Assembly (NCBI RefSeq): GCF_028877475.1
Contig: NZ_CP113527.1
Coordinates: forward strand, 241,501-305,500
Length of the DNA stretch: 64,000 nt
Source of the DNA: Lysinibacillus irui
Lineage (GTDB): Bacteria > Bacillota > Bacilli > Bacillales_A > Planococcaceae
Direction of reading: 5' to 3'
The notes under the pieces were generated by a model. That model was not told where the DNA came from and searched no databases. It saw only the letters and a program-made list of their open reading frames with translations. Both the position numbers and the translations under genes were made by a program. Positions 1 through 64,000 of the stretch are shown here, in pieces. Position 1 is the first letter of the stretch. Each line of letters opens with the position of its first letter.

Positions 1-360
1 GGCTTACTTGTAGCACTTGGCTTCCTACCAAAAATCGCAGCGTTAACAACGATTATTCCAACATCTGTACTAGGTGCGGCGATGCTTGCGATGTTCGGTA
101 TGGTGATTACACAAGGTATGGGCATGCTTGTACCTGTAATGAATGAATCAGCAGAAAACGCGATGATTGCTGCGATATCAGTAAGCTTAGGTGTTGGTGT
201 ATCTGTAGTTCCTGGCATTTTTGATGCACTACCAACAAGCGTTTCAATTCTTACATCTAATGGTATTGTCTGTGGTTCTGTCACAGCAATTATCCTTAAT
301 ATTTTATTCAACATGATTGGACCTAAGCATAAGGAAGACCCAATGCATGGGGAAATATAA
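1..360 (+). CDS. NCS2-family purine/uracil permease, C-terminal part (cut by window start)
   Basis: The reading frame is open from base 1 and ends at TAA 358-360, giving the last 119 residues of a membrane transporter. The residues around PKIAALTTIIPTSVLGAAML and the following hydrophobic segments match the last transmembrane part of NCS2 (xanthine/uracil/uric acid) permeases, proton symporters that import purines or pyrimidines. The 5' part lies outside the window. A near-identical second copy of this 3' end lies at 10606-11034. The left copy ends in Glu-Ile-stop and the right copy in Glu-Ala-stop. Because an integrase gene follows immediately, I infer that this copy is the element-supplied 3' end that keeps the host gene intact after integration. 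Substrate cannot be assigned from the C-terminus alone. Confidence 0.8.
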   Translation, partial: GLLVALGFLPKIAALTTIIPTSVLGAAMLAMFGMVITQGMGMLVPVMNESAENAMIAAISVSLGVGVSVVPGIFDALPTSVSILTSNGIVCGSVTAIILNILFNMIGPKHKEDPMHGEI

Positions 361-463
361 AGGGAAAACTAAATAACATTCATCTAAATACCCCACATAT
401 TTTGATGAAAAGAACGTTGTCACCTACTTTTATCTATTGATTTAGATTTAAGGAGGTGACATT
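1..463 (+). repeat. Left copy of long direct repeat bounding the mobile element
   Basis: Bases 1-463 match 10675-11136 with a constant offset of 10674 through the permease stop codon, then 10672 after a 2-base difference just past it. Differences are few: seven in bases 174-189, one at 317, a handful around the stop codon, and a few in the downstream hairpin. The match begins before the window, so the full repeat is longer. It contains the permease 3' end and its downstream hairpin. Confidence 0.9.
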
Positions 464-466
464 TTT
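419..466 (+). terminator. Permease terminator hairpin whose 3' arm is the integrase Shine-Dalgarno
   Basis: The arms GTCACCTACTT (419-429) and AAGGAGGTGAC (449-459) pair with one mismatch and are followed by ATTTTTT, a rho-independent terminator layout. The 3' arm also contains AGGAGG, placed about 8 bases before the integrase ATG at 468. The same hairpin, slightly altered, follows the right permease copy at 11091-11132. Confidence 0.65.
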
Positions 467-467
467 T

Positions 468-1469
468 ATGCGGAAAAAGGGGTACCTATTAAGGAATGAT
501 ACAAATGATGATACTGAATCACTTACTCTACAGCAGGCTTATGACTATTTTTATTCAGCTAAAAAGGCAGAAAATATTCGAGAAAAAACATTGGTCACCT
601 ATGTAGAACATTTTCGTTTTTTTACTAATTGGTTAGAGATTACGGACTATAAATTGAAAAGTGTTAATGACTTATCAGGAGAAATTGCACGGGCTTATAT
701 TAACTACATGAGGGAAGAACATTACAATTTCAAAACAGGAAAAAGAGGACTGTCTATTCAAACTATCAACGCTAGAATAAGATTTCTAAAAACGTGGTAT
801 TCCTTTTTAAAAAAAGAGAACTTAATAAAAGACAATATTATGCTTACAGTTAATTACTTAAAAGTAGACGAAAAGAAGGTGACGCTATTAACTAAGTATG
901 AAATGGAAAGGTTATTTGAAATACCTGACCAAAAATATTATCCGCAGTGGCGTGATTTTGTGTTGTTCCATGTACTCTACGATAGTTCATTGCGAATTTC
1001 CGAAGCGGTCAATCTCGATGTAATGGATATAGACTTAATGAGGAAACAGATTATCCTTCCAGCAGATAAGGCGAAGGACAGACGATATAGGACAATTCCA
1101 ATATCAAATATAACTGTACAGTTACTAATTAAATTGATTGATGAAAATAAGAAAGTGTTTAAGGATGCGGAAGCTGTTTTCTTGAATTGGTACGGTGAAA
1201 GAATGGCGGTAGACACCTTTAGAAGGAACTTAAAACGTTACCTTAAAAAAGCTGGAATCCATAAGGAATACAGTTGTCATGATTTCAGAAGGCAAGCTAT
1301 TACAGACATGCTTAAGAATGGTGCTTCAGTATTTATGGTACAAGCAATAGCTGGTCATTCACAAATAAGCACTACGAAAAAATACGTTCACTTTGATGAT
1401 GAAACAATAAAAAATCAGCATGATTTGTATAGTCCACTTAATCAAATGGTCTACAAAAGGCGTAGATGA
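468..1469 (+). CDS. Tyrosine recombinase/integrase of the element
   Basis: Catalyses site-specific strand exchange between element and chromosome att sites. The 333-residue protein has an N-terminal SAM-like core-binding region (about 15-115) and a C-terminal catalytic domain. The catalytic residues are visible: Arg in SSLRISEAVNLD, a Lys in the ADKAKDRR hairpin, the HDFRRQ box (His-x-x-Arg), His in GHSQISTTKKY and the nucleophile Tyr at the end of that motif. I chose ATG 468 over the in-frame GTG at 456 because AGGAGG at 451-456 is correctly spaced for 468 and overlaps the GTG. It sits directly after the duplicated permease end, as expected for an integrase next to its att site. Confidence 0.92.
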   Translation: MRKKGYLLRNDTNDDTESLTLQQAYDYFYSAKKAENIREKTLVTYVEHFRFFTNWLEITDYKLKSVNDLSGEIARAYINYMREEHYNFKTGKRGLSIQTINARIRFLKTWYSFLKKENLIKDNIMLTVNYLKVDEKKVTLLTKYEMERLFEIPDQKYYPQWRDFVLFHVLYDSSLRISEAVNLDVMDIDLMRKQIILPADKAKDRRYRTIPISNITVQLLIKLIDENKKVFKDAEAVFLNWYGERMAVDTFRRNLKRYLKKAGIHKEYSCHDFRRQAITDMLKNGASVFMVQAIAGHSQISTTKKYVHFDDETIKNQHDLYSPLNQMVYKRRR

Positions 1470-2194
1470 TGTATTTAAGACAAATAAAAAGAGAGTGCTG
1501 GAAACACCCTCTTGAAGAAATGCACTATATGTTTGGCGACATAGTAGTGCGAAACCCATAATAAATCGACCCAAAATCGATAACTGAATATGAGTTACAT
1601 TGCCTTCATTTTACTTCAAAAAAAGCTAAAGTGCAAAGGTCTACTTTCCTATTGTCTTTTTTAGGAAAAACTCTTTCGAGGTTGCCCACTAACTCGAATC
1701 AAAATAAAACTGGAAAGGTTATGACTTAGCCGACGCATTAAATAAGTCTAGGGCACTAATAAGCGAGTTCCTTGTTTCTCGTAGTGTCTGAATGGTGTTA
1801 GCGACCATTAACAGCTAGGTGTGGAAGGTCTGAATGATTACGGTCATGCAGAATACACGATACATTGTAATTGTTGCCGAGTTCCTCATAACAGTAGGAT
1901 AGGTATTCACGATACATACAAAGAGTGTGTAGACGGGTTGCAAGACGTTTCGGGGGCAGAAGTAGAAACTACGTGTATTGATTCGAGAGAGTCTCATTTA
2001 AACAAGGGCATACATACTGGATACCTCAAATGACGGATTCATGAAGTAATGCGAATGTCTGCCTATGTCATTGATTCAATTTTTAGTTTCAGTGATATAG
2101 GCAGTCATTTTCAGCACCGCCTGTTGTCCTCAACTCAGGCTTCATGGTGGGAGGTGAATCAAGATTTGTCAATAGAATAGTAAGGGAGATAAAG
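1470..2194. other. Noncoding stretch with a series of hairpins
   Basis: No convincing gene in about 720 bases. Predicted hairpins include AAGAGAGTG/CACCCTCTT just after the integrase (about 1488-1514), GGCACTA..CGAG/CTCG..TAGTG (about 1750-1789), AATGGT/ACCATT (about 1791-1809), CTGCCTATGTCAT/GTGATATAGGCAG (about 2059-2104) and GCCTG/CAGGC (about 2118-2141). A 70-codon GTG-start frame at 1821-2033 is not supported by a ribosome binding site or recognisable sequence. A structured RNA, leader or replication/transfer site is possible but not shown. Confidence 0.4.
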
Positions 2195-2461
2195 ATGATG
2201 TCTGACGAAACTAAAATTATTCGCTATTTATTGGGAGAGGTAGTTCGAGAATATCAAGGTAAGTTAAAACTGGAAATTGCATTAAGTGTATTTGGTGTAG
2301 AACCTAAATTATCCGATAATCCAAAAAGGATATTAAAGTATGTACTAGATGGTGATGGAGAATTTAAATTACCAGAAATCAATGAATCTGTTGAAGAATA
2401 TTTAAATGCTGCTTGGTGTCAAATCCAACAGATTTATACTATTCTTGATAAAGATAGTTAA
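2195..2461 (+). CDS. Small hypothetical protein, 88 residues
   Basis: I do not recognise this family. ATG 2195 (or the adjacent ATG 2198) follows AGGGAGATAAAG, a good ribosome binding site, whereas the upstream in-frame starts at 2144 and beyond lack one. The protein is acidic, predicted soluble and mostly helical (EVVREYQGKLKLEIALSVFG), with no membrane segment or signal peptide. It lies between the hairpin-rich noncoding region and the coiled-coil gene family on the element and is probably accessory cargo. Confidence 0.55.
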   Translation: MMSDETKIIRYLLGEVVREYQGKLKLEIALSVFGVEPKLSDNPKRILKYVLDGDGEFKLPEINESVEEYLNAAWCQIQQIYTILDKDS

Positions 2462-2548
2462 GCTTTGTTTGTCCTCAGATTGAAATTAAAAGTAGAAACT
2501 ATTATTAAAAATGCTAATTAGGGTCTTCAACTATAGAGGTGAATTAAA

Positions 2549-2819
2549 TTGGAAAACGAAATGAAAATGATTTTGGAAATGCTATAAGGTATGCAAGCTG
2601 CAAAAAATGAACGAACGCTTTGAGAACGTGATCAAGGAAATCAAAGAGGTTTAATCCGAACTACAAGAATTTCGAGTTGAAGTGAACGAGTTCAAGAATA
2701 GTCCTACTGAAGATCATGATAGAGTAGTTGGAAAGTTTAATAACATTGACTTCAACCAAATGACCAGAGAAAAAAGAAAAAGATTCGATGTTATAGCAGA
2801 AAAACTTAGTAGACAATAA
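2549..2819 (+). pseudogene. Decayed coiled-coil protein gene, paralogue of the next two genes
   Basis: A TTG start after AGAGGTG opens a frame reading MENEMKMILEML, then TAA. Skipping that stop and correcting one extra base in the A-run before ATGAACGAACGC restores ERFENVIKEIKEV, another TAA, then a continuous helical tail to 2819. The first TAA aligns with the conserved Gln of the EMQG/ELQG motif of the two downstream paralogues, and the second also stands where a Gln codon would fit, so both look like CAA to TAA changes. With two stops and one frameshift the copy is probably dead. Confidence 0.7.
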
Positions 2820-2872
2820 ACAAGGCATTCGAATGAGTCCTTTTTTATTCTAACTGAAAGGGGAAATTAACA

Positions 2873-3178
2873 ATGGATGATATGAACGATAATGAAGCTA
2901 AAAAAGCGATTATGGACATGCTGTTGGAAATGCAAGGCACAGTAAAAGGTATAGGTGCAGATGTAAAAGATATTCACACAGATGTGAAAGACATTCATGC
3001 TGATATAAAAGAAACACGTGCATCTTTCAAGGAACACACCGAAAACATGAAAGCACGGTACGCTAAAATTCATGCCATTCTGGATAGAATACAGGAAAAC
3101 AATGAAGCAATAGACAATTCAATTGATTCAATAGATAATTCACTGGATTCAATCGGCAATAAACTAAAGGAGATATAA
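2873..3178 (+). CDS. Small coiled-coil protein, 101 residues (element family copy 2)
   Basis: Predicted soluble, almost entirely helical protein. It has short internal repeats: DVKDIHTDVKDIHADIKE near residues 27-45 and NSIDSIDNSLDSIGNKL near the C-terminus, both with heptad-like spacing typical of coiled coils. GAAAGGGGAAATTAACA before ATG is a clear ribosome binding site. It shares the N-terminal pattern (acidic start, A-K-x-x-I-x-DML-x-E-x-QG) with the gene three bases downstream and with the decayed copy upstream, so the three look like tandem duplicates. Function unknown. Similar small coiled-coil proteins are common on Gram-positive mobile elements. Confidence 0.7.
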   Translation: MDDMNDNEAKKAIMDMLLEMQGTVKGIGADVKDIHTDVKDIHADIKETRASFKEHTENMKARYAKIHAILDRIQENNEAIDNSIDSIDNSLDSIGNKLKEI

Positions 3179-3181
3179 CCA

Positions 3182-3688
3182 ATGGATGATAAAGAAGCAA
3201 AAGTGATTATAGACATGCTGAAGGAACTTCAGGGCAATATGGATAGCTTTCGTGCAGACATGAAAGAAATGCTTACAGTAACGAAAGCCGATTTGAAGGA
3301 AATGTGTAAAGATTTGCGTACCTATATACAGGAAATACGTGAAGATTTACGTGTCAACATGCAAACACGGTTTGATACAATCGAAAATAGTCTTGATAAA
3401 GTTGAAAAACGCGTTGAATCCGACGAAAGCAAACATAATAGCATTGGTCAACAATTTGAAGAAACTGAAAAAGCTTTACAATTGCAAGCAAGAACACAAC
3501 GAGAAACCGAAAATGCGGTTCAAAGAACGCAAGACTTCTTTAAAATCACTTTAATGGACATAAAACAAGAAATACTTTCTTTAAAGATGGAACAAGTATC
3601 ACACAAAGTACTGAATGAATCTGTAAGGTATCTCACACATAAATTACAAGAAATTGATATGGAACTTCACGCTATGCGGAAAAAGTAG
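3182..3688 (+). CDS. Coiled-coil protein, 168 residues (element family copy 3)
   Basis: The longest member of the tandem family, starting three bases after the previous stop with AAAGGAGATATAACCA as ribosome binding site, so the two are surely cotranscribed. Nearly the whole protein is charged amphipathic helix (for example DLKEMCKDLRTYIQEIREDL and TRFDTIENSLDKVEKRVE). There is no membrane segment and no catalytic motif. The N-terminus repeats the EAKVIIDMLKELQG signature of its paralogues while the C-terminal half is unique. A structural, scaffolding or DNA-associated role is possible, but none is demonstrable from sequence. Confidence 0.7.
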   Translation: MDDKEAKVIIDMLKELQGNMDSFRADMKEMLTVTKADLKEMCKDLRTYIQEIREDLRVNMQTRFDTIENSLDKVEKRVESDESKHNSIGQQFEETEKALQLQARTQRETENAVQRTQDFFKITLMDIKQEILSLKMEQVSHKVLNESVRYLTHKLQEIDMELHAMRKK

Positions 3689-3805
3689 TAAGAACAACGC
3701 AAATGGTACATACCTTCTTGCTAACATAACAGTAACTAACGAGGGTAATGAAGTAATTACAGCTTATACTTCTCCCTAAAGAAACAAGAAAATAATTTAT
3801 TGTAA

Positions 3806-3834
3806 AGTCGTTCGGATAGTCGGACGGCTTTTTT
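3806..3834 (+). terminator. Rho-independent terminator after the coiled-coil genes
   Basis: AGTCGTTCG (3806-3814) pairs with CGGACGGCT (3821-3829), including G-T pairs, followed by TTTTTT. It closes the 2873-3688 unit and separates it from the ATPase gene. Confidence 0.75.
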
Positions 3835-3914
3835 ATTTTACATGTCCTATATTGAATCATATTTGCAAGTGTATCTATGAAAGGATATTTATTAAAACAA
3901 ATGGAGGTAATATA

Positions 3915-5192
3915 GTGACTAATTTATTTATTAAAAGGAAGGCAGTAGCCGCAACAGTTGTCGATTCAATTATGGGTAGTGGTAAAACAAGCTGGGCTAT
4001 TCAATACATCAATGAAAGTAATAACAAAACGAAATTTATGTTTGTTACCCCATACTTAACGGAAGTGAATCGTATCAAAGAATCTACAACAAAGGATTTT
4101 GTAGAACCAGAAAGTCAAGATGGAAAACTAAATCATTTGAAGGAACTAGTTCGTCAAGGGAAGAATGTTGTATGTTCACATGAATTATTAAAACGAACTG
4201 ATAGCGAGTTAATTGAACTTATTGAAGCAGAACACTATACGCTAATCTTGGATGAAGTGATGGATGTAATTAGTGAAATAGATATGTCGTCAGATGATAT
4301 TCGCTTATTACTCAATTCTAATGATGATAAAGGTAATCCGACTATAAATGTAGATGGAAAAGGTAAAGTACAGTGGAACAATCCTGAGTATATGAATGGT
4401 AGCTATGAAGGGGTAAGAAATTTAGCCAATGCAGATCGCTTAATGTTGCATGAAGAAAAGAAGGTTCTAAAAATGTATTGGCTATTCCCACCACAGTTAT
4501 TTAAAGCGTTTGAGGATATTTATATCTTAACGTATATGTTCAATGGGCAGATTCAAAGCTATTACTATAACCTATTTAACTTTGAATATGGGTTCCGTTC
4601 GGTAAAGTATAGTGAAGATAGGGGATATCAGCTAGTAGACTACATTACACCAGCTAACGAGGATAGGAAACATCTTAAAGAGTTAATTACAATCCACTAT
4701 TCAACACCTAGGGATAAGAATGATTTAAATTTGATTGGTGACAAACCTAGTGCATTAAGTAAAAATCATTTACTAGGTGTTAAAACTAAGCAACAACTAA
4801 AAAAGAGGTATAAAGATAACGGTTATAATTTCTACTTTCACAAAGCTAAAGTAAAGCCTTCACAAGTGATTTGGACATCATTTAAGGAAATGAGAAAGCC
4901 ACTACTAATTAAAGGATTAAAGAATAGATTTGTCCCAGTTAATGCAAGGGCTACAAATGAATATGCTGATGCTAATACATGTATTTATTTTGCTAATAGA
5001 TATATGAATCCAATCACTAAGCGTTTCTTTATGGATAAAGGAATAAAAGTAGATGAAGGATTATTTGCATTATCAGAAATGTTGCAATGGATATTTAGAA
5101 GTGCTATTCGGAATGATGAACCTATAACTGTTTATATTCCATCAAAACGTATGAGGGGGTTATTAGAAATGTATTTGGATAATCAAATTTAA
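3915..5192 (+). CDS. P-loop ATPase, DEAD/SF2 helicase-like
   Basis: A 425-residue protein. Near the N-terminus is a Walker A motif, MGSGKTSWAI (about residues 21-30), preceded by VVDSI. It is followed by FVTPYLTEVNRI, resembling helicase motif Ia, and LILDEVMDVI (about 115-124), resembling Walker B/motif II with D-E. No classic SF2 C-terminal motifs (SAT, QxxGRxxR) are evident, although IFRSAIRNDEP near residue 400 could stand in for motif VI. This layout occurs in helicase-like proteins of phages and plasmids with replication or DNA-processing roles. I chose GTG 3915 because GGAGG at 3903 is well placed. The longer ATG 3852 frame has no such site. Exact function unknown. Confidence 0.7.
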   Translation: MTNLFIKRKAVAATVVDSIMGSGKTSWAIQYINESNNKTKFMFVTPYLTEVNRIKESTTKDFVEPESQDGKLNHLKELVRQGKNVVCSHELLKRTDSELIELIEAEHYTLILDEVMDVISEIDMSSDDIRLLLNSNDDKGNPTINVDGKGKVQWNNPEYMNGSYEGVRNLANADRLMLHEEKKVLKMYWLFPPQLFKAFEDIYILTYMFNGQIQSYYYNLFNFEYGFRSVKYSEDRGYQLVDYITPANEDRKHLKELITIHYSTPRDKNDLNLIGDKPSALSKNHLLGVKTKQQLKKRYKDNGYNFYFHKAKVKPSQVIWTSFKEMRKPLLIKGLKNRFVPVNARATNEYADANTCIYFANRYMNPITKRFFMDKGIKVDEGLFALSEMLQWIFRSAIRNDEPITVYIPSKRMRGLLEMYLDNQI

Positions 5193-5463
5193 TGTTATTA
5201 TAACTTACCAAATAATCGTTGGAACTGTTGGTACATAAGGGTTTATAACAGTTTTCTTTAAAAGAAAGTATTAAAAAAGTAATAAGTTAAAATACTGAAT
5301 AACTTTTGGCAGATTTATCTGCCAAAGTTGTTCAGTCGAAGTACACGCTAGTGTCCTTCGGCTATTAGATAATCAATAACTAATATATTTATAGAATTAC
5401 TATGGGAGGGGAGAGACGTGAAGCGTCACTCACCCATAACAAGGTGAAGAAAGGAGGTATACC
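5193..5463. other. Intergenic region with two strong adjacent hairpins
   Basis: GAATAACTTTTGGCAGAT (5297-5314) pairs with ATCTGCCAAAGTTGTTC (5317-5333), a stem of about 17 pairs with one bulge and a tiny loop. Three bases later CGAAGTACAC (5337-5346) pairs with GTGTCCTTCG (5351-5360) around GCTA. Neither has a long T-run, so simple termination is not the obvious role. A replication or nicking site, or an RNA leader, is possible. Nothing else is recognisable. Confidence 0.5.
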
Positions 5464-5628
5464 ATGAACCAATCTAGAAAAAAGAATTTAAAATCAATGG
5501 CAAATGTAGCTATAAATAATCACAAACATTTATATGATGAGACAATAAGTGAGACAAGTGTAATGGAACTAGCTTTACGACAGTATATCAAACAACAAGA
5601 AAAACAATATAAAAAAATTTATGCATAG
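5464..5628 (+). CDS. Small basic protein, 54 residues
   Basis: A short frame with an excellent ribosome binding site (AAGAAAGGAGGTATACC then ATG). The product begins MNQSRKKNLKSMANVAINNH and ends in a Lys/Gln-rich helix (LRQYIKQQEKQYKKIYA). It is soluble, with two predicted helices. The length and character resemble small DNA-binding or copy-control proteins of plasmids, but I cannot identify a ribbon-helix-helix or HTH motif with confidence. It follows the twin hairpins at 5297-5360. Confidence 0.6.
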   Translation: MNQSRKKNLKSMANVAINNHKHLYDETISETSVMELALRQYIKQQEKQYKKIYA

Positions 5629-5892
5629 ATGTGTAATTTTAAGATAACAAAATGGGTGTACACTATGGGGGATAAGGGTTATAGAGTTATTCTCTCTAGT
5701 GTATGCACAATTTTAACGCTTGCTGAAATTTGGTTAAATACTTATGCTGAGTGTACAAGTTATAAAGCTTTTTCCATTGTTGATAGGGTGTTAGCTAATT
5801 GTTCTAGTTTGACCCTGCTGAATTTAATAAGACGTTATTGACAGTCCTATCCTTGATTTAAAGCACCTCGTTAATTAAGATTGTCATAGTAT

Positions 5893-6822
5893 CTAGTTCA
5901 TTTTCTTATCGTTTTTGTCACGTATAATAATTTCATATGGTATTTCCTCAATTGAAAGTTCTTCTCTTTTCAACTCTATTATCTTATCTACATACATTGT
6001 TATTTGTTTAACCTTATTATTATTAGATTTCCAAAACCCTTTAGGCTTTTCTAAGTCAGTTTTAATAATAATTTGTAAGGGGTCAGGGTGGAATGAATAT
6101 GCAAATCCTCTATATTCTTTAAACTCCTTTTTCGTTTCGTCTCTTATTGCACTAAATACAGGTTGCCATTCTTGGTCTTTGATTTTACTCTTGTTTTTTT
6201 CTTTTATAACAACCTTTAAGTTCATGTTGGTATTAGAATAAACTGAATTGGCGATAAGCTTTTCGATTTCATTCTTATCTATCAATTCCCCATTCGTTAC
6301 CTCAATAATGATTCCCTTATTCGGGTCAAGAGTTAATGAATAATTGGTTTTATCATAACCATTCGCTTTTAATAAATCTAAAGTTATTTTTAGTACTTCA
6401 TTTAACGATTCATTTAGCTTTTCATCTTCCTCATTTAATTCGTAACCATCCAATACAATGTAATCCACCTTGAAGTTTTTGAAATCCGTCTCTTTTGCTA
6501 TATTTAAGACGATGTTTTCAATACTACTCTTATTCTTTTCAATAAAATCCTTATCTATGGCTTGAATAGTTAATACACGGTCATCATCGGAAAAACCAAA
6601 TCCTATTTGATCGAATCCTTTTTTATTAAACTCTTGAGAAATTTTCCTTAATATTTCGTTTCTCTTCTCATTTACCTTTCTAGTTTCCTCCATACTTTTA
6701 ACTAAAGCAATTTCCAATTTTTCTTCAGAATCAGCAGATTTTGATTTATCTAGATTTGTCGTTATAACAATTGCGGTAACAATTGTAGCGATAAAAATAA
6801 AACTAATAATGGTTTTTTTCAA
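5893..6822 (-). CDS. Membrane-anchored or secreted protein of unknown function, possibly DUF4030-like
   Basis: About 309 residues with an N-terminal hydrophobic segment (TIISFIFIATIVTAIVITT) after two lysines, giving an uncleaved anchor or signal peptide, and a long hydrophilic extracytoplasmic domain. The domain contains what look like related alpha-beta units with the pattern long helix, then F/Y-S-hydrophobic strand, then xxIIIxT/V strand (for example around LEIALVKSMEE, NESLNEVLKITLDLL and VFSAIRDETKKEF). This recalls Bacillus DUF4030 proteins, which I cannot confirm here. TTG 6822 is preferred because AGAGGTGA lies just upstream. The GTG at 6831 sits inside that site. Transcribed opposite to its neighbours and probably independent cargo. 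Confidence 0.6.
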   Translation of the reverse strand: MKKTIISFIFIATIVTAIVITTNLDKSKSADSEEKLEIALVKSMEETRKVNEKRNEILRKISQEFNKKGFDQIGFGFSDDDRVLTIQAIDKDFIEKNKSSIENIVLNIAKETDFKNFKVDYIVLDGYELNEEDEKLNESLNEVLKITLDLLKANGYDKTNYSLTLDPNKGIIIEVTNGELIDKNEIEKLIANSVYSNTNMNLKVVIKEKNKSKIKDQEWQPVFSAIRDETKKEFKEYRGFAYSFHPDPLQIIIKTDLEKPKGFWKSNNNKVKQITMYVDKIIELKREELSIEEIPYEIIIRDKNDKKMN

Positions 6823-6839
6823 AATAGTCACCTCTCAAA

Positions 6840-7788
6840 TAATGTATGTACTTTAATACTCATTATGAACTGAGTTAAAAACACACTATTTTAAATAGAA
6901 CTAATCGCCATGAAAACTATCAAATACCAACACATATGTTAGTGAGTTGATAACAACAGTAGAATGAGGGTTCATCCACTATCAAAAGTGGCTATCAAAA
7001 ATCTAGGTGAAAATTTTGAGGAAATGGTGCATTTACATAAAGTTTTGCTACAGAATTGAATGGTGAAGCTGCTAATTCGTGAAAGGTATAATTGATAGTA
7101 AGAATAACTGAATAGAGGTGAGATAATAACGCTTGAACATGTTGCAACACCTGACCTTAAAGGGGAATGGAGAACTATAGCTGTTTGATAGTATGGGTAG
7201 ACAGCCACCCACCTTGACAGGAAGCCGCAGTTCACGCTACACAAGGAATGCAGCCAAACAAACAGACGACCGTAAGAATACAACAACAGCCCCCAAGAGA
7301 CAGGATAGAGGAAGGATAGATACAACGATACCACAGCTAAATACCATAAACATCACCAGTGAACTAAGAATACAAGTGAAGTCACCCTATACTATCAATA
7401 GGACAGAACGTTAAGAATATGCTGGGATGCCCTTATAACGCCCCTATATCCTGTATAGAGGGATGTATTTCATCATGTCTACTCAGCTGTATCTGAGAAG
7501 CCTACCCTATGGGGGCTGGGGGGTGGTATAGGTTCGGTCTGCTATACAGAAAATAAATGTGATATTTTTGAAACTGTTTCATGCACAATCAGCTGGAAAG
7601 CCAGTAATACTAATGGTTAGATTGACCTGAGAGGGGTCGGAATATAGTTTTATGGGTAAGGTATCGCCTCGATTACTCTCACAGAGTTTTAGGAAAGGGG
7701 TGGTTAAGGTTTTTGCTATAATGGGAAAGCTTTTCTCAGAAATAAAATTTTGTGGGGTTTTTTAAAAAATATTTTGGGGGTATACTAC
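6840..7788. other. About 950 bases without a convincing gene; T-poor tract and G-rich patch
   Basis: No reading frame here has a good start site and recognisable product. Bases about 7190-7415 are conspicuously poor in T on the plus strand (runs such as CAAACAAACAGACGACCG and ACAACAACAGCCCCCAAG). A G-rich patch GGGGGCTGGGGGGTGG lies at 7511-7526, flanked by CCTA/TAGG and preceded by the hairpin CTCAG/CTGAG. An extended -10 TGCTATAAT lies at 7714-7722 ahead of the next gene. The region could hold an RNA, an origin or a decayed gene. Confidence 0.4.
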
Positions 7789-8064
7789 ATGACAAAAATG
7801 ACTGCTGAACAAATGATTTCATTGATTAAAGATATGGAGAATATTGAACGTAATAAATTTTTAGAATACCTATTCCATACCCATTTTGATTCAAGATTTA
7901 CAGGTGATTATGAAATGGCTACAAAAAATCAGATTGATGATATTTTAGACCGTGATTTAACAGAAGATGAATTGTTGGTTATGAATATAGCGTACTGCAA
8001 CGGTTATTTTAGAGGCGGAAAAGATGGTATGGAGAAAGTGCTAAGGAAATATTCTAAGGAATAG
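7789..8064 (+). CDS. Small hypothetical protein, 91 residues
   Basis: Soluble acidic protein starting MTKMTAEQMISLIKDMENIERNKF, with predicted helices and a C-terminal half reading DILDRDLTEDELLVMNIAYC then GYFRGGKDGMEKVLRKY. I do not recognise a family. ATG 7789 is preceded by TTGGGGGTATACTAC, whereas the upstream in-frame start at 7750 has no binding site. An extended -10 at 7714-7722 may be its promoter and a terminator follows at 8171-8200. It lies inside the integrated element and is probably accessory. Confidence 0.6.
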   Translation: MTKMTAEQMISLIKDMENIERNKFLEYLFHTHFDSRFTGDYEMATKNQIDDILDRDLTEDELLVMNIAYCNGYFRGGKDGMEKVLRKYSKE

Positions 8065-8170
8065 GATTATCTCAATGCTTAAACTCGTTTCTATATTACT
8101 GTATATTACCTTTTTTAGGTTGCTAGAATGATACTCACTGTACTAATAAAATATTTGTATATAATGAGAG

Positions 8171-8200
8171 AACCGTCTAGCCGTAACTAGGCGGTTTTTT
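8171..8200 (+). terminator. Rho-independent terminator
   Basis: AACCGTCTAG (8171-8180) pairs with CTAGGCGGTT (8187-8196) with one mismatch, followed by TTTTTT. It ends the transcript of the gene at 7789-8064. Confidence 0.85.
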
Positions 8201-8219
8201 GTATGGAACATAATCATTA

Positions 8220-8474
8220 TTAAAACAACTTATCTTTATATGAAGTAACAAGTTCCTCGAATTGACCTTTCATTTTATATCTATACTTCAAGAAAACCTC
8301 ATGACAATCCTGTCGGGACTTTCCATTCACGATATTTCTTATTGTAGATTTGGCAACATTAAAAGTTGGTGCAAGGTAGCATGGCAAGACATTTTTTTCA
8401 TGGTACAAATAAAGAATTTGATAAACCTGTTGATCTGTTAATTTTGCTACATAAGGATTGATTTTTATTGTCAT
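8220..8474 (-). CDS. Small helix-turn-helix DNA-binding protein, 84 residues
   Basis: The centre of the protein reads LTDQQVYQILYLYHEK, then LAPTFNVAKSTIRNIVNGKS. This is the layout of small phage and plasmid HTH proteins: a first helix, then a helix-turn-helix ending in S-T-I-x-x-I-V-x-G-K-S. ATG 8474 is preceded by TTAGGAGGTCTACATT, a strong ribosome binding site. It is transcribed away from the toxin-antitoxin-chaperone cassette, which starts 228 bases further right, so it could regulate its own promoter or the shared intergenic region. That link is inference. Confidence 0.7.
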   Translation of the reverse strand: MTIKINPYVAKLTDQQVYQILYLYHEKNVLPCYLAPTFNVAKSTIRNIVNGKSRQDCHEVFLKYRYKMKGQFEELVTSYKDKLF

Positions 8475-8701
8475 AATGTAGACCTCCTAAATTAGTGTAC
8501 ATAGGAACACTTGCATTATAGAGGTGTTTTAGGACCTGTAAAAAAATATTCAAGATCTTGTGGAACTGAGTTTCGGAAATTAAATCTACAATTATCAAAA
8601 GAGTGACATTTTAAATACTTTATATCAAAATTATCCTATTTACGTAAAAGTATAACTAATTTATAGTTGATATAAAATAATAAACTGAGAGTGAGAGTAT
8701 T

Positions 8702-9382
8702 TTGAAGTTCTATCATTGTACAAAATCAAAAAATGCTAGAAAAATTTTAAAATTAAAAGATCCGAAAAAGATTACTCCTTCTTTATTTACATACATTGAT
8801 TGTTTAAATGATTGGTTAGGAAAACTTTTAAATCCAAATTTTTCGGAAATAAGCAGTGAGGACTTTGTTTTCCCGAGATTTTATTATTCTCAAGGTGAAA
8901 ATAGAACTGTTTTTTGGTTGGGAACAGGATTATATTGTTTTGCGGAAGAGAATAAAGATGAAAGTCCAAATTATGCAAAAAGGAATAATTTAGACGTAAT
9001 ATTAGATATAAATTATTCTGACGAGTATACTGAATTCGAAATGCATAAAAACAAAGACTTGTTAACGAAATTCTTAGAAGATGATGTTGTTGGGTATTTT
9101 AAAGTTAGGGGTTTTTCAGGTGAAAAATTAGAAGCACTCGAACTTGTAGTTCAATATTTAATTTTAGAAATTGAGGACGAATATTTTAAGAATCCACATT
9201 GTGCAGCAGTTATTATAGAAATGTTTATCCATATACTTAATTTGAATTTTGATGTGGTTAGTAATAAATATTTGAAAAATGATGTTAATTTTACTTATGA
9301 TAATTATAGTTCAATAAGAAATTTAGATTTTATATCCGGATTTGAATACAATTATGATTTATCGCATAAAATAAAAGAATAA
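8702..9382 (+). CDS. Putative ADP-ribosyltransferase-like toxin of a toxin-antitoxin-chaperone cassette
   Basis: A 226-residue soluble protein. The start reads KFYHCTKSKNARKIL (residues 2-16), and residues 71-92 read FWLGTGLYCFAEENKD then YAKR. The pair H-x-T near the N-terminus and G-x-G-x-Y-x-F with a following acidic/Ala-rich helix is the pattern of ADP-ribosyltransferase folds of the His-Tyr-Glu type (PARP, DUF3990 and related toxins), with His5 and Tyr78 as candidate NAD-binding residues. A candidate catalytic Glu could lie in DEYTEFEM or in the C-terminal half. TTG 8702 follows GAGAGTGAGAG. It is first in a tight three-gene unit ending with a SecB-like chaperone, the gene order expected of a toxin in a TAC system such as CmdTAC. 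The fold call is from motif reading only. Confidence 0.6.
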   Translation: MKFYHCTKSKNARKILKLKDPKKITPSLFTYIDCLNDWLGKLLNPNFSEISSEDFVFPRFYYSQGENRTVFWLGTGLYCFAEENKDESPNYAKRNNLDVILDINYSDEYTEFEMHKNKDLLTKFLEDDVVGYFKVRGFSGEKLEALELVVQYLILEIEDEYFKNPHCAAVIIEMFIHILNLNFDVVSNKYLKNDVNFTYDNYSSIRNLDFISGFEYNYDLSHKIKE

Positions 9383-9415
9383 ATGTCGATATAATAAAAA
9401 AGGGGGCCTCAATGT

Positions 9416-9811
9416 ATGAAAATCAATGTAGAAAACATGAATCAATTTATGAATGAATTTGAGTATAAGGTTTTCCCGACAATTAAAGGATCAGATGGTC
9501 AAGGTATTGAAAGACTTAAAGCAATTGTAGAAGAGAAAAGAATGGAAGTTACATCTAGAAAAATTAAACGTGAAATTTACGAACAAATTACTAAAAAACC
9601 TAAAATAGTTAAAAGTAATTCAATTGAAAATGAAGAGGATTACCAAAAAATTAATTTTAGAGAAGACACATATAGATTCGATATTAAATTTGATTCGAAA
9701 AAATCTACTAATATAATGTCTAAGGAAGGCTATAAAAATAATAATGAATCAGCCCACATGATATCAGGTGTTAATACAAATTATTCCGAATCTAAATATA
9801 AGATCGCATGA
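9416..9811 (+). CDS. Putative antitoxin of the toxin-antitoxin-chaperone cassette
   Basis: A 131-residue hydrophilic protein with no recognised family. Residues about 1-60 are predicted helical and charged (RLKAIVEEKRMEVTSRKIKR). Residues about 75-131 are low in hydrophobic core and rich in Ser, Asn, Lys and Tyr, as in a flexible tail, with one strand-like patch DTYRFDIKFD. In known TAC systems the antitoxin carries a C-terminal chaperone-addiction segment that SecB-like proteins bind, and this tail is the natural candidate here. The start follows AAAGGGGGCCTCAATGT. Spacing is 33 bases from the upstream gene and 18 to the SecB-like gene, so cotranscription is very likely. The role is assigned by position. 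Confidence 0.55.
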   Translation: MKINVENMNQFMNEFEYKVFPTIKGSDGQGIERLKAIVEEKRMEVTSRKIKREIYEQITKKPKIVKSNSIENEEDYQKINFREDTYRFDIKFDSKKSTNIMSKEGYKNNNESAHMISGVNTNYSESKYKIA

Positions 9812-9829
9812 TTAGAAAGGGTATAAAAA

Positions 9830-10255
9830 ATGTCAGCACCTATTTTTGAATTTAAAGGATATACAATAAATAACTTAATATATTCCAAAAGTAAGATTGA
9901 AGGTATGAAATTTACTGATCCAGATGAAAATTTAGAATTTGAGGCTAATCACGGATTTACAGATGATTTTTCTAAGGGGAAATTAGGTTTAAAAGTTCAA
10001 CTAGCTTCAAAAGAAAACGATTCATTTCTAATATTAGAAGTAGATGGTTTCTTTGATATTGACTCAGGTTTATTAAAGGACGATGAAGGAAACGAAAGGG
10101 ATATTTCAGATGTTCATCATATATTTATAGTGAATGCAGCTGCTATTTTATATCCTTATTTAAGAAGTATAGTTTCTATGGTAACAGGATTGGATAATTC
10201 CAATAATATTATATTACCTACAATAAATTTGCGGAATTTATCAATGGAAAATTAA
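9830..10255 (+). CDS. SecB-like chaperone of the toxin-antitoxin-chaperone cassette
   Basis: A 141-residue protein, close to the roughly 155 residues of SecB. The C-terminal half carries the SecB hallmark: HHIFIVNAAAILYPYLRSIV (97-116) followed by T119-G120 and IILPTINLRNL. This compares with the family pattern N-A-x-x-(L/I)-x-P-Y-x-R-x-x-(I/V)-x-x-x-(T) and a later (L)-P-P-(I)-(N) motif. The N-terminal half has alternating strand residues (GLKVQLA, FLILEVDGFFDI), as in the SecB beta-sheet. Bacillales normally lack housekeeping SecB, so a SecB-like gene on an island behind two small genes fits a dedicated chaperone that folds or protects the antitoxin. The start follows GAAAGGGTATAAAAA, and a terminator lies just past the stop. 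Confidence 0.85.
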   Translation: MSAPIFEFKGYTINNLIYSKSKIEGMKFTDPDENLEFEANHGFTDDFSKGKLGLKVQLASKENDSFLILEVDGFFDIDSGLLKDDEGNERDISDVHHIFIVNAAAILYPYLRSIVSMVTGLDNSNNIILPTINLRNLSMEN

Positions 10256-10279
10256 AACACCCTAGCTGGGGTGTTTTTT
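10256..10279 (+). terminator. Terminator of the toxin-antitoxin-chaperone operon
   Basis: AACACCC (10256-10262) pairs with GGGTGTT (10269-10275) around TAGCTG, followed by TTTT to 10279. It begins at the stop codon of the SecB-like gene. Confidence 0.85.
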
Positions 10280-10605
10280 ATATTGCCGAATAAACTTCTA
10301 CCTCTAGATTATGCGTCGTAAGTGATGGCTGGCTGACCATGATTCGGTAATAAATACTTTTAATCATATTGAAATACACTTTTAACTGGGCATGGGATCT
10401 ATATAATCTATATCAAGGTTTATCCAAGTGGCAAAAGTTGTTTCCCTTTCTGTTAAGTAATTACTTGTAAACGTGAGTATAATACATTACAATTTTGAAT
10501 AATACGATAGTTGAACGTAGGTGACTATCGAATGTGGGATTTTAATTATTATTATTTAAGAAAATAAAAGTTTATATATAGAGATTAAATTCTATTCGGA
10601 TATAG
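10280..10605. other. Right end of the element, no gene seen
   Basis: About 325 AT-rich bases between the cassette terminator and the permease remnant. I see no supported reading frame. Such a segment would hold the integrase arm-binding sites and the element side of attR, but I cannot point to specific repeats. Confidence 0.4.
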
Positions 10606-10620
10606 TTCTCACAAAACGTG
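10606..10620. other. Candidate integration junction (attR core) in the permease gene
   Basis: Permease coding sense starts abruptly at TTCTCACAAAACGTG, which encodes Phe-Ser-Gln-Asn-Val, a conserved motif of NCS2 permeases. Upstream sequence is unrelated AT-rich DNA. The boundary between element and host should therefore lie in or just before these bases. The partner copy lies left of the window, so the core length cannot be read directly. Confidence 0.5.
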
Positions 10621-11034
10621 GGGCTAACTCGTATGTCAGGTGTAAAAGATCGTAAAGTCATTTACATCACAGGTGGCTTACTTGTAGCACTTGGCTTCCT
10701 ACCAAAAATCGCAGCGTTAACAACGATTATTCCAACATCTGTACTAGGTGCGGCGATGCTTGCGATGTTCGGTATGGTGATTACACAAGGTATGGGCATG
10801 CTTGTACCTGTAATGAATGAATCAGCAGAAAACGCGATGATTGCTGCCATCGCAGTTAGTCTTGGTGTTGGTGTATCTGTAGTTCCTGGCATTTTTGATG
10901 CACTACCAACAAGCGTTTCAATTCTTACATCTAATGGTATTGTCTGTGGTTCTGTCACAGCAATTATCCTTAATATTTTATTCAACATGATTGGGCCTAA
11001 GCATAAGGAAGACCCAATGCATGGGGAAGCATAG
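10606..11034 (+). pseudogene. Displaced 3' fragment of the NCS2 permease gene
   Basis: Encodes only the C-terminal third of the transporter (from FSQNVGLTRMSGVKDRKV to the stop). The GTG at 10618 that could open the frame is the internal Val/Gly region of the parent gene, and nothing resembling the N-terminal transmembrane part precedes it. From 10675 on it matches the left copy. It ends TAG after Glu-Ala, while the left copy ends TAA after Glu-Ile. I infer that this is the original host 3' end cut off by integration. Confidence 0.85.
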
Positions 11035-11136
11035 GCACAACTAAATAACCTTCATCTAAATATCCCACATATTTTGATGAAAAGAACGTTGTCACCTACT
11101 TTTATCTATTGATTTAGATTTAAGGAGGTGGCATTT
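10675..11136 (+). repeat. Right copy of the long direct repeat
   Basis: Matches 1-463, including about 100 bases downstream of the permease stop and the terminator-like hairpin at 11091-11132. After the hairpin the copies diverge: the left one leads into the integrase ATG, whereas the right one reads ATG followed at once by TAA. Confidence 0.9.
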
Positions 11137-11158
11137 TAGTATGTAAAACAACTATTGT

Positions 11159-11539
11159 TCATTTTTTAAATGGTAGTCGCGGCTGTTCGTCTTGATAGCT
11201 AGAATAAGTCCAACCGCTATTCTCCATCTCTGAACATTGCTTATCTTTACAATAAAAAATATATGTCTGTTTATCTGTACGAACATTTACTTCAAAATAA
11301 TAAGGGAATACGCCGCCTTTATTCTTATCGATACTTGTATCAATAGCGATAACTTTCTCTTGCGAAGCTATTTCTTTATATTTTTCACTTGCTACTGTTT
11401 TTTGAACCATTTCGCTTAATATAACACGTTCCTCAGCATTAGCTTCATACCATTGATCAAGCAAAAACCATTTTCCCAATATATATAAATTTGTGCTTAA
11501 GCTAATGATAAGAAAAATAATTATCATTTTCTTCCTCAA
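11159..11539 (-). CDS. Small membrane-anchored protein, 126 residues
   Basis: After LRKKM the protein has one hydrophobic segment, IIIFLIISLSTNLYILGKW, giving an N-terminal anchor or signal peptide. A hydrophilic extracytoplasmic domain follows with a strand-rich C-terminal part containing CKDKQCSEM (two cysteines that could pair). I do not recognise the family. The start is taken as TTG 11539, ten bases after AAGGAGG. The longer ATG frame to 11587 would read through that binding site. It is the first chromosomal gene to the right of the integrated element. Confidence 0.6.
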   Translation of the reverse strand: MRKKMIIIFLIISLSTNLYILGKWFLLDQWYEANAEERVILSEMVQKTVASEKYKEIASQEKVIAIDTSIDKNKGGVFPYYFEVNVRTDKQTYIFYCKDKQCSEMENSGWTYSSYQDEQPRLPFKK

Positions 11540-11745
11540 TATTTTACATCCTCCTTCTTTAAATATTCTTGAATAATACCATATCACACATTAAGTGTAA
11601 AATTACACTTATACCTCATGAATTTTTATACAGTTGTTTAAAATGTTTAACATTGCTGCTTGAAGGGAATTTAAAATTAGTAGAATGTAACTTTCTATTT
11701 CAACATACACTTATATATAATTACTCTCAGAAAGGTCTAGAATAA

Positions 11746-12267
11746 ATGCAAAGTATCGTGTTAATTTTAATCCTTCAACTAGTTTATGTACCTTTTTTAA
11801 CATTACGTACAATATTTTTAGTAAAGAATATTACTTTCCTTGCTGCGATATTTGGTATGTTGGAGATGTTAGTGTATGTATTTGGCCTTTCGCTCGTTTT
11901 TAGTGGAAAACAAAGTATGTTAGCTATGGGCGTTTATGCGGTTGGATTTGGATTAGGAATATTTTTAGGGGCCAAAATTGAACGTAAGCTAGCAATAGGC
12001 TATGTCTATACGACCATCAATACGCAAAATAAGAATGAGGAGCTTGTGAGATTTCTTCGTAATGAAGGGTTTGCGGTTACGATTTATATTGGGGAAGGGC
12101 GAGATAGTAATCGCTATAAATATGAAATATTAACGAAGAGGAATCGTGAGGGTGAACTCTTTCAAATAGTAGAACAGTTTGAGCCTAATGCATTTATTAT
12201 CTCGTACGAACCAAAGTCATTTAAAGGTGGGTTTTTGCTTGCTCGTATGAAGGCCAAGCACAAATAA
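11746..12267 (+). CDS. UPF0316/DUF2179 membrane protein (YebE-like)
   Basis: 173 residues with three hydrophobic segments in the first half (about 1-20, 30-55, 60-80). The ending GAKIERKLAIGYV leads into a soluble C-terminal DUF2179-type domain of alternating strands and helices (ELVRFLRNEGFAVTIYIGEG, then KYEILTKRNREGELFQIV). Length and order agree with the UPF0316 family of Bacillales. Membrane location is clear from sequence. Biochemical role is unknown, though DUF2179 domains are suspected ligand sensors. Starts at ATG after AGAAAGGTC and ends before a shared terminator. Confidence 0.85.
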   Translation: MQSIVLILILQLVYVPFLTLRTIFLVKNITFLAAIFGMLEMLVYVFGLSLVFSGKQSMLAMGVYAVGFGLGIFLGAKIERKLAIGYVYTTINTQNKNEELVRFLRNEGFAVTIYIGEGRDSNRYKYEILTKRNREGELFQIVEQFEPNAFIISYEPKSFKGGFLLARMKAKHK

Positions 12268-12279
12268 ATGTGAATAGAG

Positions 12280-12309
12280 GGACCTCTGCTAATAGCCGAG
12301 GTCCTTTTT
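12280..12309 (+). terminator. Terminator between convergent genes
   Basis: GGACCTC (12280-12286) pairs with GAGGTCC (12298-12304), followed by TTTTT. It ends the UPF0316 gene and overlaps the last codons of the opposite DUF2252 gene. Confidence 0.8.
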
Positions 12310-13599
12310 AAAATTGAATTTTGTTTCAACAAAGCTTTTAAATATGTCAAAGTCTGTGTAGACTATTTCCTTGTAGCTCATGGCTTGTAAAATTGTCTGC
12401 TCAATAAATATAGTACGATCTTTACCTATAGCCTTTAAAATCTCTTCCTCGCTGTGATAGGTAAAAACATGAGAATAATCGATATCAGCGCGAGCATGTA
12501 TTTTGGCAGCTATTTTTCCCATAAGTGATGTTGTTGTAAAATAATCCTCTAAATCCTTATAGTTTTTAGGCTTAATCTTCTTTTTATAAGGAGAGCGTTC
12601 TCGAATATAAAATTCTTGGTTATTCATCGTGATATAGGCTAAATGAGGGTCCTCTAAATGATGCATAGCTTTTTGTGTACCCACAACACGTGCTCCTTGG
12701 TGCTCATAATGATCCCAAAATTGCTCTTGATAGGGGAGGAAATAGGCAGGAATCGCTGTACGTACTTCTTTCATTTCTAGCACTAAATCATTCTCTTCAG
12801 ATGTAATTTTTTTATCTTCCACTAAAATATAGTAACGTTTTAGACCGATAGAAGCTGTGCCAGAGCCATGCTTATAAGCAATATCCTTAATTTTATAAGT
12901 TGGAAGTGCGTTTGCTATGGCACTGTATTCCTCTGAAGAGACTGGTTGAATTTCATCATTCCATAAAAAAGCTCGTTGGCCATCTTCACTCTTATATGAA
13001 ATATCCTCTAAAAAAAGAGAGTGTGGACGTTTTTCAAGCTTTTTCAAAAGTTTTTTAGCAGGTCCTTTAGTATTATCCTTTGTAAACATCAGTGTTAGTG
13101 GATCATCTTTTTTGCGCTGAAACCGTTTTAGTTGATCGATATAGCTATTGAGAAAATATTGAATAGCCGTTTCTTGGGTTGCCTTATGTAAGCCTTGTTC
13201 TTCTAAATAGAGTGCAATACTGACGCTCATTCGAATAATATCGTATAAATAAGAGCCGACATAGCCCTCATCGAAATCATTGACATCAAAGACAATGGTG
13301 CCTGCTTCATTTTGAAAGGCCCCAAAGTTGTCCATATGCATATCACCTTGAATCCAAGTTGGCCTACTGTTAGGAGTATGGAAGATAGAGGTAGTCTTTG
13401 CCATATCAAAGTAAAATAGATAGGCACTTCCACGGAAAAAGCGGAATGGACTTTCTAGCATTTTGCGATATTTTTCTAGGCGCTGTGCCTCTGTTAATCT
13501 CATTCGCTGCACATCAAATTCCTCAAAGATTGTTTCTAATTGCCCTTTTCTTAAATGTATTCTAGTATGTTTAACCTGTTCTAATAAAGCATGCTCCAT
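12289..13599 (-). CDS. DUF2252 family protein
   Basis: 436 residues with the hallmark block of DUF2252: FFRGSAYLFYFDMA (about 54-67), GDMHMDNFGAF (about 85-95), VFDVNDFDEGYVGSYLYDI (about 103-121) and later ERSPYKKKIKP. The D-x-H-x-x-N and D-x-N-D-F-D motifs resemble the catalytic loop and metal-binding motif of kinase-like phosphotransferases, which this family is thought to resemble. The substrate is unknown. Cytoplasmic, no membrane segment. ATG follows AAAAAAGGGGGTTCCTT. It stands alone, divergent from the YitT-like gene. Confidence 0.85.
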   Translation of the reverse strand: MEHALLEQVKHTRIHLRKGQLETIFEEFDVQRMRLTEAQRLEKYRKMLESPFRFFRGSAYLFYFDMAKTTSIFHTPNSRPTWIQGDMHMDNFGAFQNEAGTIVFDVNDFDEGYVGSYLYDIIRMSVSIALYLEEQGLHKATQETAIQYFLNSYIDQLKRFQRKKDDPLTLMFTKDNTKGPAKKLLKKLEKRPHSLFLEDISYKSEDGQRAFLWNDEIQPVSSEEYSAIANALPTYKIKDIAYKHGSGTASIGLKRYYILVEDKKITSEENDLVLEMKEVRTAIPAYFLPYQEQFWDHYEHQGARVVGTQKAMHHLEDPHLAYITMNNQEFYIRERSPYKKKIKPKNYKDLEDYFTTTSLMGKIAAKIHARADIDYSHVFTYHSEEEILKAIGKDRTIFIEQTILQAMSYKEIVYTDFDIFKSFVETKFNFKKDLGY

Positions 13600-13781
13600 A
13601 AGGAACCCCCTTTTTTAAAAATCAAATTTTACTTGTATTTACGGGAAATAATAGAATAAGTTTCGAAGAAATTTAGCAAATATACTCGATAAAAATGATC
13701 ATTCATCTAAGGTTATTTCATAACATGTTCGATTACCTATTTTCATACTATAAGACATGCGTAATTACGGAGGGGGGTTGT

Positions 13782-14351
13782 ATGTATTTCTTTACAAAAA
13801 GTCTTGTCATTATAATAGGAAGTATTTCTTTGTCGTTAGGAATTAATTTATTTTTAACGCCTTATGAAATATTAGATGGAGGAGTAGTTGGATTAGCGCT
13901 AATTTTACATTATTTATATAAGCTAAAAATCGGTTTAATGATTATTGTCATTAGTATTCCCATTTTTATTATCGCTTGGTTTAAATATAGAGCCTATTTT
14001 TTCAATAGTATACATGGCTTAATAATGTCTTCCTTCATTATTGATTTATTAAAGCCTGTCCGTAATCTTGTTCAAATTGATGCGCTTTACAGTGCGATTC
14101 TTGGAGGCATTCTTGTAGGGTTTGGAATTGGTCTGATGTTGCGATTTCAGACAAGCACTGGAGGGACAGACTTAATCGCTCAATTTATCTGTGATAAAAC
14201 AGGTATTAATGTGGGGATATTAATATTTTTTATCGATTCCATCGTTATTGTTATAGGCGGCTTCCTATTATCCACTTCAACCTTTCTATTATCCATTATT
14301 ACCGTTTTAGTAGTAGGTATTACAACAAGCATCATTACTAGTCGAGCTTAA
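13782..14351 (+). CDS. YitT-like membrane protein (DUF161), short form
   Basis: 189 residues with five hydrophobic segments and the YitT core pattern: SISLSLGINLFLTPYEILDGGVVGLAL near the N-terminus and SAILGGILVGFGIGLMLRFQ, then STGGTDLIAQ, in the middle. Classical YitT proteins are about 280 residues and end in a cytoplasmic DUF2179 domain. This one stops after the last membrane segment at SIITSRA, so the sensor domain is missing, which is also known in some homologues. ATG 13782 follows GGAGGGGGGTTGT and is preferred over upstream in-frame starts. Function unknown. Confidence 0.8.
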   Translation: MYFFTKSLVIIIGSISLSLGINLFLTPYEILDGGVVGLALILHYLYKLKIGLMIIVISIPIFIIAWFKYRAYFFNSIHGLIMSSFIIDLLKPVRNLVQIDALYSAILGGILVGFGIGLMLRFQTSTGGTDLIAQFICDKTGINVGILIFFIDSIVIVIGGFLLSTSTFLLSIITVLVVGITTSIITSRA

Positions 14352-14352
14352 A

Positions 14353-14385
14353 AAAATAGTTCCAGTTTTAAACTGAAACTATTTT
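14353..14385. terminator. Bidirectional terminator
   Basis: AAAATAGTTCCAGTTTT and AAACTGAAACTATTTT form a long AT-rich stem between the convergent YitT-like and EamA genes. It overlaps the last codons of the EamA gene. Confidence 0.75.
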
Positions 14386-15275
14386 GGCGTTTGATTTTCT
14401 AGTGTTTTCATAAGCTTCTTTTTAGGATGTGCTGGTTTGACTTCGGCAATTAGTATAGCCAATAAAATGAGCACTGCGCCTACGACCATACGGCTTGTTA
14501 AAATTTCATGCAAGAAGATGACGGATAGTACCATACCGAAGAAAGATTCAGTCGATAGGATAATCGCAGCTTTAGTGGCCGTTGTGTATTGATTGGCCAC
14601 ATTTTGGAATAGATAAGCAATCGTCGTAGAAAAAATTCCTAGATAAATAAGAGAATAGATTGCTTCTTTTTCAAATGATGTTGGGATTTCGCCTTGGCTA
14701 ATGACGACTAGAACACCTATAAGGGAGGCCGTGAGAAACTGAATAATAGTAAGAGCAATGGCATCTTCCTTTTGAACAAAAAGGTTTGTACAAAAAATGT
14801 CAAATGCAAAAGCAACGGCACAAGCTAAAGAAAGTGCATCACCCACATTCATTGTCAATGAGCCCTGTAATGATAAAAAGCCAATTCCAACGATTGCCAT
14901 TATCGAACCAATGATTTCATAGCCATCAATGCGGCGCTTATAAACCGCATAGGCAATTAAAGGAACAATAATAACATTTACGGCAGTTAAAAAGGCATTT
15001 TTAGAAGGTGTTGTATACTGAAGTCCGACTGTTTGAAGGGCGAATGCTATATATAGAATGGTCCCTAATAAAGCTCCTTTCCAAATAACCGATTTTGAAG
15101 CTTTTTTTAATCGAGAGCCAAATAGAACGGTTAATATAATCGAAGCTAATAAAAATCTACCAGCCATTACTTGATAAGCTGTTAAATATTCTAAGGCAAT
15201 GGCTGTAATAACAAATCCACTGCCCCACACGATTGCAGTAATCAATAGCATGCCATCTGCTATGTAAGTTTTCAT
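14379..15275 (-). CDS. EamA/DMT family transporter
   Basis: 298 residues with ten hydrophobic segments arranged as two EamA repeats. The first repeat starts DGMLLITAIVWGSGFVITAI and the second starts about residue 150 with GDALSLACAVAFAFDIFC. The conserved end of each repeat is visible (TPSKNAFLTAVNVIIVPLIA, then ATKAAIILSTESFFGMVLSV). These are inner-membrane exporters of metabolites or amino acids. The substrate cannot be read from sequence. A Lys/Pro-rich cytoplasmic tail (KPAHPKKKLMKTLENQ) ends the protein. Single gene. ATG is preceded by a GGAGGAAGAAAC-type site. Confidence 0.88.
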   Translation of the reverse strand: MKTYIADGMLLITAIVWGSGFVITAIALEYLTAYQVMAGRFLLASIILTVLFGSRLKKASKSVIWKGALLGTILYIAFALQTVGLQYTTPSKNAFLTAVNVIIVPLIAYAVYKRRIDGYEIIGSIMAIVGIGFLSLQGSLTMNVGDALSLACAVAFAFDIFCTNLFVQKEDAIALTIIQFLTASLIGVLVVISQGEIPTSFEKEAIYSLIYLGIFSTTIAYLFQNVANQYTTATKAAIILSTESFFGMVLSVIFLHEILTSRMVVGAVLILLAILIAEVKPAHPKKKLMKTLENQTPK

Positions 15276-15379
15276 ATGTTTCTTCCTCCTGACTTCAATA
15301 GAATAGCATAAGAGTGAAGAAAAGGTTTTGATTTTATTTCTAAATATTCAGGCGTTTTTTTGTACTTATTCCAAAGTAA

Positions 15380-16540
15380 TTATTCGACAGTCAATTTACT
15401 ATGTAATAAGTACAATTTAACGGCTGCAGCTAGGTGTTCATAAAAAACATAATCATTATCTTCTAGTGCTACTAATTGACGTATTTTAGCCATACGATAG
15501 CGAATTGTATTGGGGTGACAGAACTGTGCCACTGCGACTTCCTTAATATTTCCTTTCTTAATGATATAGGTTTTGGCAGTTTCCATTAAATCTGAATCAG
15601 CCTTATCATCAAGTAATGGGGCTAAAAAGGAATTTACGTAGTCCATTGCAAATGTTCGATCTTTACGATACAACTCAATTAATAAGCGTTCAGATGCGAG
15701 ATTGTTATAATGACAGCTAGGTAGTCTATCAATTTCAGCTAAAATACTGGCAAAGAAAGCTTCGCGTAAGGCGCTGGGTAATCCTGTTTCGGTATCGTAG
15801 CTACTACTATAGCCAAAGGTGATTGTATCAGTTGGTATGGCGTATAGAGCTAACCATTCATCTAAAACTTTTTCAAATTGAAACTGCTGAGATGCATGTG
15901 TCATGATAATGAAAAGGCTTTGTTTATAGGAACAAATTAGACCCGATTTTAATAATGGTTCTAATGAAAAAATAGATTGCATCGAGCTATGATGGAGTGG
16001 GTCACTTGTACGCAAATTTGCTGCAAATACATATTTTTCAAAGGGCTTATTAAGTTGCTGTAAAATGGATTTGATTTGCTCTTGCGTAACATCTTCTTCC
16101 ATTAATCTTCGTAAAATAGTTTCTAAAAAGAATGAGTAATCCTGTGTCTTGGCATAGGCCATCGTTTCTAAAATAATTTTTTCAAAAAATTCATCTCCAC
16201 CGAATCTAAGTATAGGGAAATTTTGCTCTTCAGCGTAAGTCAAAACTTCTTCAGGCAAGTCCTTGAAAATGACAGGCTTATAAGCTAAGGCACTCGCCCC
16301 TAGCTCAATCAAATTTTTGACAGCATTTAATAAATACTCTGGTTTTTGTTTTGCAAACAATAAACTACTTAAAACAACACTATGGGGCGTGAAAATCGTA
16401 TCTCGAACATGGGGTATGTCCGGTGAAAATTCAAAGTCTAAAATTTCCACATTTTGAACAGCTTTATGCAAACCGTTGTGCCCAGCTACAACGGTGAAAT
16501 CCTTAGTAATCGGTAATTGTAAAAAATTCTCTACATTCAT
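15380..16540 (-). CDS. PucR family transcriptional regulator
   Basis: 386 residues in the three-part PucR layout. The N-terminal purine-catabolism regulator domain (about 1-120) holds PITKDFTVVAGHNGLHKAVQNVEILD, a GGDEF-like middle is poorly conserved, and the C-terminal PucR HTH includes AVAQFCHPNTIRYRMAKIRQLV (about 335-356). PucR proteins respond to purine breakdown products or related metabolites and control permease and hydrolase genes. It lies downstream of the amidase gene in the same direction but behind a terminator (16641-16688), so it is probably transcribed separately yet could regulate that gene. The presence of a purine-type permease 15 kb away may be coincidental. Confidence 0.85.
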   Translation of the reverse strand: MNVENFLQLPITKDFTVVAGHNGLHKAVQNVEILDFEFSPDIPHVRDTIFTPHSVVLSSLLFAKQKPEYLLNAVKNLIELGASALAYKPVIFKDLPEEVLTYAEEQNFPILRFGGDEFFEKIILETMAYAKTQDYSFFLETILRRLMEEDVTQEQIKSILQQLNKPFEKYVFAANLRTSDPLHHSSMQSIFSLEPLLKSGLICSYKQSLFIIMTHASQQFQFEKVLDEWLALYAIPTDTITFGYSSSYDTETGLPSALREAFFASILAEIDRLPSCHYNNLASERLLIELYRKDRTFAMDYVNSFLAPLLDDKADSDLMETAKTYIIKKGNIKEVAVAQFCHPNTIRYRMAKIRQLVALEDNDYVFYEHLAAAVKLYLLHSKLTVE

Positions 16541-16640
16541 GAGTACATCATTGCCTTTCCTATAGTAAGCTTCTAGCTTCTATTATAGAATTACTTGTTT
16601 ATAAAAAACCATTAGTATTCACACTTGCTTGTATCCACCA

Positions 16641-16688
16641 AAAAAATCTGCTCATTCAGGGTATCCCGTGAAGTGAGCAGATTTTTTT
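16641..16688 (-). terminator. Terminator of the amidase gene
   Basis: On the minus strand AAAAAAATCTGCTCACTT pairs with GAGCAGATTTTTT after a loop, with T-runs on both sides. It separates the amidase gene from pucR. Confidence 0.75.
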
Positions 16689-16700
16689 CAAAACTATCTT

Positions 16701-18119
16701 TTAAATATTAATAAAAATATTCGGCTTTCTATTTCGTAATGGGTTAGTTTGTTCAACTGCATATCCTACATTTAATATACGTCCTTCTTTAAAGGCAGGC
16801 CCTATAATTTGTAAGCCAATTGGTAAGTTCCCTTTGAAGCCGCAAGGAACGGAAAGTGCAGGTAATCCTGTTAAGTTGCTAGGGCCAGTAAAGCGAATAA
16901 TATTATCAATTAAATCCACTTTTTGACCATTCAACTCTGCGAAATCATCGCCAATCGTACTTGCCACAACTGGTAGGGTAGGGGTAATGAGTACATCTAC
17001 CTCATTAAAAATTTCAGTAAACTCTTGCTTAATTTGACGTCGTACCTGTTGAGCTTGTAGGTAATCAACTGCAGAAGGTAATTCACCAAGCTCAAATAGT
17101 AGACGTATATCATCCCCAAAACCTTGTGGTCGCTTTTGTAAATCTGAATGGTGTATAGCTGCTGCCTCTGAAAGGGACGTAACAAGCTCCGCCCATTCTG
17201 CATATTGTAAAGAAGGAATTCGGACCACTTCTACTTTTGCACCTTGATCCACTAAGCTTTGAATGTTTGCTCGTACAGCTTTTTCCACTTCAGCATCCAC
17301 ATTTTTAAAGAAGTATTCTTCATTAATTCCAATCACTAAATCCTTAATATCTCCAGATAATTGCTGCACATAGTCGTCCGTTGGGACATCAATGCAAGTA
17401 GGGTCTCGATGGTCAAAGCCAGCAATGACTTCAAGCAAGCCTGCTGCATCCTTTACGGTCTTTGTCATTGGACCAATATGATCTAAGCTCCATGCTAAAG
17501 GATAACAGCCATATTTACTTACACGACCGTGTGTAGGTTTTAACCCAACTATGCCACAAGCAGAAGAAGGAATTCGAATGGAGCCTGCTGTATCCGTCCC
17601 TAGTGAAGCTACGCTTGCCCCAGCCGCAACAGCTGCTCCAGAGCCTCCGCTTGAACCACCAGGAATTTTATCTAAATCCCATGGGTTGCGAACAGGTCCG
17701 TAATGAGGGTTGTTATTGGTAATGCCCCATGCGTATTCATGCATGCTTAATTTTCCGGTGAATATAACGCCAGCGTCTCGAAGCTTTTCAACAACTGTTG
17801 CATCATAATGAGAAACGAAGTCCTTATGAATTTTTGAGGACATCGTTGTTATTTTATCTTTAAAATACAAGTTATCCTTTAAGGCCATAGGAATTCCATG
17901 ATACATACCTTTATAGTGGCCTTGGAGAATCTCCTGTTCAATTTCTTTTGCCTTTGCTAATGCTTCTTCCCGATAAAATGCCATATAGGAATTAATTTTC
18001 GGCTGACTTTCCTCAGCAAAGTCTAAAATAGCTTTTGTTAATTCCACGGGGGAGAGCGTCTTCGATGCAAGTAAAGGTGCCAGCTCTTCAACGGATTTTA
18101 AATGTAAATCAGTTGTCAA
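16701..18119 (-). CDS. Amidase (amidase-signature family)
   Basis: 472 residues. Amidase-signature enzymes hydrolyse carbon-nitrogen bonds of amides with a Ser-cisSer-Lys triad. All parts are visible: MALKDNLYFKD with the catalytic Lys (about residue 77 onward), PGGSSGGSGAAVAAG (about 153-167) with the bridging Ser, and LGTDTAGSIRIPSSACGIVG with the nucleophile in GSIRIP. The substrate is not evident, and closest family resemblance is to general amidases and GatA/AtzE-like enzymes. TTG 18119 is chosen because GGAGGTGATCATA precedes it. The start overlaps the end of the small upstream gene by 11 bases, so translation is probably coupled. Confidence 0.9.
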   Translation of the reverse strand: MTTDLHLKSVEELAPLLASKTLSPVELTKAILDFAEESQPKINSYMAFYREEALAKAKEIEQEILQGHYKGMYHGIPMALKDNLYFKDKITTMSSKIHKDFVSHYDATVVEKLRDAGVIFTGKLSMHEYAWGITNNNPHYGPVRNPWDLDKIPGGSSGGSGAAVAAGASVASLGTDTAGSIRIPSSACGIVGLKPTHGRVSKYGCYPLAWSLDHIGPMTKTVKDAAGLLEVIAGFDHRDPTCIDVPTDDYVQQLSGDIKDLVIGINEEYFFKNVDAEVEKAVRANIQSLVDQGAKVEVVRIPSLQYAEWAELVTSLSEAAAIHHSDLQKRPQGFGDDIRLLFELGELPSAVDYLQAQQVRRQIKQEFTEIFNEVDVLITPTLPVVASTIGDDFAELNGQKVDLIDNIIRFTGPSNLTGLPALSVPCGFKGNLPIGLQIIGPAFKEGRILNVGYAVEQTNPLRNRKPNIFINI

Positions 18120-18294
18120 TATGATCACCTCCAGGAATATTACGTACAGCGATATCTGCATCATCAATCGCAATACCTTCTAAATTGCTACGAAGTGACT
18201 GCATACCTTCCCAGCGTGTTTTTAATAGTTCAAGGTGTTCAGATTTCGGTGTAATTCCTTTGTTCTCCAATAATTGTTGAATAGACAAGCTCAT
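18109..18294 (-). CDS. Small amidase-partner protein, 61 residues (possibly GatC/AtzG-like)
   Basis: Starts MSLSIQQLLENKGITPKSEH and ends LEGIAIDDADIAVRNIPGG then DHIDN. It is helical and soluble. The stop codon lies inside the amidase start region, with an 11-base overlap. Small helical partners of this size (GatC, AtzG/DUF4089) are known to wrap around amidase-signature enzymes and stabilise them. The acidic end D-D-A-D-I is compatible with that idea, but direct family membership is not established. GGATCCTCCC downstream on the plus strand is the reverse of its own GGGAGGATCC ribosome binding site. Confidence 0.65.
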   Translation of the reverse strand: MSLSIQQLLENKGITPKSEHLELLKTRWEGMQSLRSNLEGIAIDDADIAVRNIPGGDHIDN

Positions 18295-18376
18295 TAACAG
18301 GATCCTCCCTTGAATAATTTTTTATCTAAATAGGTTTCCCTATAAAGATCGATCAGGTAAAAGCACAAAAAAATAT

Positions 18377-18397
18377 AATAGGTAATATAAACCTATT
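18377..18397. promoter_or_regulatory. Perfect inverted repeat upstream of the amidase unit
   Basis: AATAGGT (18377-18383) and ACCTATT (18391-18397) are separated by seven bases, a typical dyad operator size. It lies in the intergenic region between the amidase pair (minus) and the EAL gene (plus), about 80 bases from the small-gene start. No regulator can be assigned, though the nearby PucR protein is a candidate. Confidence 0.45.
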
Positions 18398-18588
18398 ATT
18401 ACAATCATACACTAATAATGGTTTATATCAATAAATCATTTGTAATATATTGAATATTATGAAAAATGTATTATGAGAAAATATCTCAAAGTATAGTACG
18501 GGGGCTTACACTTTTTACATACCATTCACAGTCTGTTTACAATAAAAGGGTACAATGAACCATAATAACCAATTGAAGAGGTGCAAGA

Positions 18589-19470
18589 ATGGAGTCTACA
18601 ATGGGACAAAGTATAAAAACAAGGAGTATATTTTCCTTTTTAAAATATTTATATGGGCAACATCAAAGAAATTCATTATATATGAAACGTTTAAAAGCGT
18701 TGAAACATATTATTCAGCATAATGATTTACATACATATTTCCAACCTATTGTAGATTTACAGTCAAAGCAAACGATGGGATTTGAAGCATTAAATCGCCC
18801 AGTTCCATCAGTATTATTTAATAGTGTGGATCAGTTCTATGAGTTTGTTGGGCAAACAGATTGTGTTTTTTTATTTGAGTGTTTTTGTAGGAATCTTTCC
18901 TTACAGCGTTTCAAGGAGCGTATGCATAAAGATGTGAAGGATACGAACTTCTTAGTATTTCTTAATATACATCCGAATGTGTTAGTAGATAAAAAATATC
19001 ACAGTGGAGAAACGCTACAATTACTTAAGGAGCTGGGCATTAAACCTCAGCAGGTAGTATTTGAATTAACAGAGCGCAGTGCTGTAATAGATTTTGAGGA
19101 ATTCGAACGGGTGTTGTCACATTATCGATCACAAGGTTATCGCATTGCAGTAGACGATGTAGGCTCAGGTTATAATAGCTTGAAAACTCTTATTTATTTA
19201 AAGCCAGAATTTATTAAACTTGATCGTTCGTTAATTCAATTTATCGATCAAAATAGCGAGCAGCAACAGCTCGTTACCTTATTGATGAAATATGCTGAAC
19301 AGGTGAAAACAAAAATTATCGCTGAGGGGATTGAACGACAAGAAGAGCTTGATTATCTGCATCGTATAGGCATTCATTATGCACAAGGTTATGCGATAGG
19401 AAAGCCATCAAAGGAAATACATTTGGGAAAAATAAGGGTGGGTGACCATGAAGATAGGGGAAGTCATTGA
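18589..19470 (+). CDS. EAL-domain cyclic-di-GMP phosphodiesterase
   Basis: 293 residues, cytoplasmic. The catalytic EAL domain occupies about 40-285 and keeps the key motifs: GFEALNRP (EAL itself), FLNIHP (metal Asn), VVFELTERS (Glu), AVDDVGSGYNSL (DDxGxG), FIKLDRSLI (Lys), IIAEGIER and AQGYAIGKPS. It should therefore be able to hydrolyse c-di-GMP to pGpG. The N-terminal 40 residues are basic and carry no sensor domain. The 3' end overlaps the next gene, which encodes a GGDEF protein, so the two opposing activities are translationally linked. ATG follows GAAGAGGTGCAAGA. Confidence 0.88.
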   Translation: MESTMGQSIKTRSIFSFLKYLYGQHQRNSLYMKRLKALKHIIQHNDLHTYFQPIVDLQSKQTMGFEALNRPVPSVLFNSVDQFYEFVGQTDCVFLFECFCRNLSLQRFKERMHKDVKDTNFLVFLNIHPNVLVDKKYHSGETLQLLKELGIKPQQVVFELTERSAVIDFEEFERVLSHYRSQGYRIAVDDVGSGYNSLKTLIYLKPEFIKLDRSLIQFIDQNSEQQQLVTLLMKYAEQVKTKIIAEGIERQEELDYLHRIGIHYAQGYAIGKPSKEIHLGKIRVGDHEDRGSH

Positions 19471-20398
19471 AAAGGTTCCGTGTATTGATGAATTTGTGAA
19501 AAATAACGAAGTAGATGTACTTTTTATGAGTAATCCTTCATTGCGAAGCATTGTAGTAGTTCGTGATGAAAAACCAATTGGACATATTACACGTACACAT
19601 TTCTATCAAAAAATTGGTACTCGCTATGGCTATCATTTATTTATGGGACGCCAAAATCAACTTATCATGAAAGAAAACCCTTTAATTGTAGATCGTAATA
19701 CACCAATTACTGAAGTGAGTACACTAGCTATGTCTAGACCTCCTGAAGATTTATATGATGATGTCGTTGTCACAAAAAATAACTTATATGATGGTTTAGT
19801 TAGTATTCGAGAGTTACTATTAAAGCTTGTTGATACACAAGTAGCCATTGCAAGCTTCTTAAATCCTTTAAGTAGTCTTCCCGGGAATAAATTAATTGAT
19901 GAAAAGCTAGAGGAAGCATTACAGCTATCACAATATAGCTTAATCTATTTTGATTTAGATCATTTTAAATCCTATAATGACACATATGGTTTTAATAAAG
20001 GTGATAAAATTTTAATGTATTTAACAGATATACTAAAAAGACATATCTGTGGGATGGAAGATTTTTTAGGGCATATAGGTGGCGACGATTTTGTTGCCAT
20101 TCTACCTCATTATGAAGTAGAAAAGATTTGTCAAAAGATTATAGATGACTTTGATGCCAATATTGTAAGTTTTTATGAGCTTGAGGATTTAGTATGTGTT
20201 CAAGTGGCCAATAGAGCAGGTGAACTAGAACCTTTAACATGTACGACCTTATCTATCGCCGTTATTACAAACGAATATCAGTATTTTAATTCCGTTGAAC
20301 AATTGTCCAATGCGGTCACACATATCAAAAAGCAGTGTAAAAAAATCGCAGGAAGCTGTTACCTCATTAATAAACAACAAACCTACTTCGTCCATTAA
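19448..20398 (+). CDS. CBS-GGDEF diguanylate cyclase
   Basis: 316 residues. The N-terminal half holds two CBS-like units (residues about 10-115; VVVRDEKPIGHITRTHF and DDVVVTKNNLYDGLVSIREL). The C-terminal GGDEF domain (about 150-310) has YFDLDHFKSYNDTYGF and an active-site loop HIGGDDFVAI. The sequence is GGDDF, a conservative variant still compatible with cyclase activity. CBS domains usually bind adenine nucleotides and may gate the cyclase. ATG 19448 is preferred over GTG 19442 for spacing from TAAGGG. The start lies within the last 23 bases of the EAL gene. Confidence 0.88.
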   Translation: MKIGEVIEKVPCIDEFVKNNEVDVLFMSNPSLRSIVVVRDEKPIGHITRTHFYQKIGTRYGYHLFMGRQNQLIMKENPLIVDRNTPITEVSTLAMSRPPEDLYDDVVVTKNNLYDGLVSIRELLLKLVDTQVAIASFLNPLSSLPGNKLIDEKLEEALQLSQYSLIYFDLDHFKSYNDTYGFNKGDKILMYLTDILKRHICGMEDFLGHIGGDDFVAILPHYEVEKICQKIIDDFDANIVSFYELEDLVCVQVANRAGELEPLTCTTLSIAVITNEYQYFNSVEQLSNAVTHIKKQCKKIAGSCYLINKQQTYFVH

Positions 20399-20511
20399 CT
20401 TAGTGCATTTCGCAAGGTTTATTGCTGGAGCTTTACTATGAATTTTTAAAAGCTTATATGTAAAATATATGAATTTTTGAATAAAGTTTCTATATAAAAG
20501 GAGGTTTTTAG

Positions 20512-20958
20512 ATGGACTTAAGAAGACTGCATATTTGGCAGCCTATTACTTGCTTGGAGAGGGCTCAAGTCGTTAATGCTACATTAAATTATACAGATTT
20601 AGGGTTATCCTTAACATTAATAGATCGAAACAATACGGAAGTTGATATTATTTATGATAAGATTTCCCCAATTCAAGATTACGTTTGGTCATTCCGCTAC
20701 ACTGGAGAAATCCCTCGATCTAATTTAGTGCCCTTAGTCGATGAAGCATTGCAACAAGAAAATGCTATAAATTTTTCAGCAGAATGGTTTTATAAAATGA
20801 GCCATTCAGATTATATAGCATGGTTTGACCAACTTCCCTGGATTGGGAGCAAAGAAATTCCGCACGTTGAACATCATATTTATTGTTTTAATGATGGTGT
20901 TTTTGACATAATTAGCGACTATGAACCGAGATTTGTCATTAGAAATGAAGCGATATAA
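20512..20958 (+). CDS. Hypothetical protein, 148 residues
   Basis: Soluble protein rich in aromatic residues, with no signal peptide or membrane segment. The start MDLRRLHIWQPITCLERAQVV is followed by strand-rich sequence (LGLSLTLIDRNNTEVDIIYDKI) and FSAEWFYKMSHSDYIAWFDQLPW. I do not recognise a named domain, but small Bacillus proteins of similar length with a Trp-rich strand pattern are common. ATG follows AAAGGAGGTTTTTAG, a strong ribosome binding site. Probably a single-gene unit ended by a hairpin at 20973-21016. Confidence 0.7.
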   Translation: MDLRRLHIWQPITCLERAQVVNATLNYTDLGLSLTLIDRNNTEVDIIYDKISPIQDYVWSFRYTGEIPRSNLVPLVDEALQQENAINFSAEWFYKMSHSDYIAWFDQLPWIGSKEIPHVEHHIYCFNDGVFDIISDYEPRFVIRNEAI

Positions 20959-20972
20959 GTAAACCTATAATG

Positions 20973-21016
20973 CTGCCTCTAGACTGTTAGTTTTTATAAC
21001 AATCTAGGGGCAGTTT
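20973..21016 (+). terminator. Terminator-like hairpin
   Basis: CTGCCTCTAG (20973-20982) pairs with CTAGGGGCAG (21004-21013) with one G-T pair, followed by a short TTTAT. The T-run is weak. Confidence 0.6.
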
Positions 21017-21287
21017 ATCATTTGTCACCAAATGTAGTACCAATGACTAAACTATCTATACAATCGCCTGCACATATGCTGATGATCTTGGTTTGTTAAA
21101 TGTCTTTTATAATAAAGCGTCAGGGGCAAAAAGGGTGATTGTGATTCATTTTTTGAGGGTATAATCATAGGCAAAGAACCATTTCCTTTAGGAATTTATT
21201 AATCTTAATAAAACATACTTGAATTATAGGGATTATGGGTATATAATTCGATTACATTAATAATAAAACATCTTAGGAGGCATTCCA

Positions 21288-22682
21288 TTGTCGAATTTAC
21301 AAATCATTCTTAACGTAGCAGTGTTGCTTGTGTTCGTTGGAATTTTATTTATTATGAATAAAAAACACGTCAAATTTTCAAATCGTGTTTTTGCAGGCTT
21401 AGGTTTAGGGATTGTACTTGGCCTTGGACTTCATTTTATCTATGGTATAGATTCTGAAGTACTAGCCAAAACAACTTCTTGGTACAATATTATAGGTACT
21501 GGGTATGTTAAACTGCTACAAATGGTTGCAATGCCTTTAGTATTCATCTCCATTTTAATTGCCTTTACAAAAATGAAAATTGGCAAAAACTTTGGGAAAA
21601 TGGCAGCTCTTATTTTAGCCATTTTAATTGGTACAACAGCCGTTTCGGCAGCAGTAGGTATTCTTTCTGCAACGGTATTTGATTTAGATGCAACACATAT
21701 TTTACAAGGTGAAGCAGAAACAGCTCGAGGACAATATCTTGAGGAAAAAACAACTGGCTTAGCAGCACCGGATTTACCAACTCAAATTGTTGAGCTATTC
21801 CCAGCAAATCCCTTCCTTGATTTAACTGGAGCTCGTTCAACTTCAACAATTGCTGTAGTAATTTTCTCAGCATTCCTTGGTTTTGCTTACTTACGTGTGG
21901 CACGTAAAGATGAAGGGACAGCAGCTACAATTAAAAAAGGCTTAGATGCTATTTATGCACTAGTAATGGGTGTTGTAACAATCATTTTACGTTTAACACC
22001 ATATGGAATTTTAGCTATTATGGCTCGTACGGTTGCAACATCAGATTTCGGTGCCATTTATAATTTAGGTAAGTTTGTGATTGCTTCTTATGCGGCGCTA
22101 ATAATTGTTTTCTTAGTACATTTATTAATCCTAACATTAAGTGGATTAAACCCAGTTACGTACGTGAAAAAATCAGCGGAAACATTGTTATTTGCCTTTA
22201 CATCACGTTCAAGTGCTGGTACTTTACCAATGAACATTAAAACGCAAACAGGCCGTCTTGGGGTATCTGAAGGTATCGCAAACTTCTCAGGTTCATTTGG
22301 TTTATCAATCGGCCAAAATGGCTGTGCTGGAGTATACCCTGCTATGTTAGCGATTATGATCGCACCTACAGTAGGTATTAATCCTCTTGATCCTGTGTTC
22401 ATTATTACAGTTATCGCAGTAGTAGCCGTTAGCTCCTTTGGTGTAGCAGGTGTTGGTGGTGGTGCAACATTTGCAGCGATCCTTGTACTTTCAGCTCTTG
22501 ACTTACCAGTTGCACTTGCAGGTGTATTAATCTCTGTTGAGCCTTTGATCGATATGGGACGTACAGCTTTAAATGTAAGTGGTTCAATGACTGCTGGTGT
22601 TACAACAGCACGTATTACAAAAGAACTTGATACAGAAATGTATAATAATAAAGAATTAGGTGCGCAAGTAGCAGACCTATAA
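21288..22682 (+). CDS. tcyP: L-cystine symporter TcyP
   Basis: 464 residues of a dicarboxylate/amino acid:cation symporter (DAACS) fold with eight membrane segments and two re-entrant hairpins. Diagnostic parts are YVKLLQMVAMPLVFISILIAF, the hairpin FAFTSRSSAGTLPMNIKTQ (serine-rich loop), NGCAGVYPAMLAIMIAPTVG and GVLISVEPLIDMGRTALNVSGS with the substrate-binding D and R. The overall sequence closely matches Bacillus TcyP, which imports cystine with sodium or protons for sulfur supply. In Bacillus it is controlled by CymR, but I could not identify a CymR site with confidence in the roughly 270-base upstream region. Starts at TTG after CTTAGGAGGCATTCCA. Confidence 0.92.
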   Translation: MSNLQIILNVAVLLVFVGILFIMNKKHVKFSNRVFAGLGLGIVLGLGLHFIYGIDSEVLAKTTSWYNIIGTGYVKLLQMVAMPLVFISILIAFTKMKIGKNFGKMAALILAILIGTTAVSAAVGILSATVFDLDATHILQGEAETARGQYLEEKTTGLAAPDLPTQIVELFPANPFLDLTGARSTSTIAVVIFSAFLGFAYLRVARKDEGTAATIKKGLDAIYALVMGVVTIILRLTPYGILAIMARTVATSDFGAIYNLGKFVIASYAALIIVFLVHLLILTLSGLNPVTYVKKSAETLLFAFTSRSSAGTLPMNIKTQTGRLGVSEGIANFSGSFGLSIGQNGCAGVYPAMLAIMIAPTVGINPLDPVFIITVIAVVAVSSFGVAGVGGGATFAAILVLSALDLPVALAGVLISVEPLIDMGRTALNVSGSMTAGVTTARITKELDTEMYNNKELGAQVADL

Positions 22683-22690
22683 CATAAAAA

Positions 22691-22724
22691 AAGCCCCTTT
22701 AAAAGAAAAATTTTAAAGGGGCTT
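22691..22724. terminator. Bidirectional terminator
   Basis: AAGCCCCTTTAAAA (22691-22704) pairs with TTTTAAAGGGGCTT (22711-22724). A-rich sequence precedes it and the convergent gene ends just beyond, so it can serve both strands. Confidence 0.85.
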
Positions 22725-22729
22725 ATGTT

Positions 22730-23044
22730 TTATATTATTTTTACATAAAAATCTTTACCATTAATTATCTCAGCTATCTCAATATTATAATGTTGTTTAT
22801 AGTATTCATAAATATTGTAGGCTAAACCGGAGTGTCCATTTAAATAGGTTCCCTTTTTAATCTCTTTACGCGGATTATGGAAATCGAAATATAAGCGTGA
22901 ATCATTGCTCATCGTATTCAAAATAGCTGAAAATTCCTGTTCCTCAATATGAATTCCACGTGTATACCGACATTCTCTACGATACGTATCGTGAGTGACA
23001 TTAACAGGAGAAGCTTCAAGAACCATTTCAATATGTTTATTCAA
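22730..23044 (-). CDS. Hypothetical protein, 104 residues
   Basis: Small soluble protein with mixed strand and helix content (GIHIEEQEFSAILNTMSNDS, then YFDFHNPRKEIKKG, then YNIYEYYKQHYNIEIAEIIN). I see no named motif. ATG is preceded by GAAAGGAGCTGTATCATTTG, an acceptable ribosome binding site. It is separated from ypsA by about 110 bases in the same direction, so it could be cotranscribed with it. Function unknown. Confidence 0.65.
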   Translation of the reverse strand: MNKHIEMVLEASPVNVTHDTYRRECRYTRGIHIEEQEFSAILNTMSNDSRLYFDFHNPRKEIKKGTYLNGHSGLAYNIYEYYKQHYNIEIAEIINGKDFYVKII

Positions 23045-23153
23045 ATGATACAGCTCCTTTCAATTTATTGGTAGCCTTCATGAAAATAGTAGGCTACAAA
23101 AAGGAATAACTAATTATAGTATATGATTGTCAGAAAATTATAGCAATATTTTT

Positions 23154-23711
23154 CTACCAGTCTTGCTGTTGTATTTCTTCAGCTATCACCTGTAAATCAT
23201 AGGCGTTTATTGTTAAAAGAGAATAGTCATGAGATTCCATATATTTTTCTGCAAGACGTTTAATGTACTTTGGAGAACCTTCATTTTCTTCATCGTAAAT
23301 TAATAAAAGACCGTCAGTATTTTGAATAATAAATTTATCCTTCTCAATAAATTGCCAAGGTGCTTCGTACGGTTTTTTGGTCACGCTTGTAACAAAATCG
23401 GCTTGGGCAATTAATGCTTGATACTTTTCCTTTTTAGGGTCTTGCCAATTCTTCTCCTGCTCTAAAAAGGGCGTTATAACGGCATATTTTAAATTTGGAT
23501 ATTCCTTTTTTAGCATTAAAACAACTTCAGCACTCCAAGATTCGACGCCCTGCTGTCCACTAATAATAACCCATTCCAGTCCTTCATCCAGTAGTGTACG
23601 TAGACGAGCTTCTAGTGCCTTTTTTATAATGACAATGCCAGGGTGTTTATCATTAAAAATACCAAGTTCATGTGGCTTATAGCCAGTAATCATCATACGC
23701 TGTAACAACAA
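23154..23711 (-). CDS. ypsA: YpsA, SLOG-family protein
   Basis: 185 residues matching YpsA (DUF1273): MITGYKPHELGIF at the start, WVIISGQQGVESWSAEVVL (about 63-81), YAVITPFLEQEKNW, then KPYEAPWQFIEKDKFII and TDGLLLIYDEENEGSPKYI. The SLOG Rossmann-like fold binds nucleotide or NAD-derived ligands. In Bacillus and Staphylococcus, YpsA influences cell division and stress response. Cytoplasmic. The start is a TTG after AGGGGGCATTT (two adjacent TTG codons at 23711 and 23708 are possible). Confidence 0.9.
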   Translation of the reverse strand: MLLQRMMITGYKPHELGIFNDKHPGIVIIKKALEARLRTLLDEGLEWVIISGQQGVESWSAEVVLMLKKEYPNLKYAVITPFLEQEKNWQDPKKEKYQALIAQADFVTSVTKKPYEAPWQFIEKDKFIIQNTDGLLLIYDEENEGSPKYIKRLAEKYMESHDYSLLTINAYDLQVIAEEIQQQDW

Positions 23712-23790
23712 AATGCCCCCTAAGCTGTATAGTTGTAGTACTTACTAGTATACAGTAGGGGGCAAATGAAAATGAAATCTAATGTGTAAT

Positions 23791-23889
23791 TTATTTGAAT
23801 GCAAATAGTGTTAAAATTACTGCTACAGTCGCACAAATACCCAAAAACCACCATGAGTCTGTAAAGTCTTCTTTAGAGTCACTATTCAT
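23791..23889 (-). CDS. 32-residue single-pass membrane peptide
   Basis: Reads MNSDSKEDFTDSWWFLGICA then TVAVILTLFAFK. The start is acidic, two Trp sit at the interface and one clean membrane segment ends in Lys. ATG 23889 follows GAAAGGAATTATTTTT. It lies 20 bases after the stop of the DUF418 membrane protein gene in the same direction, so it is probably cotranscribed and may be an accessory subunit. That partner role is inference. Confidence 0.65.
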   Translation of the reverse strand: MNSDSKEDFTDSWWFLGICATVAVILTLFAFK

Positions 23890-23909
23890 AAAAATAATTC
23901 CTTTCTATT

Positions 23910-25055
23910 TTAGTCTTGTTTTACCTGCCCAGACCAAGACCAATTTGTCCATATCCGTAAAATTGTTTCAAATGGACCACGTTTAAATTTCTTTAAATAG
24001 GCTAGGCTGAAAACACATTGCAAGCTATACACAACGATTCCAAATAGGATACCGCCAAAAACGCCTAGTTTGCCGTATAATCCAAGGCCATAGCCATAAA
24101 AAACAGTTGTACAAATAATGGTTTGTAGTAAATAATTGGTTAATGACAGTTTGCCTACGCTCTCGAATGCAGGAGCAAGCAGTTGAACAGGGCGTGTTTT
24201 ATAAATCAATGCTGCAAGGCAGACATAGCCAATCGCTAATAATTGCGAGCCACCCATTAATAAAATGGAAGAAAAAGCATTTTCTATAAAACTAACACTT
24301 TTACATACAAGTCCAATAGGAACGAGGAGAGCACCTAGTTTATACCATTTCATTTCCTTATCCATCTCCACAAAGGCTTGCTTCTTAGCAAGTGCCATGC
24401 CGAAAAGGAATAGTGGTGCGTAGAACATTGGTGCAAAAATTAATAAAATAAAGATGAACGCTGGATCTTCCATTCCTGGTGGTTCTACATTTGCACGGAA
24501 ATCAAAAATCTCTAAATAGTTTCCATTAGCGTAGATAGCATCTGCTTGTTCAATGTAAGTATCTAGCTCCTTTTGTTCCTTTTTAGATACTTCCATAGAG
24601 CCGTATGTTAACGCTGTTGTTAGTACAAAAAGGATACCAGCCCATATTAATAGAGTTTTTGGCTTACGATTAATAAAAGGAATCAAGAATAAAGTCATAC
24701 AGCCATAAGAAAACAGAATATCGCCTTCCCATAAGAAGATGGAATGAAGTAAGCCAAGAGAAATTAAGCCTGTTGCACGGCGTAAAATAGACCAGCGGCT
24801 TTTATTCTTTTTTCTGCGGATGGATTCAATTAATTTAATAAGCGAGAAGCCAAATAAAATGGTGAAAATGGGCATAAACGAGCCTTCAATTACAATTTTC
24901 ACAAAATATAAAGCTCCGTTATCTAAGGTAGAAAGATTTTTTAATTCATCTTTGCCATACATCCCAAACTGGAAAATCAGCAAATTTGCCATTAAGATGC
25001 CAAATAAACTAAATCCACGCATTGTATCAATGAAGGTAACACGATTAGTTGTCAT
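23910..25055 (-). CDS. DUF418 family membrane protein (YeiB-like)
   Basis: 381 residues with about ten hydrophobic segments. Family marks are the start RVTFIDTMRGFSLFGILMAN and the C-terminal DUF418 part with VGKLSLTNYLLQTIICTTVFYG (about 315-336) and a Trp-rich tail RIWTNWSWSGQVKQD. DUF418 proteins belong to the heparan-alpha-glucosaminide acyltransferase-like membrane group and are thought to modify surface molecules, but the substrate is unknown. ATG is preceded by GGAGATAAAACGCA. A 32-residue membrane peptide gene follows closely. Confidence 0.85.
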   Translation of the reverse strand: MTTNRVTFIDTMRGFSLFGILMANLLIFQFGMYGKDELKNLSTLDNGALYFVKIVIEGSFMPIFTILFGFSLIKLIESIRRKKNKSRWSILRRATGLISLGLLHSIFLWEGDILFSYGCMTLFLIPFINRKPKTLLIWAGILFVLTTALTYGSMEVSKKEQKELDTYIEQADAIYANGNYLEIFDFRANVEPPGMEDPAFIFILLIFAPMFYAPLFLFGMALAKKQAFVEMDKEMKWYKLGALLVPIGLVCKSVSFIENAFSSILLMGGSQLLAIGYVCLAALIYKTRPVQLLAPAFESVGKLSLTNYLLQTIICTTVFYGYGLGLYGKLGVFGGILFGIVVYSLQCVFSLAYLKKFKRGPFETILRIWTNWSWSGQVKQD

Positions 25056-25158
25056 TGCGTTTTATCTCCTTAATTGGTTATCTTATACATATAATAGTTG
25101 AGGAAGCTTATGGTGAAATAATGACTACCTTAAAGTAATCTTAAAAGTAGGTGGAAAA

Positions 25159-25860
25159 ATGCAGGAAGCATCAATTTTAGTGTTAGAGGACGAACGTGCA
25201 ATTGCCGAAATGATTGAAATCATTTTAAGAAAAGAGGGAATTGCCAATATAACATTATGCAACACGATAGAAGAGGCAAAAAACGAGATTAATACTAAAC
25301 CATTTGATTTCTATCTATTAGATATCATGCTACCAGATGGTAGTGGGTTGAATATCGCGCATATCATTCGAGAGAAAAGTGATGCCCCTATTTTTTATTT
25401 AACAGCAAAAAGCAGTGACGCCGATAAGCTCCGAGGTTTTATGAATGGTGCAGATGATTATATTACAAAACCATTTAACCCATTAGAACTTGTGGCAAGA
25501 GTGAAGGTACAGCTAGTACGTTATATGAAGAAAAAGAATGTTCAAGAAAATCACATTTTTACTTGTAGCCGTTTTACATTCGATATTGACGCAGCAGAGA
25601 TTCAGGTAGATGGCGTAAAGGAAATGATTAGTGGCCGCTTATTTCATTTATTAAAATATTTATGTGATAATGCAGGGCAAGTGTTATCAAAGGAACAAAT
25701 ATACGAGAGTGTGTGGGGAGATTGCTTGTTTGATGATAATACAGTAATGGTACATATACGCAAACTACGTGAAAAAATCGAAAAAAATCCTGGAAAGCCA
25801 ACATGCATTATAACGGTCCGAGGCATTGGTTATAAACTTGTTGGGGATGTTTCTTCATGA
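25159..25860 (+). CDS. OmpR-family response regulator
   Basis: 233 residues. Receiver domain (about 5-118) with the acidic pocket LVLEDERAI, phosphoacceptor Asp in FYLLDIMLPDGSG (about residue 53), Thr in FYLTAKSS and Lys in YITKPFNP. A winged-helix OmpR domain (about 135-230) follows, with LLKYLCDNAGQVLSKEQIYE and the recognition-helix region NTVMVHIRKLREKI. It works with the kinase gene that overlaps its stop by four bases. Target genes are not evident. The DUF418 gene is divergent from it. Confidence 0.92.
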   Translation: MQEASILVLEDERAIAEMIEIILRKEGIANITLCNTIEEAKNEINTKPFDFYLLDIMLPDGSGLNIAHIIREKSDAPIFYLTAKSSDADKLRGFMNGADDYITKPFNPLELVARVKVQLVRYMKKKNVQENHIFTCSRFTFDIDAAEIQVDGVKEMISGRLFHLLKYLCDNAGQVLSKEQIYESVWGDCLFDDNTVMVHIRKLREKIEKNPGKPTCIITVRGIGYKLVGDVSS

Positions 25861-27506
25861 AGCCTGCTGGAAAATTAACACTCCGTTTTGTTTCATATTT
25901 CATCATATTCTATCTCTTAATTATTTCAGGCTTTATTATGAGCTTGGTATTTTTCGCCATCTTTATTAATGATCGTGTTGGTGACAATATTCATGTTATG
26001 AGCTCCTTTGAAATTGAAGATGATGCTGTTGTTGAAAAAGGACAAACGGTTAAAATAGCGGATTACTTAGTGAAGCGAGCAGAGGAAAACGTAGGACAGC
26101 TATACTTATTTGATCAATCCATGACCATTGTTGATTACACAGGAGATAGTTGTGAATTATGTGGAAAGTCCGATAGCGAAATATTAGCATTGAAGCAACC
26201 GGGTATGCATACATGGGAACTCCCAAATTACTACTTATTATTTATTCCGACTTCGCCTGTTCAACCTTTGTTTGAAGAGGCCTTCGAAAATTGGGTTTCA
26301 ACAGGGGACATTTCTGCCGTAACCTTGCAACGTTTAAAAGAAAATAAGGCGAGTGTTGAAATCTATGACGAACAATGGAATCGGACGGATGTCATAGGAA
26401 AGCGTTATGATAAGCTGAAGAAGCCGCAATTACTCGAGGAAAAATATGATATTTTCGAGCATGAGGAGCTTACACAAAGCGTAGCCCTAGCTGATGATGC
26501 CACTTTTGTTGTGCGAATGCCTAACCCATCCTATAAGCCATTTGAAGAGCCCTTTAATAAGGCGATGGTATTGTTTGTTTCTATATTCTTCGGTGGGCAT
26601 ATTATTTTGATACTCGGCGTGATCTTTTTATCCATTAGTATTTCACGGCAATTTGTGCGACCACTCGTTTATGTTATTTCGCGTATTGAGCGACTGACTC
26701 AATTTGATTACAGAGAAATAAGTGATAAAAAAATTCATCATAACAAAACGGGGAAGCTCAAGCGGAAATTTAAACTGTTCCAGCCTGTAGAGGAATCACT
26801 CAATCATTTATCTGAACGACTTAATTCAAATGAAAGACAGATCAAGCACGCAGAGCAATTACGTGAAGAGTGGATAACGGGCTTATCACATGATTTAAAG
26901 ACGCCGTTAAGTTCAATTTATGGCTATTCCACAATGCTGGCATCGGAAGATTATGAGTGGACCAAGGATGAGATGCGTATTTTTGCACAAACGATGCAAG
27001 AAAAGGCGACCTATATGGATGCGCTCATTCAAGATTTAACCTATACGTATCAATTAAAAAATAAGGCCATACAGCTGGATGAAGTATTACTGCCGTTAGC
27101 AGCATGGTTACCACAGTTTGCAGATGAGCAGGTAAGTGTGAAAGTTTATGGGGATGTATTGCTGCAAGCAGATGAGCTTTTACTCAAGCGAATTATGGAT
27201 AATTTAATTACCAATGCGAAAAAGTATACGCCCGAAGGCACAAAAGTAATTGTAGAGGCACAACATACTGGTAAAGAAGTGATGCTAACCATTGCTGATC
27301 GAGGTCCTGGCATTCCTCAGGAGGAGCTTGATAATTTATTCGAGCGTTATTATCGTGGTACTAATACGACTGACGATATAACGGGAACAGGACTAGGACT
27401 AGCCATTACAAAACAGCTCATTGATTTGCATAATGGCACCATTAGTGTTCGTTCTGGCCAAGGTGGAACTATTTTCGTTCTGAAATTTCAATGCCACGAA
27501 GGCTGA
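25857..27506 (+). CDS. Membrane sensor histidine kinase
   Basis: 549 residues. First membrane helix about 12-35, an extracellular sensor region of roughly 200 residues containing CELCGKSDSE, a second membrane helix about 235-260 (AMVLFVSIFFGGHIILILG), a HAMP-like linker, and then a HisKA box LSHDLKTPLSSIYGY with the phosphorylated His. The HATPase domain has NLITNAKKYTPEG (N box), DRGPGIP (G1) and GTGLGLAITKQL (G2). ATG overlaps the regulator stop as ATGA. The cys pair in the sensor could detect redox state or metal, but this is speculation. Confidence 0.92.
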   Translation: MKPAGKLTLRFVSYFIIFYLLIISGFIMSLVFFAIFINDRVGDNIHVMSSFEIEDDAVVEKGQTVKIADYLVKRAEENVGQLYLFDQSMTIVDYTGDSCELCGKSDSEILALKQPGMHTWELPNYYLLFIPTSPVQPLFEEAFENWVSTGDISAVTLQRLKENKASVEIYDEQWNRTDVIGKRYDKLKKPQLLEEKYDIFEHEELTQSVALADDATFVVRMPNPSYKPFEEPFNKAMVLFVSIFFGGHIILILGVIFLSISISRQFVRPLVYVISRIERLTQFDYREISDKKIHHNKTGKLKRKFKLFQPVEESLNHLSERLNSNERQIKHAEQLREEWITGLSHDLKTPLSSIYGYSTMLASEDYEWTKDEMRIFAQTMQEKATYMDALIQDLTYTYQLKNKAIQLDEVLLPLAAWLPQFADEQVSVKVYGDVLLQADELLLKRIMDNLITNAKKYTPEGTKVIVEAQHTGKEVMLTIADRGPGIPQEELDNLFERYYRGTNTTDDITGTGLGLAITKQLIDLHNGTISVRSGQGGTIFVLKFQCHEG

Positions 27507-27570
27507 TTTTCATGCAATCCAAAGACATAAAAACCATGAAGTTGAATCTTAGAGTATATTTCATCATAGT

Positions 27571-27606
27571 AAAGAGGTATCAAGAATTTTTGATACCTCT
27601 TTTTGT
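27571..27606 (+). terminator. Terminator of the two-component operon
   Basis: AAAGAGGTATCA (27571-27582) pairs with TGATACCTCTTT (27591-27602), followed by TTT. It lies just before the end of the convergent tetR-type gene. Confidence 0.85.
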
Positions 27607-27608
27607 AT

Positions 27609-28520
27609 TTATTTATTTTTCGTACAGCGCTCAGCTGGTTGTTCAATTTTTACATAGCGCCACAAGTTATTGGCGATGTCGCGGGCTTCTGCGATATGTT
27701 CTGTGCCGACAAAAGCCTTACGGAAAGGTGTAAGAAGTGATTCAATAATAAAAAGTTTTGGCTTTTCGCTCTGTAGTTCCTCTAATAAGAATTGAGCATA
27801 TTCTAAACCTTCCATTGTTTCGTTTTTCGATAATCCCTTCGTAAACCCCCGTAATTGTTCAATAACCATTTCCTTTGTAACCGTTTTATAGTTCACCACA
27901 TTTTGAATGGTATTGATCATTTCAACACTTACGATGATTTCTTTCGATTCAAGCATAGTGGGTATAATTACGCTTATATTGCGCAATGCTACACGTACAA
28001 TGGCTTCTCGATTGATATATTTATAATCGGCAATAAAGACGGCACGCAGTGTAAGGTTAATCATTCCAAGCGTTTGTACAGCACACTCATAGCTAATAGG
28101 GCTAATCTCTTCGCCAAAGACTTGTACTAGCCGATTGGCAAGCCATTCCAATTCTTGTAAATGGTAGTTGATAATGATTTTTTTTAGTTCTTTATCTCTT
28201 GATTGGAAAATGGATTCAAAAATTTGTATTAAATTATGTTCCCGATTGACATACATGAGTACAGCAACTTGCTGTGTCAATACTTCTAAATCTGTTGGAT
28301 CCTTACCATATATAAGTTCATGGCGGCGATTACTTGCTTCCTCTCGTCCTTCGTCTAAAATGGCGATTAAGCATTCGTTCTTTGAAGTAAAGTGATTATA
28401 AAATGTACCTTTCGAAATCTTGGCCGCATTGATGATGTCGTTAATCGATGTATCTAGAAAACCTTTTTCAATAAAAAGTTCACGGGCTGCTGTAATAATC
28501 TGTCTTTTTCTTTTGTTCAT
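27609..28520 (-). CDS. TetR-family transcriptional regulator
   Basis: 303 residues, long for TetR proteins (usually about 200). The N-terminal HTH is typical: RQIITAARELFIEKGFLDTS then INDIINAAKISKGTFYNHFTSKNE (about 6-52). The C-terminal ligand domain is extended by about 100 residues with an extra helical part (VIEQLRGFTKGLSKNETMEG). It is divergent from a DHA2 drug efflux pump gene across a 157-base intergenic region with an inverted repeat, the classic arrangement for a repressor of that pump. ATG follows AAAAAAGGTGAGGTC. Confidence 0.88.
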   Translation of the reverse strand: MNKRKRQIITAARELFIEKGFLDTSINDIINAAKISKGTFYNHFTSKNECLIAILDEGREEASNRRHELIYGKDPTDLEVLTQQVAVLMYVNREHNLIQIFESIFQSRDKELKKIIINYHLQELEWLANRLVQVFGEEISPISYECAVQTLGMINLTLRAVFIADYKYINREAIVRVALRNISVIIPTMLESKEIIVSVEMINTIQNVVNYKTVTKEMVIEQLRGFTKGLSKNETMEGLEYAQFLLEELQSEKPKLFIIESLLTPFRKAFVGTEHIAEARDIANNLWRYVKIEQPAERCTKNK

Positions 28521-28596
28521 GACCTCACCTTTTTTATAGTATTATACTCTTATTCTACACTTAAAAAGCCCATATATCAACGTTTGTAAAAAATAT

Positions 28597-28642
28597 AAAC
28601 TTATTTGTTGAAAAAAGTAGACTACGAGTATAAAATAAGTTT
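28597..28642 (+). promoter_or_regulatory. Candidate promoter and operator of the efflux pump gene
   Basis: TTGAAA (28608-28613) and TAAAAT (28631-28636) are 17 bases apart, a good sigma-A promoter for the pump. The inverted repeat AAACTTATTT (28597-28606) / AAATAAGTTT (28633-28642) brackets it, so a dimeric repressor such as the divergent TetR could block it. Inferred from position. Confidence 0.5.
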
Positions 28643-28677
28643 TATCGTAAAACACAAGAAAGAATTGAGGGATATAA

Positions 28678-30192
28678 ATGAATAGTGAGCAAACAATGAA
28701 GAAGCCCCCTTATGGCATGATAGCTATTCTATTTGTGGGTGCTTTTGTTGCTTTTCTAAACAACACATTGCTGAATGTGGCATTACCAACAATCATGAAA
28801 GATTTTGGAATAACATATTCAAAGGTACAATGGCTAGCAACAGGTTATATGCTAGTAAGCGGTATTTTAGTTCCTGCTTCAGCATTTTTTGTGACACGCT
28901 TTAAAAATAGACATCTATTTATAGTAGCGATGTCCGTCTTTACAATAGGTACAATTATGGCAGGCTTCGCACCAAACTTTGGTGTGCTTCTAGCAGGTCG
29001 TATGGTGCAGGCAGCCGGTGCATCAAGTATGTCACCACTTTTAATGAACGTTATGTTAACAAGCTTCCCGAAAGAAAAACGTGGGGCTGCGATGGGTATA
29101 TTTGGTCTAGTTATGATTATGGCGCCAGCAATCGGTCCTACATTATCAGGGTACATTGTTGAGCATCATGATTGGCGTATGCTTTTCCAAATGATTATTC
29201 CTTTTGCTTTAATTAGTTTATTATTTGGTGTTTGGAAATTAAGAAACGTGATGGAGACACGTGAAGTTCACTTAGATTTCCTTTCAGTACTTTTATCAAC
29301 AGTTGCCTTCGGTGGTATTTTATACGGCTTTAGTACAGCAGGGGATAAAGGCTGGTCAAGTCCATGGGTATATGGCACAATTACAGTTGGTTTCATCGCA
29401 TTAATTATTTTCGTTGTTAAACAGCTGAAAATGGATGAACCATTGTTAGAATTACGTATTTATAAATATCCAATGTTTGCATTAGGGTCTGTCATCTCCG
29501 TCATTGTCTCTATGGCGATGTTCTCAGGGATGATTTTAACACCAGCTTATGTGCAATCTATTCGTGGTATTGAACCATTTGAAGCAGGCTTGATGATGCT
29601 TCCAGGGGCACTTGTAATGGGGATTATGTCACCAATCACAGGTAAGCTTTTCGATAAATTTGGTCCACGAGTGCTGGCTATTACTGGTTTAGTCATTACG
29701 ACGATTGCAACATTTGGTTTAACAAAATTAGAAATTGATTCAAGTTACACATATATCGTCTCGATGTATACAATTCGTATGTTCGGTATGTCAATGGTTA
29801 TGATGCCAATTATGACAAACGGGTTAAATCAACTACCACAAATTATGAATCCTCATGGTACAGCTATTAACAATACATTACAGCAAGTATCAGGAGCAAT
29901 CGGTAGTGCGATCCTAGTTACATTTATGAATAATCGTACAAAAGTAAAAGCTGAAGAATTAGTTGCAGAAGCAAAAGCTAATGCTGCACAATCAGGTGCG
30001 GCACCAACACCAGAGCAAATGCAACAAATGCAAGATCAAATTATGCAAAATGCGCTATTAGATGGAATCACGCACTCCTTCTTAATTGCAGCAGGCATAA
30101 CAGTAATTGCGGTAATTCTTGCGTTCTTCTTAAAGCGTGTAAAAGTTGAAAGCGCAGCATCTTCAATGGATTTAAAAAAATCAACTAAATAA
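28678..30192 (+). CDS. DHA2-family (14-segment) MFS drug efflux transporter
   Basis: 504 residues with about 14 hydrophobic segments. DHA2 marks are NNTLLNVALPTIMKDFGIT near the N-terminus (the D1-type motif of EmrB/QacA/LmrB proteins), QWLATGYMLVSGILVPASAF, the GRMVQAAGAS loop and GLVMIMAPAIGPTLSGYIVE (motif C, antiporter type). Expected to export lipophilic drugs by proton antiport. A Met/Gln-rich loop (TPEQMQQMQDQIMQNALL) precedes the last segment. Divergent from its likely TetR repressor. Ribosome binding site GAATTGAGGGATATAA. Confidence 0.9.
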   Translation: MNSEQTMKKPPYGMIAILFVGAFVAFLNNTLLNVALPTIMKDFGITYSKVQWLATGYMLVSGILVPASAFFVTRFKNRHLFIVAMSVFTIGTIMAGFAPNFGVLLAGRMVQAAGASSMSPLLMNVMLTSFPKEKRGAAMGIFGLVMIMAPAIGPTLSGYIVEHHDWRMLFQMIIPFALISLLFGVWKLRNVMETREVHLDFLSVLLSTVAFGGILYGFSTAGDKGWSSPWVYGTITVGFIALIIFVVKQLKMDEPLLELRIYKYPMFALGSVISVIVSMAMFSGMILTPAYVQSIRGIEPFEAGLMMLPGALVMGIMSPITGKLFDKFGPRVLAITGLVITTIATFGLTKLEIDSSYTYIVSMYTIRMFGMSMVMMPIMTNGLNQLPQIMNPHGTAINNTLQQVSGAIGSAILVTFMNNRTKVKAEELVAEAKANAAQSGAAPTPEQMQQMQDQIMQNALLDGITHSFLIAAGITVIAVILAFFLKRVKVESAASSMDLKKSTK

Positions 30193-30199
30193 TTAATAG

Positions 30200-30239
30200 A
30201 ATTCCCATTAAGTAATCATTTACTTGGTGGGGATTTTTT
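30200..30239 (+). terminator. Terminator of the efflux pump gene
   Basis: ATTCCCATTAAGTAA pairs with TTACTTGGTGGGGAT, followed by TTTTT at 30234-30239. Confidence 0.8.
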
Positions 30240-30354
30240 ATTGCTCAATTTTAAAAAAAAATTTTAGGATTTTTGTTATTTTTCATCATTTAATTTTATA
30301 TGATGATAATAAAATTTACTGAAAATTTAGATATTTACACAATGAGGTGTTTGC

Positions 30355-31374
30355 TTGATAGATGCATATATCAATGAATTAGTGCAAGAAAAGAAAATTC
30401 CAGGTGCCGTATTAATCGTTCAAAAGAAGCAAAGAAGGATGTTAACAAGCAGTTATGGAGCTTATACAGGTGAAGATGATAGAGAGCTAGCCATTGAAAC
30501 CGATACGTTGTTTGATTTGGCTTCCCTAACAAAGATTGTTGCAACTTTACCAGCAATATTATTGTTGATGAGCCAAAATCAATTAATGTTAAATAGGCCA
30601 ATTCAATTTTTCCTACCAGAGTTTAAATTCTCTACTATTACAATCCAACACTTGCTACAGCATTGCTCCGGTCTGCCGGCAGACTTAACCCCGGTAGTGG
30701 AAAGACATCATAAGCGCGACATCATGAAGGAGATATTTGCAAGTGAAGTTGTATGTCAGCCAAATGAACAAGTGTTATACAGCGATTTAGGAATGATTTT
30801 ATTAGGAAAGGTAATTGAAAAAGTAACTGGAAAGTCTCTAAAAGGTTTTGTAGAGCAAGAAATTTTTATACCATGGGGCATGCATCGAACTTGTTTTCAA
30901 CTACCGAAGCATAATAGAGGACTTGCAGCAGCAACAGAAAGAGTATCCGGTAAATTTGTACAGGGGATTGTACACGATGAAAAAGCGCTGTTACTAGATG
31001 GAATTGCTGGTAGTGCAGGTTTATTTTCTTGTGCAGAGGATTTAGCAAAGTATGCGGAAATTTGGGTAGGAACCAGGCAACAAAATGTAATACCGTATCA
31101 ATGGCTCAAGCTGGCCTATACAGAAGTGTTTAGAAATAGAGGATTAGGATTTGAAGTATGGATGGGGGAAGATTCAACATTTTGTTTTGGCAGGAGGTGG
31201 AGCAAGGGCTCATTTGGTCATACAGGATTTACAGGCACAAGTATTTGGATGGACCCTGTTCACCAGGGATTTGCTATTTTTCTAACGAATGCGGTGCATT
31301 ATGGGAGGAAAACAAACATGAGAAGCATTCGGGAGAGGCTTCATACGATGATTTATGAAAAATTACTGATATGA
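30355..31374 (+). CDS. Serine hydrolase, class C beta-lactamase/PBP-like, first gene of the MurNAc operon
   Basis: 339 residues. The nucleophile motif is S57-L-T-K60 in FDLASLTKIVATLP. The second motif is YSD in LYSDLGMILLGKVIEKVTG (Tyr-Ser-Asp, standing in for Tyr-x-Asn) and the third is likely FGHTGFTG (HTG). There is no signal peptide, so it may act inside the cell. Similar genes (ybbE/amlB-like) sit in the B. subtilis murQ-murR-amiE-nagZ cluster, where they take part in muropeptide recycling. It starts with TTG at 30355 and ends within the gene for the sugar-binding lipoprotein unit, with 15 bases to the next ATG. Confidence 0.85.
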   Translation: MIDAYINELVQEKKIPGAVLIVQKKQRRMLTSSYGAYTGEDDRELAIETDTLFDLASLTKIVATLPAILLLMSQNQLMLNRPIQFFLPEFKFSTITIQHLLQHCSGLPADLTPVVERHHKRDIMKEIFASEVVCQPNEQVLYSDLGMILLGKVIEKVTGKSLKGFVEQEIFIPWGMHRTCFQLPKHNRGLAAATERVSGKFVQGIVHDEKALLLDGIAGSAGLFSCAEDLAKYAEIWVGTRQQNVIPYQWLKLAYTEVFRNRGLGFEVWMGEDSTFCFGRRWSKGSFGHTGFTGTSIWMDPVHQGFAIFLTNAVHYGRKTNMRSIRERLHTMIYEKLLI

Positions 31375-31388
31375 AGGGTGGAACGGAC

Positions 31389-32681
31389 ATGAGACAAAAG
31401 AGTAAATGGTTATTACCGTTTCTTTTATTATTCGTTGTAGCTTTAGTAGGCTGTAACTCTGATGAGGAATCAACGAGCTCCACAACACCTAACAAGGAGG
31501 AGGAACCGAAAACAGAAGAAGTTTCGCTAACTATAGGGAGTTGGCGGACAGAGGATGTTGCTAAATATGAAAAAGTCATTGCTTTATTTAATGAACAACA
31601 TCCTGATATACACATTTCATTTAACCCAACTAAAAATACAGAATATAACACAGTCCTCAATACAGCTTTACAGGCTGGTGAAGGGCCGGATATTTTTCAC
31701 TTACGGCCATATGCAGCTGGATTAAAGCTTGCTGAAGCAGGTTATGTTGAGAAAATTAATGATTTAAATGGATTAAGTGCATTCCCTGAAGAAGCATTAA
31801 TGGCTTCTCGTGATGAACAAGGGAATCAATATGGTGTACCGATTAATTTAAGCTCAACTCAATTTTTCTATAATAAAAAGATCTTTGAAGATAACAATCT
31901 TGTAGTTCCATCTACATGGGAAGAATTCATAGCATTAAATGATCAATTATTAGAAAAGGGTATTACACCAATAGCAATGGGTACAAAGGAAGGTTGGTTA
32001 TTGTCGTTGCTACACGGTATTATAGGTCCAGCAATTTATGAAGGAAATGACTTCTATCAAGCTGTACTTGCGGGAGAAAAAGATTTTACGGATGCGAAAT
32101 TTATCGAATCGCTTCAAGTAATGAATGACTTGAAAAAGTATTTCCCAGCCAATTCTGAAGGATTAGGAATGGATGATATTCGGACATTGTTTGCTTTAGA
32201 AGATGCAGCAATGTTTCCGCTAGGTAGTTGGGAAATTCCTGTTGTGTTAGAAATGAATCCAGATTTAGAGTTAGGCTATTTCCCAATTCCTTCAAAAGAG
32301 GGCAATAAAACAGTAACAACTTGGGTAGACGGCTCATTTGCAATTAATGCAAATTCAAAAAATAAAGAAGCAGCGAAGCTATTCCTAGAGTTTTTAACAT
32401 CGAAGGAATTTGGTGAGTTATTTGTGAAGGAATTTTCTATGATTAGTGCTATTCCGGGCATTACCTCTGATGATGCATTACTAAATGACATTAGTAATTC
32501 GACTACAAATGAAGCAACACCATATATGTGGGTAACTAATTTCACGGGTGGGGACCCAACAACGAAGAGCTTACTGGAAAGTGAGCTTCAAGGTATGTAT
32601 TTAGGCCAAGTAACGCCAGAAGAGGTAGCTACAAAGGTGCAGGAAAACGCTAAAACTTGGTTTGCACCATTTCAAAAATAA
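31389..32681 (+). CDS. Sugar-binding lipoprotein of an ABC importer
   Basis: 430 residues. Signal peptide KSKWLLPFLLLFVVALVGCN with lipobox LVGC (Cys about residue 22), then a Ser/Thr/Glu linker and a family-1 extracellular solute-binding domain (SLTIGSWRTEDVAKYEKVIA, AGEGPDIFHLRPYAAGL, TWVDGSFAINANSKNKEAAK). Membrane-anchored on the outer face. It captures a sugar for the two permeases downstream. The neighbourhood (kinase, MurQ, MurR) points to MurNAc or a MurNAc-containing muropeptide sugar. ATG 31389 follows GGGTGGAACGGAC. Confidence 0.9.
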   Translation: MRQKSKWLLPFLLLFVVALVGCNSDEESTSSTTPNKEEEPKTEEVSLTIGSWRTEDVAKYEKVIALFNEQHPDIHISFNPTKNTEYNTVLNTALQAGEGPDIFHLRPYAAGLKLAEAGYVEKINDLNGLSAFPEEALMASRDEQGNQYGVPINLSSTQFFYNKKIFEDNNLVVPSTWEEFIALNDQLLEKGITPIAMGTKEGWLLSLLHGIIGPAIYEGNDFYQAVLAGEKDFTDAKFIESLQVMNDLKKYFPANSEGLGMDDIRTLFALEDAAMFPLGSWEIPVVLEMNPDLELGYFPIPSKEGNKTVTTWVDGSFAINANSKNKEAAKLFLEFLTSKEFGELFVKEFSMISAIPGITSDDALLNDISNSTTNEATPYMWVTNFTGGDPTTKSLLESELQGMYLGQVTPEEVATKVQENAKTWFAPFQK

Positions 32682-32695
32682 TTCAACCATGAAGC

Positions 32696-32733
32696 AAGAC
32701 CCTGAAGCGCCAACTAAGGAGTGTAGGGGTCTT
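32696..32733 (+). promoter_or_regulatory. Intercistronic hairpin between binding protein and permease
   Basis: AAGACCCT (32696-32703) pairs with AGGGGTCTT (32725-32733) without a T-run. Stem-loops in this position of ABC operons commonly protect the binding-protein mRNA and lower permease expression. That role is inferred. Confidence 0.55.
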
Positions 32734-32769
32734 CTTGGCACAATATTATTAAAAGGGCGGCTGTTCATT

Positions 32770-33714
32770 ATGAGAGAATCTACAGCTTCACCGTTAAGAA
32801 AAAGGAAATCTTGGGCGAGATGGACTATCCATCTATTCCCTATTCCTGCGTTAATACTGTATGGAATGTTTGTACTTTATCCGATTTTAGCAGCATTATC
32901 CTATAGTTTTTTTGAGTGGAAAGGGATGGCTCGCGGAAATTTTATCGGATTCAAAAATTTTGTGACGCTTTTTACGACAGAACCATATGGCTCCCTGTTT
33001 TGGAACGCCTTCAAACATAATGTCCTATATTTTATCCTGCAAATGATTGTCATGAATGGATTAGCATTTTTTCTTGCGTTTATTATTTATCAAAAAATTA
33101 AGGGAGCTGAGTTTTTTAAGGCAGCTTTCTTTTTACCCAGATTATTATCGGTTATTGTAGTAGGTTTCCTATGGAAGCTCATTCTGAATCCTAATTTCGG
33201 TACGTTAAATGTGATTTTAGAGAAACTCGGTTTGGAAACCCTACAAAAAGCATGGCTTGGTGATCCTAAAACAGCTTTAATTGCCATTATTTTAGTTAAT
33301 TGTTGGTTTGGATTAGGTTTTGGCGTTTTAATTTTTCTTGCAGGTTTTCAGGGGATACCAAGTGAGTTAGTTGAAGCAGCAAAGTTAGACGGCGCCAAAG
33401 GATTTACCTTATTACGCACCATTTATTTACCTTTAATGGTGCCATCGATTATGATCATGGGCATTTTAACATTTATTCAATCCTTTGAGGCATTTGAACT
33501 TGTTTATGCAATGCAAGGCTCCATGGGAGAGCCGTATTACTCAACAGATACATTAGCTGTATTTTTCTATCGCTTGGCATTTGGTAGCTCTACAGCTTCT
33601 GGGGCGACAGCTATAGGTCTAGGGTCCGCTTTAGCGACCGTATTATTCCTCTTTATATTAATTTGTACCACACTATTTTTACGTTTTGCTAATAAAAAGG
33701 ATGTTCAAATGTAG
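32770..33714 (+). CDS. ABC sugar permease, MalF/UgpA type
   Basis: 314 residues with six membrane segments: the first at about 20-40 (IHLFPIPALILYGMFVLYPI), then four in the binding-protein-dependent transport domain, with the EAA loop as SELVEAAKLDGAKGFTLLRTIYLPLM (about 230-255). ATG 32770 is preferred over the far upstream in-frame start at 32662, which overlaps the previous gene and has no binding site. It forms the channel with the next gene product. Energy would come from an MsmX-type ATPase, as no ATPase is in the operon. Confidence 0.9.
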   Translation: MRESTASPLRKRKSWARWTIHLFPIPALILYGMFVLYPILAALSYSFFEWKGMARGNFIGFKNFVTLFTTEPYGSLFWNAFKHNVLYFILQMIVMNGLAFFLAFIIYQKIKGAEFFKAAFFLPRLLSVIVVGFLWKLILNPNFGTLNVILEKLGLETLQKAWLGDPKTALIAIILVNCWFGLGFGVLIFLAGFQGIPSELVEAAKLDGAKGFTLLRTIYLPLMVPSIMIMGILTFIQSFEAFELVYAMQGSMGEPYYSTDTLAVFFYRLAFGSSTASGATAIGLGSALATVLFLFILICTTLFLRFANKKDVQM

Positions 33715-33725
33715 GGGGGGAGTAT

Positions 33726-34553
33726 ATGAAGCAAAGTGCCATTTGGGTTCGACCGCTTTACTACCTTGTTGTATTTACGGTGGCGACCATCAGTTTATAC
33801 CCTATTTTGTTAATGATTTTGTCTTCCTTTAAGAAAAGTGTGGACATTTACAAAGATCCATTGGGCTTACCGACTAGCTTTAGCTTAGATACTTACCGCA
33901 CATTATTATCTAAAATTCCATTTACTACGTATTTTATGAATAGTATGTTTGTGAGCATTTTATCCGTTGTATTAATTGTTGTTGTTTGTTCATTGGCTTC
34001 TTTCTATATTGCTCGCTTTAAATTTTCTTGGAATCATGCATTATTCTTTATTTTCTTATTAGGTATGATGATTCCTATTAAGTTAGGGATTGTGCCGCTC
34101 TTCATTTTAATGCGTGATTTAGGACTGATTAACTCTTTATGGTCCTTAGTTTTAATGAATACAGCGACAGGAATTCCATTATCAATGCTAATATTAACAG
34201 GATTTTTTAAAACGATGCCATATGAACTTGAGGAGGCTGCTCGTATTGATGGAGCAGGGAATTTAAAAATCCTTTGGCATGTCGTATTACCGTTAATGAG
34301 ACCAGCACTTGGTACAGTCGTTATTATAAACTTTATCGCCGCATGGAATGATTTTTTCTTCCCACTTATTTTTATTACGGAGAAGATGAAACGAACTATA
34401 CCAGTAGGCATGATGTCGCTCTTTGGAGAGCATTCAGCAGATTGGGGCTCGCTCTTTGCAGGTCTAACATTAGCATCGTTACCTATGATTCTACTATTCT
34501 TTATTGCTTCAAAGCAATTTATGGAGGGGTTGACGGCTGGTGCCATTAAATAG
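33726..34553 (+). CDS. ABC sugar permease, MalG/UgpE type
   Basis: 275 residues with six membrane segments and the EAA loop YELEEAARIDGAGNLKILWHVVLPLMRPAL (about 170-200). The N-terminus reads WVRPLYYLVVFTVATISLYPILLMILSSFKKS, typical of the inner-membrane partner of a carbohydrate ABC importer. ATG follows AGGGGGGAGTAT. Its 3' end overlaps the kinase gene by 14 bases, so the kinase is translationally coupled. Confidence 0.9.
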   Translation: MKQSAIWVRPLYYLVVFTVATISLYPILLMILSSFKKSVDIYKDPLGLPTSFSLDTYRTLLSKIPFTTYFMNSMFVSILSVVLIVVVCSLASFYIARFKFSWNHALFFIFLLGMMIPIKLGIVPLFILMRDLGLINSLWSLVLMNTATGIPLSMLILTGFFKTMPYELEEAARIDGAGNLKILWHVVLPLMRPALGTVVIINFIAAWNDFFFPLIFITEKMKRTIPVGMMSLFGEHSADWGSLFAGLTLASLPMILLFFIASKQFMEGLTAGAIK

Positions 34554-35586
34554 GCCATACATTATTGGGGTAGATGGTGGTGGTACGGGAACTCGGGCAG
34601 TGATCGGTACACAAAAAGGAGAAGTGCTAGCCATTGTTGAAGGAGCAGGAACAAATATGAAGTCAAAGCCACCAGATGAGGTAAGGCAACAGATTGTGCA
34701 GCTACTAGAGCAGCTATTACAAAAAGTTAGTGCCACAAAGAATGATATTTCTACAGTCTTTCTATGTGTGGCGGGAGGGGATCGACAAGTAGATAAAGAT
34801 CGATGGGAACGATGGCTGGGCTTTTTATTCCCTGCTAGCACCTGTCAGATAACGATTACCAATGATGCAGTAGCTGCGCTTACTAGTGGCACTTTTACAA
34901 AGCAAGGGGTTGTTGTAATAGCAGGAACGGGTTCCATCGTATATGCTATCGCAAAAAAACTTCAAGTTAGTCGTGTCGGAGGATGGGGTTACTTATTAGG
35001 TGATGAAGGCAGTGGCTACTATATTGGGCAAGAGGCATTGCGTGCTATTGCACAACATTATGATGTTTTTGGTATGAATGGTGATGTGTTTACAGCGACT
35101 ATTTTAAATCAGCTATCATTAACCAATCCTGCTGACATCATTACGCAAGTTTATGAGCATCCTCAGCCTCGTGTACTTATAGCCTCCCTAGCTCGGACGG
35201 TGTTACGTTTAGCTGAACAACAGAATGCTAAGGCGGAGAATATCATCAAACAGGCAGTTCACCATCTAGTTCAATTCATCCAAACGATGTTAATAAAAGA
35301 ACCACAGGTAAAAAACCTGCCCATTGTCCTATGCGGAGGCTTATTTGAAAATCTTTACTTTGTTCAGTGTTTTCAAATGAAGCTGAAACAAGCTTCAATC
35401 CATAATCGATTAATTCAACCTGAAGTACCACCTGTTATAGGGGCATTTATTAATGGGCTTTTCAATGAGGGAATTCAAATGACAGAGGCTTTACAACGAA
35501 CGATAAAGAAAACTTGGATGAGCATTCACGAAAATAGTATGGGGGGATTTGATCATAATGGAACGAATGACAAAACTGACGACTGA
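34540..35586 (+). CDS. murK: BadF/BadG-type sugar kinase (MurK/NagK-like)
   Basis: 348 residues of the BcrAD/BadF ATPase superfamily. N-terminal phosphate loop YIIGVDGGGTGTRAVIGT (about 7-24), second phosphate motif GVVVIAGTGSIVYAIAKK, then GGWGYLLGDEGSGYYIGQEAL (about 147-167), and a third glycine-rich motif LCGGLFENLYFV. In Clostridium acetobutylicum a kinase of this class, MurK, phosphorylates both MurNAc and GlcNAc at position 6. Here, between an ABC importer and MurQ, MurNAc is the logical substrate. GTG 34540 follows GGAGGGGTTGACG. The name is by analogy. Confidence 0.8.
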   Translation: MPLNRPYIIGVDGGGTGTRAVIGTQKGEVLAIVEGAGTNMKSKPPDEVRQQIVQLLEQLLQKVSATKNDISTVFLCVAGGDRQVDKDRWERWLGFLFPASTCQITITNDAVAALTSGTFTKQGVVVIAGTGSIVYAIAKKLQVSRVGGWGYLLGDEGSGYYIGQEALRAIAQHYDVFGMNGDVFTATILNQLSLTNPADIITQVYEHPQPRVLIASLARTVLRLAEQQNAKAENIIKQAVHHLVQFIQTMLIKEPQVKNLPIVLCGGLFENLYFVQCFQMKLKQASIHNRLIQPEVPPVIGAFINGLFNEGIQMTEALQRTIKKTWMSIHENSMGGFDHNGTNDKTDD

Positions 35587-36463
35587 AGGCTATCATCCAG
35601 ATACGGCAAATTTAGATTTAATGAGCACTGCTGAAATTGTAAAGCTGATGAATGAAGAGGATAAAAAAATACCGCAAGCAATAGCTAAGGTCTTGCCTGC
35701 AATTGAACAAGCTATAATAGCCGTTGTTCAGGCACTTAAGAACGGTGGGAGATTATTTTATGTAGGTGCAGGGACAAGTGGACGTATTGGGTTGCTTGAT
35801 GCGGTGGAATGTCCACCTACATTTAGTACGTCCCCGAAGCTTGTGCAGGCTATATTGGCTGGAGGATCAGAGGCGGTAATGATAGCTATAGAAGGCGCCG
35901 AAGATGATCTATCTTTAGGAGAAGCAGAACTAAAGAAACAGCAGCTAACAAACCGCGATGTAGTGATCGGTATTGCGGCAAGTGGTCGAACTCCTTTTGT
36001 GAAGGGGGCATTAATTTATGCTCAGCAACAAGGGGCTAAAACAATTAGTTTAGTTAGTAATGCTCATGCGGTTATTAGTCAGTACGCTGATATTAAAATT
36101 GAGGTGATTACGGGACCAGAAATTTTAACAGGTTCTACAAGATTGAAGGCTGCAACCGCTCATAAACAAATATTGAATATGATTACAACGGCTTCGATGA
36201 TTAAACTCGGAAAAGTTTATAAAAATTTAATGGTGGATGTCCATGCTAGTAACTTTAAATTACGAGAGCGTGCCAAACATATTGTCTGTGAAGTGACGGG
36301 TGTTACTTATAGTCAGGCTGAAAGAGTTCTGGAGCAAACCAATTTCCAAGTAAAGCTTGCGATTGTGATGCTCTTGACGAATACAACTATTGAAGAAGCA
36401 ACAGAATTACTCGCTCAATCCGAAGGGCACGTGCGTAGAGCGGTGGCGCTAAAGAAGTATTGA
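35558..36463 (+). CDS. murQ: N-acetylmuramic acid 6-phosphate etherase MurQ
   Basis: 301 residues, the family's usual length. It cleaves the lactyl ether of MurNAc-6-phosphate to GlcNAc-6-phosphate and D-lactate. A SIS domain is visible: FYVGAGTSGRIGLLDAVECPPTFST (about 67-91) with the catalytic region DAVECPP, then GIAASGRTPFVKGAL and LTGSTRLKAATAHKQILNMI. ATG 35558 suits the GGGGGA at 35541. TTG 35549 is too close to that site. It overlaps the kinase gene by 29 bases and precedes the regulator by 12 bases. Confidence 0.95.
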   Translation: MERMTKLTTEGYHPDTANLDLMSTAEIVKLMNEEDKKIPQAIAKVLPAIEQAIIAVVQALKNGGRLFYVGAGTSGRIGLLDAVECPPTFSTSPKLVQAILAGGSEAVMIAIEGAEDDLSLGEAELKKQQLTNRDVVIGIAASGRTPFVKGALIYAQQQGAKTISLVSNAHAVISQYADIKIEVITGPEILTGSTRLKAATAHKQILNMITTASMIKLGKVYKNLMVDVHASNFKLRERAKHIVCEVTGVTYSQAERVLEQTNFQVKLAIVMLLTNTTIEEATELLAQSEGHVRRAVALKKY

Positions 36464-36475
36464 TGAAGAAGGTGC

Positions 36476-37396
36476 ATGGATAACCTCCTTTTATCTAGAG
36501 ATGGGGCTGGAAAAATGGAAAAAATAAATGCTGGTTTAATTATGCTTGCTGAAATGCACGAAAAGCTTCCCCCCTCCGAAAAGAAGGTGGCAAGCTATAT
36601 ATTAGCACATCCAACACAGGCAATAAAAATGACTGCGGTTGAACTAGGAGAAGCTAGTCAAACAAGTAGTGCGGCTGTTATTCGGCTGTGTAAATCTCTA
36701 AATATTAGCGGTGTTCAAGAGCTGAAATTACGTATTGCTGGTGATTTACAACATACGATAACTGTAGATCGAGATATTGAGGCAAATGAAGCATTACCAT
36801 CGATTGTAGAAAAGGTAACGATACAAAGTAGTGAAATTTTAACACAAACAGCTAATTTAATAGATATAGCTGAATTAGAACGTGCGGTATCTGCTTTATC
36901 GCAAGCACGCAAAATTATTTTTTTTGGTGTAGGTGCTTCAGGTATAACAGCAATGGATGCAGATCAAAAGTTTTTAAGAATTAATAAAAATAGTAGGGCA
37001 TTTATGGATTTACACTTAGGAGCTACTGCGGTTGTTAATGCGCAGAAGGGGGATGTAATAGTAGGGATTTCCTTTTCTGGGGAAACACATGAAGTGGCAA
37101 AAATCCTGGAGATAGCTAGTGAAACACCTGCAACTACAATTAGTTTAACACGCTATGGAAGTTCATTAGTTTCTAGTTTAGCGGATATTTCTTTATATGT
37201 ATCTCCAAATGTTGAAGCAACCTTTAGAAGCGGTGCTACATCATCACGTCTTGCCCAGTTGCTTGTCATTGATATTTTATTCATGGGGGTAGTGACAAGT
37301 GCCTATGAACAAACAATAGACTATTTAGACGAAACACGTACCATCATTCAAGGATTGCAAAAAAAAGTGGCTAAACGAAAAAATAGAATAAAATAA
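36476..37396 (+). CDS. murR: MurR-like regulator of the RpiR family
   Basis: 306 residues: N-terminal HTH of RpiR type (KLPPSEKKVASYILAHPTQ, then QTSSAAVIRLCKSLNISGVQELK) and a C-terminal SIS sugar-phosphate-binding domain (KIIFFGVGASGITAMDADQKF, then GISFSGETHEVAKILEIA). MurR proteins sense MurNAc-6-phosphate and control the operon. The gene is last in the operon. Two starts are possible: ATG 36476, 12 bases after murQ, or ATG 36515, which gives MEKINAGLIMLAEMHEK and fits the length of other MurR proteins better. It ends before a strong terminator. Confidence 0.88.
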   Translation: MDNLLLSRDGAGKMEKINAGLIMLAEMHEKLPPSEKKVASYILAHPTQAIKMTAVELGEASQTSSAAVIRLCKSLNISGVQELKLRIAGDLQHTITVDRDIEANEALPSIVEKVTIQSSEILTQTANLIDIAELERAVSALSQARKIIFFGVGASGITAMDADQKFLRINKNSRAFMDLHLGATAVVNAQKGDVIVGISFSGETHEVAKILEIASETPATTISLTRYGSSLVSSLADISLYVSPNVEATFRSGATSSRLAQLLVIDILFMGVVTSAYEQTIDYLDETRTIIQGLQKKVAKRKNRIK

Positions 37397-37437
37397 AACG
37401 AAGACGATCAAGATTCATAGCATCGTCTTCGTTTTTT
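37395..37437 (+). terminator. Terminator of the MurNAc operon
   Basis: AAAACGAAGACGAT (37395-37408) pairs perfectly with ATCGTCTTCGTTTT (37422-37435) and is followed by further T residues. It is also suitable for the convergent msmX gene. Confidence 0.9.
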
Positions 37438-37447
37438 ATAGTTTTGT

Positions 37448-38530
37448 TTATATCCGTTCTTCTGTTTCGGGGTCGAAGAAATGAATCTTTTCTTCTTTCA
37501 TAACGAGCGTTACGACCTCAGTTGGTTGAAAATTACTATCAGCTTGAACACGCGCAATAAATGGCTGAGTTACTAAAGAAGAATATAAGAAGGTTTCTGC
37601 ACCGAGCAATTCAGCAACATCAACAGTTGCTTTGAAAGCAAAAGGGGAAATGATATCAGTGATTTGTAAATCCTCTGGTCGTATTCCCATAACAATTTCT
37701 TTCCCTAAATAATTTTTTCTCTGTAATAATGGCAAGTACTTGGGAGGGATAGGGAAGCTTTGACCATCTAAAAGAATCTCCGTTTCTGTAAGTCGACAAT
37801 GGAATAGGTTCATAGATGGTGAACCGATAAAGCCTGCCACAAACATGTTATGTGGTGTATTATATACTTCTTTTGGTGTCCCAATTTGTTGAATAAGCCC
37901 ATCTTTCATCACCACGAGACGTGTAGCCATTGTCATAGCCTCGGTTTGATCATGAGTAACATAGATCGTTGTTGTTTGAATTCGTTGATGGAGCTTTTGA
38001 ATTTCCGCACGCATTTGCACACGTAATTTAGCATCCAAATTAGAAAGAGGTTCATCCATTAAAAATACCTTCGCTTCTCTAACAATAGCACGGCCAAGAG
38101 CCACACGTTGACGTTGTCCACCTGATAAAGCTTTTGGCTTTCTTTTTAAATAATCCTCTAATCCTAAGATTTTAGCAGCCTCTTTGACACGGCGATCAAT
38201 CTCTTTTTTATCGACCTTCCGGAGCTTTAAGCTAAACGCCATATTATCATAGACGGTCATATGCGGATATAAAGCATAGCTTTGGAATACCATTGCGATA
38301 CTTCTATCTTTCGATTCCACATCATTCATTAAGATATCATCAATAAAAAGTTCCCCTTTGGATATATCCTCTAAACCAGCAATCATACGTAATGTTGTAG
38401 TCTTTCCACAGCCCGATGGACCTACAAACACAATGAATTCTTTATCATGAATATGCAAATTAAAATCAGTTACAGCCTGGACATTTTTATCGTATATTTT
38501 ATAGATGTGCTCTAGCCGTAGTTCCGCCAT
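37448..38530 (-). CDS. msmX: Sugar ABC importer ATPase, MsmX/UgpC type
   Basis: 360 residues. Walker A GPSGCGKTTTLRMIAG (about 37-52), Q-loop FQSYALYPHMTVYDN, signature LSGGQRQRVALGRAIV, Walker B VFLMDEPLSNLDAKLR, H-loop YVTHDQTEAMTMATR, and a C-terminal regulatory TOBE-type domain (MGIRPEDLQIT). MsmX is the shared ATPase of several sugar importers in Bacillales that lack their own. Lying directly after the MurNAc operon and in the opposite orientation, it is the natural energiser for the two permeases at 32770-34553. ATG 38530 is preceded by AAAGGGGTGTAGCGTGT. Confidence 0.9.
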   Translation of the reverse strand: MAELRLEHIYKIYDKNVQAVTDFNLHIHDKEFIVFVGPSGCGKTTTLRMIAGLEDISKGELFIDDILMNDVESKDRSIAMVFQSYALYPHMTVYDNMAFSLKLRKVDKKEIDRRVKEAAKILGLEDYLKRKPKALSGGQRQRVALGRAIVREAKVFLMDEPLSNLDAKLRVQMRAEIQKLHQRIQTTTIYVTHDQTEAMTMATRLVVMKDGLIQQIGTPKEVYNTPHNMFVAGFIGSPSMNLFHCRLTETEILLDGQSFPIPPKYLPLLQRKNYLGKEIVMGIRPEDLQITDIISPFAFKATVDVAELLGAETFLYSSLVTQPFIARVQADSNFQPTEVVTLVMKEEKIHFFDPETEERI

Positions 38531-38636
38531 ACACGCTACACCCCTTTGCAAGTCATACTATCATTGTAAATGACTTCTTAATTGAACGATAGGGCAATGG
38601 TGCACAGTGGTGGGGGTATAAATTGTGCAGTTGACC

Positions 38637-39497
38637 TTAATGTGACTCCAAGAAAATAATGGCGAGATAAACCTCTAGTCGATGAGAAAATTGCCTAATG
38701 TCCTTTTGTGTTAGTTGCTGGAATTTTTCTAAGCGATTTTGTAGTGTATTACGGTGCATATACAACTTTTTTGAGGCTACTGTGATATTACCTTCGTATT
38801 CTATTAATTGTTTTATTGTATGAAGTAAATCAGGCTGAGAGGTAGCATTTTTTAAGATAGAGGAGATAAAAATATCTTTCGCTTGAGGCTCTGTATGCTG
38901 AGCTACGTATGGCACTAAAAGCTCTTGCTGTGTGAGCACATGCTTATTTGTGTAAGTCCAAATCGATTGTTGTAGCTGGACATACCAGTTAAATTGCTCC
39001 TTTGTCGTGCTAATGTCTTGTATTACATCAGAAACGAAGATTTTAAAATGAACCTCAATGTTCTCTATTAAAGGGTCGAGATAATGAGCAAGGTTTAATA
39101 TTTCATTGCCCTCGATACATTCTATAATGGTGAATAATTGGGGATGAAGTGATATCAATAGAATATCCTTTCCCAATAAAGCTTCGAAGACTTTTCGTAG
39201 TAAAGATGGTGCTGTAAATGCTTTGTCAAAGTGGAGAAATATTAAACGGTGCATAGGAAGGACTGTAGGAGCAACATCCGACTTATCTGTTAAATATTCT
39301 AACCAGACAAGGTCATAGTCATTTGGCAAAGCAATAGGGCCTGAGAAAATTTGCAATAGCTCTAATTCACTTTGTGTTATCGTGTGTTTTGGAATTTCAT
39401 AGAGCTGATTATTAAAATTAAATACATAGTTTTCATCCGTTTTATTGGAAAAGGGGCTTAATGAAGGGAAGCGTTGCTGTAATTTTTGATAGTCCAT
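38637..39497 (-). CDS. PucR-type HTH regulator (CdaR-like)
   Basis: 286 residues. The C-terminus has the PucR HTH pattern: LIEYEGNITVASKKLYMHRN then TLQNRLEKFQQLTQKDIRQF (about 235-275). The N-terminal 230 residues lack a recognisable sensor but have the mixed strand/helix look of CdaR/PucR ligand domains. It lies about 100 bases upstream of msmX in the same direction, so it may regulate msmX or be cotranscribed with it. ATG follows TTTAAAAGGAGTTGTATGT. Target not known. Confidence 0.8.
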   Translation of the reverse strand: MDYQKLQQRFPSLSPFSNKTDENYVFNFNNQLYEIPKHTITQSELELLQIFSGPIALPNDYDLVWLEYLTDKSDVAPTVLPMHRLIFLHFDKAFTAPSLLRKVFEALLGKDILLISLHPQLFTIIECIEGNEILNLAHYLDPLIENIEVHFKIFVSDVIQDISTTKEQFNWYVQLQQSIWTYTNKHVLTQQELLVPYVAQHTEPQAKDIFISSILKNATSQPDLLHTIKQLIEYEGNITVASKKLYMHRNTLQNRLEKFQQLTQKDIRQFSHRLEVYLAIIFLESH

Positions 39498-39581
39498 ACA
39501 TACAACTCCTTTTAAATTGAAAGAAAAATAGGTCGAATTCGTATAGTTATATATATGAAGAAATATTTATAGTAATCATAC

Positions 39582-39637
39582 AAAAACACGAATATTAGCT
39601 AGTATGATAGTTTACATACCTAATGCTAATATCCGTG
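39582..39637 (-). terminator. Terminator of the MMPL transporter gene
   Basis: On the minus strand CACGGATATTAGC pairs with GCTAATATTCGTG and is followed by TTTTTG. The stem is 13 pairs with one mismatch. It begins 8 bases after the stop codon. Confidence 0.8.
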
Positions 39638-39644
39638 TTATCCT

Positions 39645-41831
39645 TTAAGCGTCTTTTTTAAATAACTTACCTGGCCAGAATGCATATTTACCAAGTACTG
39701 TTGTGATTGCTGGAACTAGCAATGGTCTTACAATGAATGTATCGAGAAGCACACCAATCGCTGTTACAACACCAAATTGTACAAGTACCTGAATCGGTAA
39801 TGTGGCAAGAACAGCAAATGTACCTGCTAAAATGAGGCCAGCAGATGTAATAACACTTCCCGTCCGAACTACACCTTCTTCTACAGCTGTTAAATGATTG
39901 ACTGTTTTACGTTTTTTCCAAATTTCCGAAATCATAAAGATATTATAATCTTCTCCGAGTGCGACTAAGAACACGAAGGAATACAGTGGGATAGCTCCAG
40001 AAATGGCCTCTGCCCCCATGATGTGGTGTAAGATTAACCATCCAGCGCCTAATGCACCGAAGTAAGAAATAATAACGGTTGCTAATAAATAAATAGTAGC
40101 TGTAATGGAACGCAAATAGACAAACAATAGTAATGCGATTAATGCAATCATCGTTGGCATGATCACCGTTTCATCACGCTTAGTTATTTGTTTTGTATCA
40201 TATTGGCTAGCAGTTTCTCCACCAATCCATACATGCTTCTCCGCATTAGTAAGTCCTTGATCCTCCAAAATTTTAATAACCTTAGTTTTAAGATCAGGAA
40301 TACGGGCTAATGATTCCTTTGCGTATGGGTTGGCATTTAAAGTGAGTTCGTATAATTGAATGTCATTATTTTTTTCGCCTGTTCGTACATCTTCAACTCC
40401 ATCAATATAGGAGATTGCTGTAAGTTGCTGCTGTAAATTAACATTAGCCCCTTCAGTATCAATAACTAATTGCACAGGTGCTAATTCTCCAGGCGAAAAA
40501 TTTTCTTCTATTAATGTAAAACCTTCTCGAGACGGCATATCTTTCGGGAAGGATGACAGTAAATCAAAGGTATATTGAATACGTGGAACAAATGCTGCTA
40601 ATCCTCCCAGTAATATTACCGTTATGGTGATAACAATCCATGGCTTATGCGTAACAAAATGTCCGATTTTATGGCTAACCTTATGGGAAGGCTTATGTTG
40701 TTTCTTACCTTTTTTAGTGGCCATTTGCTCTGTACGGGGGATGAATGGAAAGAAAGCGACGCGCCCTATTAGTACAAGAATAGCCGGTAGGACAACAAGA
40801 GCAGCAATTCCCATCACCAGCACGCCAAAGCTAAATGGGACAGCAAAACGCTGAAATGCACCATAATGAGCAAGACTGAGTGTAGCTAGACCAATAACAA
40901 CTGTTAAGGCACTCATTAAAATAGCACCGCCTGATTCTTTGACAGCCAGCTTCATAGCGGCAGTCTTATCCTCCACATCAAAGAGAATTTCTCTATATTT
41001 AGATATTAAAAATAAACAATAGTCAGTCCCCGCACCAAAAAGTAAAACAGTCATAATAGAAACTGCTTGTGAATCCTTATCAATCCATCCATGGTCAGCA
41101 AAGAAACCTAAGGTCGGACTGATAACACCATAGGCAAGCCCAACAACAAGTAAAGGAATAATAGCTAGCAATGGTGAACGGTAAATAATAATAAGTAATA
41201 CTAAAACAAGTAATACTGTTGCTATTAATAGTTTTACATCTGCTTGAGAAAATAAACTAACAGCATCTGTAGCAATCCCAACTGGTCCAGAATAACGCAC
41301 ATGAAGTCCATCACTGGAAAGTTCTTTATCTTGTTGGACTTGGTAGCGCTCCATAATCTTTGTTAGATTATCCAAACTATCCTGTAGCAAATCTGTCGCG
41401 ACTCCTTTTTCAAAAAACACAGGTGTTACTATTGTGGTGCCATTTTCGGAAGTAGAAGCCATTAAAGCTTGAGTTGGCATTTGGTCAAATGGTGGGACAA
41501 GAGTTTGATGAGCTAATGGCTTTGCCGAAAGCTCGCTGTAAACACGCTGGATTGCTGAAAAATCATCGGATGTTAGACCACTGTCACGATGCCATACTAG
41601 CAATAAGGGTGTTCCAGCATCATTAGGAAATTGCTCTGCAATAATCGCTGCCGCTTGTTCAGACATTTCAGTGTCAGGTAAATTTTTGCCCGACTCGCTT
41701 TCTATGCTATTGATTTGTGGCCAAGCAAATGACAGCACAACTACTAATAACACCCAAAAAGCTAGTGCTACTAATCGCCCCTTTTTACTTGCAACCATTG
41801 AGCCCCATTGCTCAAGTGGATGTTTTTTCAT
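39645..41831 (-). CDS. MMPL/RND-superfamily transporter (YdfJ-like)
   Basis: 728 residues with 12 hydrophobic segments in two halves: one helix near 20-40, an outside domain to about 190, five helices to about 360, and the same again. Family motifs are visible: LLFGAGTDYCLFLISKYREIL (about 265-285) and FLVALGEDYNIFMISEIWKKR (second half), the G-x-D-Y proton-relay type motifs of MMPL exporters. Expected to export lipids or drugs using proton motive force. ATG 41831 follows GGAGGTCTTTTG. The divergent TetR gene 126 bases away probably represses it. Confidence 0.9.
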   Translation of the reverse strand: MKKHPLEQWGSMVASKKGRLVALAFWVLLVVVLSFAWPQINSIESESGKNLPDTEMSEQAAAIIAEQFPNDAGTPLLLVWHRDSGLTSDDFSAIQRVYSELSAKPLAHQTLVPPFDQMPTQALMASTSENGTTIVTPVFFEKGVATDLLQDSLDNLTKIMERYQVQQDKELSSDGLHVRYSGPVGIATDAVSLFSQADVKLLIATVLLVLVLLIIIYRSPLLAIIPLLVVGLAYGVISPTLGFFADHGWIDKDSQAVSIMTVLLFGAGTDYCLFLISKYREILFDVEDKTAAMKLAVKESGGAILMSALTVVIGLATLSLAHYGAFQRFAVPFSFGVLVMGIAALVVLPAILVLIGRVAFFPFIPRTEQMATKKGKKQHKPSHKVSHKIGHFVTHKPWIVITITVILLGGLAAFVPRIQYTFDLLSSFPKDMPSREGFTLIEENFSPGELAPVQLVIDTEGANVNLQQQLTAISYIDGVEDVRTGEKNNDIQLYELTLNANPYAKESLARIPDLKTKVIKILEDQGLTNAEKHVWIGGETASQYDTKQITKRDETVIMPTMIALIALLLFVYLRSITATIYLLATVIISYFGALGAGWLILHHIMGAEAISGAIPLYSFVFLVALGEDYNIFMISEIWKKRKTVNHLTAVEEGVVRTGSVITSAGLILAGTFAVLATLPIQVLVQFGVVTAIGVLLDTFIVRPLLVPAITTVLGKYAFWPGKLFKKDA

Positions 41832-41956
41832 CAAAAGACCTCCATTTCATGTAAGTGACTTAATTATATATACTAGAAGGTTAATTAATCAATCAAGAAA
41901 TATTAATATGTTATAATATGTGTTAAAACAATGCTTTATTTAAGGAGGCGAACTTG

Positions 41957-42574
41957 ATGAAACAATCACCGCGTGTTCTCGGGAGACCTCGCCATGATGA
42001 AAATGCGAAACCAACAAAAGATATTGTTCTTGAAACGGCCACAAGGCTTTTTATTAAAGAGGGCTACAAAAATGTGTCGATGGATGATGTAGCAAAAGCT
42101 TGTAACGTAACAAAGGCGACTATCTATTACTACTACCCAACTAAAGGCGAGTTATATACATCTGCATTAATCGCAATGATGGATCGTATCAAGCTATCTA
42201 TCCTACAAATTTTAGAGCAGTCGAAACCATTTAAAGAACGGCTTGAACAGCTTGTTGAGATTCATTTATCAGCAACAATCGATATTGATATGAAAAATTT
42301 TATGAAAGAGGCGGCCATTAATTTATCAGAAGACCAGTTAAGTCAAGTTCATGCTTCTGAAAACAGAATGTACCAAACGATTGAGCGAGCCATGGAAATG
42401 GAAATGGATAAGGGTACTATTAGAAAAGGAAATTCAACATTTTTTGCCCATACCTTCATGGCACTGATGTCTGTAGGATATTTTAAAGATGGGGATGGAA
42501 ATAGATTATTTCAAACAGAGGCAATTGCTGCAAAAGAAATAGTGGAATTTTTCTGGCTTTCTGTCCAAGTTTAA
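41957..42574 (+). CDS. TetR/AcrR family regulator
   Basis: 205 residues. HTH region: KDIVLETATRLFIKEGYKNV then SMDDVAKACNVTKATIYYYYPTKGELYTSA (about 18-70), with the signature T-I-Y-Y-Y-Y-x-x-K-x-E-L. The C-terminal helical ligand domain is normal in length. It is divergent from the MMPL exporter gene and is most likely its repressor, responding to an exported hydrophobic compound. ATG 41957 sits 8 bases after AAGGAGG. The TTG just before is less likely. Confidence 0.88.
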   Translation: MKQSPRVLGRPRHDENAKPTKDIVLETATRLFIKEGYKNVSMDDVAKACNVTKATIYYYYPTKGELYTSALIAMMDRIKLSILQILEQSKPFKERLEQLVEIHLSATIDIDMKNFMKEAAINLSEDQLSQVHASENRMYQTIERAMEMEMDKGTIRKGNSTFFAHTFMALMSVGYFKDGDGNRLFQTEAIAAKEIVEFFWLSVQV

Positions 42575-42724
42575 GACTAAATTTTAGGTGAAAACAAATG
42601 GAATCTTCGTAGAAATAGCTTGCGCAAAATTCCTAATAGTATTTTTTTACATCTAGGACAAAATACAAACGTAAATACAATAAATAGTTGACGAAATCAA
42701 TGAATTTTGAAAAGATTGTCGAAA

Positions 42725-42768
42725 TTGTGATTTAGCTCATTGAAATAATGTACAAACAGCCTTATAAT
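42725..42768 (+). promoter_or_regulatory. Sigma-A promoter with overlapping Rex/FNR-like site ahead of the ndh operon
   Basis: TTGAAA (42740-42745) and TATAAT (42763-42768) are exactly 17 bases apart. Overlapping the -35 is TTGTGATTTAGCTCATTG (42725-42742). Its left half matches the TTGTGA half-site shared by Rex (TTGTGA-N6-TCACAA) and Fnr (TGTGA-N6-TCACA) operators, and the right half is only partial. In B. subtilis, Rex represses yjlC-ndh, so NADH-responsive control is plausible. Confidence 0.6.
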
Positions 42769-42808
42769 GAAGGTTGTAATGTCACCAAGACAAGATAAGG
42801 ATGGTATT

Positions 42809-42910
42809 ATGATGCGCTTTTTGCGGTTTAAAGTAAACATTGTAATAACAAGTCATACGAAACGCTATCCAGCCCTTGTGACTGGTGAATGTGTAAGATA
42901 TACGCTGTAA
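42809..42910 (+). CDS. Possible leader peptide, 33 residues
   Basis: Reads MMRFLRFKVNIVITSHTKRY then PALVTGECVRYTL. ATG 42809 (or 42812) follows AAGGATGGT at close spacing. It lies 41 bases after the -10 of a perfect promoter and is followed at once by a terminator hairpin, and the ndh operon starts 83 bases later. This arrangement suggests either a real micro-protein or a leader ORF coupled to attenuation. No homologue known to me. Confidence 0.4.
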   Translation: MMRFLRFKVNIVITSHTKRYPALVTGECVRYTL

Positions 42911-42911
42911 C

Positions 42912-42943
42912 GACTGTTAAGTTTTACCTTAATGGTCTTTTTT
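42912..42943 (+). terminator. Terminator or attenuator in the ndh leader
   Basis: GACTGTTAAG (42912-42921) pairs with CTTAATGGTC (42928-42937) with two mismatches, followed by TTTTTT. It sits between the 33-codon ORF and yjlC, so it either ends a short transcript or attenuates the operon. Confidence 0.65.
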
Positions 42944-42993
42944 ACATGTAGGCAATAAAAAATAGTACTAGTGATGGCAAAGGAGAGTTCAAA

Positions 42994-43422
42994 ATGTCAG
43001 AAACGAATAACCAAACACAGGCTGAGCAAGTAACTGTGAGCAAAGAACAATTAGATGTGCTAGATCAATTATTAAAGCCTGAAGTTCAAGAATCTCTTAC
43101 AACTTTAGTTGAGCAATTACCAAAGTTAACTGAAATGATGACATTATTAACGAAATCATACGAGTTTGCTCAAGCTGTTGCAACAGACGAAGTGCTTAAA
43201 AATGATACTGTTGGAGCAGTAACAGAAATCGCTGGACCTGTAGTGGGCTCTGCGAAAAACCTTGCAGCAACTGCAATTGAAGCTAAAGACCGTGCAGCTG
43301 AAAGCCATGAAGTAATTGGTTTATTCGGTCTTGTGAAAATGTTAAAAGACCCTCAAGTTCAAAATGTTTTCCGTTTTGTTAATGCTTTCTTACAAGTAAA
43401 TGCAGAGCGTAAAGCTAAATAA
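42994..43422 (+). CDS. yjlC: DUF1641 protein, YjlC-like
   Basis: 142 residues, soluble and helical, with the DUF1641 region reading LEQLPKLTEMMTLLTKSYEF and VIGLFGLVKMLKDPQVQNVF. In B. subtilis the gene yjlC precedes ndh in one operon, as here (45 bases to the NDH-2 gene). The molecular role is not known, but co-operon partners suggest a function connected to the membrane NADH dehydrogenase or formate-dehydrogenase-like complexes. ATG follows AAAGGAGAGTTCAAA. Its promoter carries a Rex/FNR-like site. Confidence 0.88.
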   Translation: MSETNNQTQAEQVTVSKEQLDVLDQLLKPEVQESLTTLVEQLPKLTEMMTLLTKSYEFAQAVATDEVLKNDTVGAVTEIAGPVVGSAKNLAATAIEAKDRAAESHEVIGLFGLVKMLKDPQVQNVFRFVNAFLQVNAERKAK

Positions 43423-43467
43423 GACTCAAGGTAAATTCAATTCGTAAGGACGGAGGATTAATTAATC

Positions 43468-44652
43468 ATGTCAAAAGAAATCGTCATCTTAGGTGCAGGT
43501 TATGCTGGCGTTTTAACTGCATTAACAGCACGTAAGTATCTATCAGCTGATGAAGCTAAAATTACTGTAGTAAACCAATTTCCAACACACCAAATCATCA
43601 CTGAGCTTCACCGTTTAGCTGGTGGTACAATTGCAGAAGGTGCTGTTGCTCTACCACTTAAAAAAATCTTTAAAGGTTTAGATATCGATCTACACATTGC
43701 GAAAGTAACAAAATTCAATGTAGATACTAAAAAAGTTGATTTAGATAATGGCTATACATTAACTTACGATACACTTGTTGTATCTTTAGGAAGCCAAACT
43801 GGATTCTTCGGTATCCCAGGATTAGAAGAAAACTCAATGGTACTTAAATCAGTAAATGATGCCAACAAAATTAACAAGCATATTGAAGACCGCATTAAAG
43901 CATATGCTCAGTCTAAAGATGAAGCAGACGCAACAATCGTTATCGGTGGTGGCGGTTTAACAGGTGTTGAGCTTGTTGGTGAAATCGTGGACAACTTCCC
44001 GAAAATCGCTGCAAAACACGGTGTTAATTTTGCTGATCTTAAAATTAAGCTTGTTGAAGCTGGTCCAAAAATCTTACCAGTACTTCCAGATACACTTATC
44101 CAACGCGCTACTGAAAGCTTAACAAAACGTGGCGTAGAATTTATTACTGGTACGCCTGTAACTGGTGTGGATGGTAATGTTATTTCTCTTAAAGATCGTG
44201 AACCAATTGTTGCCAATACACTTGTTTGGACAGGTGGAGTTGCTCCACTTCCAATCGTAGGCGAATCAGGTCTAGCAGCTGATCGTGGTAAAGCAACAAT
44301 CAACGAATTCTTACAATCTACATCTCATGAAGACGTATTTGTTATTGGTGACGCGTCTGTTGCATTACCAGCAGATGGTGGTCGTCCGCTTTACGCTCCA
44401 ACTGCACAAGTTGCTTGGCAAATGGGTGAATGCGCTGGTTATAATGTATTTGCACAATATAAAAACCAAGAAATGAAACCATTCTCAGCAGTTAACTCTG
44501 GTACACTTGCAAGCTTAGGTCGTAAAGATGCTGTTGCTACAATCGGAGCTAGCAACACAGAGCTTAAAGGTCTTCCTGCAACATTAATGAAAGAAGCTTC
44601 TAACATTCGTTATTTAACACATATTAAAGCTTTATTCGGTTTAGCATATTAA
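43468..44652 (+). CDS. ndh: Type II NADH dehydrogenase (NDH-2)
   Basis: 394 residues, close to B. subtilis Ndh (YjlD). Transfers electrons from NADH to menaquinone without pumping protons, at the inner face of the membrane. FAD-binding start EIVILGAGYAGVLTAL (GxGxxG), NADH-binding IVIGGGGLTGVELVGEIVD (about 153-171), quinone-side region with VFVIGDASVALPADGG and the C-terminal amphipathic end YLTHIKALFGLAY for membrane association. ATG follows GGACGGAGGATTAATTA. Cotranscribed with yjlC and ended by a strong terminator. Confidence 0.95.
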   Translation: MSKEIVILGAGYAGVLTALTARKYLSADEAKITVVNQFPTHQIITELHRLAGGTIAEGAVALPLKKIFKGLDIDLHIAKVTKFNVDTKKVDLDNGYTLTYDTLVVSLGSQTGFFGIPGLEENSMVLKSVNDANKINKHIEDRIKAYAQSKDEADATIVIGGGGLTGVELVGEIVDNFPKIAAKHGVNFADLKIKLVEAGPKILPVLPDTLIQRATESLTKRGVEFITGTPVTGVDGNVISLKDREPIVANTLVWTGGVAPLPIVGESGLAADRGKATINEFLQSTSHEDVFVIGDASVALPADGGRPLYAPTAQVAWQMGECAGYNVFAQYKNQEMKPFSAVNSGTLASLGRKDAVATIGASNTELKGLPATLMKEASNIRYLTHIKALFGLAY

Positions 44653-44661
44653 AATAGTGAA

Positions 44662-44701
44662 TTCCCTTAAATGCAATTTTGCGTTTAAGGGGATTTTTTT
44701 T
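44662..44701 (+). terminator. Terminator of the yjlC-ndh operon
   Basis: TTCCCTTAAATGC pairs with GCGTTTAAGGGGA around AATTTT, followed by TTTTTTT. Confidence 0.9.
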
Positions 44702-44789
44702 GTGTAAAAACCTGGGATATTATTGATTAATCGTAAGGTAATGGATAAAATTAATTGGATAGGAAAAATTTACTTGGGGTGATAGGACG

Positions 44790-45740
44790 ATGTTCACGAT
44801 ATTTCGATCAAAAGAAGAGGATGTTGAGCAATTTAAAAAGAAAATTGATGAGCTAAATGCGACATTAGATAAAAAAGACCATGAATTTCAATTATTTTTA
44901 AATCTGTTACATAAGGAAATCATTGAAACTATTGAACAACATAACAAGGTAAATAATCAGCATGCAATTTTAGGAGAAATGGTTGCTGATATTGTGGGAG
45001 AGTTTAATAAAGTAGAGGCAAGCACAATTCAATCTAAGGAGATTTCTGAAAACGCACTAGATAAAGGCAATGTATTAATTTCTTCATCCGATCAAATGAT
45101 GACATTATCAGTAGAAAGCAAGCAAGCTGTCCATGAAGTTGAACAGCTTATTGATGCATTAGGAGAGCAATCTCAGAAAACCTCTTTAAGCATGAGCCAT
45201 TTAAGTGAACGATCCAAGCAAATTGCAGAAATAGTAAATGTTATTGGGGAAATTTCAAATCAAACAAATTTACTAGCTTTGAATGCATCAATTGAAGCAG
45301 CAAGAGCAGGGGAGCATGGTAAAGGTTTTTCAGTTGTTGCTGAGGAAGTTCGGAAATTAGCTGAAAACACGAAAACTAGCACAGAGGATATTGCAAATTT
45401 AACAAAGAAAATTGAGGAACAAATTGCACATGCTTACGAAGATAATAAAAATAATATGCAGCTAGTAACGGAAGGTATTGATAAAAGTGCTAAAACCTCA
45501 GTGAAAATTGATCAATTACTACAAATTATGACCAATGTTCAAAGAGGAATTAATGAGCTATTAGATTCCATTAAAGATCAAAAACTATCAAACGAAGATG
45601 TGATGCATAAATTTAAAACGACAACAGCCTTATTCGATGAAACTAATCATGTCCTAACAAGCCATATTGATGAATCCGAAATTGTGACGAAAAAACTTTT
45701 AGCAGCAGTAGAGCAAGTAAAATATTTCCCAACTGAATAA
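44790..45740 (+). CDS. Soluble methyl-accepting chemotaxis-type signalling protein (YfmS-like)
   Basis: 316 residues without any membrane segment or HAMP domain. The N-terminal 80 residues are charged coiled coil ([20 protein letters not shown]). The signalling hairpin tip is typical: [20 protein letters not shown] then [26 protein letters not shown] (about 145-192). It should dock CheA/CheW in cytoplasmic or polar arrays. Soluble receptors of this type, such as YfmS and HemAT, occur in Bacillus. No heme or sensor pocket is evident. Single gene. ATG follows TTGGGGTGATAGGACG. Confidence 0.88.
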
Positions 45741-45793
45741 ATAAATAGGTTACACTATTGAAACCATTCTAAAATTTTAAGGTTTAATAAAGA

Positions 45794-45833
45794 AAACCCT
45801 GTATAGACCTCCTAAAGTGTCTATTACAGGGTT
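45794..45833. terminator. Terminator between convergent genes
   Basis: AACCCTGTATAGAC pairs with GTGTCTATTACAGGGTT around CTCCTAAA. It lies between the chemoreceptor stop and the AGCS transporter stop and can serve both strands. Confidence 0.75.
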
Positions 45834-45840
45834 CATTTGT

Positions 45841-47337
45841 TTATTTAAAATCGCCAACTTTTTCTTTTAAAGCGGCTAATTGATCTGGATAGTTCTTTTC
45901 AGTAATGTCATTCCATAATTCTGCATCTTTTATACCGCATCTCTCTGGAATAAATACTGGATCAAGCCCCATTTTCTTTTGCTCCTCATAATCTCTCAAC
46001 GTAGCAATACCTGGCTTTGTTAATAGGATAATAGCTATTAGGTTTAACCAAGCAAGGGTTCCTACACCAATATCCGCAAGATTCCAAGCCGTCGAGGATG
46101 AACGAATAGTACCGAAAAAGATGGAGATAACCAATAGTACCTTTACAACAACTGAAATAGTCCCAAAGTTTTTACTGTTTTTAAATAAGTAAGCAACATT
46201 ACTCTCTGTATATACTCCAAAAGCAAGCATTGTAGTAATGGCAAAGAAGAATACAGCGATTGCTACAAACGGGCTTCCTAAGCCAGGAATAAATGAGTTA
46301 ATAGCCTCTTGAGCGAAAGCTGTACCCGCTTCAACTCCAGGAAGATTCTCGACTATAAATCCACCGTTAGGATGGGCGATATTGTAACTACCTGTAGAGA
46401 TAATCATAATGGCTGTAGCTGTACAAACAAGTAATGTATCTACATAGACAGAGAATGCTTGTACAAGCCCTTGTTTGGCAGGGTGAGATACTTCTGCGGT
46501 ACCAGCTGCTTGTGCTCCTGTACCTTGACCTGCTTCATTTGAATAAGCACCTCTTTTTACTCCCCACATAATGGCATTCCCAAAAACAGCTCCGAATGCA
46601 GCATTTAAATTAAAGGCAGAGCTAAAAATTAATGCAAATATAGCAGGCACTTCTTTTATATTGATAAATAAGATAACGAACGCAAGAAGTATGTAAGCTG
46701 TTGCCATAAACGGTACAGCATACTCAGCAACTTTACCAACCCTTTTGATTCCGCCGAAAATAGCAAATCCAAATATTGCCGAAACAATGATACCTGTGAT
46801 TATTGGTGAAATCCCGAATGCACTTTTTGTAGAATCTGCAATGTTAAAGGCTTGGACACCAGAGCCAGTGAAACCAGTTGCTAAAATAGTAGCAATGGCA
46901 AACAGTATAGCAAATGGCTTATTTTTCAGCCCTTTTTCGATGTAGTAGGCTGGTCCTCCACGATACTCGCCTGCAATTTCTTGTTTCCAAACTTGTGCTA
47001 GAGCGGACTCAATATAGGCAGCACCAGCACCTAAAAAGGCGATGACCCACATCCAAAATATAGCTCCTGGTCCTCCGAAATAAATTGCTGTCGCTACACC
47101 GGCGATATTACCAATACCAACACGGCCACCTAATGCCATAGCAAAACTTTGAAAAGATGAAACACCATTTGCTGATTTTTTCCTATTAAACAATTGTTTA
47201 ATCATATCTTTGAAAAGACGTAGCTGTGGAAACTTCATGAGAAGTGAAAAATAAATTCCTGCTCCTAAACAAAGATAAACTAAAGCATTACTCCAAATAA
47301 TCCCTGCTATTTTCCCTGTTAAAGCGGCAAAATCCAT
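45841..47337 (-). CDS. Alanine/glycine:cation symporter (AGCS family)
   Basis: 498 residues with about ten membrane segments and the AGCS hallmarks: ALGGRVGIGNIAGVATAIYFGGPGAIFWMWV (about 67-97), GPAYYIEKGL and the block FGNAIMWGVKRGAYSNEAGQGTGAQAAGTAEVSHP with the conserved SNEAGxGS-type signature. It imports small neutral amino acids with sodium or protons. The following gene in the same direction encodes RocB, so the two may be linked in amino acid use. ATG is preceded by a GAGGTTGTTAT-type site. Confidence 0.9.
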   Translation of the reverse strand: MDFAALTGKIAGIIWSNALVYLCLGAGIYFSLLMKFPQLRLFKDMIKQLFNRKKSANGVSSFQSFAMALGGRVGIGNIAGVATAIYFGGPGAIFWMWVIAFLGAGAAYIESALAQVWKQEIAGEYRGGPAYYIEKGLKNKPFAILFAIATILATGFTGSGVQAFNIADSTKSAFGISPIITGIIVSAIFGFAIFGGIKRVGKVAEYAVPFMATAYILLAFVILFINIKEVPAIFALIFSSAFNLNAAFGAVFGNAIMWGVKRGAYSNEAGQGTGAQAAGTAEVSHPAKQGLVQAFSVYVDTLLVCTATAIMIISTGSYNIAHPNGGFIVENLPGVEAGTAFAQEAINSFIPGLGSPFVAIAVFFFAITTMLAFGVYTESNVAYLFKNSKNFGTISVVVKVLLVISIFFGTIRSSSTAWNLADIGVGTLAWLNLIAIILLTKPGIATLRDYEEQKKMGLDPVFIPERCGIKDAELWNDITEKNYPDQLAALKEKVGDFK

Positions 47338-47425
47338 ATAACAACCTCATTTCTATATTCATCCTAGATACATTGGTGACAATTCAAATTAGAGATAGTG
47401 AAAACCATTTTGAATGAAGTTTTTC

Positions 47426-49030
47426 TTACAATAAGCTTTTAATTAACGTATCAATCATCATAGGCATTTCTTTAAAAGCACTATCTACATGTAATCGTTC
47501 TGTTTTTTGGTGTGCATCTTTGCCAAATGGACCGACATTTAAGACAGGGCCTTGGAGGGCTGTCATTTCTTTAAATGGAATGCTATACGTTTCGCCCCAG
47601 ACAGGTGTATTTCGTTCAAAGGCTAGCCACTCATTGGATGCATCTGAATAGTTTACATAGCTTAAATCACAAATCCCGTTAAAATAATGAATTTGTTCTA
47701 CTTCAACACCAAATGTTTGGGCTGTCTTTTTCATCAATTCAATCGACTGTTTTACTAGTGGATGATTGGATGAATTAATGGCAGGGTAGTATGGTGGTGC
47801 ATATAACAGAACCGTCGCTGGTGCTAATTCCTGACAGCGAATCATGAGCTGGTCTACGATGCGAATGGATTTTTCACGATCATCCCATTCACTATGCTGT
47901 AGAACTTGCTGTTTAATTGCTTGTACTTCTTCAGCACCTAATTTTTCGATGGCATGTTCCAATAGAGCTTCGTAACGTAAAACCTTTACCTTGCCTACGC
48001 CCTGTACATTTTCTCGTGTACAAATTTGCTCATAGTGGTCATTACAAGCAGCCATAGCTTCTAGTGCAACCTGTTCAAAAATAGCCATCACTTCTGCAGC
48101 TGTACGTTTTAGCAAAAAGACATTGTAAAGGGCTGCCGCACGGTAGGGCGTTTGTGTAGAATATTCCATTTTTAAATCTTTTAATTGTAACGAGACGGGT
48201 AGTGGTGTACTTTCACCTAAATCACTTTCACGGAAAAGTGGATTCCACTCCATATGCTGTGTCATATAGGAAGCAATAAAGTTAGCAGTCATGCCTTTTA
48301 ATGGCTCACCAACATGGGTTTCCTTCCCATAAAACAGGGCAGCGGGCATGATCTTACCTATGGTCCCTGAATAAATATATTCATTCGTATCAGATGGTCC
48401 TTGTGAGAAGGACGGTTCACTATTTAAAAATAATTTATACGTTAAACCATGTTGTTCTCGTAGTCTTACAAGCTCTACTACCGCTGCTCGCATACCTGCA
48501 GAGTTCACTTCCTCATCCGGCACAGCTGTCAATAATAGATTGATCGGCCATTGCTCAAAGCTAGCTTTTTCAATCAACTGCATATGTAACGCCAGACCCA
48601 TTTTCATATCCATTGTGCCGCGGCCAAATAAATAATTACCAGACTCCAAATCAATTCGAGCTGCCTCTGGCAAATCTTTTTTATATTTCGGTTCCATTAA
48701 CTTTTTAGTTAATTCCTCTGGATAAAAAGCTAATGGCTCTAGCTCTCCATATTCCTCCGTATGCACAGTATCAAAGTGGCTAATTAACACGACTGTTTCC
48801 GTTGCCGCTGGATGCTTATATAAGGCTGTTACAGCATTTCTTCCTAAACCGGCATCATGTAATTCAATATACTCAGGATGATTTTTATAATATGGAAGCG
48901 TTAACAATTTATCTTTTAATTTATAGGCAAATTCATTTTCGCCCTTTGTTAGTGTTCGACTTTCCCAGCTAACAATTTCACAAAGTAGGGCACGTAGTTT
49001 TTCAGGTGTATTCCACATAAAAGTATTCAT
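47426..49030 (-). CDS. rocB: M20-family peptidase RocB
   Basis: 534 residues, long for M20 peptidases and typical of RocB from the Bacillus arginine/ornithine utilisation genes. Metal-site motifs are visible: VLISHFDTVHTEEYG (His and Asp, about 82-96), LFGRGTMDMKMGLALHM (Asp), AVPDEEVNSAGMRAAVVEL (Glu pair) and a late His in FGKDAHQKTERLH. RocB is needed for arginine breakdown in B. subtilis though its exact reaction is not known. ATG follows AAAAGGAGAAATTTT. An IclR regulator gene is divergent, about 430 bases away. Confidence 0.88.
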   Translation of the reverse strand: MNTFMWNTPEKLRALLCEIVSWESRTLTKGENEFAYKLKDKLLTLPYYKNHPEYIELHDAGLGRNAVTALYKHPAATETVVLISHFDTVHTEEYGELEPLAFYPEELTKKLMEPKYKKDLPEAARIDLESGNYLFGRGTMDMKMGLALHMQLIEKASFEQWPINLLLTAVPDEEVNSAGMRAAVVELVRLREQHGLTYKLFLNSEPSFSQGPSDTNEYIYSGTIGKIMPAALFYGKETHVGEPLKGMTANFIASYMTQHMEWNPLFRESDLGESTPLPVSLQLKDLKMEYSTQTPYRAAALYNVFLLKRTAAEVMAIFEQVALEAMAACNDHYEQICTRENVQGVGKVKVLRYEALLEHAIEKLGAEEVQAIKQQVLQHSEWDDREKSIRIVDQLMIRCQELAPATVLLYAPPYYPAINSSNHPLVKQSIELMKKTAQTFGVEVEQIHYFNGICDLSYVNYSDASNEWLAFERNTPVWGETYSIPFKEMTALQGPVLNVGPFGKDAHQKTERLHVDSAFKEMPMMIDTLIKSLL

Positions 49031-49461
49031 AAAATTTCTCCTTTTATAGTAAATTGTAATTTTTTGAAAATTATATAAATCATAAAGTGTGTTATTTGGA
49101 TTACCTTTAATTTATAAATTCCACTATACGAAATTTAATCTGCATAATGGAATATAAATTATCGTAAAGGGAAAATATAAAATTGTCAATTTTAATTTTT
49201 AAGAATACTTGTAATTTTCCGTACTAATAGTGATTTCCTCTAGACATATTTCATCTAGCATCTATTTAAATATTTAAAAATTAGTTAAAATAAAATGAAA
49301 CTACATTCAAAAGCAGGGGCTACATGTTAAATTTAAAAAGCACATGAAAGATTTGATAATTTGCATGAATTGTAATTTCTAAATTATTCCCCTAACAGCT
49401 ATTTTAGATCTGTAAAGCTTTAGAGTAGAGGTCATATAGGATAATGGAAGGGAGAAATGGA
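49031..49461. other. AT-rich intergenic region, no gene seen
   Basis: About 430 bases between divergent rocB and the IclR-family gene. It is very AT-rich. I see no supported ORF and no promoter I can name with confidence. In B. subtilis, roc genes use a sigma-L (-12/-24) promoter and RocR, but I could not identify a GG-N10-GC element here. Confidence 0.4.
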
Positions 49462-50190
49462 ATGATACAATCAATAGAAAGAGCAATGGTAGTTATAAAT
49501 ATGCTAGCAAGACATCCAAAACGGTTTTTTTCTGTGCAGGAAATTTTTAATGAAACAGACCTACCAACTAGCACAATTTACAGAATATTGTATACATTAG
49601 AAAACTTTGATTTAGTAGAGAGAAATGATAATAAAAAGGAATTTCGACTGGGCTATACATGGTTGCAACTTGGTATGAAAATGTATCATGAAACAGATAT
49701 CAGGGAAAAAGCGCATCCTCTCTTAGAAAACCTTGCCTATAATGTTCGTGAAACGATCTACTTAAGTATTGCAAAACAGTTTGCATCCATTATTATTGAT
49801 CGAATTGATAGTCCTAAAAATGTACGTATTATTGATATGATTGGTGAGAAAATCCCGTATCCTATCGGAGCTCCTAATAAAGTGTTGCTTGCATTTTCTA
49901 GAAGTGAGCTACAGCAGCAATTTTTAAAACAACTTGAAGAGCAAGAGAAAGAAGAATTGATTGAGAAGCTCAATGGTGTGAGAGAAAAAGGATTTGCCAT
50001 AAGCTTTGGGGAAAAAACAAAGGGAACAGTATCAATAGCAGCACCTATTTTTGATTCAAATAAACAACCAATTGCAGCAATCAGCGCTGAATGCTTTGAA
50101 TATGATACAGATGCTGAAAAATTGGAGAGTATAACAAAAGAAGTAATTAAAACAGCACAGCAGCTTTCATTTGAATTAGGATATATCTAA
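49462..50190 (+). CDS. IclR-family transcriptional regulator
   Basis: 242 residues. Winged HTH: IQSIERAMVVINMLARHPKR then FSVQEIFNETDLPTSTIYRILYTLENFDLVER (about 2-58), and an IclR effector domain (YNVRETIYLSIAKQFASIII, then IGAPNKVLLAFS, then GEKTKGTVSIAAPIFDSNKQPIAAISAECF). It is divergent from rocB and the AGCS symporter gene and may control them. ATG 49462 follows GGAAGGGAGAAATGGA. The ATG at 49444 has no binding site. Ends before a strong terminator. Confidence 0.9.
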   Translation: MIQSIERAMVVINMLARHPKRFFSVQEIFNETDLPTSTIYRILYTLENFDLVERNDNKKEFRLGYTWLQLGMKMYHETDIREKAHPLLENLAYNVRETIYLSIAKQFASIIIDRIDSPKNVRIIDMIGEKIPYPIGAPNKVLLAFSRSELQQQFLKQLEEQEKEELIEKLNGVREKGFAISFGEKTKGTVSIAAPIFDSNKQPIAAISAECFEYDTDAEKLESITKEVIKTAQQLSFELGYI

Positions 50191-50206
50191 AACATTCTCC
50201 ATTTTA

Positions 50207-50257
50207 ATAACCATCTAATGTCAATGTATAGTAGACGTTAGATGGTTAAATTTTTTT
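50207..50257 (+). terminator. Terminator of the IclR gene
   Basis: TAACCATCTAATGTC pairs with GACGTTAGATGGTTA around ten bases, followed by AATTTTTTT. Confidence 0.85.
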
Positions 50258-50290
50258 AAAACACAAATGCTTCAGTTTTAGAAAGAATGG

Positions 50291-51532
50291 TTATTTCCTG
50301 CTACTCTCAATGCCTTGGTAATAGCGTCTTTTCGAAGGTCGTGTAGTTAACAGTAGTAGAATAATAGCGGTTAACAACATGAAAAAGGAAGCACTAACGA
50401 CAACTGCACGGATTGTCATCCATTCAGCAACTAACCCAAATACAGCGGTGAATATAATGATAAAAAGAGCTTCAAAGAATCCGTAAATACTTCCAATTCG
50501 CCCCATGCTCTTAGTGGGAATGTTATTTTGATAAAATGTATAAAACCCTGTATTCGCAAAAGCAGTTGCAAATGACAATAGAAAGCATCCTAAAGCAGCA
50601 ATAAGAAAAGTAAAGGATGAAGTAAAAACCAAATAACCTACTGCTGTTAAAAGAGAACCCATACCGATGAGCCATGCTGTAGGAATTTTTTCGACAAATG
50701 CTGAATTGGTTATAGAGCCAATTAACACACCTGCTCCTGCGAGACTGACTAAAATTCCATATTGTCCTTCTGACAATGCAAGAACTTGTGTTGCAAAAGC
50801 TGCCTCTAAAGAATCGGTTGCTGTCATCAAAACGACGGTAGTACTAAACAACAAATAGATCATCATGACGTAGCGATTTTTTAAGCTAAAACGTATGACC
50901 ATTTGCCAATCATATAGTAAGACTCGGTAAAGCGATGCTTTTTCTGTTACATTATCAAATTTTTCATTAGCTTCAACATTAGGCATCTTAAAGGTTATAC
51001 AGGCTGATAGACATAAAGCAATTGCATTTAAGTATATGGCCATATTGGGTGTTCCAAGTGTAAATAGTAAACCAGCAATAGCAGGACCAGTTAAAAATGC
51101 CCCAGAATCGAGAAGGCTACGCAGGGAATTAAAACGTTTCCGTTGTGCATTAGGGATCAATTTAGTGATATAAGTCATAGATGTTGGATGATACATAGTG
51201 CTAGCTACTGTAATGATAAAGACTAAGATATAAATTGATACTAAGCTAGAAAAGAAAGGGAGTAAAACGATTAGTATAGATTGAAAAAGATTTAAAATAA
51301 TCATTAAATTTTTTTTATTAAAACGATCGATTAGGCTTCCTGACCAAAAATTAGTGAGCAAGGATGAGCATGCTCTTACAATATATAAGCCAGAAACAGC
51401 AAGAGCTGATTCTGTAAGCTTCAAGACAATCAGATTTAAGGCAATAAAATAGATCCATTCACCAATACTAGAGATACCAATACTACACAATAGGATAGCA
51501 GGATAGCGCCAGGCCTCTAAAGATTTTTTCAT
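50291..51532 (-). CDS. MFS transporter under T-box control
   Basis: 413 residues with 12 hydrophobic segments. The N-terminus reads EAWRYPAILLCSIGISSIGEWIYFIALNLIVL and the loop WSGSLIDRFNKKNLMIILNL carries the MFS motif A variant. The pattern is that of the MFS_3/enterobactin-exporter-like or macrolide-efflux-like group (DUF894). The 5' leader contains a complete T-box riboswitch, so expression rises when a particular tRNA is uncharged. That points to transport of an amino acid, peptide or derivative. ATG follows CTGAAGGAGGAATTTAT. Confidence 0.88.
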   Translation of the reverse strand: MKKSLEAWRYPAILLCSIGISSIGEWIYFIALNLIVLKLTESALAVSGLYIVRACSSLLTNFWSGSLIDRFNKKNLMIILNLFQSILIVLLPFFSSLVSIYILVFIITVASTMYHPTSMTYITKLIPNAQRKRFNSLRSLLDSGAFLTGPAIAGLLFTLGTPNMAIYLNAIALCLSACITFKMPNVEANEKFDNVTEKASLYRVLLYDWQMVIRFSLKNRYVMMIYLLFSTTVVLMTATDSLEAAFATQVLALSEGQYGILVSLAGAGVLIGSITNSAFVEKIPTAWLIGMGSLLTAVGYLVFTSSFTFLIAALGCFLLSFATAFANTGFYTFYQNNIPTKSMGRIGSIYGFFEALFIIIFTAVFGLVAEWMTIRAVVVSASFFMLLTAIILLLLTTRPSKRRYYQGIESSRK

Positions 51533-51574
51533 ATAAATTCCTCCTTCAGCAAAGTCGTGATTTGCAAATAAAAA

Positions 51575-51865
51575 ATCCCACCCCCAAGACGTATAGTCTT
51601 AGGGACGAGATTGTGGAATTTATACTCACGTGGTGCCACCCTAGTTCACTATTATGTCACTATAATAGCCTTTTCAGTACGACATAGTGCCTATGCTTAT
51701 ACGGTAACTCTATAACGGGAGTTCCCGTCGCACCATCAGTCAGATAGAAATCCAATGCGCTACTCCGAGGCTTGTTTCAATAATTCGTTCTTGCTCGTTT
51801 TCAGCAACTCGAGCTCTCTGGGAAGAACAGCCTTATTTACTCTTCTCTTCACTGTATTTTTGATA
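51575..51865 (-). promoter_or_regulatory. T-box riboswitch leader of the MFS transporter gene
   Basis: On the minus strand the T-box sequence AGGGTGGCACCACG is exact (51629-51642). Stem I features include AGTA (51838-51841), the AGAGAG bulge and a distal stem CTCG/CGAG. The 3' side of the specifier loop reads GAAACAAG (51771-51778), which gives CAA (Gln) or ACA (Thr) as candidate specifier codons. The terminator ATCTCGTCCCTAAGAC/GTCTTGGGGGTGGGAT with TTTTTT ends the leader at about 51572-51612. Confidence 0.92.
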
Positions 51866-51913
51866 GTGTAGCATAGATAGATATTTCTGGTAAATAACCC
51901 GTTGGAAATTTAC

Positions 51914-52537
51914 TTAATTAATTTGCAGAAATGCCTTTAATTGTTTCATTAGCGACTGACAACACTGAATAGTGAGCGCTATATTAGAAGGGATTTCAAG
52001 TGAATGATCAAGATTTTCGAAAACAGAAAGTTTATGTGAAGTTAATTGTGCTATTTTTTCCTGTGAATAATGGGGGTCAGCTGTGCCAATTGCCAAAAAG
52101 GCATGTTTGTCTAATAGATTTGTCAATGTATGTTCCAGTGACAACAGGGGTGTAAAGAGCACATAATTAGCAGGGATCAAGGAAGGTCGCTGCATATAAA
52201 AATCGATAATAGGCATGGTACCTAAAGATTTCCCTATGTAAATAACATGTGAATAAGGTTTTGTTTGTAAAAAGTCTTCTACAATAGGATTGACAACGCT
52301 ATAAACCATATTCGAAATAGCTTGAGGCTCCTGCTCGAATTGCTGTTGTGCAAATGTATAATTAATTTGAATGACATCATAGCCGAGTTCTAGCACAAGT
52401 AACCTTGAATAATAAAGAATAGGTTTGTCATAGCTATAGCCAGTCCCAGAGAACATAAAACATATTTTATCGCTATTGTTATCAAAAAAGTTGTAGGATA
52501 TACCGTTGTACATATCTTGCTTCGGTTTGATTTTCAT
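51914..52537 (-). CDS. Alpha/beta-hydrolase fold protein
   Basis: 207 residues with a Rossmann-like hydrolase order. Early strand KICFMFSGTGYSYDKPILYY (oxyanion region), nucleophile elbow YIGKSLGTMPI (G-x-S-x-G variant G-K-S-L-G, Ser about 101), acid strand FLAIGTADPHYS and a late His in VFENLDHSLEIPS. All triad elements are thus plausible. Substrate unknown. Upstream of the T-box leader in the same direction but separated by about 50 bases and the leader promoter. ATG is preceded by AATGGAGGAACCTAC. Confidence 0.75.
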   Translation of the reverse strand: MKIKPKQDMYNGISYNFFDNNSDKICFMFSGTGYSYDKPILYYSRLLVLELGYDVIQINYTFAQQQFEQEPQAISNMVYSVVNPIVEDFLQTKPYSHVIYIGKSLGTMPIIDFYMQRPSLIPANYVLFTPLLSLEHTLTNLLDKHAFLAIGTADPHYSQEKIAQLTSHKLSVFENLDHSLEIPSNIALTIQCCQSLMKQLKAFLQIN

Positions 52538-52600
52538 GTAGGTTCCTCCATTATTTCTATATTTAGTTTATAATTTACTATAACAAGGAGGGGGAAATAA

Positions 52601-53569
52601 ATGAAAGCAATTGTTATGAATGAGTTTGGTGGATCTGATGTTTTAAGATATATAGATTGTCCTAAGCCTACTATCTCTGAAGGAGAGGTTTTAATACGCA
52701 CATCTTTTACTAGTGTCAATTATGCAGATATTAAAAACCGTACGGGTAATAAAGCGAAAGCGAATTTCCCGATGATTCTAGGCTTAGATGTTGCTGGTGT
52801 TATTGAAGAGGTTTTCGGTGATAACAGTGCTTTTCAAAAGGGTGACCAAGTCATTGCATTCCCCAAAAGTGGCGCTTACGCAGAATATGTGATAGCAAAG
52901 GAGCAATTAGTTTTTAAAGTTCCAAGTAATGTACCTTTTGAAAAGGTTGCAGCTGTACCGACTGTTTCTTTTTTATCGTATATCTTAACACATCAGATAG
53001 CACCCATTAGTCAACATGATGCTGTATTAATTCATGCTGCTTCAGGTGGAGTAGGGACAATGCTCATCCAAATGGCAAGAAAGCTTGGTGCAAAACAAAT
53101 TATTGGTACGGTAAGTAATTTAGAGAAGGCTACAATTGTTGAACAACTAGGTGCAGATCATGTCCTCATATACGATCAATTTAGTAATCATGTCAATAAA
53201 TTAACAGATGGCCGCGGTGTTGATATTGTATTTGATTCGATTGCAGGAGCTATAACCGAAGAAAGTTTGGCTTGTCTAGCACCTTATGGAACACTTGTGC
53301 AATTTGGCAATAGTGGAGGCCGTGCAGGAAACATTAAAACATCAGATTTACATAGTAGCTGCCGTAATATAAAAGGATTTAGCTTAGGCACAACTAGAGC
53401 TTCAAAACCAGAGATGTTACAACAAGTTGCGCAGGATATTTTTACTTTATTAAAAGAAGACAGCTTCCATGTGCCAATTGCTAAAGTGTTTAGTTTAGAG
53501 GAAATGCAAAAGGCGCATGATTTTATGGAGAGCCGACAGCATCAAGGGAAAATACTTATTAAAATATAA
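52601..53569 (+). CDS. Zinc-independent quinone oxidoreductase-like MDR protein
   Basis: 322 residues of the medium-chain dehydrogenase/reductase family. N-terminal GroES-like fold with SVNYADIKNRTGNKAKANFP then MILGLDVAGVIEEV, and an NADPH-binding domain AVLIHAASGGVGTMLIQMARKLGAKQIIGTVS (about 145-176) with the typical AxxGGVG motif. No structural zinc cysteines are seen, as in quinone oxidoreductases. It probably reduces quinones or alkenals with NADPH. Divergent from the alpha/beta hydrolase gene. ATG follows AACAAGGAGGGGGAAATAA. Confidence 0.9.
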   Translation: MKAIVMNEFGGSDVLRYIDCPKPTISEGEVLIRTSFTSVNYADIKNRTGNKAKANFPMILGLDVAGVIEEVFGDNSAFQKGDQVIAFPKSGAYAEYVIAKEQLVFKVPSNVPFEKVAAVPTVSFLSYILTHQIAPISQHDAVLIHAASGGVGTMLIQMARKLGAKQIIGTVSNLEKATIVEQLGADHVLIYDQFSNHVNKLTDGRGVDIVFDSIAGAITEESLACLAPYGTLVQFGNSGGRAGNIKTSDLHSSCRNIKGFSLGTTRASKPEMLQQVAQDIFTLLKEDSFHVPIAKVFSLEEMQKAHDFMESRQHQGKILIKI

Positions 53570-53580
53570 AAAAGTAAGGA

Positions 53581-53618
53581 AAAGATGACGCTCTTATAGT
53601 AAAGAGTATCATCTTTTT
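53581..53618 (+). terminator. Terminator of the oxidoreductase gene
   Basis: AAAGATGACGCTCTTA pairs with AGAGTATCATCTTT around TAGTAA, followed by TTTT. Confidence 0.8.
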
Positions 53619-53729
53619 TAGTACTGAAAACAAATCAATCAATAGCAATTTTACGGGCAAGGCCTTGCTGTTCCACTTAAAACTTTTAAGGGGCTATTTT
53701 GCTTAACACTTTTGCACCATCTTTTTTCA

Positions 53730-54536
53730 TCAACATTCTAATTCATTTAATTTTTCATAAATACGTCTTTTTCGATAGAGCATAATGCCGGTTTCTGCAA
53801 CATCCTGTATCATCCCTTTATTGGCATAAGCTCCAAAAACCATCCCTGCAATGGGAATCATCTGAAACAGCTTTTTCCAGCCTAGTTGATCGCGATATGT
53901 GTAAAAAACCTCCTGCCAACCCTGAAGCTGAGAAATCATATTGTCCGAAGCTTTTTTTGTGCTATTCATTGTAGAAAGCTCCTGTAAAATCGCTTCTTTA
54001 CCAACAATATCAGCAGAAGTAAACTGTAGGCACTTCACAATAAAAATACGCTCCATTTTATCATTCGGATCATAGCCATGAATCATGGCAATTTCCTGCA
54101 ATGTTTTTAATGCTGTTCCTAAAATAACAGGAATATCAATAGCTAACGTAAAGATTCCACCAAAGCCAGTAGAAGCTCCTTGAACGGTAGCAAACTTTAC
54201 ACGCTCATTTTGTAATTGATCGCTAAGAGTGATCATGTTTTCTAATGGGATTTGACCGATATCAGCAATGGTCAATATGTGTTGAGTGGAAGAATGGTTA
54301 CGGATTTTTTGCATCATTGCTTGCTCACTAATTAAATACTTTCCTCCTGATTGAATATAATTTCCCAATTCATCAACCAATAAAGCGATTTTATTTTGAA
54401 TAAAGACTGGGGTCATTTTATCTAAAAGCTTAAAAGGTATTCGTCCTAACTTTTCCCAAAACCATAAATCTTTTTGATCTTTTTCCCATACTTTAATTTC
54501 CTGTAAATGCTGTTCTAATTGCTCACGGTTCTCCAT
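53730..54536 (-). CDS. EcsC family protein
   Basis: 268 residues. The EcsC family pattern is seen in KDLWFWEKLGRIPFKLLDKM near the N-terminus, AMMQKIRNHSSTQHI and the glycine-rich helix TVQGASTGFGGIFTLAIDIPVILGTALKTL (about 120-148), with a C-terminal IPIAGMVFGAYANKG. In Bacillus EcsC is a peripheral or membrane-associated protein encoded beside the EcsAB ABC transporter. Here it stands alone, as EcsC paralogues often do. Function unknown. Confidence 0.85.
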   Translation of the reverse strand: MENREQLEQHLQEIKVWEKDQKDLWFWEKLGRIPFKLLDKMTPVFIQNKIALLVDELGNYIQSGGKYLISEQAMMQKIRNHSSTQHILTIADIGQIPLENMITLSDQLQNERVKFATVQGASTGFGGIFTLAIDIPVILGTALKTLQEIAMIHGYDPNDKMERIFIVKCLQFTSADIVGKEAILQELSTMNSTKKASDNMISQLQGWQEVFYTYRDQLGWKKLFQMIPIAGMVFGAYANKGMIQDVAETGIMLYRKRRIYEKLNELEC

Positions 54537-54801
54537 CTCGTTTAATCCCCTTATGTGTCCATTTAATTTTAATGATTTAGCATATGTTATTTATTTAAGG
54601 TCTGCCGAATCTAGATCTAGCCTCCAACGGATGTCTCAGATTTTGAAGAGGAGATTTTTAAGCCTTGCTCGATAAAATCTGAACGCTTTGTTTAGCTGTA
54701 CCAAAGTGATCTATGCAGAATCTGAGGCTTAATTGATATACGAAAAAATGTTTTAAAGGTTTCGCTTTATTTAATGAGTATTTCGACAAATAAAGAATAA
54801 G

Positions 54802-56178
54802 TCAGCGTTGCCAAACAGAAGCAAGCAGCGCGATGCCATCATTAATTTGCCCAAGTGTCAGTCCACCGTAACCAATAATGACCATTGCCTCATTGGTTCC
54901 ATTTTGATAGGCAGTAGAGCAAGGGTAGACACGAATGCCTACTTCTTGTGCAAGCTGGATCGCTTTTTTCTCAGTAAGATAATGAGGTAACTTCAAAACA
55001 ATATGGAGCCCTGATTTTTCACCGATTACCTGAAAGTCATTTGAAAAATGCTGAGAGATAGATGTCAGTAATGCTTGCTGTTTTTTACGATAAATTGTCC
55101 GCATTTTAGCCAAATGTTTATCGAATTGTCCTTGTGCGAGAAAATCTGCTAAGACAAGCTGGTCTACTTTGGAGACAACCGATTTTTGCTCTTGGTGGAA
55201 GGTCATAAATGGTGCGACTAAAGATTTTGGTAGAATCATATAACTTATACGTAATGATGGGAGCAATGTTTTCGAGAATGTTCCGAAATAGATAACGTGT
55301 TGAAGCTGGTCCATCTTAGCTAATGAAGGGATTGGAAGTCCCTTAAACCGAAACTCCGAATCGTAATCATCTTCTATAATAAGAGTCTCGTTCGAGATAG
55401 CCCATTGTAACAATGCAGCTCTTCTTTCCATTGTCATAATCATGCCCAAGGGGAATTGGTGAGCCGGTGTTGTGTATAACATGTGAATTGTTTTTAAGGG
55501 AAGTGTTATTCCCGAATTATCCACAGGAATTGCCTCTGTTGATAATCCACACTGCTGTATGATTGCACGTACTCGTTTAAAGCCTGGTTCTTCTAAACCA
55601 ACCCGAGTAGTTGAACCAAGAAAAAGACAGAGGGCTAAAAGCTGGCTTTGCGTACCACTATAAATAAACACCTGTGAAGCGTCACACACGACCCCTCGGG
55701 AGCGTTCTACATAGCGGGCAATCTCCATACGTAAAACAGTTTCTCCTTCCCAAGGGCTTGTTGATAAGTTGTCGCAATTAAAATGCTTTTTCATGAGCTT
55801 GTGCCAAACAGCGTAAGGAAACGCTTCGTTATCCACATGGCCATTAGTAAAATCGAATTGTATGTTATCTTGGGGGTTGGTTGTGCTTGGAGCAGCAATT
55901 TGTTGTTCGACATGCTGCTGCAGCCAATCAAATTCAAATGGAGCAATGTAATAACCGGATCGTTCTTTGCTATAAATATAGCCTTCTGCAAGTAATTGTT
56001 CATAGGCTTCCTTTATAGTATGCACACTGACATCCAGCATTTGAGCAAGAGCACGTTTTGAGGGCAATTGCTCATGAGCGAGTAATCTTTTAGTTAAAAT
56101 AGAGTGCTTTATTTCTTCATAGATTTGTATGTACTTAGCTGAATTTCCTGTAAATGAAATAGAGAGCTCCACATTCAA
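54802..56178 (-). CDS. MocR/PdxR-type GntR-aminotransferase regulator
   Basis: 458 residues: N-terminal GntR winged HTH (YIQIYEEIKHSILTKRLLAH then LPSKRALAQMLDVSVHTIKEAYEQL, about 16-72) fused to a fold-type I aminotransferase domain. The PLP Lys lies in YFGTFSKTLLPSLRISYMIL (about 293-312) and the PLP phosphate-binding region is upstream at YSGTQSQLLALCLFL. MocR proteins use bound PLP to sense vitamin B6 or amino compounds. The divergent GNAT gene 91 bases away is its likely target. ATG follows ACCAAAGGAGGTTTTGA. Confidence 0.9.
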   Translation of the reverse strand: MNVELSISFTGNSAKYIQIYEEIKHSILTKRLLAHEQLPSKRALAQMLDVSVHTIKEAYEQLLAEGYIYSKERSGYYIAPFEFDWLQQHVEQQIAAPSTTNPQDNIQFDFTNGHVDNEAFPYAVWHKLMKKHFNCDNLSTSPWEGETVLRMEIARYVERSRGVVCDASQVFIYSGTQSQLLALCLFLGSTTRVGLEEPGFKRVRAIIQQCGLSTEAIPVDNSGITLPLKTIHMLYTTPAHQFPLGMIMTMERRAALLQWAISNETLIIEDDYDSEFRFKGLPIPSLAKMDQLQHVIYFGTFSKTLLPSLRISYMILPKSLVAPFMTFHQEQKSVVSKVDQLVLADFLAQGQFDKHLAKMRTIYRKKQQALLTSISQHFSNDFQVIGEKSGLHIVLKLPHYLTEKKAIQLAQEVGIRVYPCSTAYQNGTNEAMVIIGYGGLTLGQINDGIALLASVWQR

Positions 56179-56269
56179 AACCTCCTTTGGTATGGTCGTT
56201 TTTTTAATAATTGGATATATCCATCATATCAATTTTGTCGTTAAATAAGTAGAAAAGGAGTGAAGTGTA

Positions 56270-56854
56270 GTGGAATTCATTACATTAGAAAATGAAGTAG
56301 TCAAACTAAAGCCTTTAGAGTTAAGCGATATTCAAGGACTTCTAAAGGCAGGTAGTTATCCAGAGATTTGGTCACATATGTCCACAACTATAGAAAAAAG
56401 GGAGGATGTGAATAACTTTGTGGAAAACGCACTACTTACAAGAAGCGGTAAAACTGAGTTTCCTTTTGTGATTGTGGATAAACAATCGGGGAATATTATT
56501 GGCTCTACTCGTTATATGGATATTGATGACAAGCATCAACGACTAGAGATAGGGTATACATGGCTGACACCCGCATACTGGCGCACAGCTATTAATACCC
56601 ATTGTAAATATTTATTATTACAATATTGTTTTGAATACCTTCATTTACAACGAGTTCAAATCAAAACAGATCATGAAAATATCCGTTCTCAAAGAGCTAT
56701 TGAACGTATAGGTGCCACAAAGGAAGGGATATTGCGTAATCATATGATTCGCAAAGATGGGACAATTCGGCATACAGTGATGTACAGTATTACAATTGAA
56801 GAATGGCCACAGGTGAAAAAACATGTAGAAGATTTATTAGTGCAAAGTAAATAA
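56270..56854 (+). CDS. GNAT-family N-acetyltransferase (RimJ/RimL type)
   Basis: 194 residues. Acetyl-CoA-binding pattern: LEIGYTWLTPAYWRTAINTHCKYLLLQYCFE (about 96-126) and the V-Q-I-K-T-D-x-x-N-x-R-S-Q-R-A-I-E-R-I-G-A block (residues about 130-150), typical of the RimJ/RimL branch that acetylates proteins or small amines. It starts with GTG at 56270 after AAAAGGAGTGAAGTGTA. It is divergent from the MocR-type regulator, which may control it. Acceptor unknown. Confidence 0.88.
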   Translation: MEFITLENEVVKLKPLELSDIQGLLKAGSYPEIWSHMSTTIEKREDVNNFVENALLTRSGKTEFPFVIVDKQSGNIIGSTRYMDIDDKHQRLEIGYTWLTPAYWRTAINTHCKYLLLQYCFEYLHLQRVQIKTDHENIRSQRAIERIGATKEGILRNHMIRKDGTIRHTVMYSITIEEWPQVKKHVEDLLVQSK

Positions 56855-56967
56855 ATAAAGGTATAAAATGGAATTTAATTAATCGATAAATCCGTTTTTT
56901 CTTATAAAAAGTGTCAAAAAATAATAGGAAGGGTAGAGTACCTAAAACTTGAAAGAGGGTAATCTAC

Positions 56968-58143
56968 TTGAAACCAAAATATACTTTAAGACAAATTTAT
57001 GGTGATAATGCTGTGTATACACCAAGAACACCGTATAGTGATAATCCTTGGATGATGGATGATCCTCATAAGCTAGATGCTTTAACCTCAAGAGAAGTAG
57101 CTATTGCTGATATCCCCGTATTAGTACACCGAGCCACACAAACAGAAAAAGCTCAAGAGCTACATGAAGTGGCAGGGTTACCTTGGGTTGAACAGCCCTA
57201 TAGTTATGAAACCAAAGAGGAATATTTGGCACAAATTCAATCTTGGTGTGAGGAAGGAAAGACAATTGTTTGTCAATATATCCATGACTTGGAGCACATG
57301 GATCGTCAATGCTATTGGATGGATGCCGAGAAATTTAATGAGCTGAATACAAAAGCATATATCGATCATCTAATCGACAGTAAATTCGTGCCGAGCCGTT
57401 TAAATGTTGAGACATATAGACTTTCGGATGCCATTAAAAATTGGCAGCCACCAGTTGTACTAAAGCCCGGAGATGATTCTCCAACATCTGGGGGGTATGG
57501 TGTCATCATCTGTCATAATAAAGAAGAGCTAACAGAAGGCTTACGGCAATTTAGAATGACCGGTACGGAGAGCATAATTATTGAGGAACTTTTACAGACA
57601 AAGGACAATTATAGCTGTCAATTTGTTTATTCAGAGGAGCTAGGTATTCAATACTTGGGAGCCTCTCAACAAATTACCGATGATAATGGCATTTATGAAG
57701 GGAATATTATAGTAGAAAAAGTCCCTGAAAAAGTTATTGAAGTGGGAAGACATATTATGGAACGTGGTGTTGAAGAAGGTTTTGTTGGAGTGGCTGGCTT
57801 TGATTTAATCGTCACGGAGGCGGGAGATGTTCAAGCCATAGACTTAAATTTTCGTCAAAATGGTTCTACCTCTATGCTGATGTTTCATGAAGCTTTAGGG
57901 AAGCCCATTAATAAATTTGCTTCTTATGCAGCACCAAGCCCAGAAAAGAATAAGCACTTTTTTCAAACAATCAAGACATTGATTGAACAAGGGACGTTGT
58001 TTCCGCTATCTTTCTATGATGGCGATTACTTTGAAGAGCCTATAGCATCTAGATTCGTTGGCATATGGTATGCTGATACACTAGATGAAATTGAAAAGCT
58101 AGAGCAGAAGTTAGTGTATGAAGAAGAAAAGAATGGTCATTAA
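56968..58143 (+). CDS. ATP-grasp family protein of unknown substrate
   Basis: 391 residues. The ATP-grasp core spans about 140-320: PVVLKPGDDSPTSGGYGVIICHN with the phosphate-binding Lys and Gly-rich loop, SIIIEELLQTKDNYSCQFVY (acidic adenine-binding loop), and the metal site AGFDLIVTEAGDVQAIDLNFRQNGST with D-x-N-x-R. Such enzymes form amide or peptide bonds through acyl phosphates. The N-terminal 100 residues are not recognisable. There are no neighbouring biosynthetic genes except the GNAT enzyme upstream. TTG 56968 follows AAAGAGGGTAATCTAC. The 3' end forms half of a terminator. Confidence 0.8.
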   Translation: MKPKYTLRQIYGDNAVYTPRTPYSDNPWMMDDPHKLDALTSREVAIADIPVLVHRATQTEKAQELHEVAGLPWVEQPYSYETKEEYLAQIQSWCEEGKTIVCQYIHDLEHMDRQCYWMDAEKFNELNTKAYIDHLIDSKFVPSRLNVETYRLSDAIKNWQPPVVLKPGDDSPTSGGYGVIICHNKEELTEGLRQFRMTGTESIIIEELLQTKDNYSCQFVYSEELGIQYLGASQQITDDNGIYEGNIIVEKVPEKVIEVGRHIMERGVEEGFVGVAGFDLIVTEAGDVQAIDLNFRQNGSTSMLMFHEALGKPINKFASYAAPSPEKNKHFFQTIKTLIEQGTLFPLSFYDGDYFEEPIASRFVGIWYADTLDEIEKLEQKLVYEEEKNGH

Positions 58144-58160
58144 TCGACCATTCTTTTTTT
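58128..58160. terminator. Bidirectional terminator that encodes both C-termini
   Basis: AAAGAATGGTC (58128-58138) pairs perfectly with GACCATTCTTT (58146-58156) around ATTAATC, with T-runs on both strands. The stem contains the final codons of the ATP-grasp gene and of the convergent ABC permease gene. Confidence 0.85.
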
Positions 58161-58847
58161 ATAGATAATTGCCGCTAAAATCCAAGAAAGAAGAGACCAT
58201 ACAATAATCGTAATCATAGGAATAATCACATCTGTCATAGTGTACTTACCTTCTAATGCTTCCGCTAAAAGTAATAACTGTGAGCTTGGGAGCCATTCCG
58301 CTAATTTTAAGATTGGGTAAGTCGAAGATAGAGCTAAGGCCATAGGACCGAATGAGAAGATCAACATTATAGGCAGCACAATGATAGATGCTTCCATGAT
58401 TGATTTAGCAAATAATCCACAAATTGTACCTAGAGCAATATAAAACACAGCAGAAAGTAATAATGCAATTGCTAAGATAAAAAGGTTCGCAGGTTCGTAG
58501 CCAACTAGAAAAATAGCCAGTGCTACAGAAACAATTGTAATAATTAGAACAAACAAGCTTTTACCAATCAAAATATCTCCAAGTGAGGCTGGGGAGAGCA
58601 TGAGACTGCGAAGAGTGTTTTTTTCTTTTTCTTCTGCAATTAAACTACATTGTACGTAGGTGGTCACTATGGAGAACGTTAAATTAATTGGTAAGAAATA
58701 TATGTTAATGGTATTTGCACCTGTTTGATTATATAAAAATGCCATTACAAGTGGTAATAACACCATAGATGATACAGCATAGTTACGTGAGAATTCCTTA
58801 TAATCCTTCATCAATATAGCTTGAATACGTGTCATTGAAATATTCAT
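58140..58847 (-). CDS. ABC-2 type transporter permease
   Basis: 235 residues with six hydrophobic segments, typical of the ABC-2 permease group: YAVSSMVLLPLVMAFLYNQ near the N-terminus, the cytoplasmic loop CSLIAEEKEKNTLRSLMLSP (about 66-85, E-x-E-x-x-T-L family motif) and helices to the end. It pairs with the ATPase whose stop overlaps its start by four bases. Such exporters move peptides, drugs or lipids. The neighbouring LytTR protein is the likely regulator. ATG is embedded in the ATPase stop region. Confidence 0.88.
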   Translation of the reverse strand: MNISMTRIQAILMKDYKEFSRNYAVSSMVLLPLVMAFLYNQTGANTINIYFLPINLTFSIVTTYVQCSLIAEEKEKNTLRSLMLSPASLGDILIGKSLFVLIITIVSVALAIFLVGYEPANLFILAIALLLSAVFYIALGTICGLFAKSIMEASIIVLPIMLIFSFGPMALALSSTYPILKLAEWLPSSQLLLLAEALEGKYTMTDVIIPMITIIVWSLLSWILAAIIYKKRMVD

Positions 58848-59692
58848 ACTAAATCACTCCCTGTTATTTGCATAAAAATGTCACCAAGTGTTGGCTCGTT
58901 TGTATAGATACATCTAACTTGCTCTGATTGCATCCATTGATATAATTTTTCTGCATCCTGAGCACCATTTTCTATAATTTCCTGAGCACCATTTTTAAGC
59001 TCTACTGTAATAGTGTCAGTACCAAATTCTTTTTTTAGGTCTTTTGGAGCTCCTATTGCTCGGATTTTCCCTTTATGGAGGAAAGCAACACGGTCACAAA
59101 GTATTTCTGCCTCGCTCATATCGTGGGTTGTTAAAAAAATAGTTGTCCCCATATCATTTAATCTTCTTAAGCCATTATAAATATGCTGCGTATTGACAGG
59201 ATCAAGTGCAGAAGTAGGCTCATCTAAAAACAATAATTCGGGCTTATGCATGATGGCACGTGCAAGTGTAACACGTTGAATCATTCCTTTTGAGAGCTGA
59301 CTAATCTTCTTTTTTCGGTCTGCATATAAATTGACAAAGTCTAAAGCTTCTTTGACAGCAGAATTAGGTATCTCATATAAATTACTGTAGAGTAATAAAT
59401 TTTCCTCAATAGATAGTCTTGTGTACAGTCCACTATTATCTGTTAAAATACCAAAACGTTTTCGATTTTGACTTTGCTTCATGTCAGTTGCTGGCTGACC
59501 AAATAATAGAACATTGCCAGCAGATTTATCTGTTTGTGCGGTTAATATTTTAATAGTAGTAGTTTTACCTGAACCACTCGGTCCAAGAAAGCCAAATATT
59601 TCGCCTTTCTGAATAGTAAAGGAAACATCTTGTAATGCTGTCTCTTTATTAAAAGTTTTTTTCAAATGTTGCACATCAATCACTGCGTTCAT
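58844..59692 (-). CDS. ABC transporter ATPase (drug/peptide exporter type)
   Basis: 282 residues with all ABC motifs: Walker A GPSGSGKTTTIKILTA (about 37-52), signature LSKGMIQRVTLARAIM (about 134-149), Walker B LLFLDEPTSALDPVNT and H-loop FLTTHDMSEAEILC. The C-terminal extension (TITVELKNGAQEIIENGAQD) is usual in ABC-2 exporter ATPases. ATG is preceded by CAGGAGGTTACACATGAA. Operon with the permease gene, and probably under control of the LytTR/ABC-like protein encoded 145 bases upstream. Confidence 0.92.
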   Translation of the reverse strand: MNAVIDVQHLKKTFNKETALQDVSFTIQKGEIFGFLGPSGSGKTTTIKILTAQTDKSAGNVLLFGQPATDMKQSQNRKRFGILTDNSGLYTRLSIEENLLLYSNLYEIPNSAVKEALDFVNLYADRKKKISQLSKGMIQRVTLARAIMHKPELLFLDEPTSALDPVNTQHIYNGLRRLNDMGTTIFLTTHDMSEAEILCDRVAFLHKGKIRAIGAPKDLKKEFGTDTITVELKNGAQEIIENGAQDAEKLYQWMQSEQVRCIYTNEPTLGDIFMQITGSDLV

Positions 59693-59837
59693 GTGTAACC
59701 TCCTGTTTGTTGTTGATGTCTATACTATAATCAACAATAGTAAGGCTCACAGTAAAAATTGCGTGAAAGGCAGAAAAATGACCTTCAGTGGAACCTTATT
59801 AAAGGTGACAGGAGTCGTTTATTTCCTGGGAAATCTA

Positions 59838-60794
59838 CTAAATTCCGAGTATTTCCTTTAAATCTGCCAGTTTATTTTTCGACAGGGGAACTACTGTCTT
59901 TTCTGTACTGTTGAGTGCTAGGCTATAGCTATTGCGTGTCCATGTAATGATCTCTCGAACCTTTTGTAGGTTAACGATATAAGAACGATGACTTCTAAAA
60001 AAGCCGAAAGGTGTCAATTTTTGCTCTAGCTCATTAAGGGATAAAGAACATGGGTATGCTTCACCAGCAACAAAGACAGAAACAACCCCATCAACACTTT
60101 CAATATAATCAATTTCAGGTGGATTAAATAAAATAATCTTGTCATTTTTCTTTGTAGGAATCTTATCAAGCCGAATTGGTGCGCTCTCAAATGGCTGTGG
60201 AGTATGTTCTACCTCCTCCTCCTTAACATCCAATGTATGTAAACCAGTTCCATCTAGCCTATGTATAACCGTACTTGTAATCATTAAGTCTTCCAAATTA
60301 TTCGAGAGTAAAATAATACTTTTTTGTTGCTCGACTAAGCGTTTTAATAATTTTTGGATATTTTGTTTAGAAAAATCATCAATGTTTTGAAAGGGCTCTT
60401 CTAAAACTTGCATAGGCGATTGGTGGAGATATGTAGTCAAAAGCTTTAATCGCTGTTTTTCACCAGTAGAAAGTTTATGGATTTTAGTGTTTTTTTGTTC
60501 CATAAGGCTAAGTAATTTTAATAAATTCTCTTTTTCCCTAGTTGAATGATGAAAAAGCTTTAAAAAAAACTGTAAATGCTCGAGGACAGTTAGGCGCTCA
60601 TACAAGGCACTCTCACGAAAGTATGTAAAAGTATTCTTTTGCTTCATAAACCATTGCATCAATGTATGTATTTTAGAAACATCAGTGTAGATCCCAATGA
60701 TTGTACCAGGTTGTAAGGACAGGTGAAAACTTGGATAAATAACATTACCTCCTTCAATATAGGGATCAACGTCAATATTAATGTTACGTTCCAT
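59838..60794 (-). CDS. LytTR regulator fused to a degenerate ABC ATPase-like domain
   Basis: 318 residues. The N-terminal 190 residues look like an ABC ATPase: LTVLEHLQFFLKLF, the signature HKLSTGEKQRLKLLTTYLHQS (about 138-158) and VLEEPFQNIDDFSKQN in place of Walker B. However, Walker A is absent: GTIIGIYTDVSKIHTL stands where GxxGxGKT should be. The C-terminal 95 residues are a LytTR DNA-binding domain with IDYIESVDGVVSVFVAGEAY and FFRSHRSYIVNLQKVREI (F-x-R-x-H-R-S-x-x-V-N). The protein probably senses or binds the neighbouring ABC exporter and regulates it. ATG is preceded by TTAGGAGGAACAAAG. Confidence 0.85.
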   Translation of the reverse strand: MERNINIDVDPYIEGGNVIYPSFHLSLQPGTIIGIYTDVSKIHTLMQWFMKQKNTFTYFRESALYERLTVLEHLQFFLKLFHHSTREKENLLKLLSLMEQKNTKIHKLSTGEKQRLKLLTTYLHQSPMQVLEEPFQNIDDFSKQNIQKLLKRLVEQQKSIILLSNNLEDLMITSTVIHRLDGTGLHTLDVKEEEVEHTPQPFESAPIRLDKIPTKKNDKIILFNPPEIDYIESVDGVVSVFVAGEAYPCSLSLNELEQKLTPFGFFRSHRSYIVNLQKVREIITWTRNSYSLALNSTEKTVVPLSKNKLADLKEILGI

Positions 60795-60805
60795 CTTTGT
60801 TCCTC

Positions 60806-61384
60806 CTAAATTTTGTTCTCTTGTAAAAAGCTTTTAATGTCAGTTTGTGCTTGTAGGAAGCTACTGTAGCAATAATTAGAGTTGGACGCATCCATAAAAC
60901 CATGAAGCCCCTGATATTGTTTCAGATGGACATTTGGTATGCTCACAAGTGCTTGTTTTAAGGTTTTAACATCAAAGCTACTTTCCTGACTAGGTAAAAT
61001 AACCAAGGTTGGACAGGAAGGTCTAACATCTATATATTGACGTATACGTGAACCATAAACACAAACGATTCGGTGGAGGGGAAGTGCTGATAATCTCCAA
61101 GCTAAAGTGGCCCCTACACTATATCCAATTAATACTACTTCTTCGTAGTCTTCACATGCTTTTAGCAGTTTTTGTGAAAGTAATTCAATAGGAGTATCGA
61201 ATCCAACTGTCTGTACGAAAAAGTCATAAGCTTGTTTTTCCTGTTCATATGGAAAGGAAAGTCCCTCTGGATAGAGCGAAATACAGGTAGTAGTTGTGTT
61301 GTCATCACAGTAAGCTCTCTCCTGTTCTTTAATAAAATGATTTACCCCATATATTTCGTGTAATATAAATAGTATCCTTTTCAT
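60806..61384 (-). CDS. Alpha/beta hydrolase, dienelactone hydrolase-like
   Basis: 192 residues. Strand RILFILHEIYGVNHFIKEQE near the start is the pattern of dienelactone hydrolases (HEIYG), and the nucleophile elbow VLIGYSVGATLAWRLSAL (Ser about 98 in G-Y-S-V-G) and late His GLHGFMDASN complete a plausible triad. ATG 61384 follows AAAGAGGTAATC. Upstream in-frame starts up to 61510 have no site and overlap a terminator hairpin. It lies 11 bases upstream of the LytTR/ABC-like gene and is probably cotranscribed with it. Substrate unknown. Confidence 0.78.
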   Translation of the reverse strand: MKRILFILHEIYGVNHFIKEQERAYCDDNTTTTCISLYPEGLSFPYEQEKQAYDFFVQTVGFDTPIELLSQKLLKACEDYEEVVLIGYSVGATLAWRLSALPLHRIVCVYGSRIRQYIDVRPSCPTLVILPSQESSFDVKTLKQALVSIPNVHLKQYQGLHGFMDASNSNYCYSSFLQAQTDIKSFLQENKI

Positions 61385-61472
61385 GATTACCTCTTTAACT
61401 TTTTCCAATAGTTTATCAAAAAGTAACGTTAACGTATATTTTGGAAATTTATGAATGTTCCTTTTTGAAATG

Positions 61473-61508
61473 AAAAAAAGCTGTCCGACTACTCGAACAG
61501 ACTTTTTC
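61473..61508 (-). terminator. Terminator of the SLH-protein gene
   Basis: On the minus strand GAAAAAGTCTGTTCGA pairs with CGGACAGCTTTTTTTC around GTAGT, with a T-run after it. It lies right after the stop of the SLH fragment. Confidence 0.8.
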
Positions 61509-61512
61509 AATA

Positions 61513-63575
61513 TTAGTATGATTGAACAAATAAACGATAAAGAATGGACGCGATAGTAGCACGAGATAATGTGCTTTGTGGTTCGAAAAGTTGTTGTTTA
61601 TCTCCTGTTAAAATTCCAGCTTGTTGTAAGCTATAAATGGCCTCTTTAGTATGAGCGGAAATAGCAGCATCATCCTTGAATAATAGCTTTGGCTGATGCT
61701 TTGATAATGGTTTTTCTATTAGCTTTGTAAAATTATACAAAATTACGGCAGCTTCCTCTCGGCTAATAGGTTCATGAGGCCTAAACTTTCCATCTGTTGA
61801 ATCAACTAGCTTATGTTCATGAGCCCAAGCAATAGCTTCAGCAAAATAATCATCTGGTTTTACATCTGAAAAAGGGGCTTTTGTTGTAGTGCTAATCCCC
61901 TGTGCTCGACTGAGAACAGTAATAAATTGTGCTCTTGTCAGTTGTGCGTTTGGATAAAACTGATTTTTTGTGATGCCATTAAATATCTGAGTGCTTGCTA
62001 AGTATTCAATAGCTGTTTGAGCCCAGTGTCCTTGTATATCTGAAAATGTACTGTTATTCGAGTTGCCAAATGTAAAAGCAGTAACAGTGCCACTAACCTC
62101 GTGGGCAGCAAGTAAAGTTGGAAGTCCAGTAATACTTGTGGATGCAGGAATAAAGGTTAAACCTTCTGGTGAAACATCTCCCTTTATGTTTTCACTAAAA
62201 TCTCGTTCATTGAAATATTGAACAAACTCTGGAGCATCCGGCTTTGTAATATCATACATCATAATGCCACCAACTCGTTCTATACCGATAAAGGCATACG
62301 TACGATCACCAATTTGCCCGATTTTTACATCCTCTGGTTCAGGTCCTTTTTTACCGCTGCGATTATCAAGCTTAGTATTATTATTGGAAGCATTGAAGTA
62401 TTCAGGCAATTTGTATCGGCTTCATAGATTGAGAAAGACCGTGCACCGAAGCTATATAACTTTCCTTGTTGTAAACCATCATAATCAGATGAATCAAAAA
62501 GAACAACATCATTTCCTTTTAATTCCGTTTCTTTTTCATTTATGTAACCATTCCAATCACGTGAATCGCCTTCATTTGCTGTGACTAAATACGTTTTACC
62601 ATTTACCTCGTAGGATGCAATTCCATCAGGCATATAGATTCCAAAAAGATTCTCTGTAGTAATATTGATTTTGTTATCTTTCATAAAATCCAGAGCATTT
62701 TTTTCCTTACTATGATCCTTAAAACCTAATGGTTGTATATTTATCCATTCACCCATTGTAAGATCTAGAGTAGCAATAGCATTTGCTTCTTGTAAGGTAA
62801 TATAGGCTTTATCACTCATACGATTAACAGCTATATATTCTGGTTCAAAATCAACGGACGGATTCGTTTTCTTCTTTAGAATTATTCCTTTAGCCACAAG
62901 ATCCTCACGTTGAGCGTCCATAGCCTTAAAAGTTATGTTTTTAGCGGTGGCTTTTGTCATATCAGTTGAGAGCTCAATTATACTGACGCTGCCTTCGGGA
63001 TCTGTGGCCATCTCATAACCTTCTCGGGGTTCACCTTCATTTGCTACAAGTATCTTCTTTCCATCCGGGGTAAAGGTGATCATATCAGGCTGTTTACCAG
63101 CTTCCACAACATGAAGGATTGTACCACTGTAATCTAACAATACAGCTAATCCATTATCATTGTAGTCTGCTGCTTGTACTGCGGCTGCGATGATATCCGA
63201 TTCCGTGCTAATACTAATACTTGTCACGTCCCCATATGAGAAGTTTGGTTTTACTTCTTTTAATGCCTTTTCAAGATTTATGAATTTCTCTGCTTTTAGG
63301 GTAGTAAAGGGCGTATTTTTTTGTAAAGGGACAACCTCAATTTGCTTAGTCGTCCCGTTGATCACATAATATTTGTGATTGTCAGCATTGTAAGCAACGA
63401 TTTCGGTTGCGCCGCCATCCTCATTTTTTACACCAGAATCATACCGAGAGGAGACATTTAAGGTTAATTCAGACGGTATTTTTTCTACCGCATAGGATTG
63501 ATTTTCTCCCACTAAAAAGGAAGCTAAAGCTATAGAACAACCTGCTGCCATTGCGGCTAATTTTTTATACTTCAT
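61513..63575 (-). pseudogene. Choice-of-anchor I surface protein with three SLH repeats, broken by a deletion and frameshift
   Basis: Two overlapping frames make one gene. The first (62325-63575) has a signal peptide (LAAMAAGCSIALASFLVGEN, then SYA) and the beta-propeller-like start of the choice-of-anchor I family, running to SFGARSFSIYEADT, then into unrelated residues. The second (61513-62409) continues with LPEYFNASNNNTKLDNRSGKKG and a GPEPEDV motif, then three SLH domains (FSDIQGHWAQTAIEYLASTQ; FSDVKPDDYFAEAIAWAHEH; FKDDAAISAHTKEAIYSLQQ). Family members carry roughly 15-20 residues between EAD and the PEYFN region that are missing here. The break lies near 62410-62420. Without both changes it would be a cell-surface protein bound to secondary wall polymer. 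Confidence 0.78.
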
Positions 63576-63697
63576 ACATATTAAACCTCCAATTAAAGTT
63601 AGTTTAAGCGTACATGTCCAATGTAAAGGCCGTATAAAGATTAATTAAAGAATAGTAAGATTTAGCAAAATATAAGGTTTTCATTATCATTTTAGTT

Positions 63698-63723
63698 GAT
63701 AATGATTATCATTATCGTATAAT
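63698..63723 (+). promoter_or_regulatory. Canonical Fur box overlapping a -10 element
   Basis: GATAATGATTATCATTATC (63698-63716) differs from the classical 19-base Fur box at one position. TATAAT follows at 63718-63723. Bound Fur with iron would block the promoter, so the downstream gene is expected to be induced in iron starvation. Confidence 0.85.
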
Positions 63724-63840
63724 GAGGTAAGGAGGAAATATAAAGTAATTTTTGTATATGAAAAGTAAACAGTTAGAGCTGTGGTAGGTAAGCCAATGCT
63801 ATGGCCTTGGGATAGGAATAACAAATGAAAGGTGTGTTAA

Positions 63841-64000
<160 letters not shown>

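What the first reader, a model, noticed from the sequence alone, without database searches (positions are those of the whole stretch)
8702..10255. Toxin-antitoxin-chaperone cassette with a SecB-like chaperone and an ADP-ribosyltransferase-like toxin on a Gram-positive island
Seen: three tightly spaced genes (gaps 33 and 18 bases) with one terminator. The third encodes a clear SecB-like protein (NAAAILYPYLRSIV block), the first a protein with H-x-T and G-x-G-x-Y ART-like motifs, the second a small protein with a flexible tail. Established: SecB-dependent TAC systems include M. tuberculosis HigBA-SecB and the E. coli anti-phage CmdTAC, whose toxin ADP-ribosylates mRNA. Bacillales normally lack housekeeping SecB. 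Inference: this is a CmdTAC-like phage-defence module in Bacillales, with toxin and antitoxin sequences I do not recognise as any named family.
Basis: partly seen in the sequence, partly recalled or inferred. Interest (0 to 1): 0.92.

Follow-up and report, generated by a model that had tools for sequence, protein, structure and literature searches.

The report
Divergent CmdTAC-like toxin-antitoxin-chaperone cassette
A mobile DNA island in a relative of Bacillus carries a three-gene self-poisoning switch that resembles a known phage alarm system of E. coli, but its predicted poison enzyme belongs to a rarer branch with a changed active-site residue and an extra loop, so it may act on something different.

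Summary
In detail: window 8702-10255 (+) holds three intact genes (226, 131, 141 aa; gaps 33 and 18 bp) and a terminator. The third protein matches the CmdC-type model of the CmdTAC phage-defence system (PADLOC PD-T4-9_C, E 1.4e-16). The toxin matches no PADLOC, Pfam or NCBIfam model convincingly, but a profile of it and five relatives aligns with 32 other toxins encoded beside such chaperones (99.2%, score 120.5; best of 200 column shuffles 16.3). Of 18 such toxins scanned, each of two CmdT-type models hits 12; of the six clade toxins, none. The fold model's best viral match is an ADP-ribosyltransferase-like protein; the PDB gave none. The clade (support 99/96) has about 25-40 extra residues between catalytic His and Tyr, and Tyr at the third triad position in 6 of 6. 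I file it as a new variant beside CmdTAC, not as CmdTAC itself. It is cargo of a ~10.7-kb integrase island in a permease gene's 3' end. Phage defence and the target are inferred, not shown.

The parts
8702..9382 (+). toxin gene, predicted ADP-ribosyltransferase, H5-Y78-Y202 triad, 226 aa, TTG start
9416..9811 (+). antitoxin gene, 131 aa, ends -IA; no convincing family match
9830..10255 (+). SecB-like chaperone gene (CmdC type), 141 aa
10254..10277 (.). intrinsic terminator-like hairpin, scores as terminator on both strands
8639..8667 (+). weak sigma-70-like promoter match upstream of the toxin (9 of 12; 19 such sites in the region against 14.5 expected, so no evidence on its own)
1..465 (+). 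left flanking repeat of the island (3' part of a pbuX-like permease gene, name recalled; the repeat begins at window position -68)
10606..11137 (+). right flanking repeat of the island (displaced 3' part of the same gene), 97% identical over 535 columns
456..1469 (+). tyrosine recombinase / integrase of the island

Best explanation
A toxin-antitoxin-chaperone system built like CmdTAC. The antitoxin (gene 2) binds the toxin (gene 1) and is itself kept from degradation by a SecB-like chaperone (gene 3), for which its C-terminal half is the client segment. When a phage product, most likely an unfolded structural protein such as a capsid protein, occupies the chaperone, the antitoxin's exposed C-terminus is taken by a Clp protease. 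The released toxin then uses NAD+ to ADP-ribosylate a cellular target needed for translation, probably RNA, stopping the infected cell before phage are made. Shown here: gene order, chaperone family, toxin homology to CmdT-type toxins, catalytic His and Tyr, antitoxin tail pattern across relatives, mobile setting. Inferred: complex, client relation, protease, phage trigger, enzymatic activity and target. The clade-specific Tyr at the third triad position and the long insertion between His and Tyr (where the donor loop of PARP-type enzymes lies, placement inferred) suggest mono-ADP-ribosylation as in human PARP16 (H-Y-Y) and possibly another substrate site than the GA-adenine of CmdT.
For: PADLOC PD-T4-9_C 1.4e-16 for the chaperone. 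39 of 58 distinct chaperone-bearing loci examined have an ORF with GxGxY two genes upstream (counted); the His column is His in 39 of 39 (the Tyr is there by selection). Toxin profile A vs B: score 113.6, E 3.8e-18; enlarged, 120.5 against at most 16.3 in 200 column shuffles and 8.6-10.8 against antitoxin and chaperone profiles. In alignment A7 (21 toxins, 3 of them of the window's clade) each of two PD-T4-9_A models hits 12 at E<=0.01; since 0 of 6 clade toxins hit, these 12 are among the 18 others. The only Pfam family hit by more than one of the 21 is PARP, 6 members, weak, best E 0.0058. Model pLDDT 80.2, pTM 0.81; the best viral-library match is named ART-PolyVal-like (E 2.4e-4, prob 0.99, TM only 0.32), the second and last with E<=0.001 is a large polyvalent-protein-associated protein whose matched part I did not identify. 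Antitoxins end in [AVILSMC][ASCV] (a pattern set after seeing them) in 38 of 39 and in Ala in 30 of 39; chaperones 0 and 0 of 39; toxins 9 and 0 of 39; CmdA ends LAA and is degraded by ClpP (PMC11618068, passages). ART-motif cassettes lie within 5 kb of the downstream end of viral contigs in 19 of 26, copies included, against 4.6 expected.
Against: No family library recognises toxin or antitoxin convincingly (phrog_14664 at 0.0034). Foldseek against the PDB gave no match with E<=0.001 and no ADP-ribosyltransferase among the 50 of 221 rows shown. TM-scores in the viral library are low. In the reverse test the clade HMM puts only 29 of 34 other toxins above the best of 780 shuffled sequences (9.8 bits); 5 fall below it. 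The window antitoxin ends IA, not LAA. The third triad residue differs from HY-[E,D,Q]. No function was measured.
Confidence: 0.7

Rival explanations
1. Same switch, but kept because it stabilises the island (addiction): loss of the island removes chaperone and antitoxin and the stable toxin kills; phage defence is secondary.
For: Cassette lies beside the right repeat of an integrase island and relatives sit on plasmids and prophages.
Against: The best-studied relative was found by its anti-phage effect and is triggered by a capsid protein (PMC11618068, PMC9519451, passages). Prophage-end position is also a usual place for defence cargo (recalled).
Confidence: 0.2
2. The toxin is an active ADP-ribosyltransferase of another target (protein, tRNA or other) rather than mRNA, the enlarged loop and the H-Y-Y triad marking the changed substrate.
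For: Tyr at the third position in 6 of 6 clade members against Q13/E12/I6/H1/V1 of 33 in the others; His-Tyr spacing 57-73 (n=6) against 28-45 (n=35), no overlap.
Against: Within the other toxins the third position already varies (6 of 33 are Ile), so a change there need not change the target.
Confidence: 0.3
3. The toxin clade has lost transferase activity (pseudo-enzyme like PARP13) and acts by binding only.
For: In the diphtheria-toxin family the third acidic residue is important (recalled); here it is Tyr.
Against: His and the central Tyr are kept in 6 of 6; inactive PARP9 and PARP13 are described as lacking the His, while H-Y-Y PARP16 is listed as mono-transferase (PMC9189837, PMC7955679, passages).
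Confidence: 0.08
4. Ordinary protein-export SecB with two unrelated genes.
For: Relatives are annotated 'protein-export chaperone SecB' in three plasmid records.
Against: Far under the export-SecB cut-offs (best 16.9 of 143 bits); same three-gene order in distant genomes; travels on mobile elements.
Confidence: 0.02

Closest known systems
CmdTAC (PD-T4-9), E. coli ECOR22
   Same: Gene order toxin-antitoxin-SecB-like chaperone; chaperone hits the PD-T4-9_C model; toxin remotely homologous to toxins that hit PD-T4-9_A; His and Tyr motifs; antitoxin with a small hydrophobic C-terminus.
   Different: Toxin not found by the PADLOC CmdT-type models; H-Y-Y instead of HY-[E,D,Q]; about 25-40 extra residues between His and Tyr (against the median of 32 in the others); antitoxin without detectable similarity to those of the other cassettes; Gram-positive island.
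M. tuberculosis HigBA-SecB (Rv1957) and MqsRAC TAC systems
   Same: SecB-like chaperone beside a toxin-antitoxin pair (PMC4257090, PMC9519451, passages).
   Different: Their toxins belong to other families (recalled; endoribonucleases per PMC11618068 passage); no such family hit here; no recognised DNA-binding domain in the antitoxin.
ART-PolyVal / PARP-type ADP-ribosyltransferases of phages and eukaryotes
   Same: H..Y motifs, best viral structure match, weak PARP hits in 6 of 21 aligned toxins; H-Y-Y as in PARP16.
   Different: Low structural scores, no PDB match; sits in a TAC cassette.

Membership tests
CmdTAC | three-gene order T-A-C with a CmdC homologue third | tested here: met
   (that PADLOC's PD-T4-9_C is CmdC is inferred from its letter and its SecB likeness)
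CmdTAC | toxin recognised by a CmdT profile (the published rule uses DefenseFinder's CmdT and CmdC models) | tested here: not met
   tested with PADLOC's PD-T4-9_A models, not DefenseFinder's: 0 of 6 clade toxins hit; linked only through profile-profile comparison
CmdTAC | HY-[E,D,Q] triad | tested here: not met
   H5 and Y78 kept, third position Y202 (same register in hhalign)
CmdTAC | antitoxin ending in a ClpXP signal (LAA) | tested here: inconclusive
   ends -KIA; clade relatives end -LAA, -KSA, -VAA, -KAA and one -CVV
CmdTAC | N6-adenine ADP-ribosylation of GA in mRNA, triggered by phage capsid | not testable with these tools
   needs biochemistry and phage assays
SecB-dependent TAC systems (class) | SecB-like chaperone gene beside a toxin-antitoxin pair | tested here: met
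   (a six-member profile finds E. coli SecB structures at E 0.027)
SecB-dependent TAC systems (class) | antitoxin stability depends on the chaperone through a C-terminal addiction segment | not testable with these tools
   only length and tail ending were seen
ADP-ribosyltransferase fold | ART fold | tested here: inconclusive
   viral library: ART-PolyVal-like best (E 2.4e-4, TM 0.32); PDB: none in the rows shown; no positive control was run
Housekeeping SecB | score over the SecB cut-offs | tested here: not met
   21.2 of 26 bits Pfam; at best 16.9 of 143 bits NCBIfam

The most novel reading that the evidence does not exclude
A distinct H-Y-Y clade of TAC ADP-ribosyltransferases, with an enlarged donor-loop region and its own antitoxins, that shares interchangeable SecB-like sensor chaperones with the CmdT-type toxins but modifies a different target than GA-adenines of mRNA.
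Probability: 0.3. Interest if true: 0.72.

Novelty: new variant of a known kind. Interest (0 to 1): 0.52.

Why it matters
If active, it suggests that the CmdTAC principle (a SecB-like chaperone as phage sensor) is a platform on which toxins and antitoxins are exchanged: toxins of this clade form one side of a branch (99/96), while their chaperones are mixed with four chaperones of the other toxin type inside one 100/99 clade (strongly supported branches alone would still allow a single origin). It offers a natural H-Y-Y enzyme for asking whether the third triad residue or the loop sets the target, in Gram-positive hosts that can be studied in laboratory B. subtilis. The PADLOC 2.0.0 models miss the toxins of this clade (0 of 6).

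Tried and rejected
Tried without result: window toxin against plasmids and phages by tblastn (none); PDB by sequence (matches of chance kind); toxin scans of viral contigs (none); profile of 21 toxins against the PDB (14 matches with E up to 5, best 0.07, most of them influenza haemagglutinin HA2, which I take as chance; PARP10 appears at E 1.5-1.8); PDB fold search (none with E<=0.001). I did not obtain the E. coli CmdT sequence itself; the link to CmdT goes through PADLOC models and Gram-positive and viral-contig relatives. A second fold, of a CmdT-type toxin as positive control for the PDB search, was wanted and never accepted by the busy machine, so the PDB miss has no control here (the published CmdT match to exotoxin A was itself poor, r.m.s.d. 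6.93 A, PMC11618068 passage).

Rejected: export SecB (cut-offs); HigB/RelE-type toxin (no hit); chance similarity of the toxin groups (shuffles). That all antitoxins are one recognisable family is not borne out: clade antitoxins against the others give hhalign probability 0.2%, though these are short, few and divergent, so the test has little power.

Rows dropped: of 67 loci given to, 9 were copies; of 58 distinct ones 19 were dropped from the counts because no GxGxY ORF was found upstream (some carry other partners, in some the ORF was cut or not found by my rule). Three near-copies were left out of the trees and of the enlarged comparison. Near-copies remain in the counts. The toxin tree warns of long branches that meet, L001 with L031 and L018 with L022.

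Full report
Observation. The three ORFs, their spacing and the terminator are as described. The toxin starts with TTG at a place that agrees with its homologues. The cassette is AT-rich: 26.5% G+C against 36.4% for window 11138-64000; 0 of 102 windows of equal length there are as low.

Chaperone. Protein 3 matches PADLOC PD-T4-9_C at 1.4e-16, Pfam SecB at 2.9e-4 but under the cut-off, and a six-member profile finds E. coli SecB structures at E 0.027. It is the only place in its genome found by the PD-T4-9_C model (E<=1e-5) and by the Pfam SecB model (E<=1). In a sample of 398 genomes of the class, 20 have a PD-T4-9_C match. SecB-like genes in Gram-positives, phages and plasmids were described in 2014 and before (PMC4257090, passages including part of the abstract), and CmdTAC relatives in Gram-positives are in print (PMC11618068, passages).

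Toxin. No model in Pfam, NCBIfam or PADLOC finds it (one chance-level Pfam row, E 0.067); the one PHROGs hit is weak (phrog_14664, E 0.0034). They are rare: 3 of 200 genomes of the family sample, own genome included; 2 of 398 of the class sample, own genome included, with a three-row profile; 4 of 261 of the order at E<=1e-6, own genome included, of which one, G003, is the CmdT-type toxin of L010; 5 of 345 in another order at E<=1e-4, of which one (L087) is of this clade, L088 and L089 are CmdT-type by motif, L090 by its position next to L015's, and L091 was not examined; in the family of G668, 1 of 105, G668 itself.

Link to the CmdT family. The chaperone scan of viral contigs gave 40 loci. 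Across 58 distinct chaperone loci, 39 carry an upstream ORF with GxGxY. Five of these are of the window's clade (A); the other 34 are group B. Profile A against B: probability 99.0%, E 3.8e-18. With L087 added to A, L088 to B and near-copies removed (6 against 32): 99.2%, score 120.5; 200 column-shuffled B profiles reach at most 16.3; chaperone and antitoxin profiles 10.8 and 8.6; the window toxin alone 95.3%, score 52.8; L087 alone 95.3%, score 52.3. The B HMM gives the window toxin 33.9 bits, against 8.3 for the best of 780 shuffled sequences; the A HMM puts 29 of 34 B toxins above its best shuffled sequence (9.8 bits) and 5 below. Each of two PD-T4-9_A models, which I take as CmdT from their letter, hits 12 of 21 members of alignment A7 and 0 of 6 clade toxins, so the 12 lie among the 18 B toxins of that alignment. 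Six of the 21 weakly hit PARP, best E 0.0058.

Fold. AlphaFold2 on 21 rows: pLDDT 80.2, pTM 0.81; strand 2-8 carries H5, strand 76-81 carries Y78, strand 198-205 carries Y202. Foldseek, viral library: two of 261 matches have E<=0.001, an ART-PolyVal-like domain-containing protein (2.4e-4, prob 0.99, TMq 0.32) and a large polyvalent-protein-associated protein (3.7e-4); three further entries named ART-PolyVal-like or PolyVal ADP-Ribosyltransferase stand at ranks 7, 17 and 23 with weaker scores. Foldseek, PDB: 221 matches, none with E<=0.001; the 50 shown are mostly HMG-CoA reductase and ribosomal proteins at TMq of 0.10-0.14. The ART reading therefore rests more on sequence profiles and motifs than on structure.

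What is different. In the joint alignment of 39 toxins the His column is His in 39 and the Tyr column Tyr in 39 (Tyr by selection). The third triad position is Tyr in 5 of 5 clade members, against Q 13, E 12, I 6, H 1, V 1 of 33 others with a residue there, one gapped. L087, found afterwards, also has Tyr, making 6 of 6. MAFFT and hhalign give the same register. The distance from His to Tyr is 57-73 residues (n=6) against 28-45, median 32 (n=35). The extra segment lies between the first helix and the Tyr strand, which I place in the donor-loop region of PARP-type enzymes (inferred; that this loop varies among subfamilies and influences activity is from PMC9189837, passage). Human PARP16 is listed with H-Y-Y as a mono-transferase (PMC7955679, PMC9189837, passages), so the change need not abolish activity. 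CmdT is described with HY-[E,D,Q] (PMC11618068, passage).

Antitoxin. No convincing family match. Its tail fits the pattern of the cassettes: 38 of 39 antitoxins end in [AVILSMC][ASCV] (pattern set after looking), 30 of 39 in Ala; chaperones 0 and 0 of 39, toxins 9 and 0 of 39. CmdA ends LAA and is degraded by ClpP without CmdC (PMC11618068, passages). The window's -IA is a shorter form. Clade antitoxins are not detectably related to the others (0.2%; low power); antitoxin variability in CmdTAC is noted in print (PMC9519451, PMC11618068, passages).

Modularity. On the toxin tree the six form one side of a branch (99/96, 98% of bootstrap trees). On the chaperone tree they need three changes (0% of bootstrap trees with one) and lie in one 100/99 clade together with L032, L034, L035 and L088, which have the other toxin type; the starred branches alone force only one change. 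Exchange of toxins between similar chaperones is the simplest reading; long branches make details unsure.

Setting. A pbuX-like permease gene, behind an xpt-like gene (both names recalled from the sequence, no family search), is duplicated at its 3' end: window -68..465 and 10606..11137, 97% over 535 columns, with a tyrosine recombinase gene starting at 456. In the related genome G198 the gene runs on directly into the right flank, an empty site; 32 of 32 genomes of the genus sample, own included, have a match to the query from this gene and its flank. The cassette ends about 350 bp before the right repeat. In viral contigs, ART-motif cassettes lie within 5 kb of the downstream contig end in 19 of 26 (copies included; 25 of 40 for all chaperone loci) against 4.6 (8.6) expected from contig lengths; some contig ends may be assembly ends. 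The E. faecium plasmid cassette (L032, CmdT-type) and the Latilactobacillus phage cassette (L031, this clade) lie between amidase and integrase genes, a usual place for lysogen-borne defence (recalled).

Mechanism. The best reading is a chaperone-guarded abortive-infection switch as in CmdTAC, with the steps marked as shown or inferred in the explanation section. It fails two tested features of CmdTAC proper (CmdT-type model, E/D/Q residue), so it is filed as a sister variant.

Noticed in passing
L020, L021, L024, L026: More distant PD-T4-9_C-type chaperones lie between a 181-193 aa protein and a 241-255 aa protein with a YPxLE motif near its start; a different three-gene arrangement without the GxGxY toxin.
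   Followed up: no
L092 1971-2576; L093 1971-2576: Alphaproteobacterial plasmids (Komagataeibacter, Hoeflea) carry a protein similar to a CmdT-type toxin with no SecB-like gene in the (incomplete) gene table beside it; L092 is cut at the record's start. Perhaps a chaperone-free version.
   Followed up: partly
L089 1411-1998: A CmdT-type toxin ORF (HGT, WLGNGVYFF) in G243 with no ORF of 70 aa or more downstream on its strand in the locus, so apparently without antitoxin and chaperone.
   Followed up: no
G174:C1:2105367 and 2122893; G559:C1:273486 and 275730: Other genomes of the genus have two matches to the permease gene's 3' end about 17.5 kb and 2.2 kb apart, so this gene end may be a common island insertion site with other cargo.
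   Followed up: no
L030 5861-8372: The E. faecalis plasmid cassette lies near annotated AbiGi/AbiGii and Fic genes, further conflict genes.
   Followed up: no
window 3852-5192: Island ORF with a strong match to a phage family of unknown function (phrog_2467, 8e-68) and weak helicase-like hits.
   Followed up: no
group B toxins in L019, L034, L046, L048, L054, L067: Six of the 33 CmdT-type toxins with a residue there have Ile at the third triad position; five of these also have a GKGMYFW-like motif (GPGMYLW in L034).
   Followed up: no
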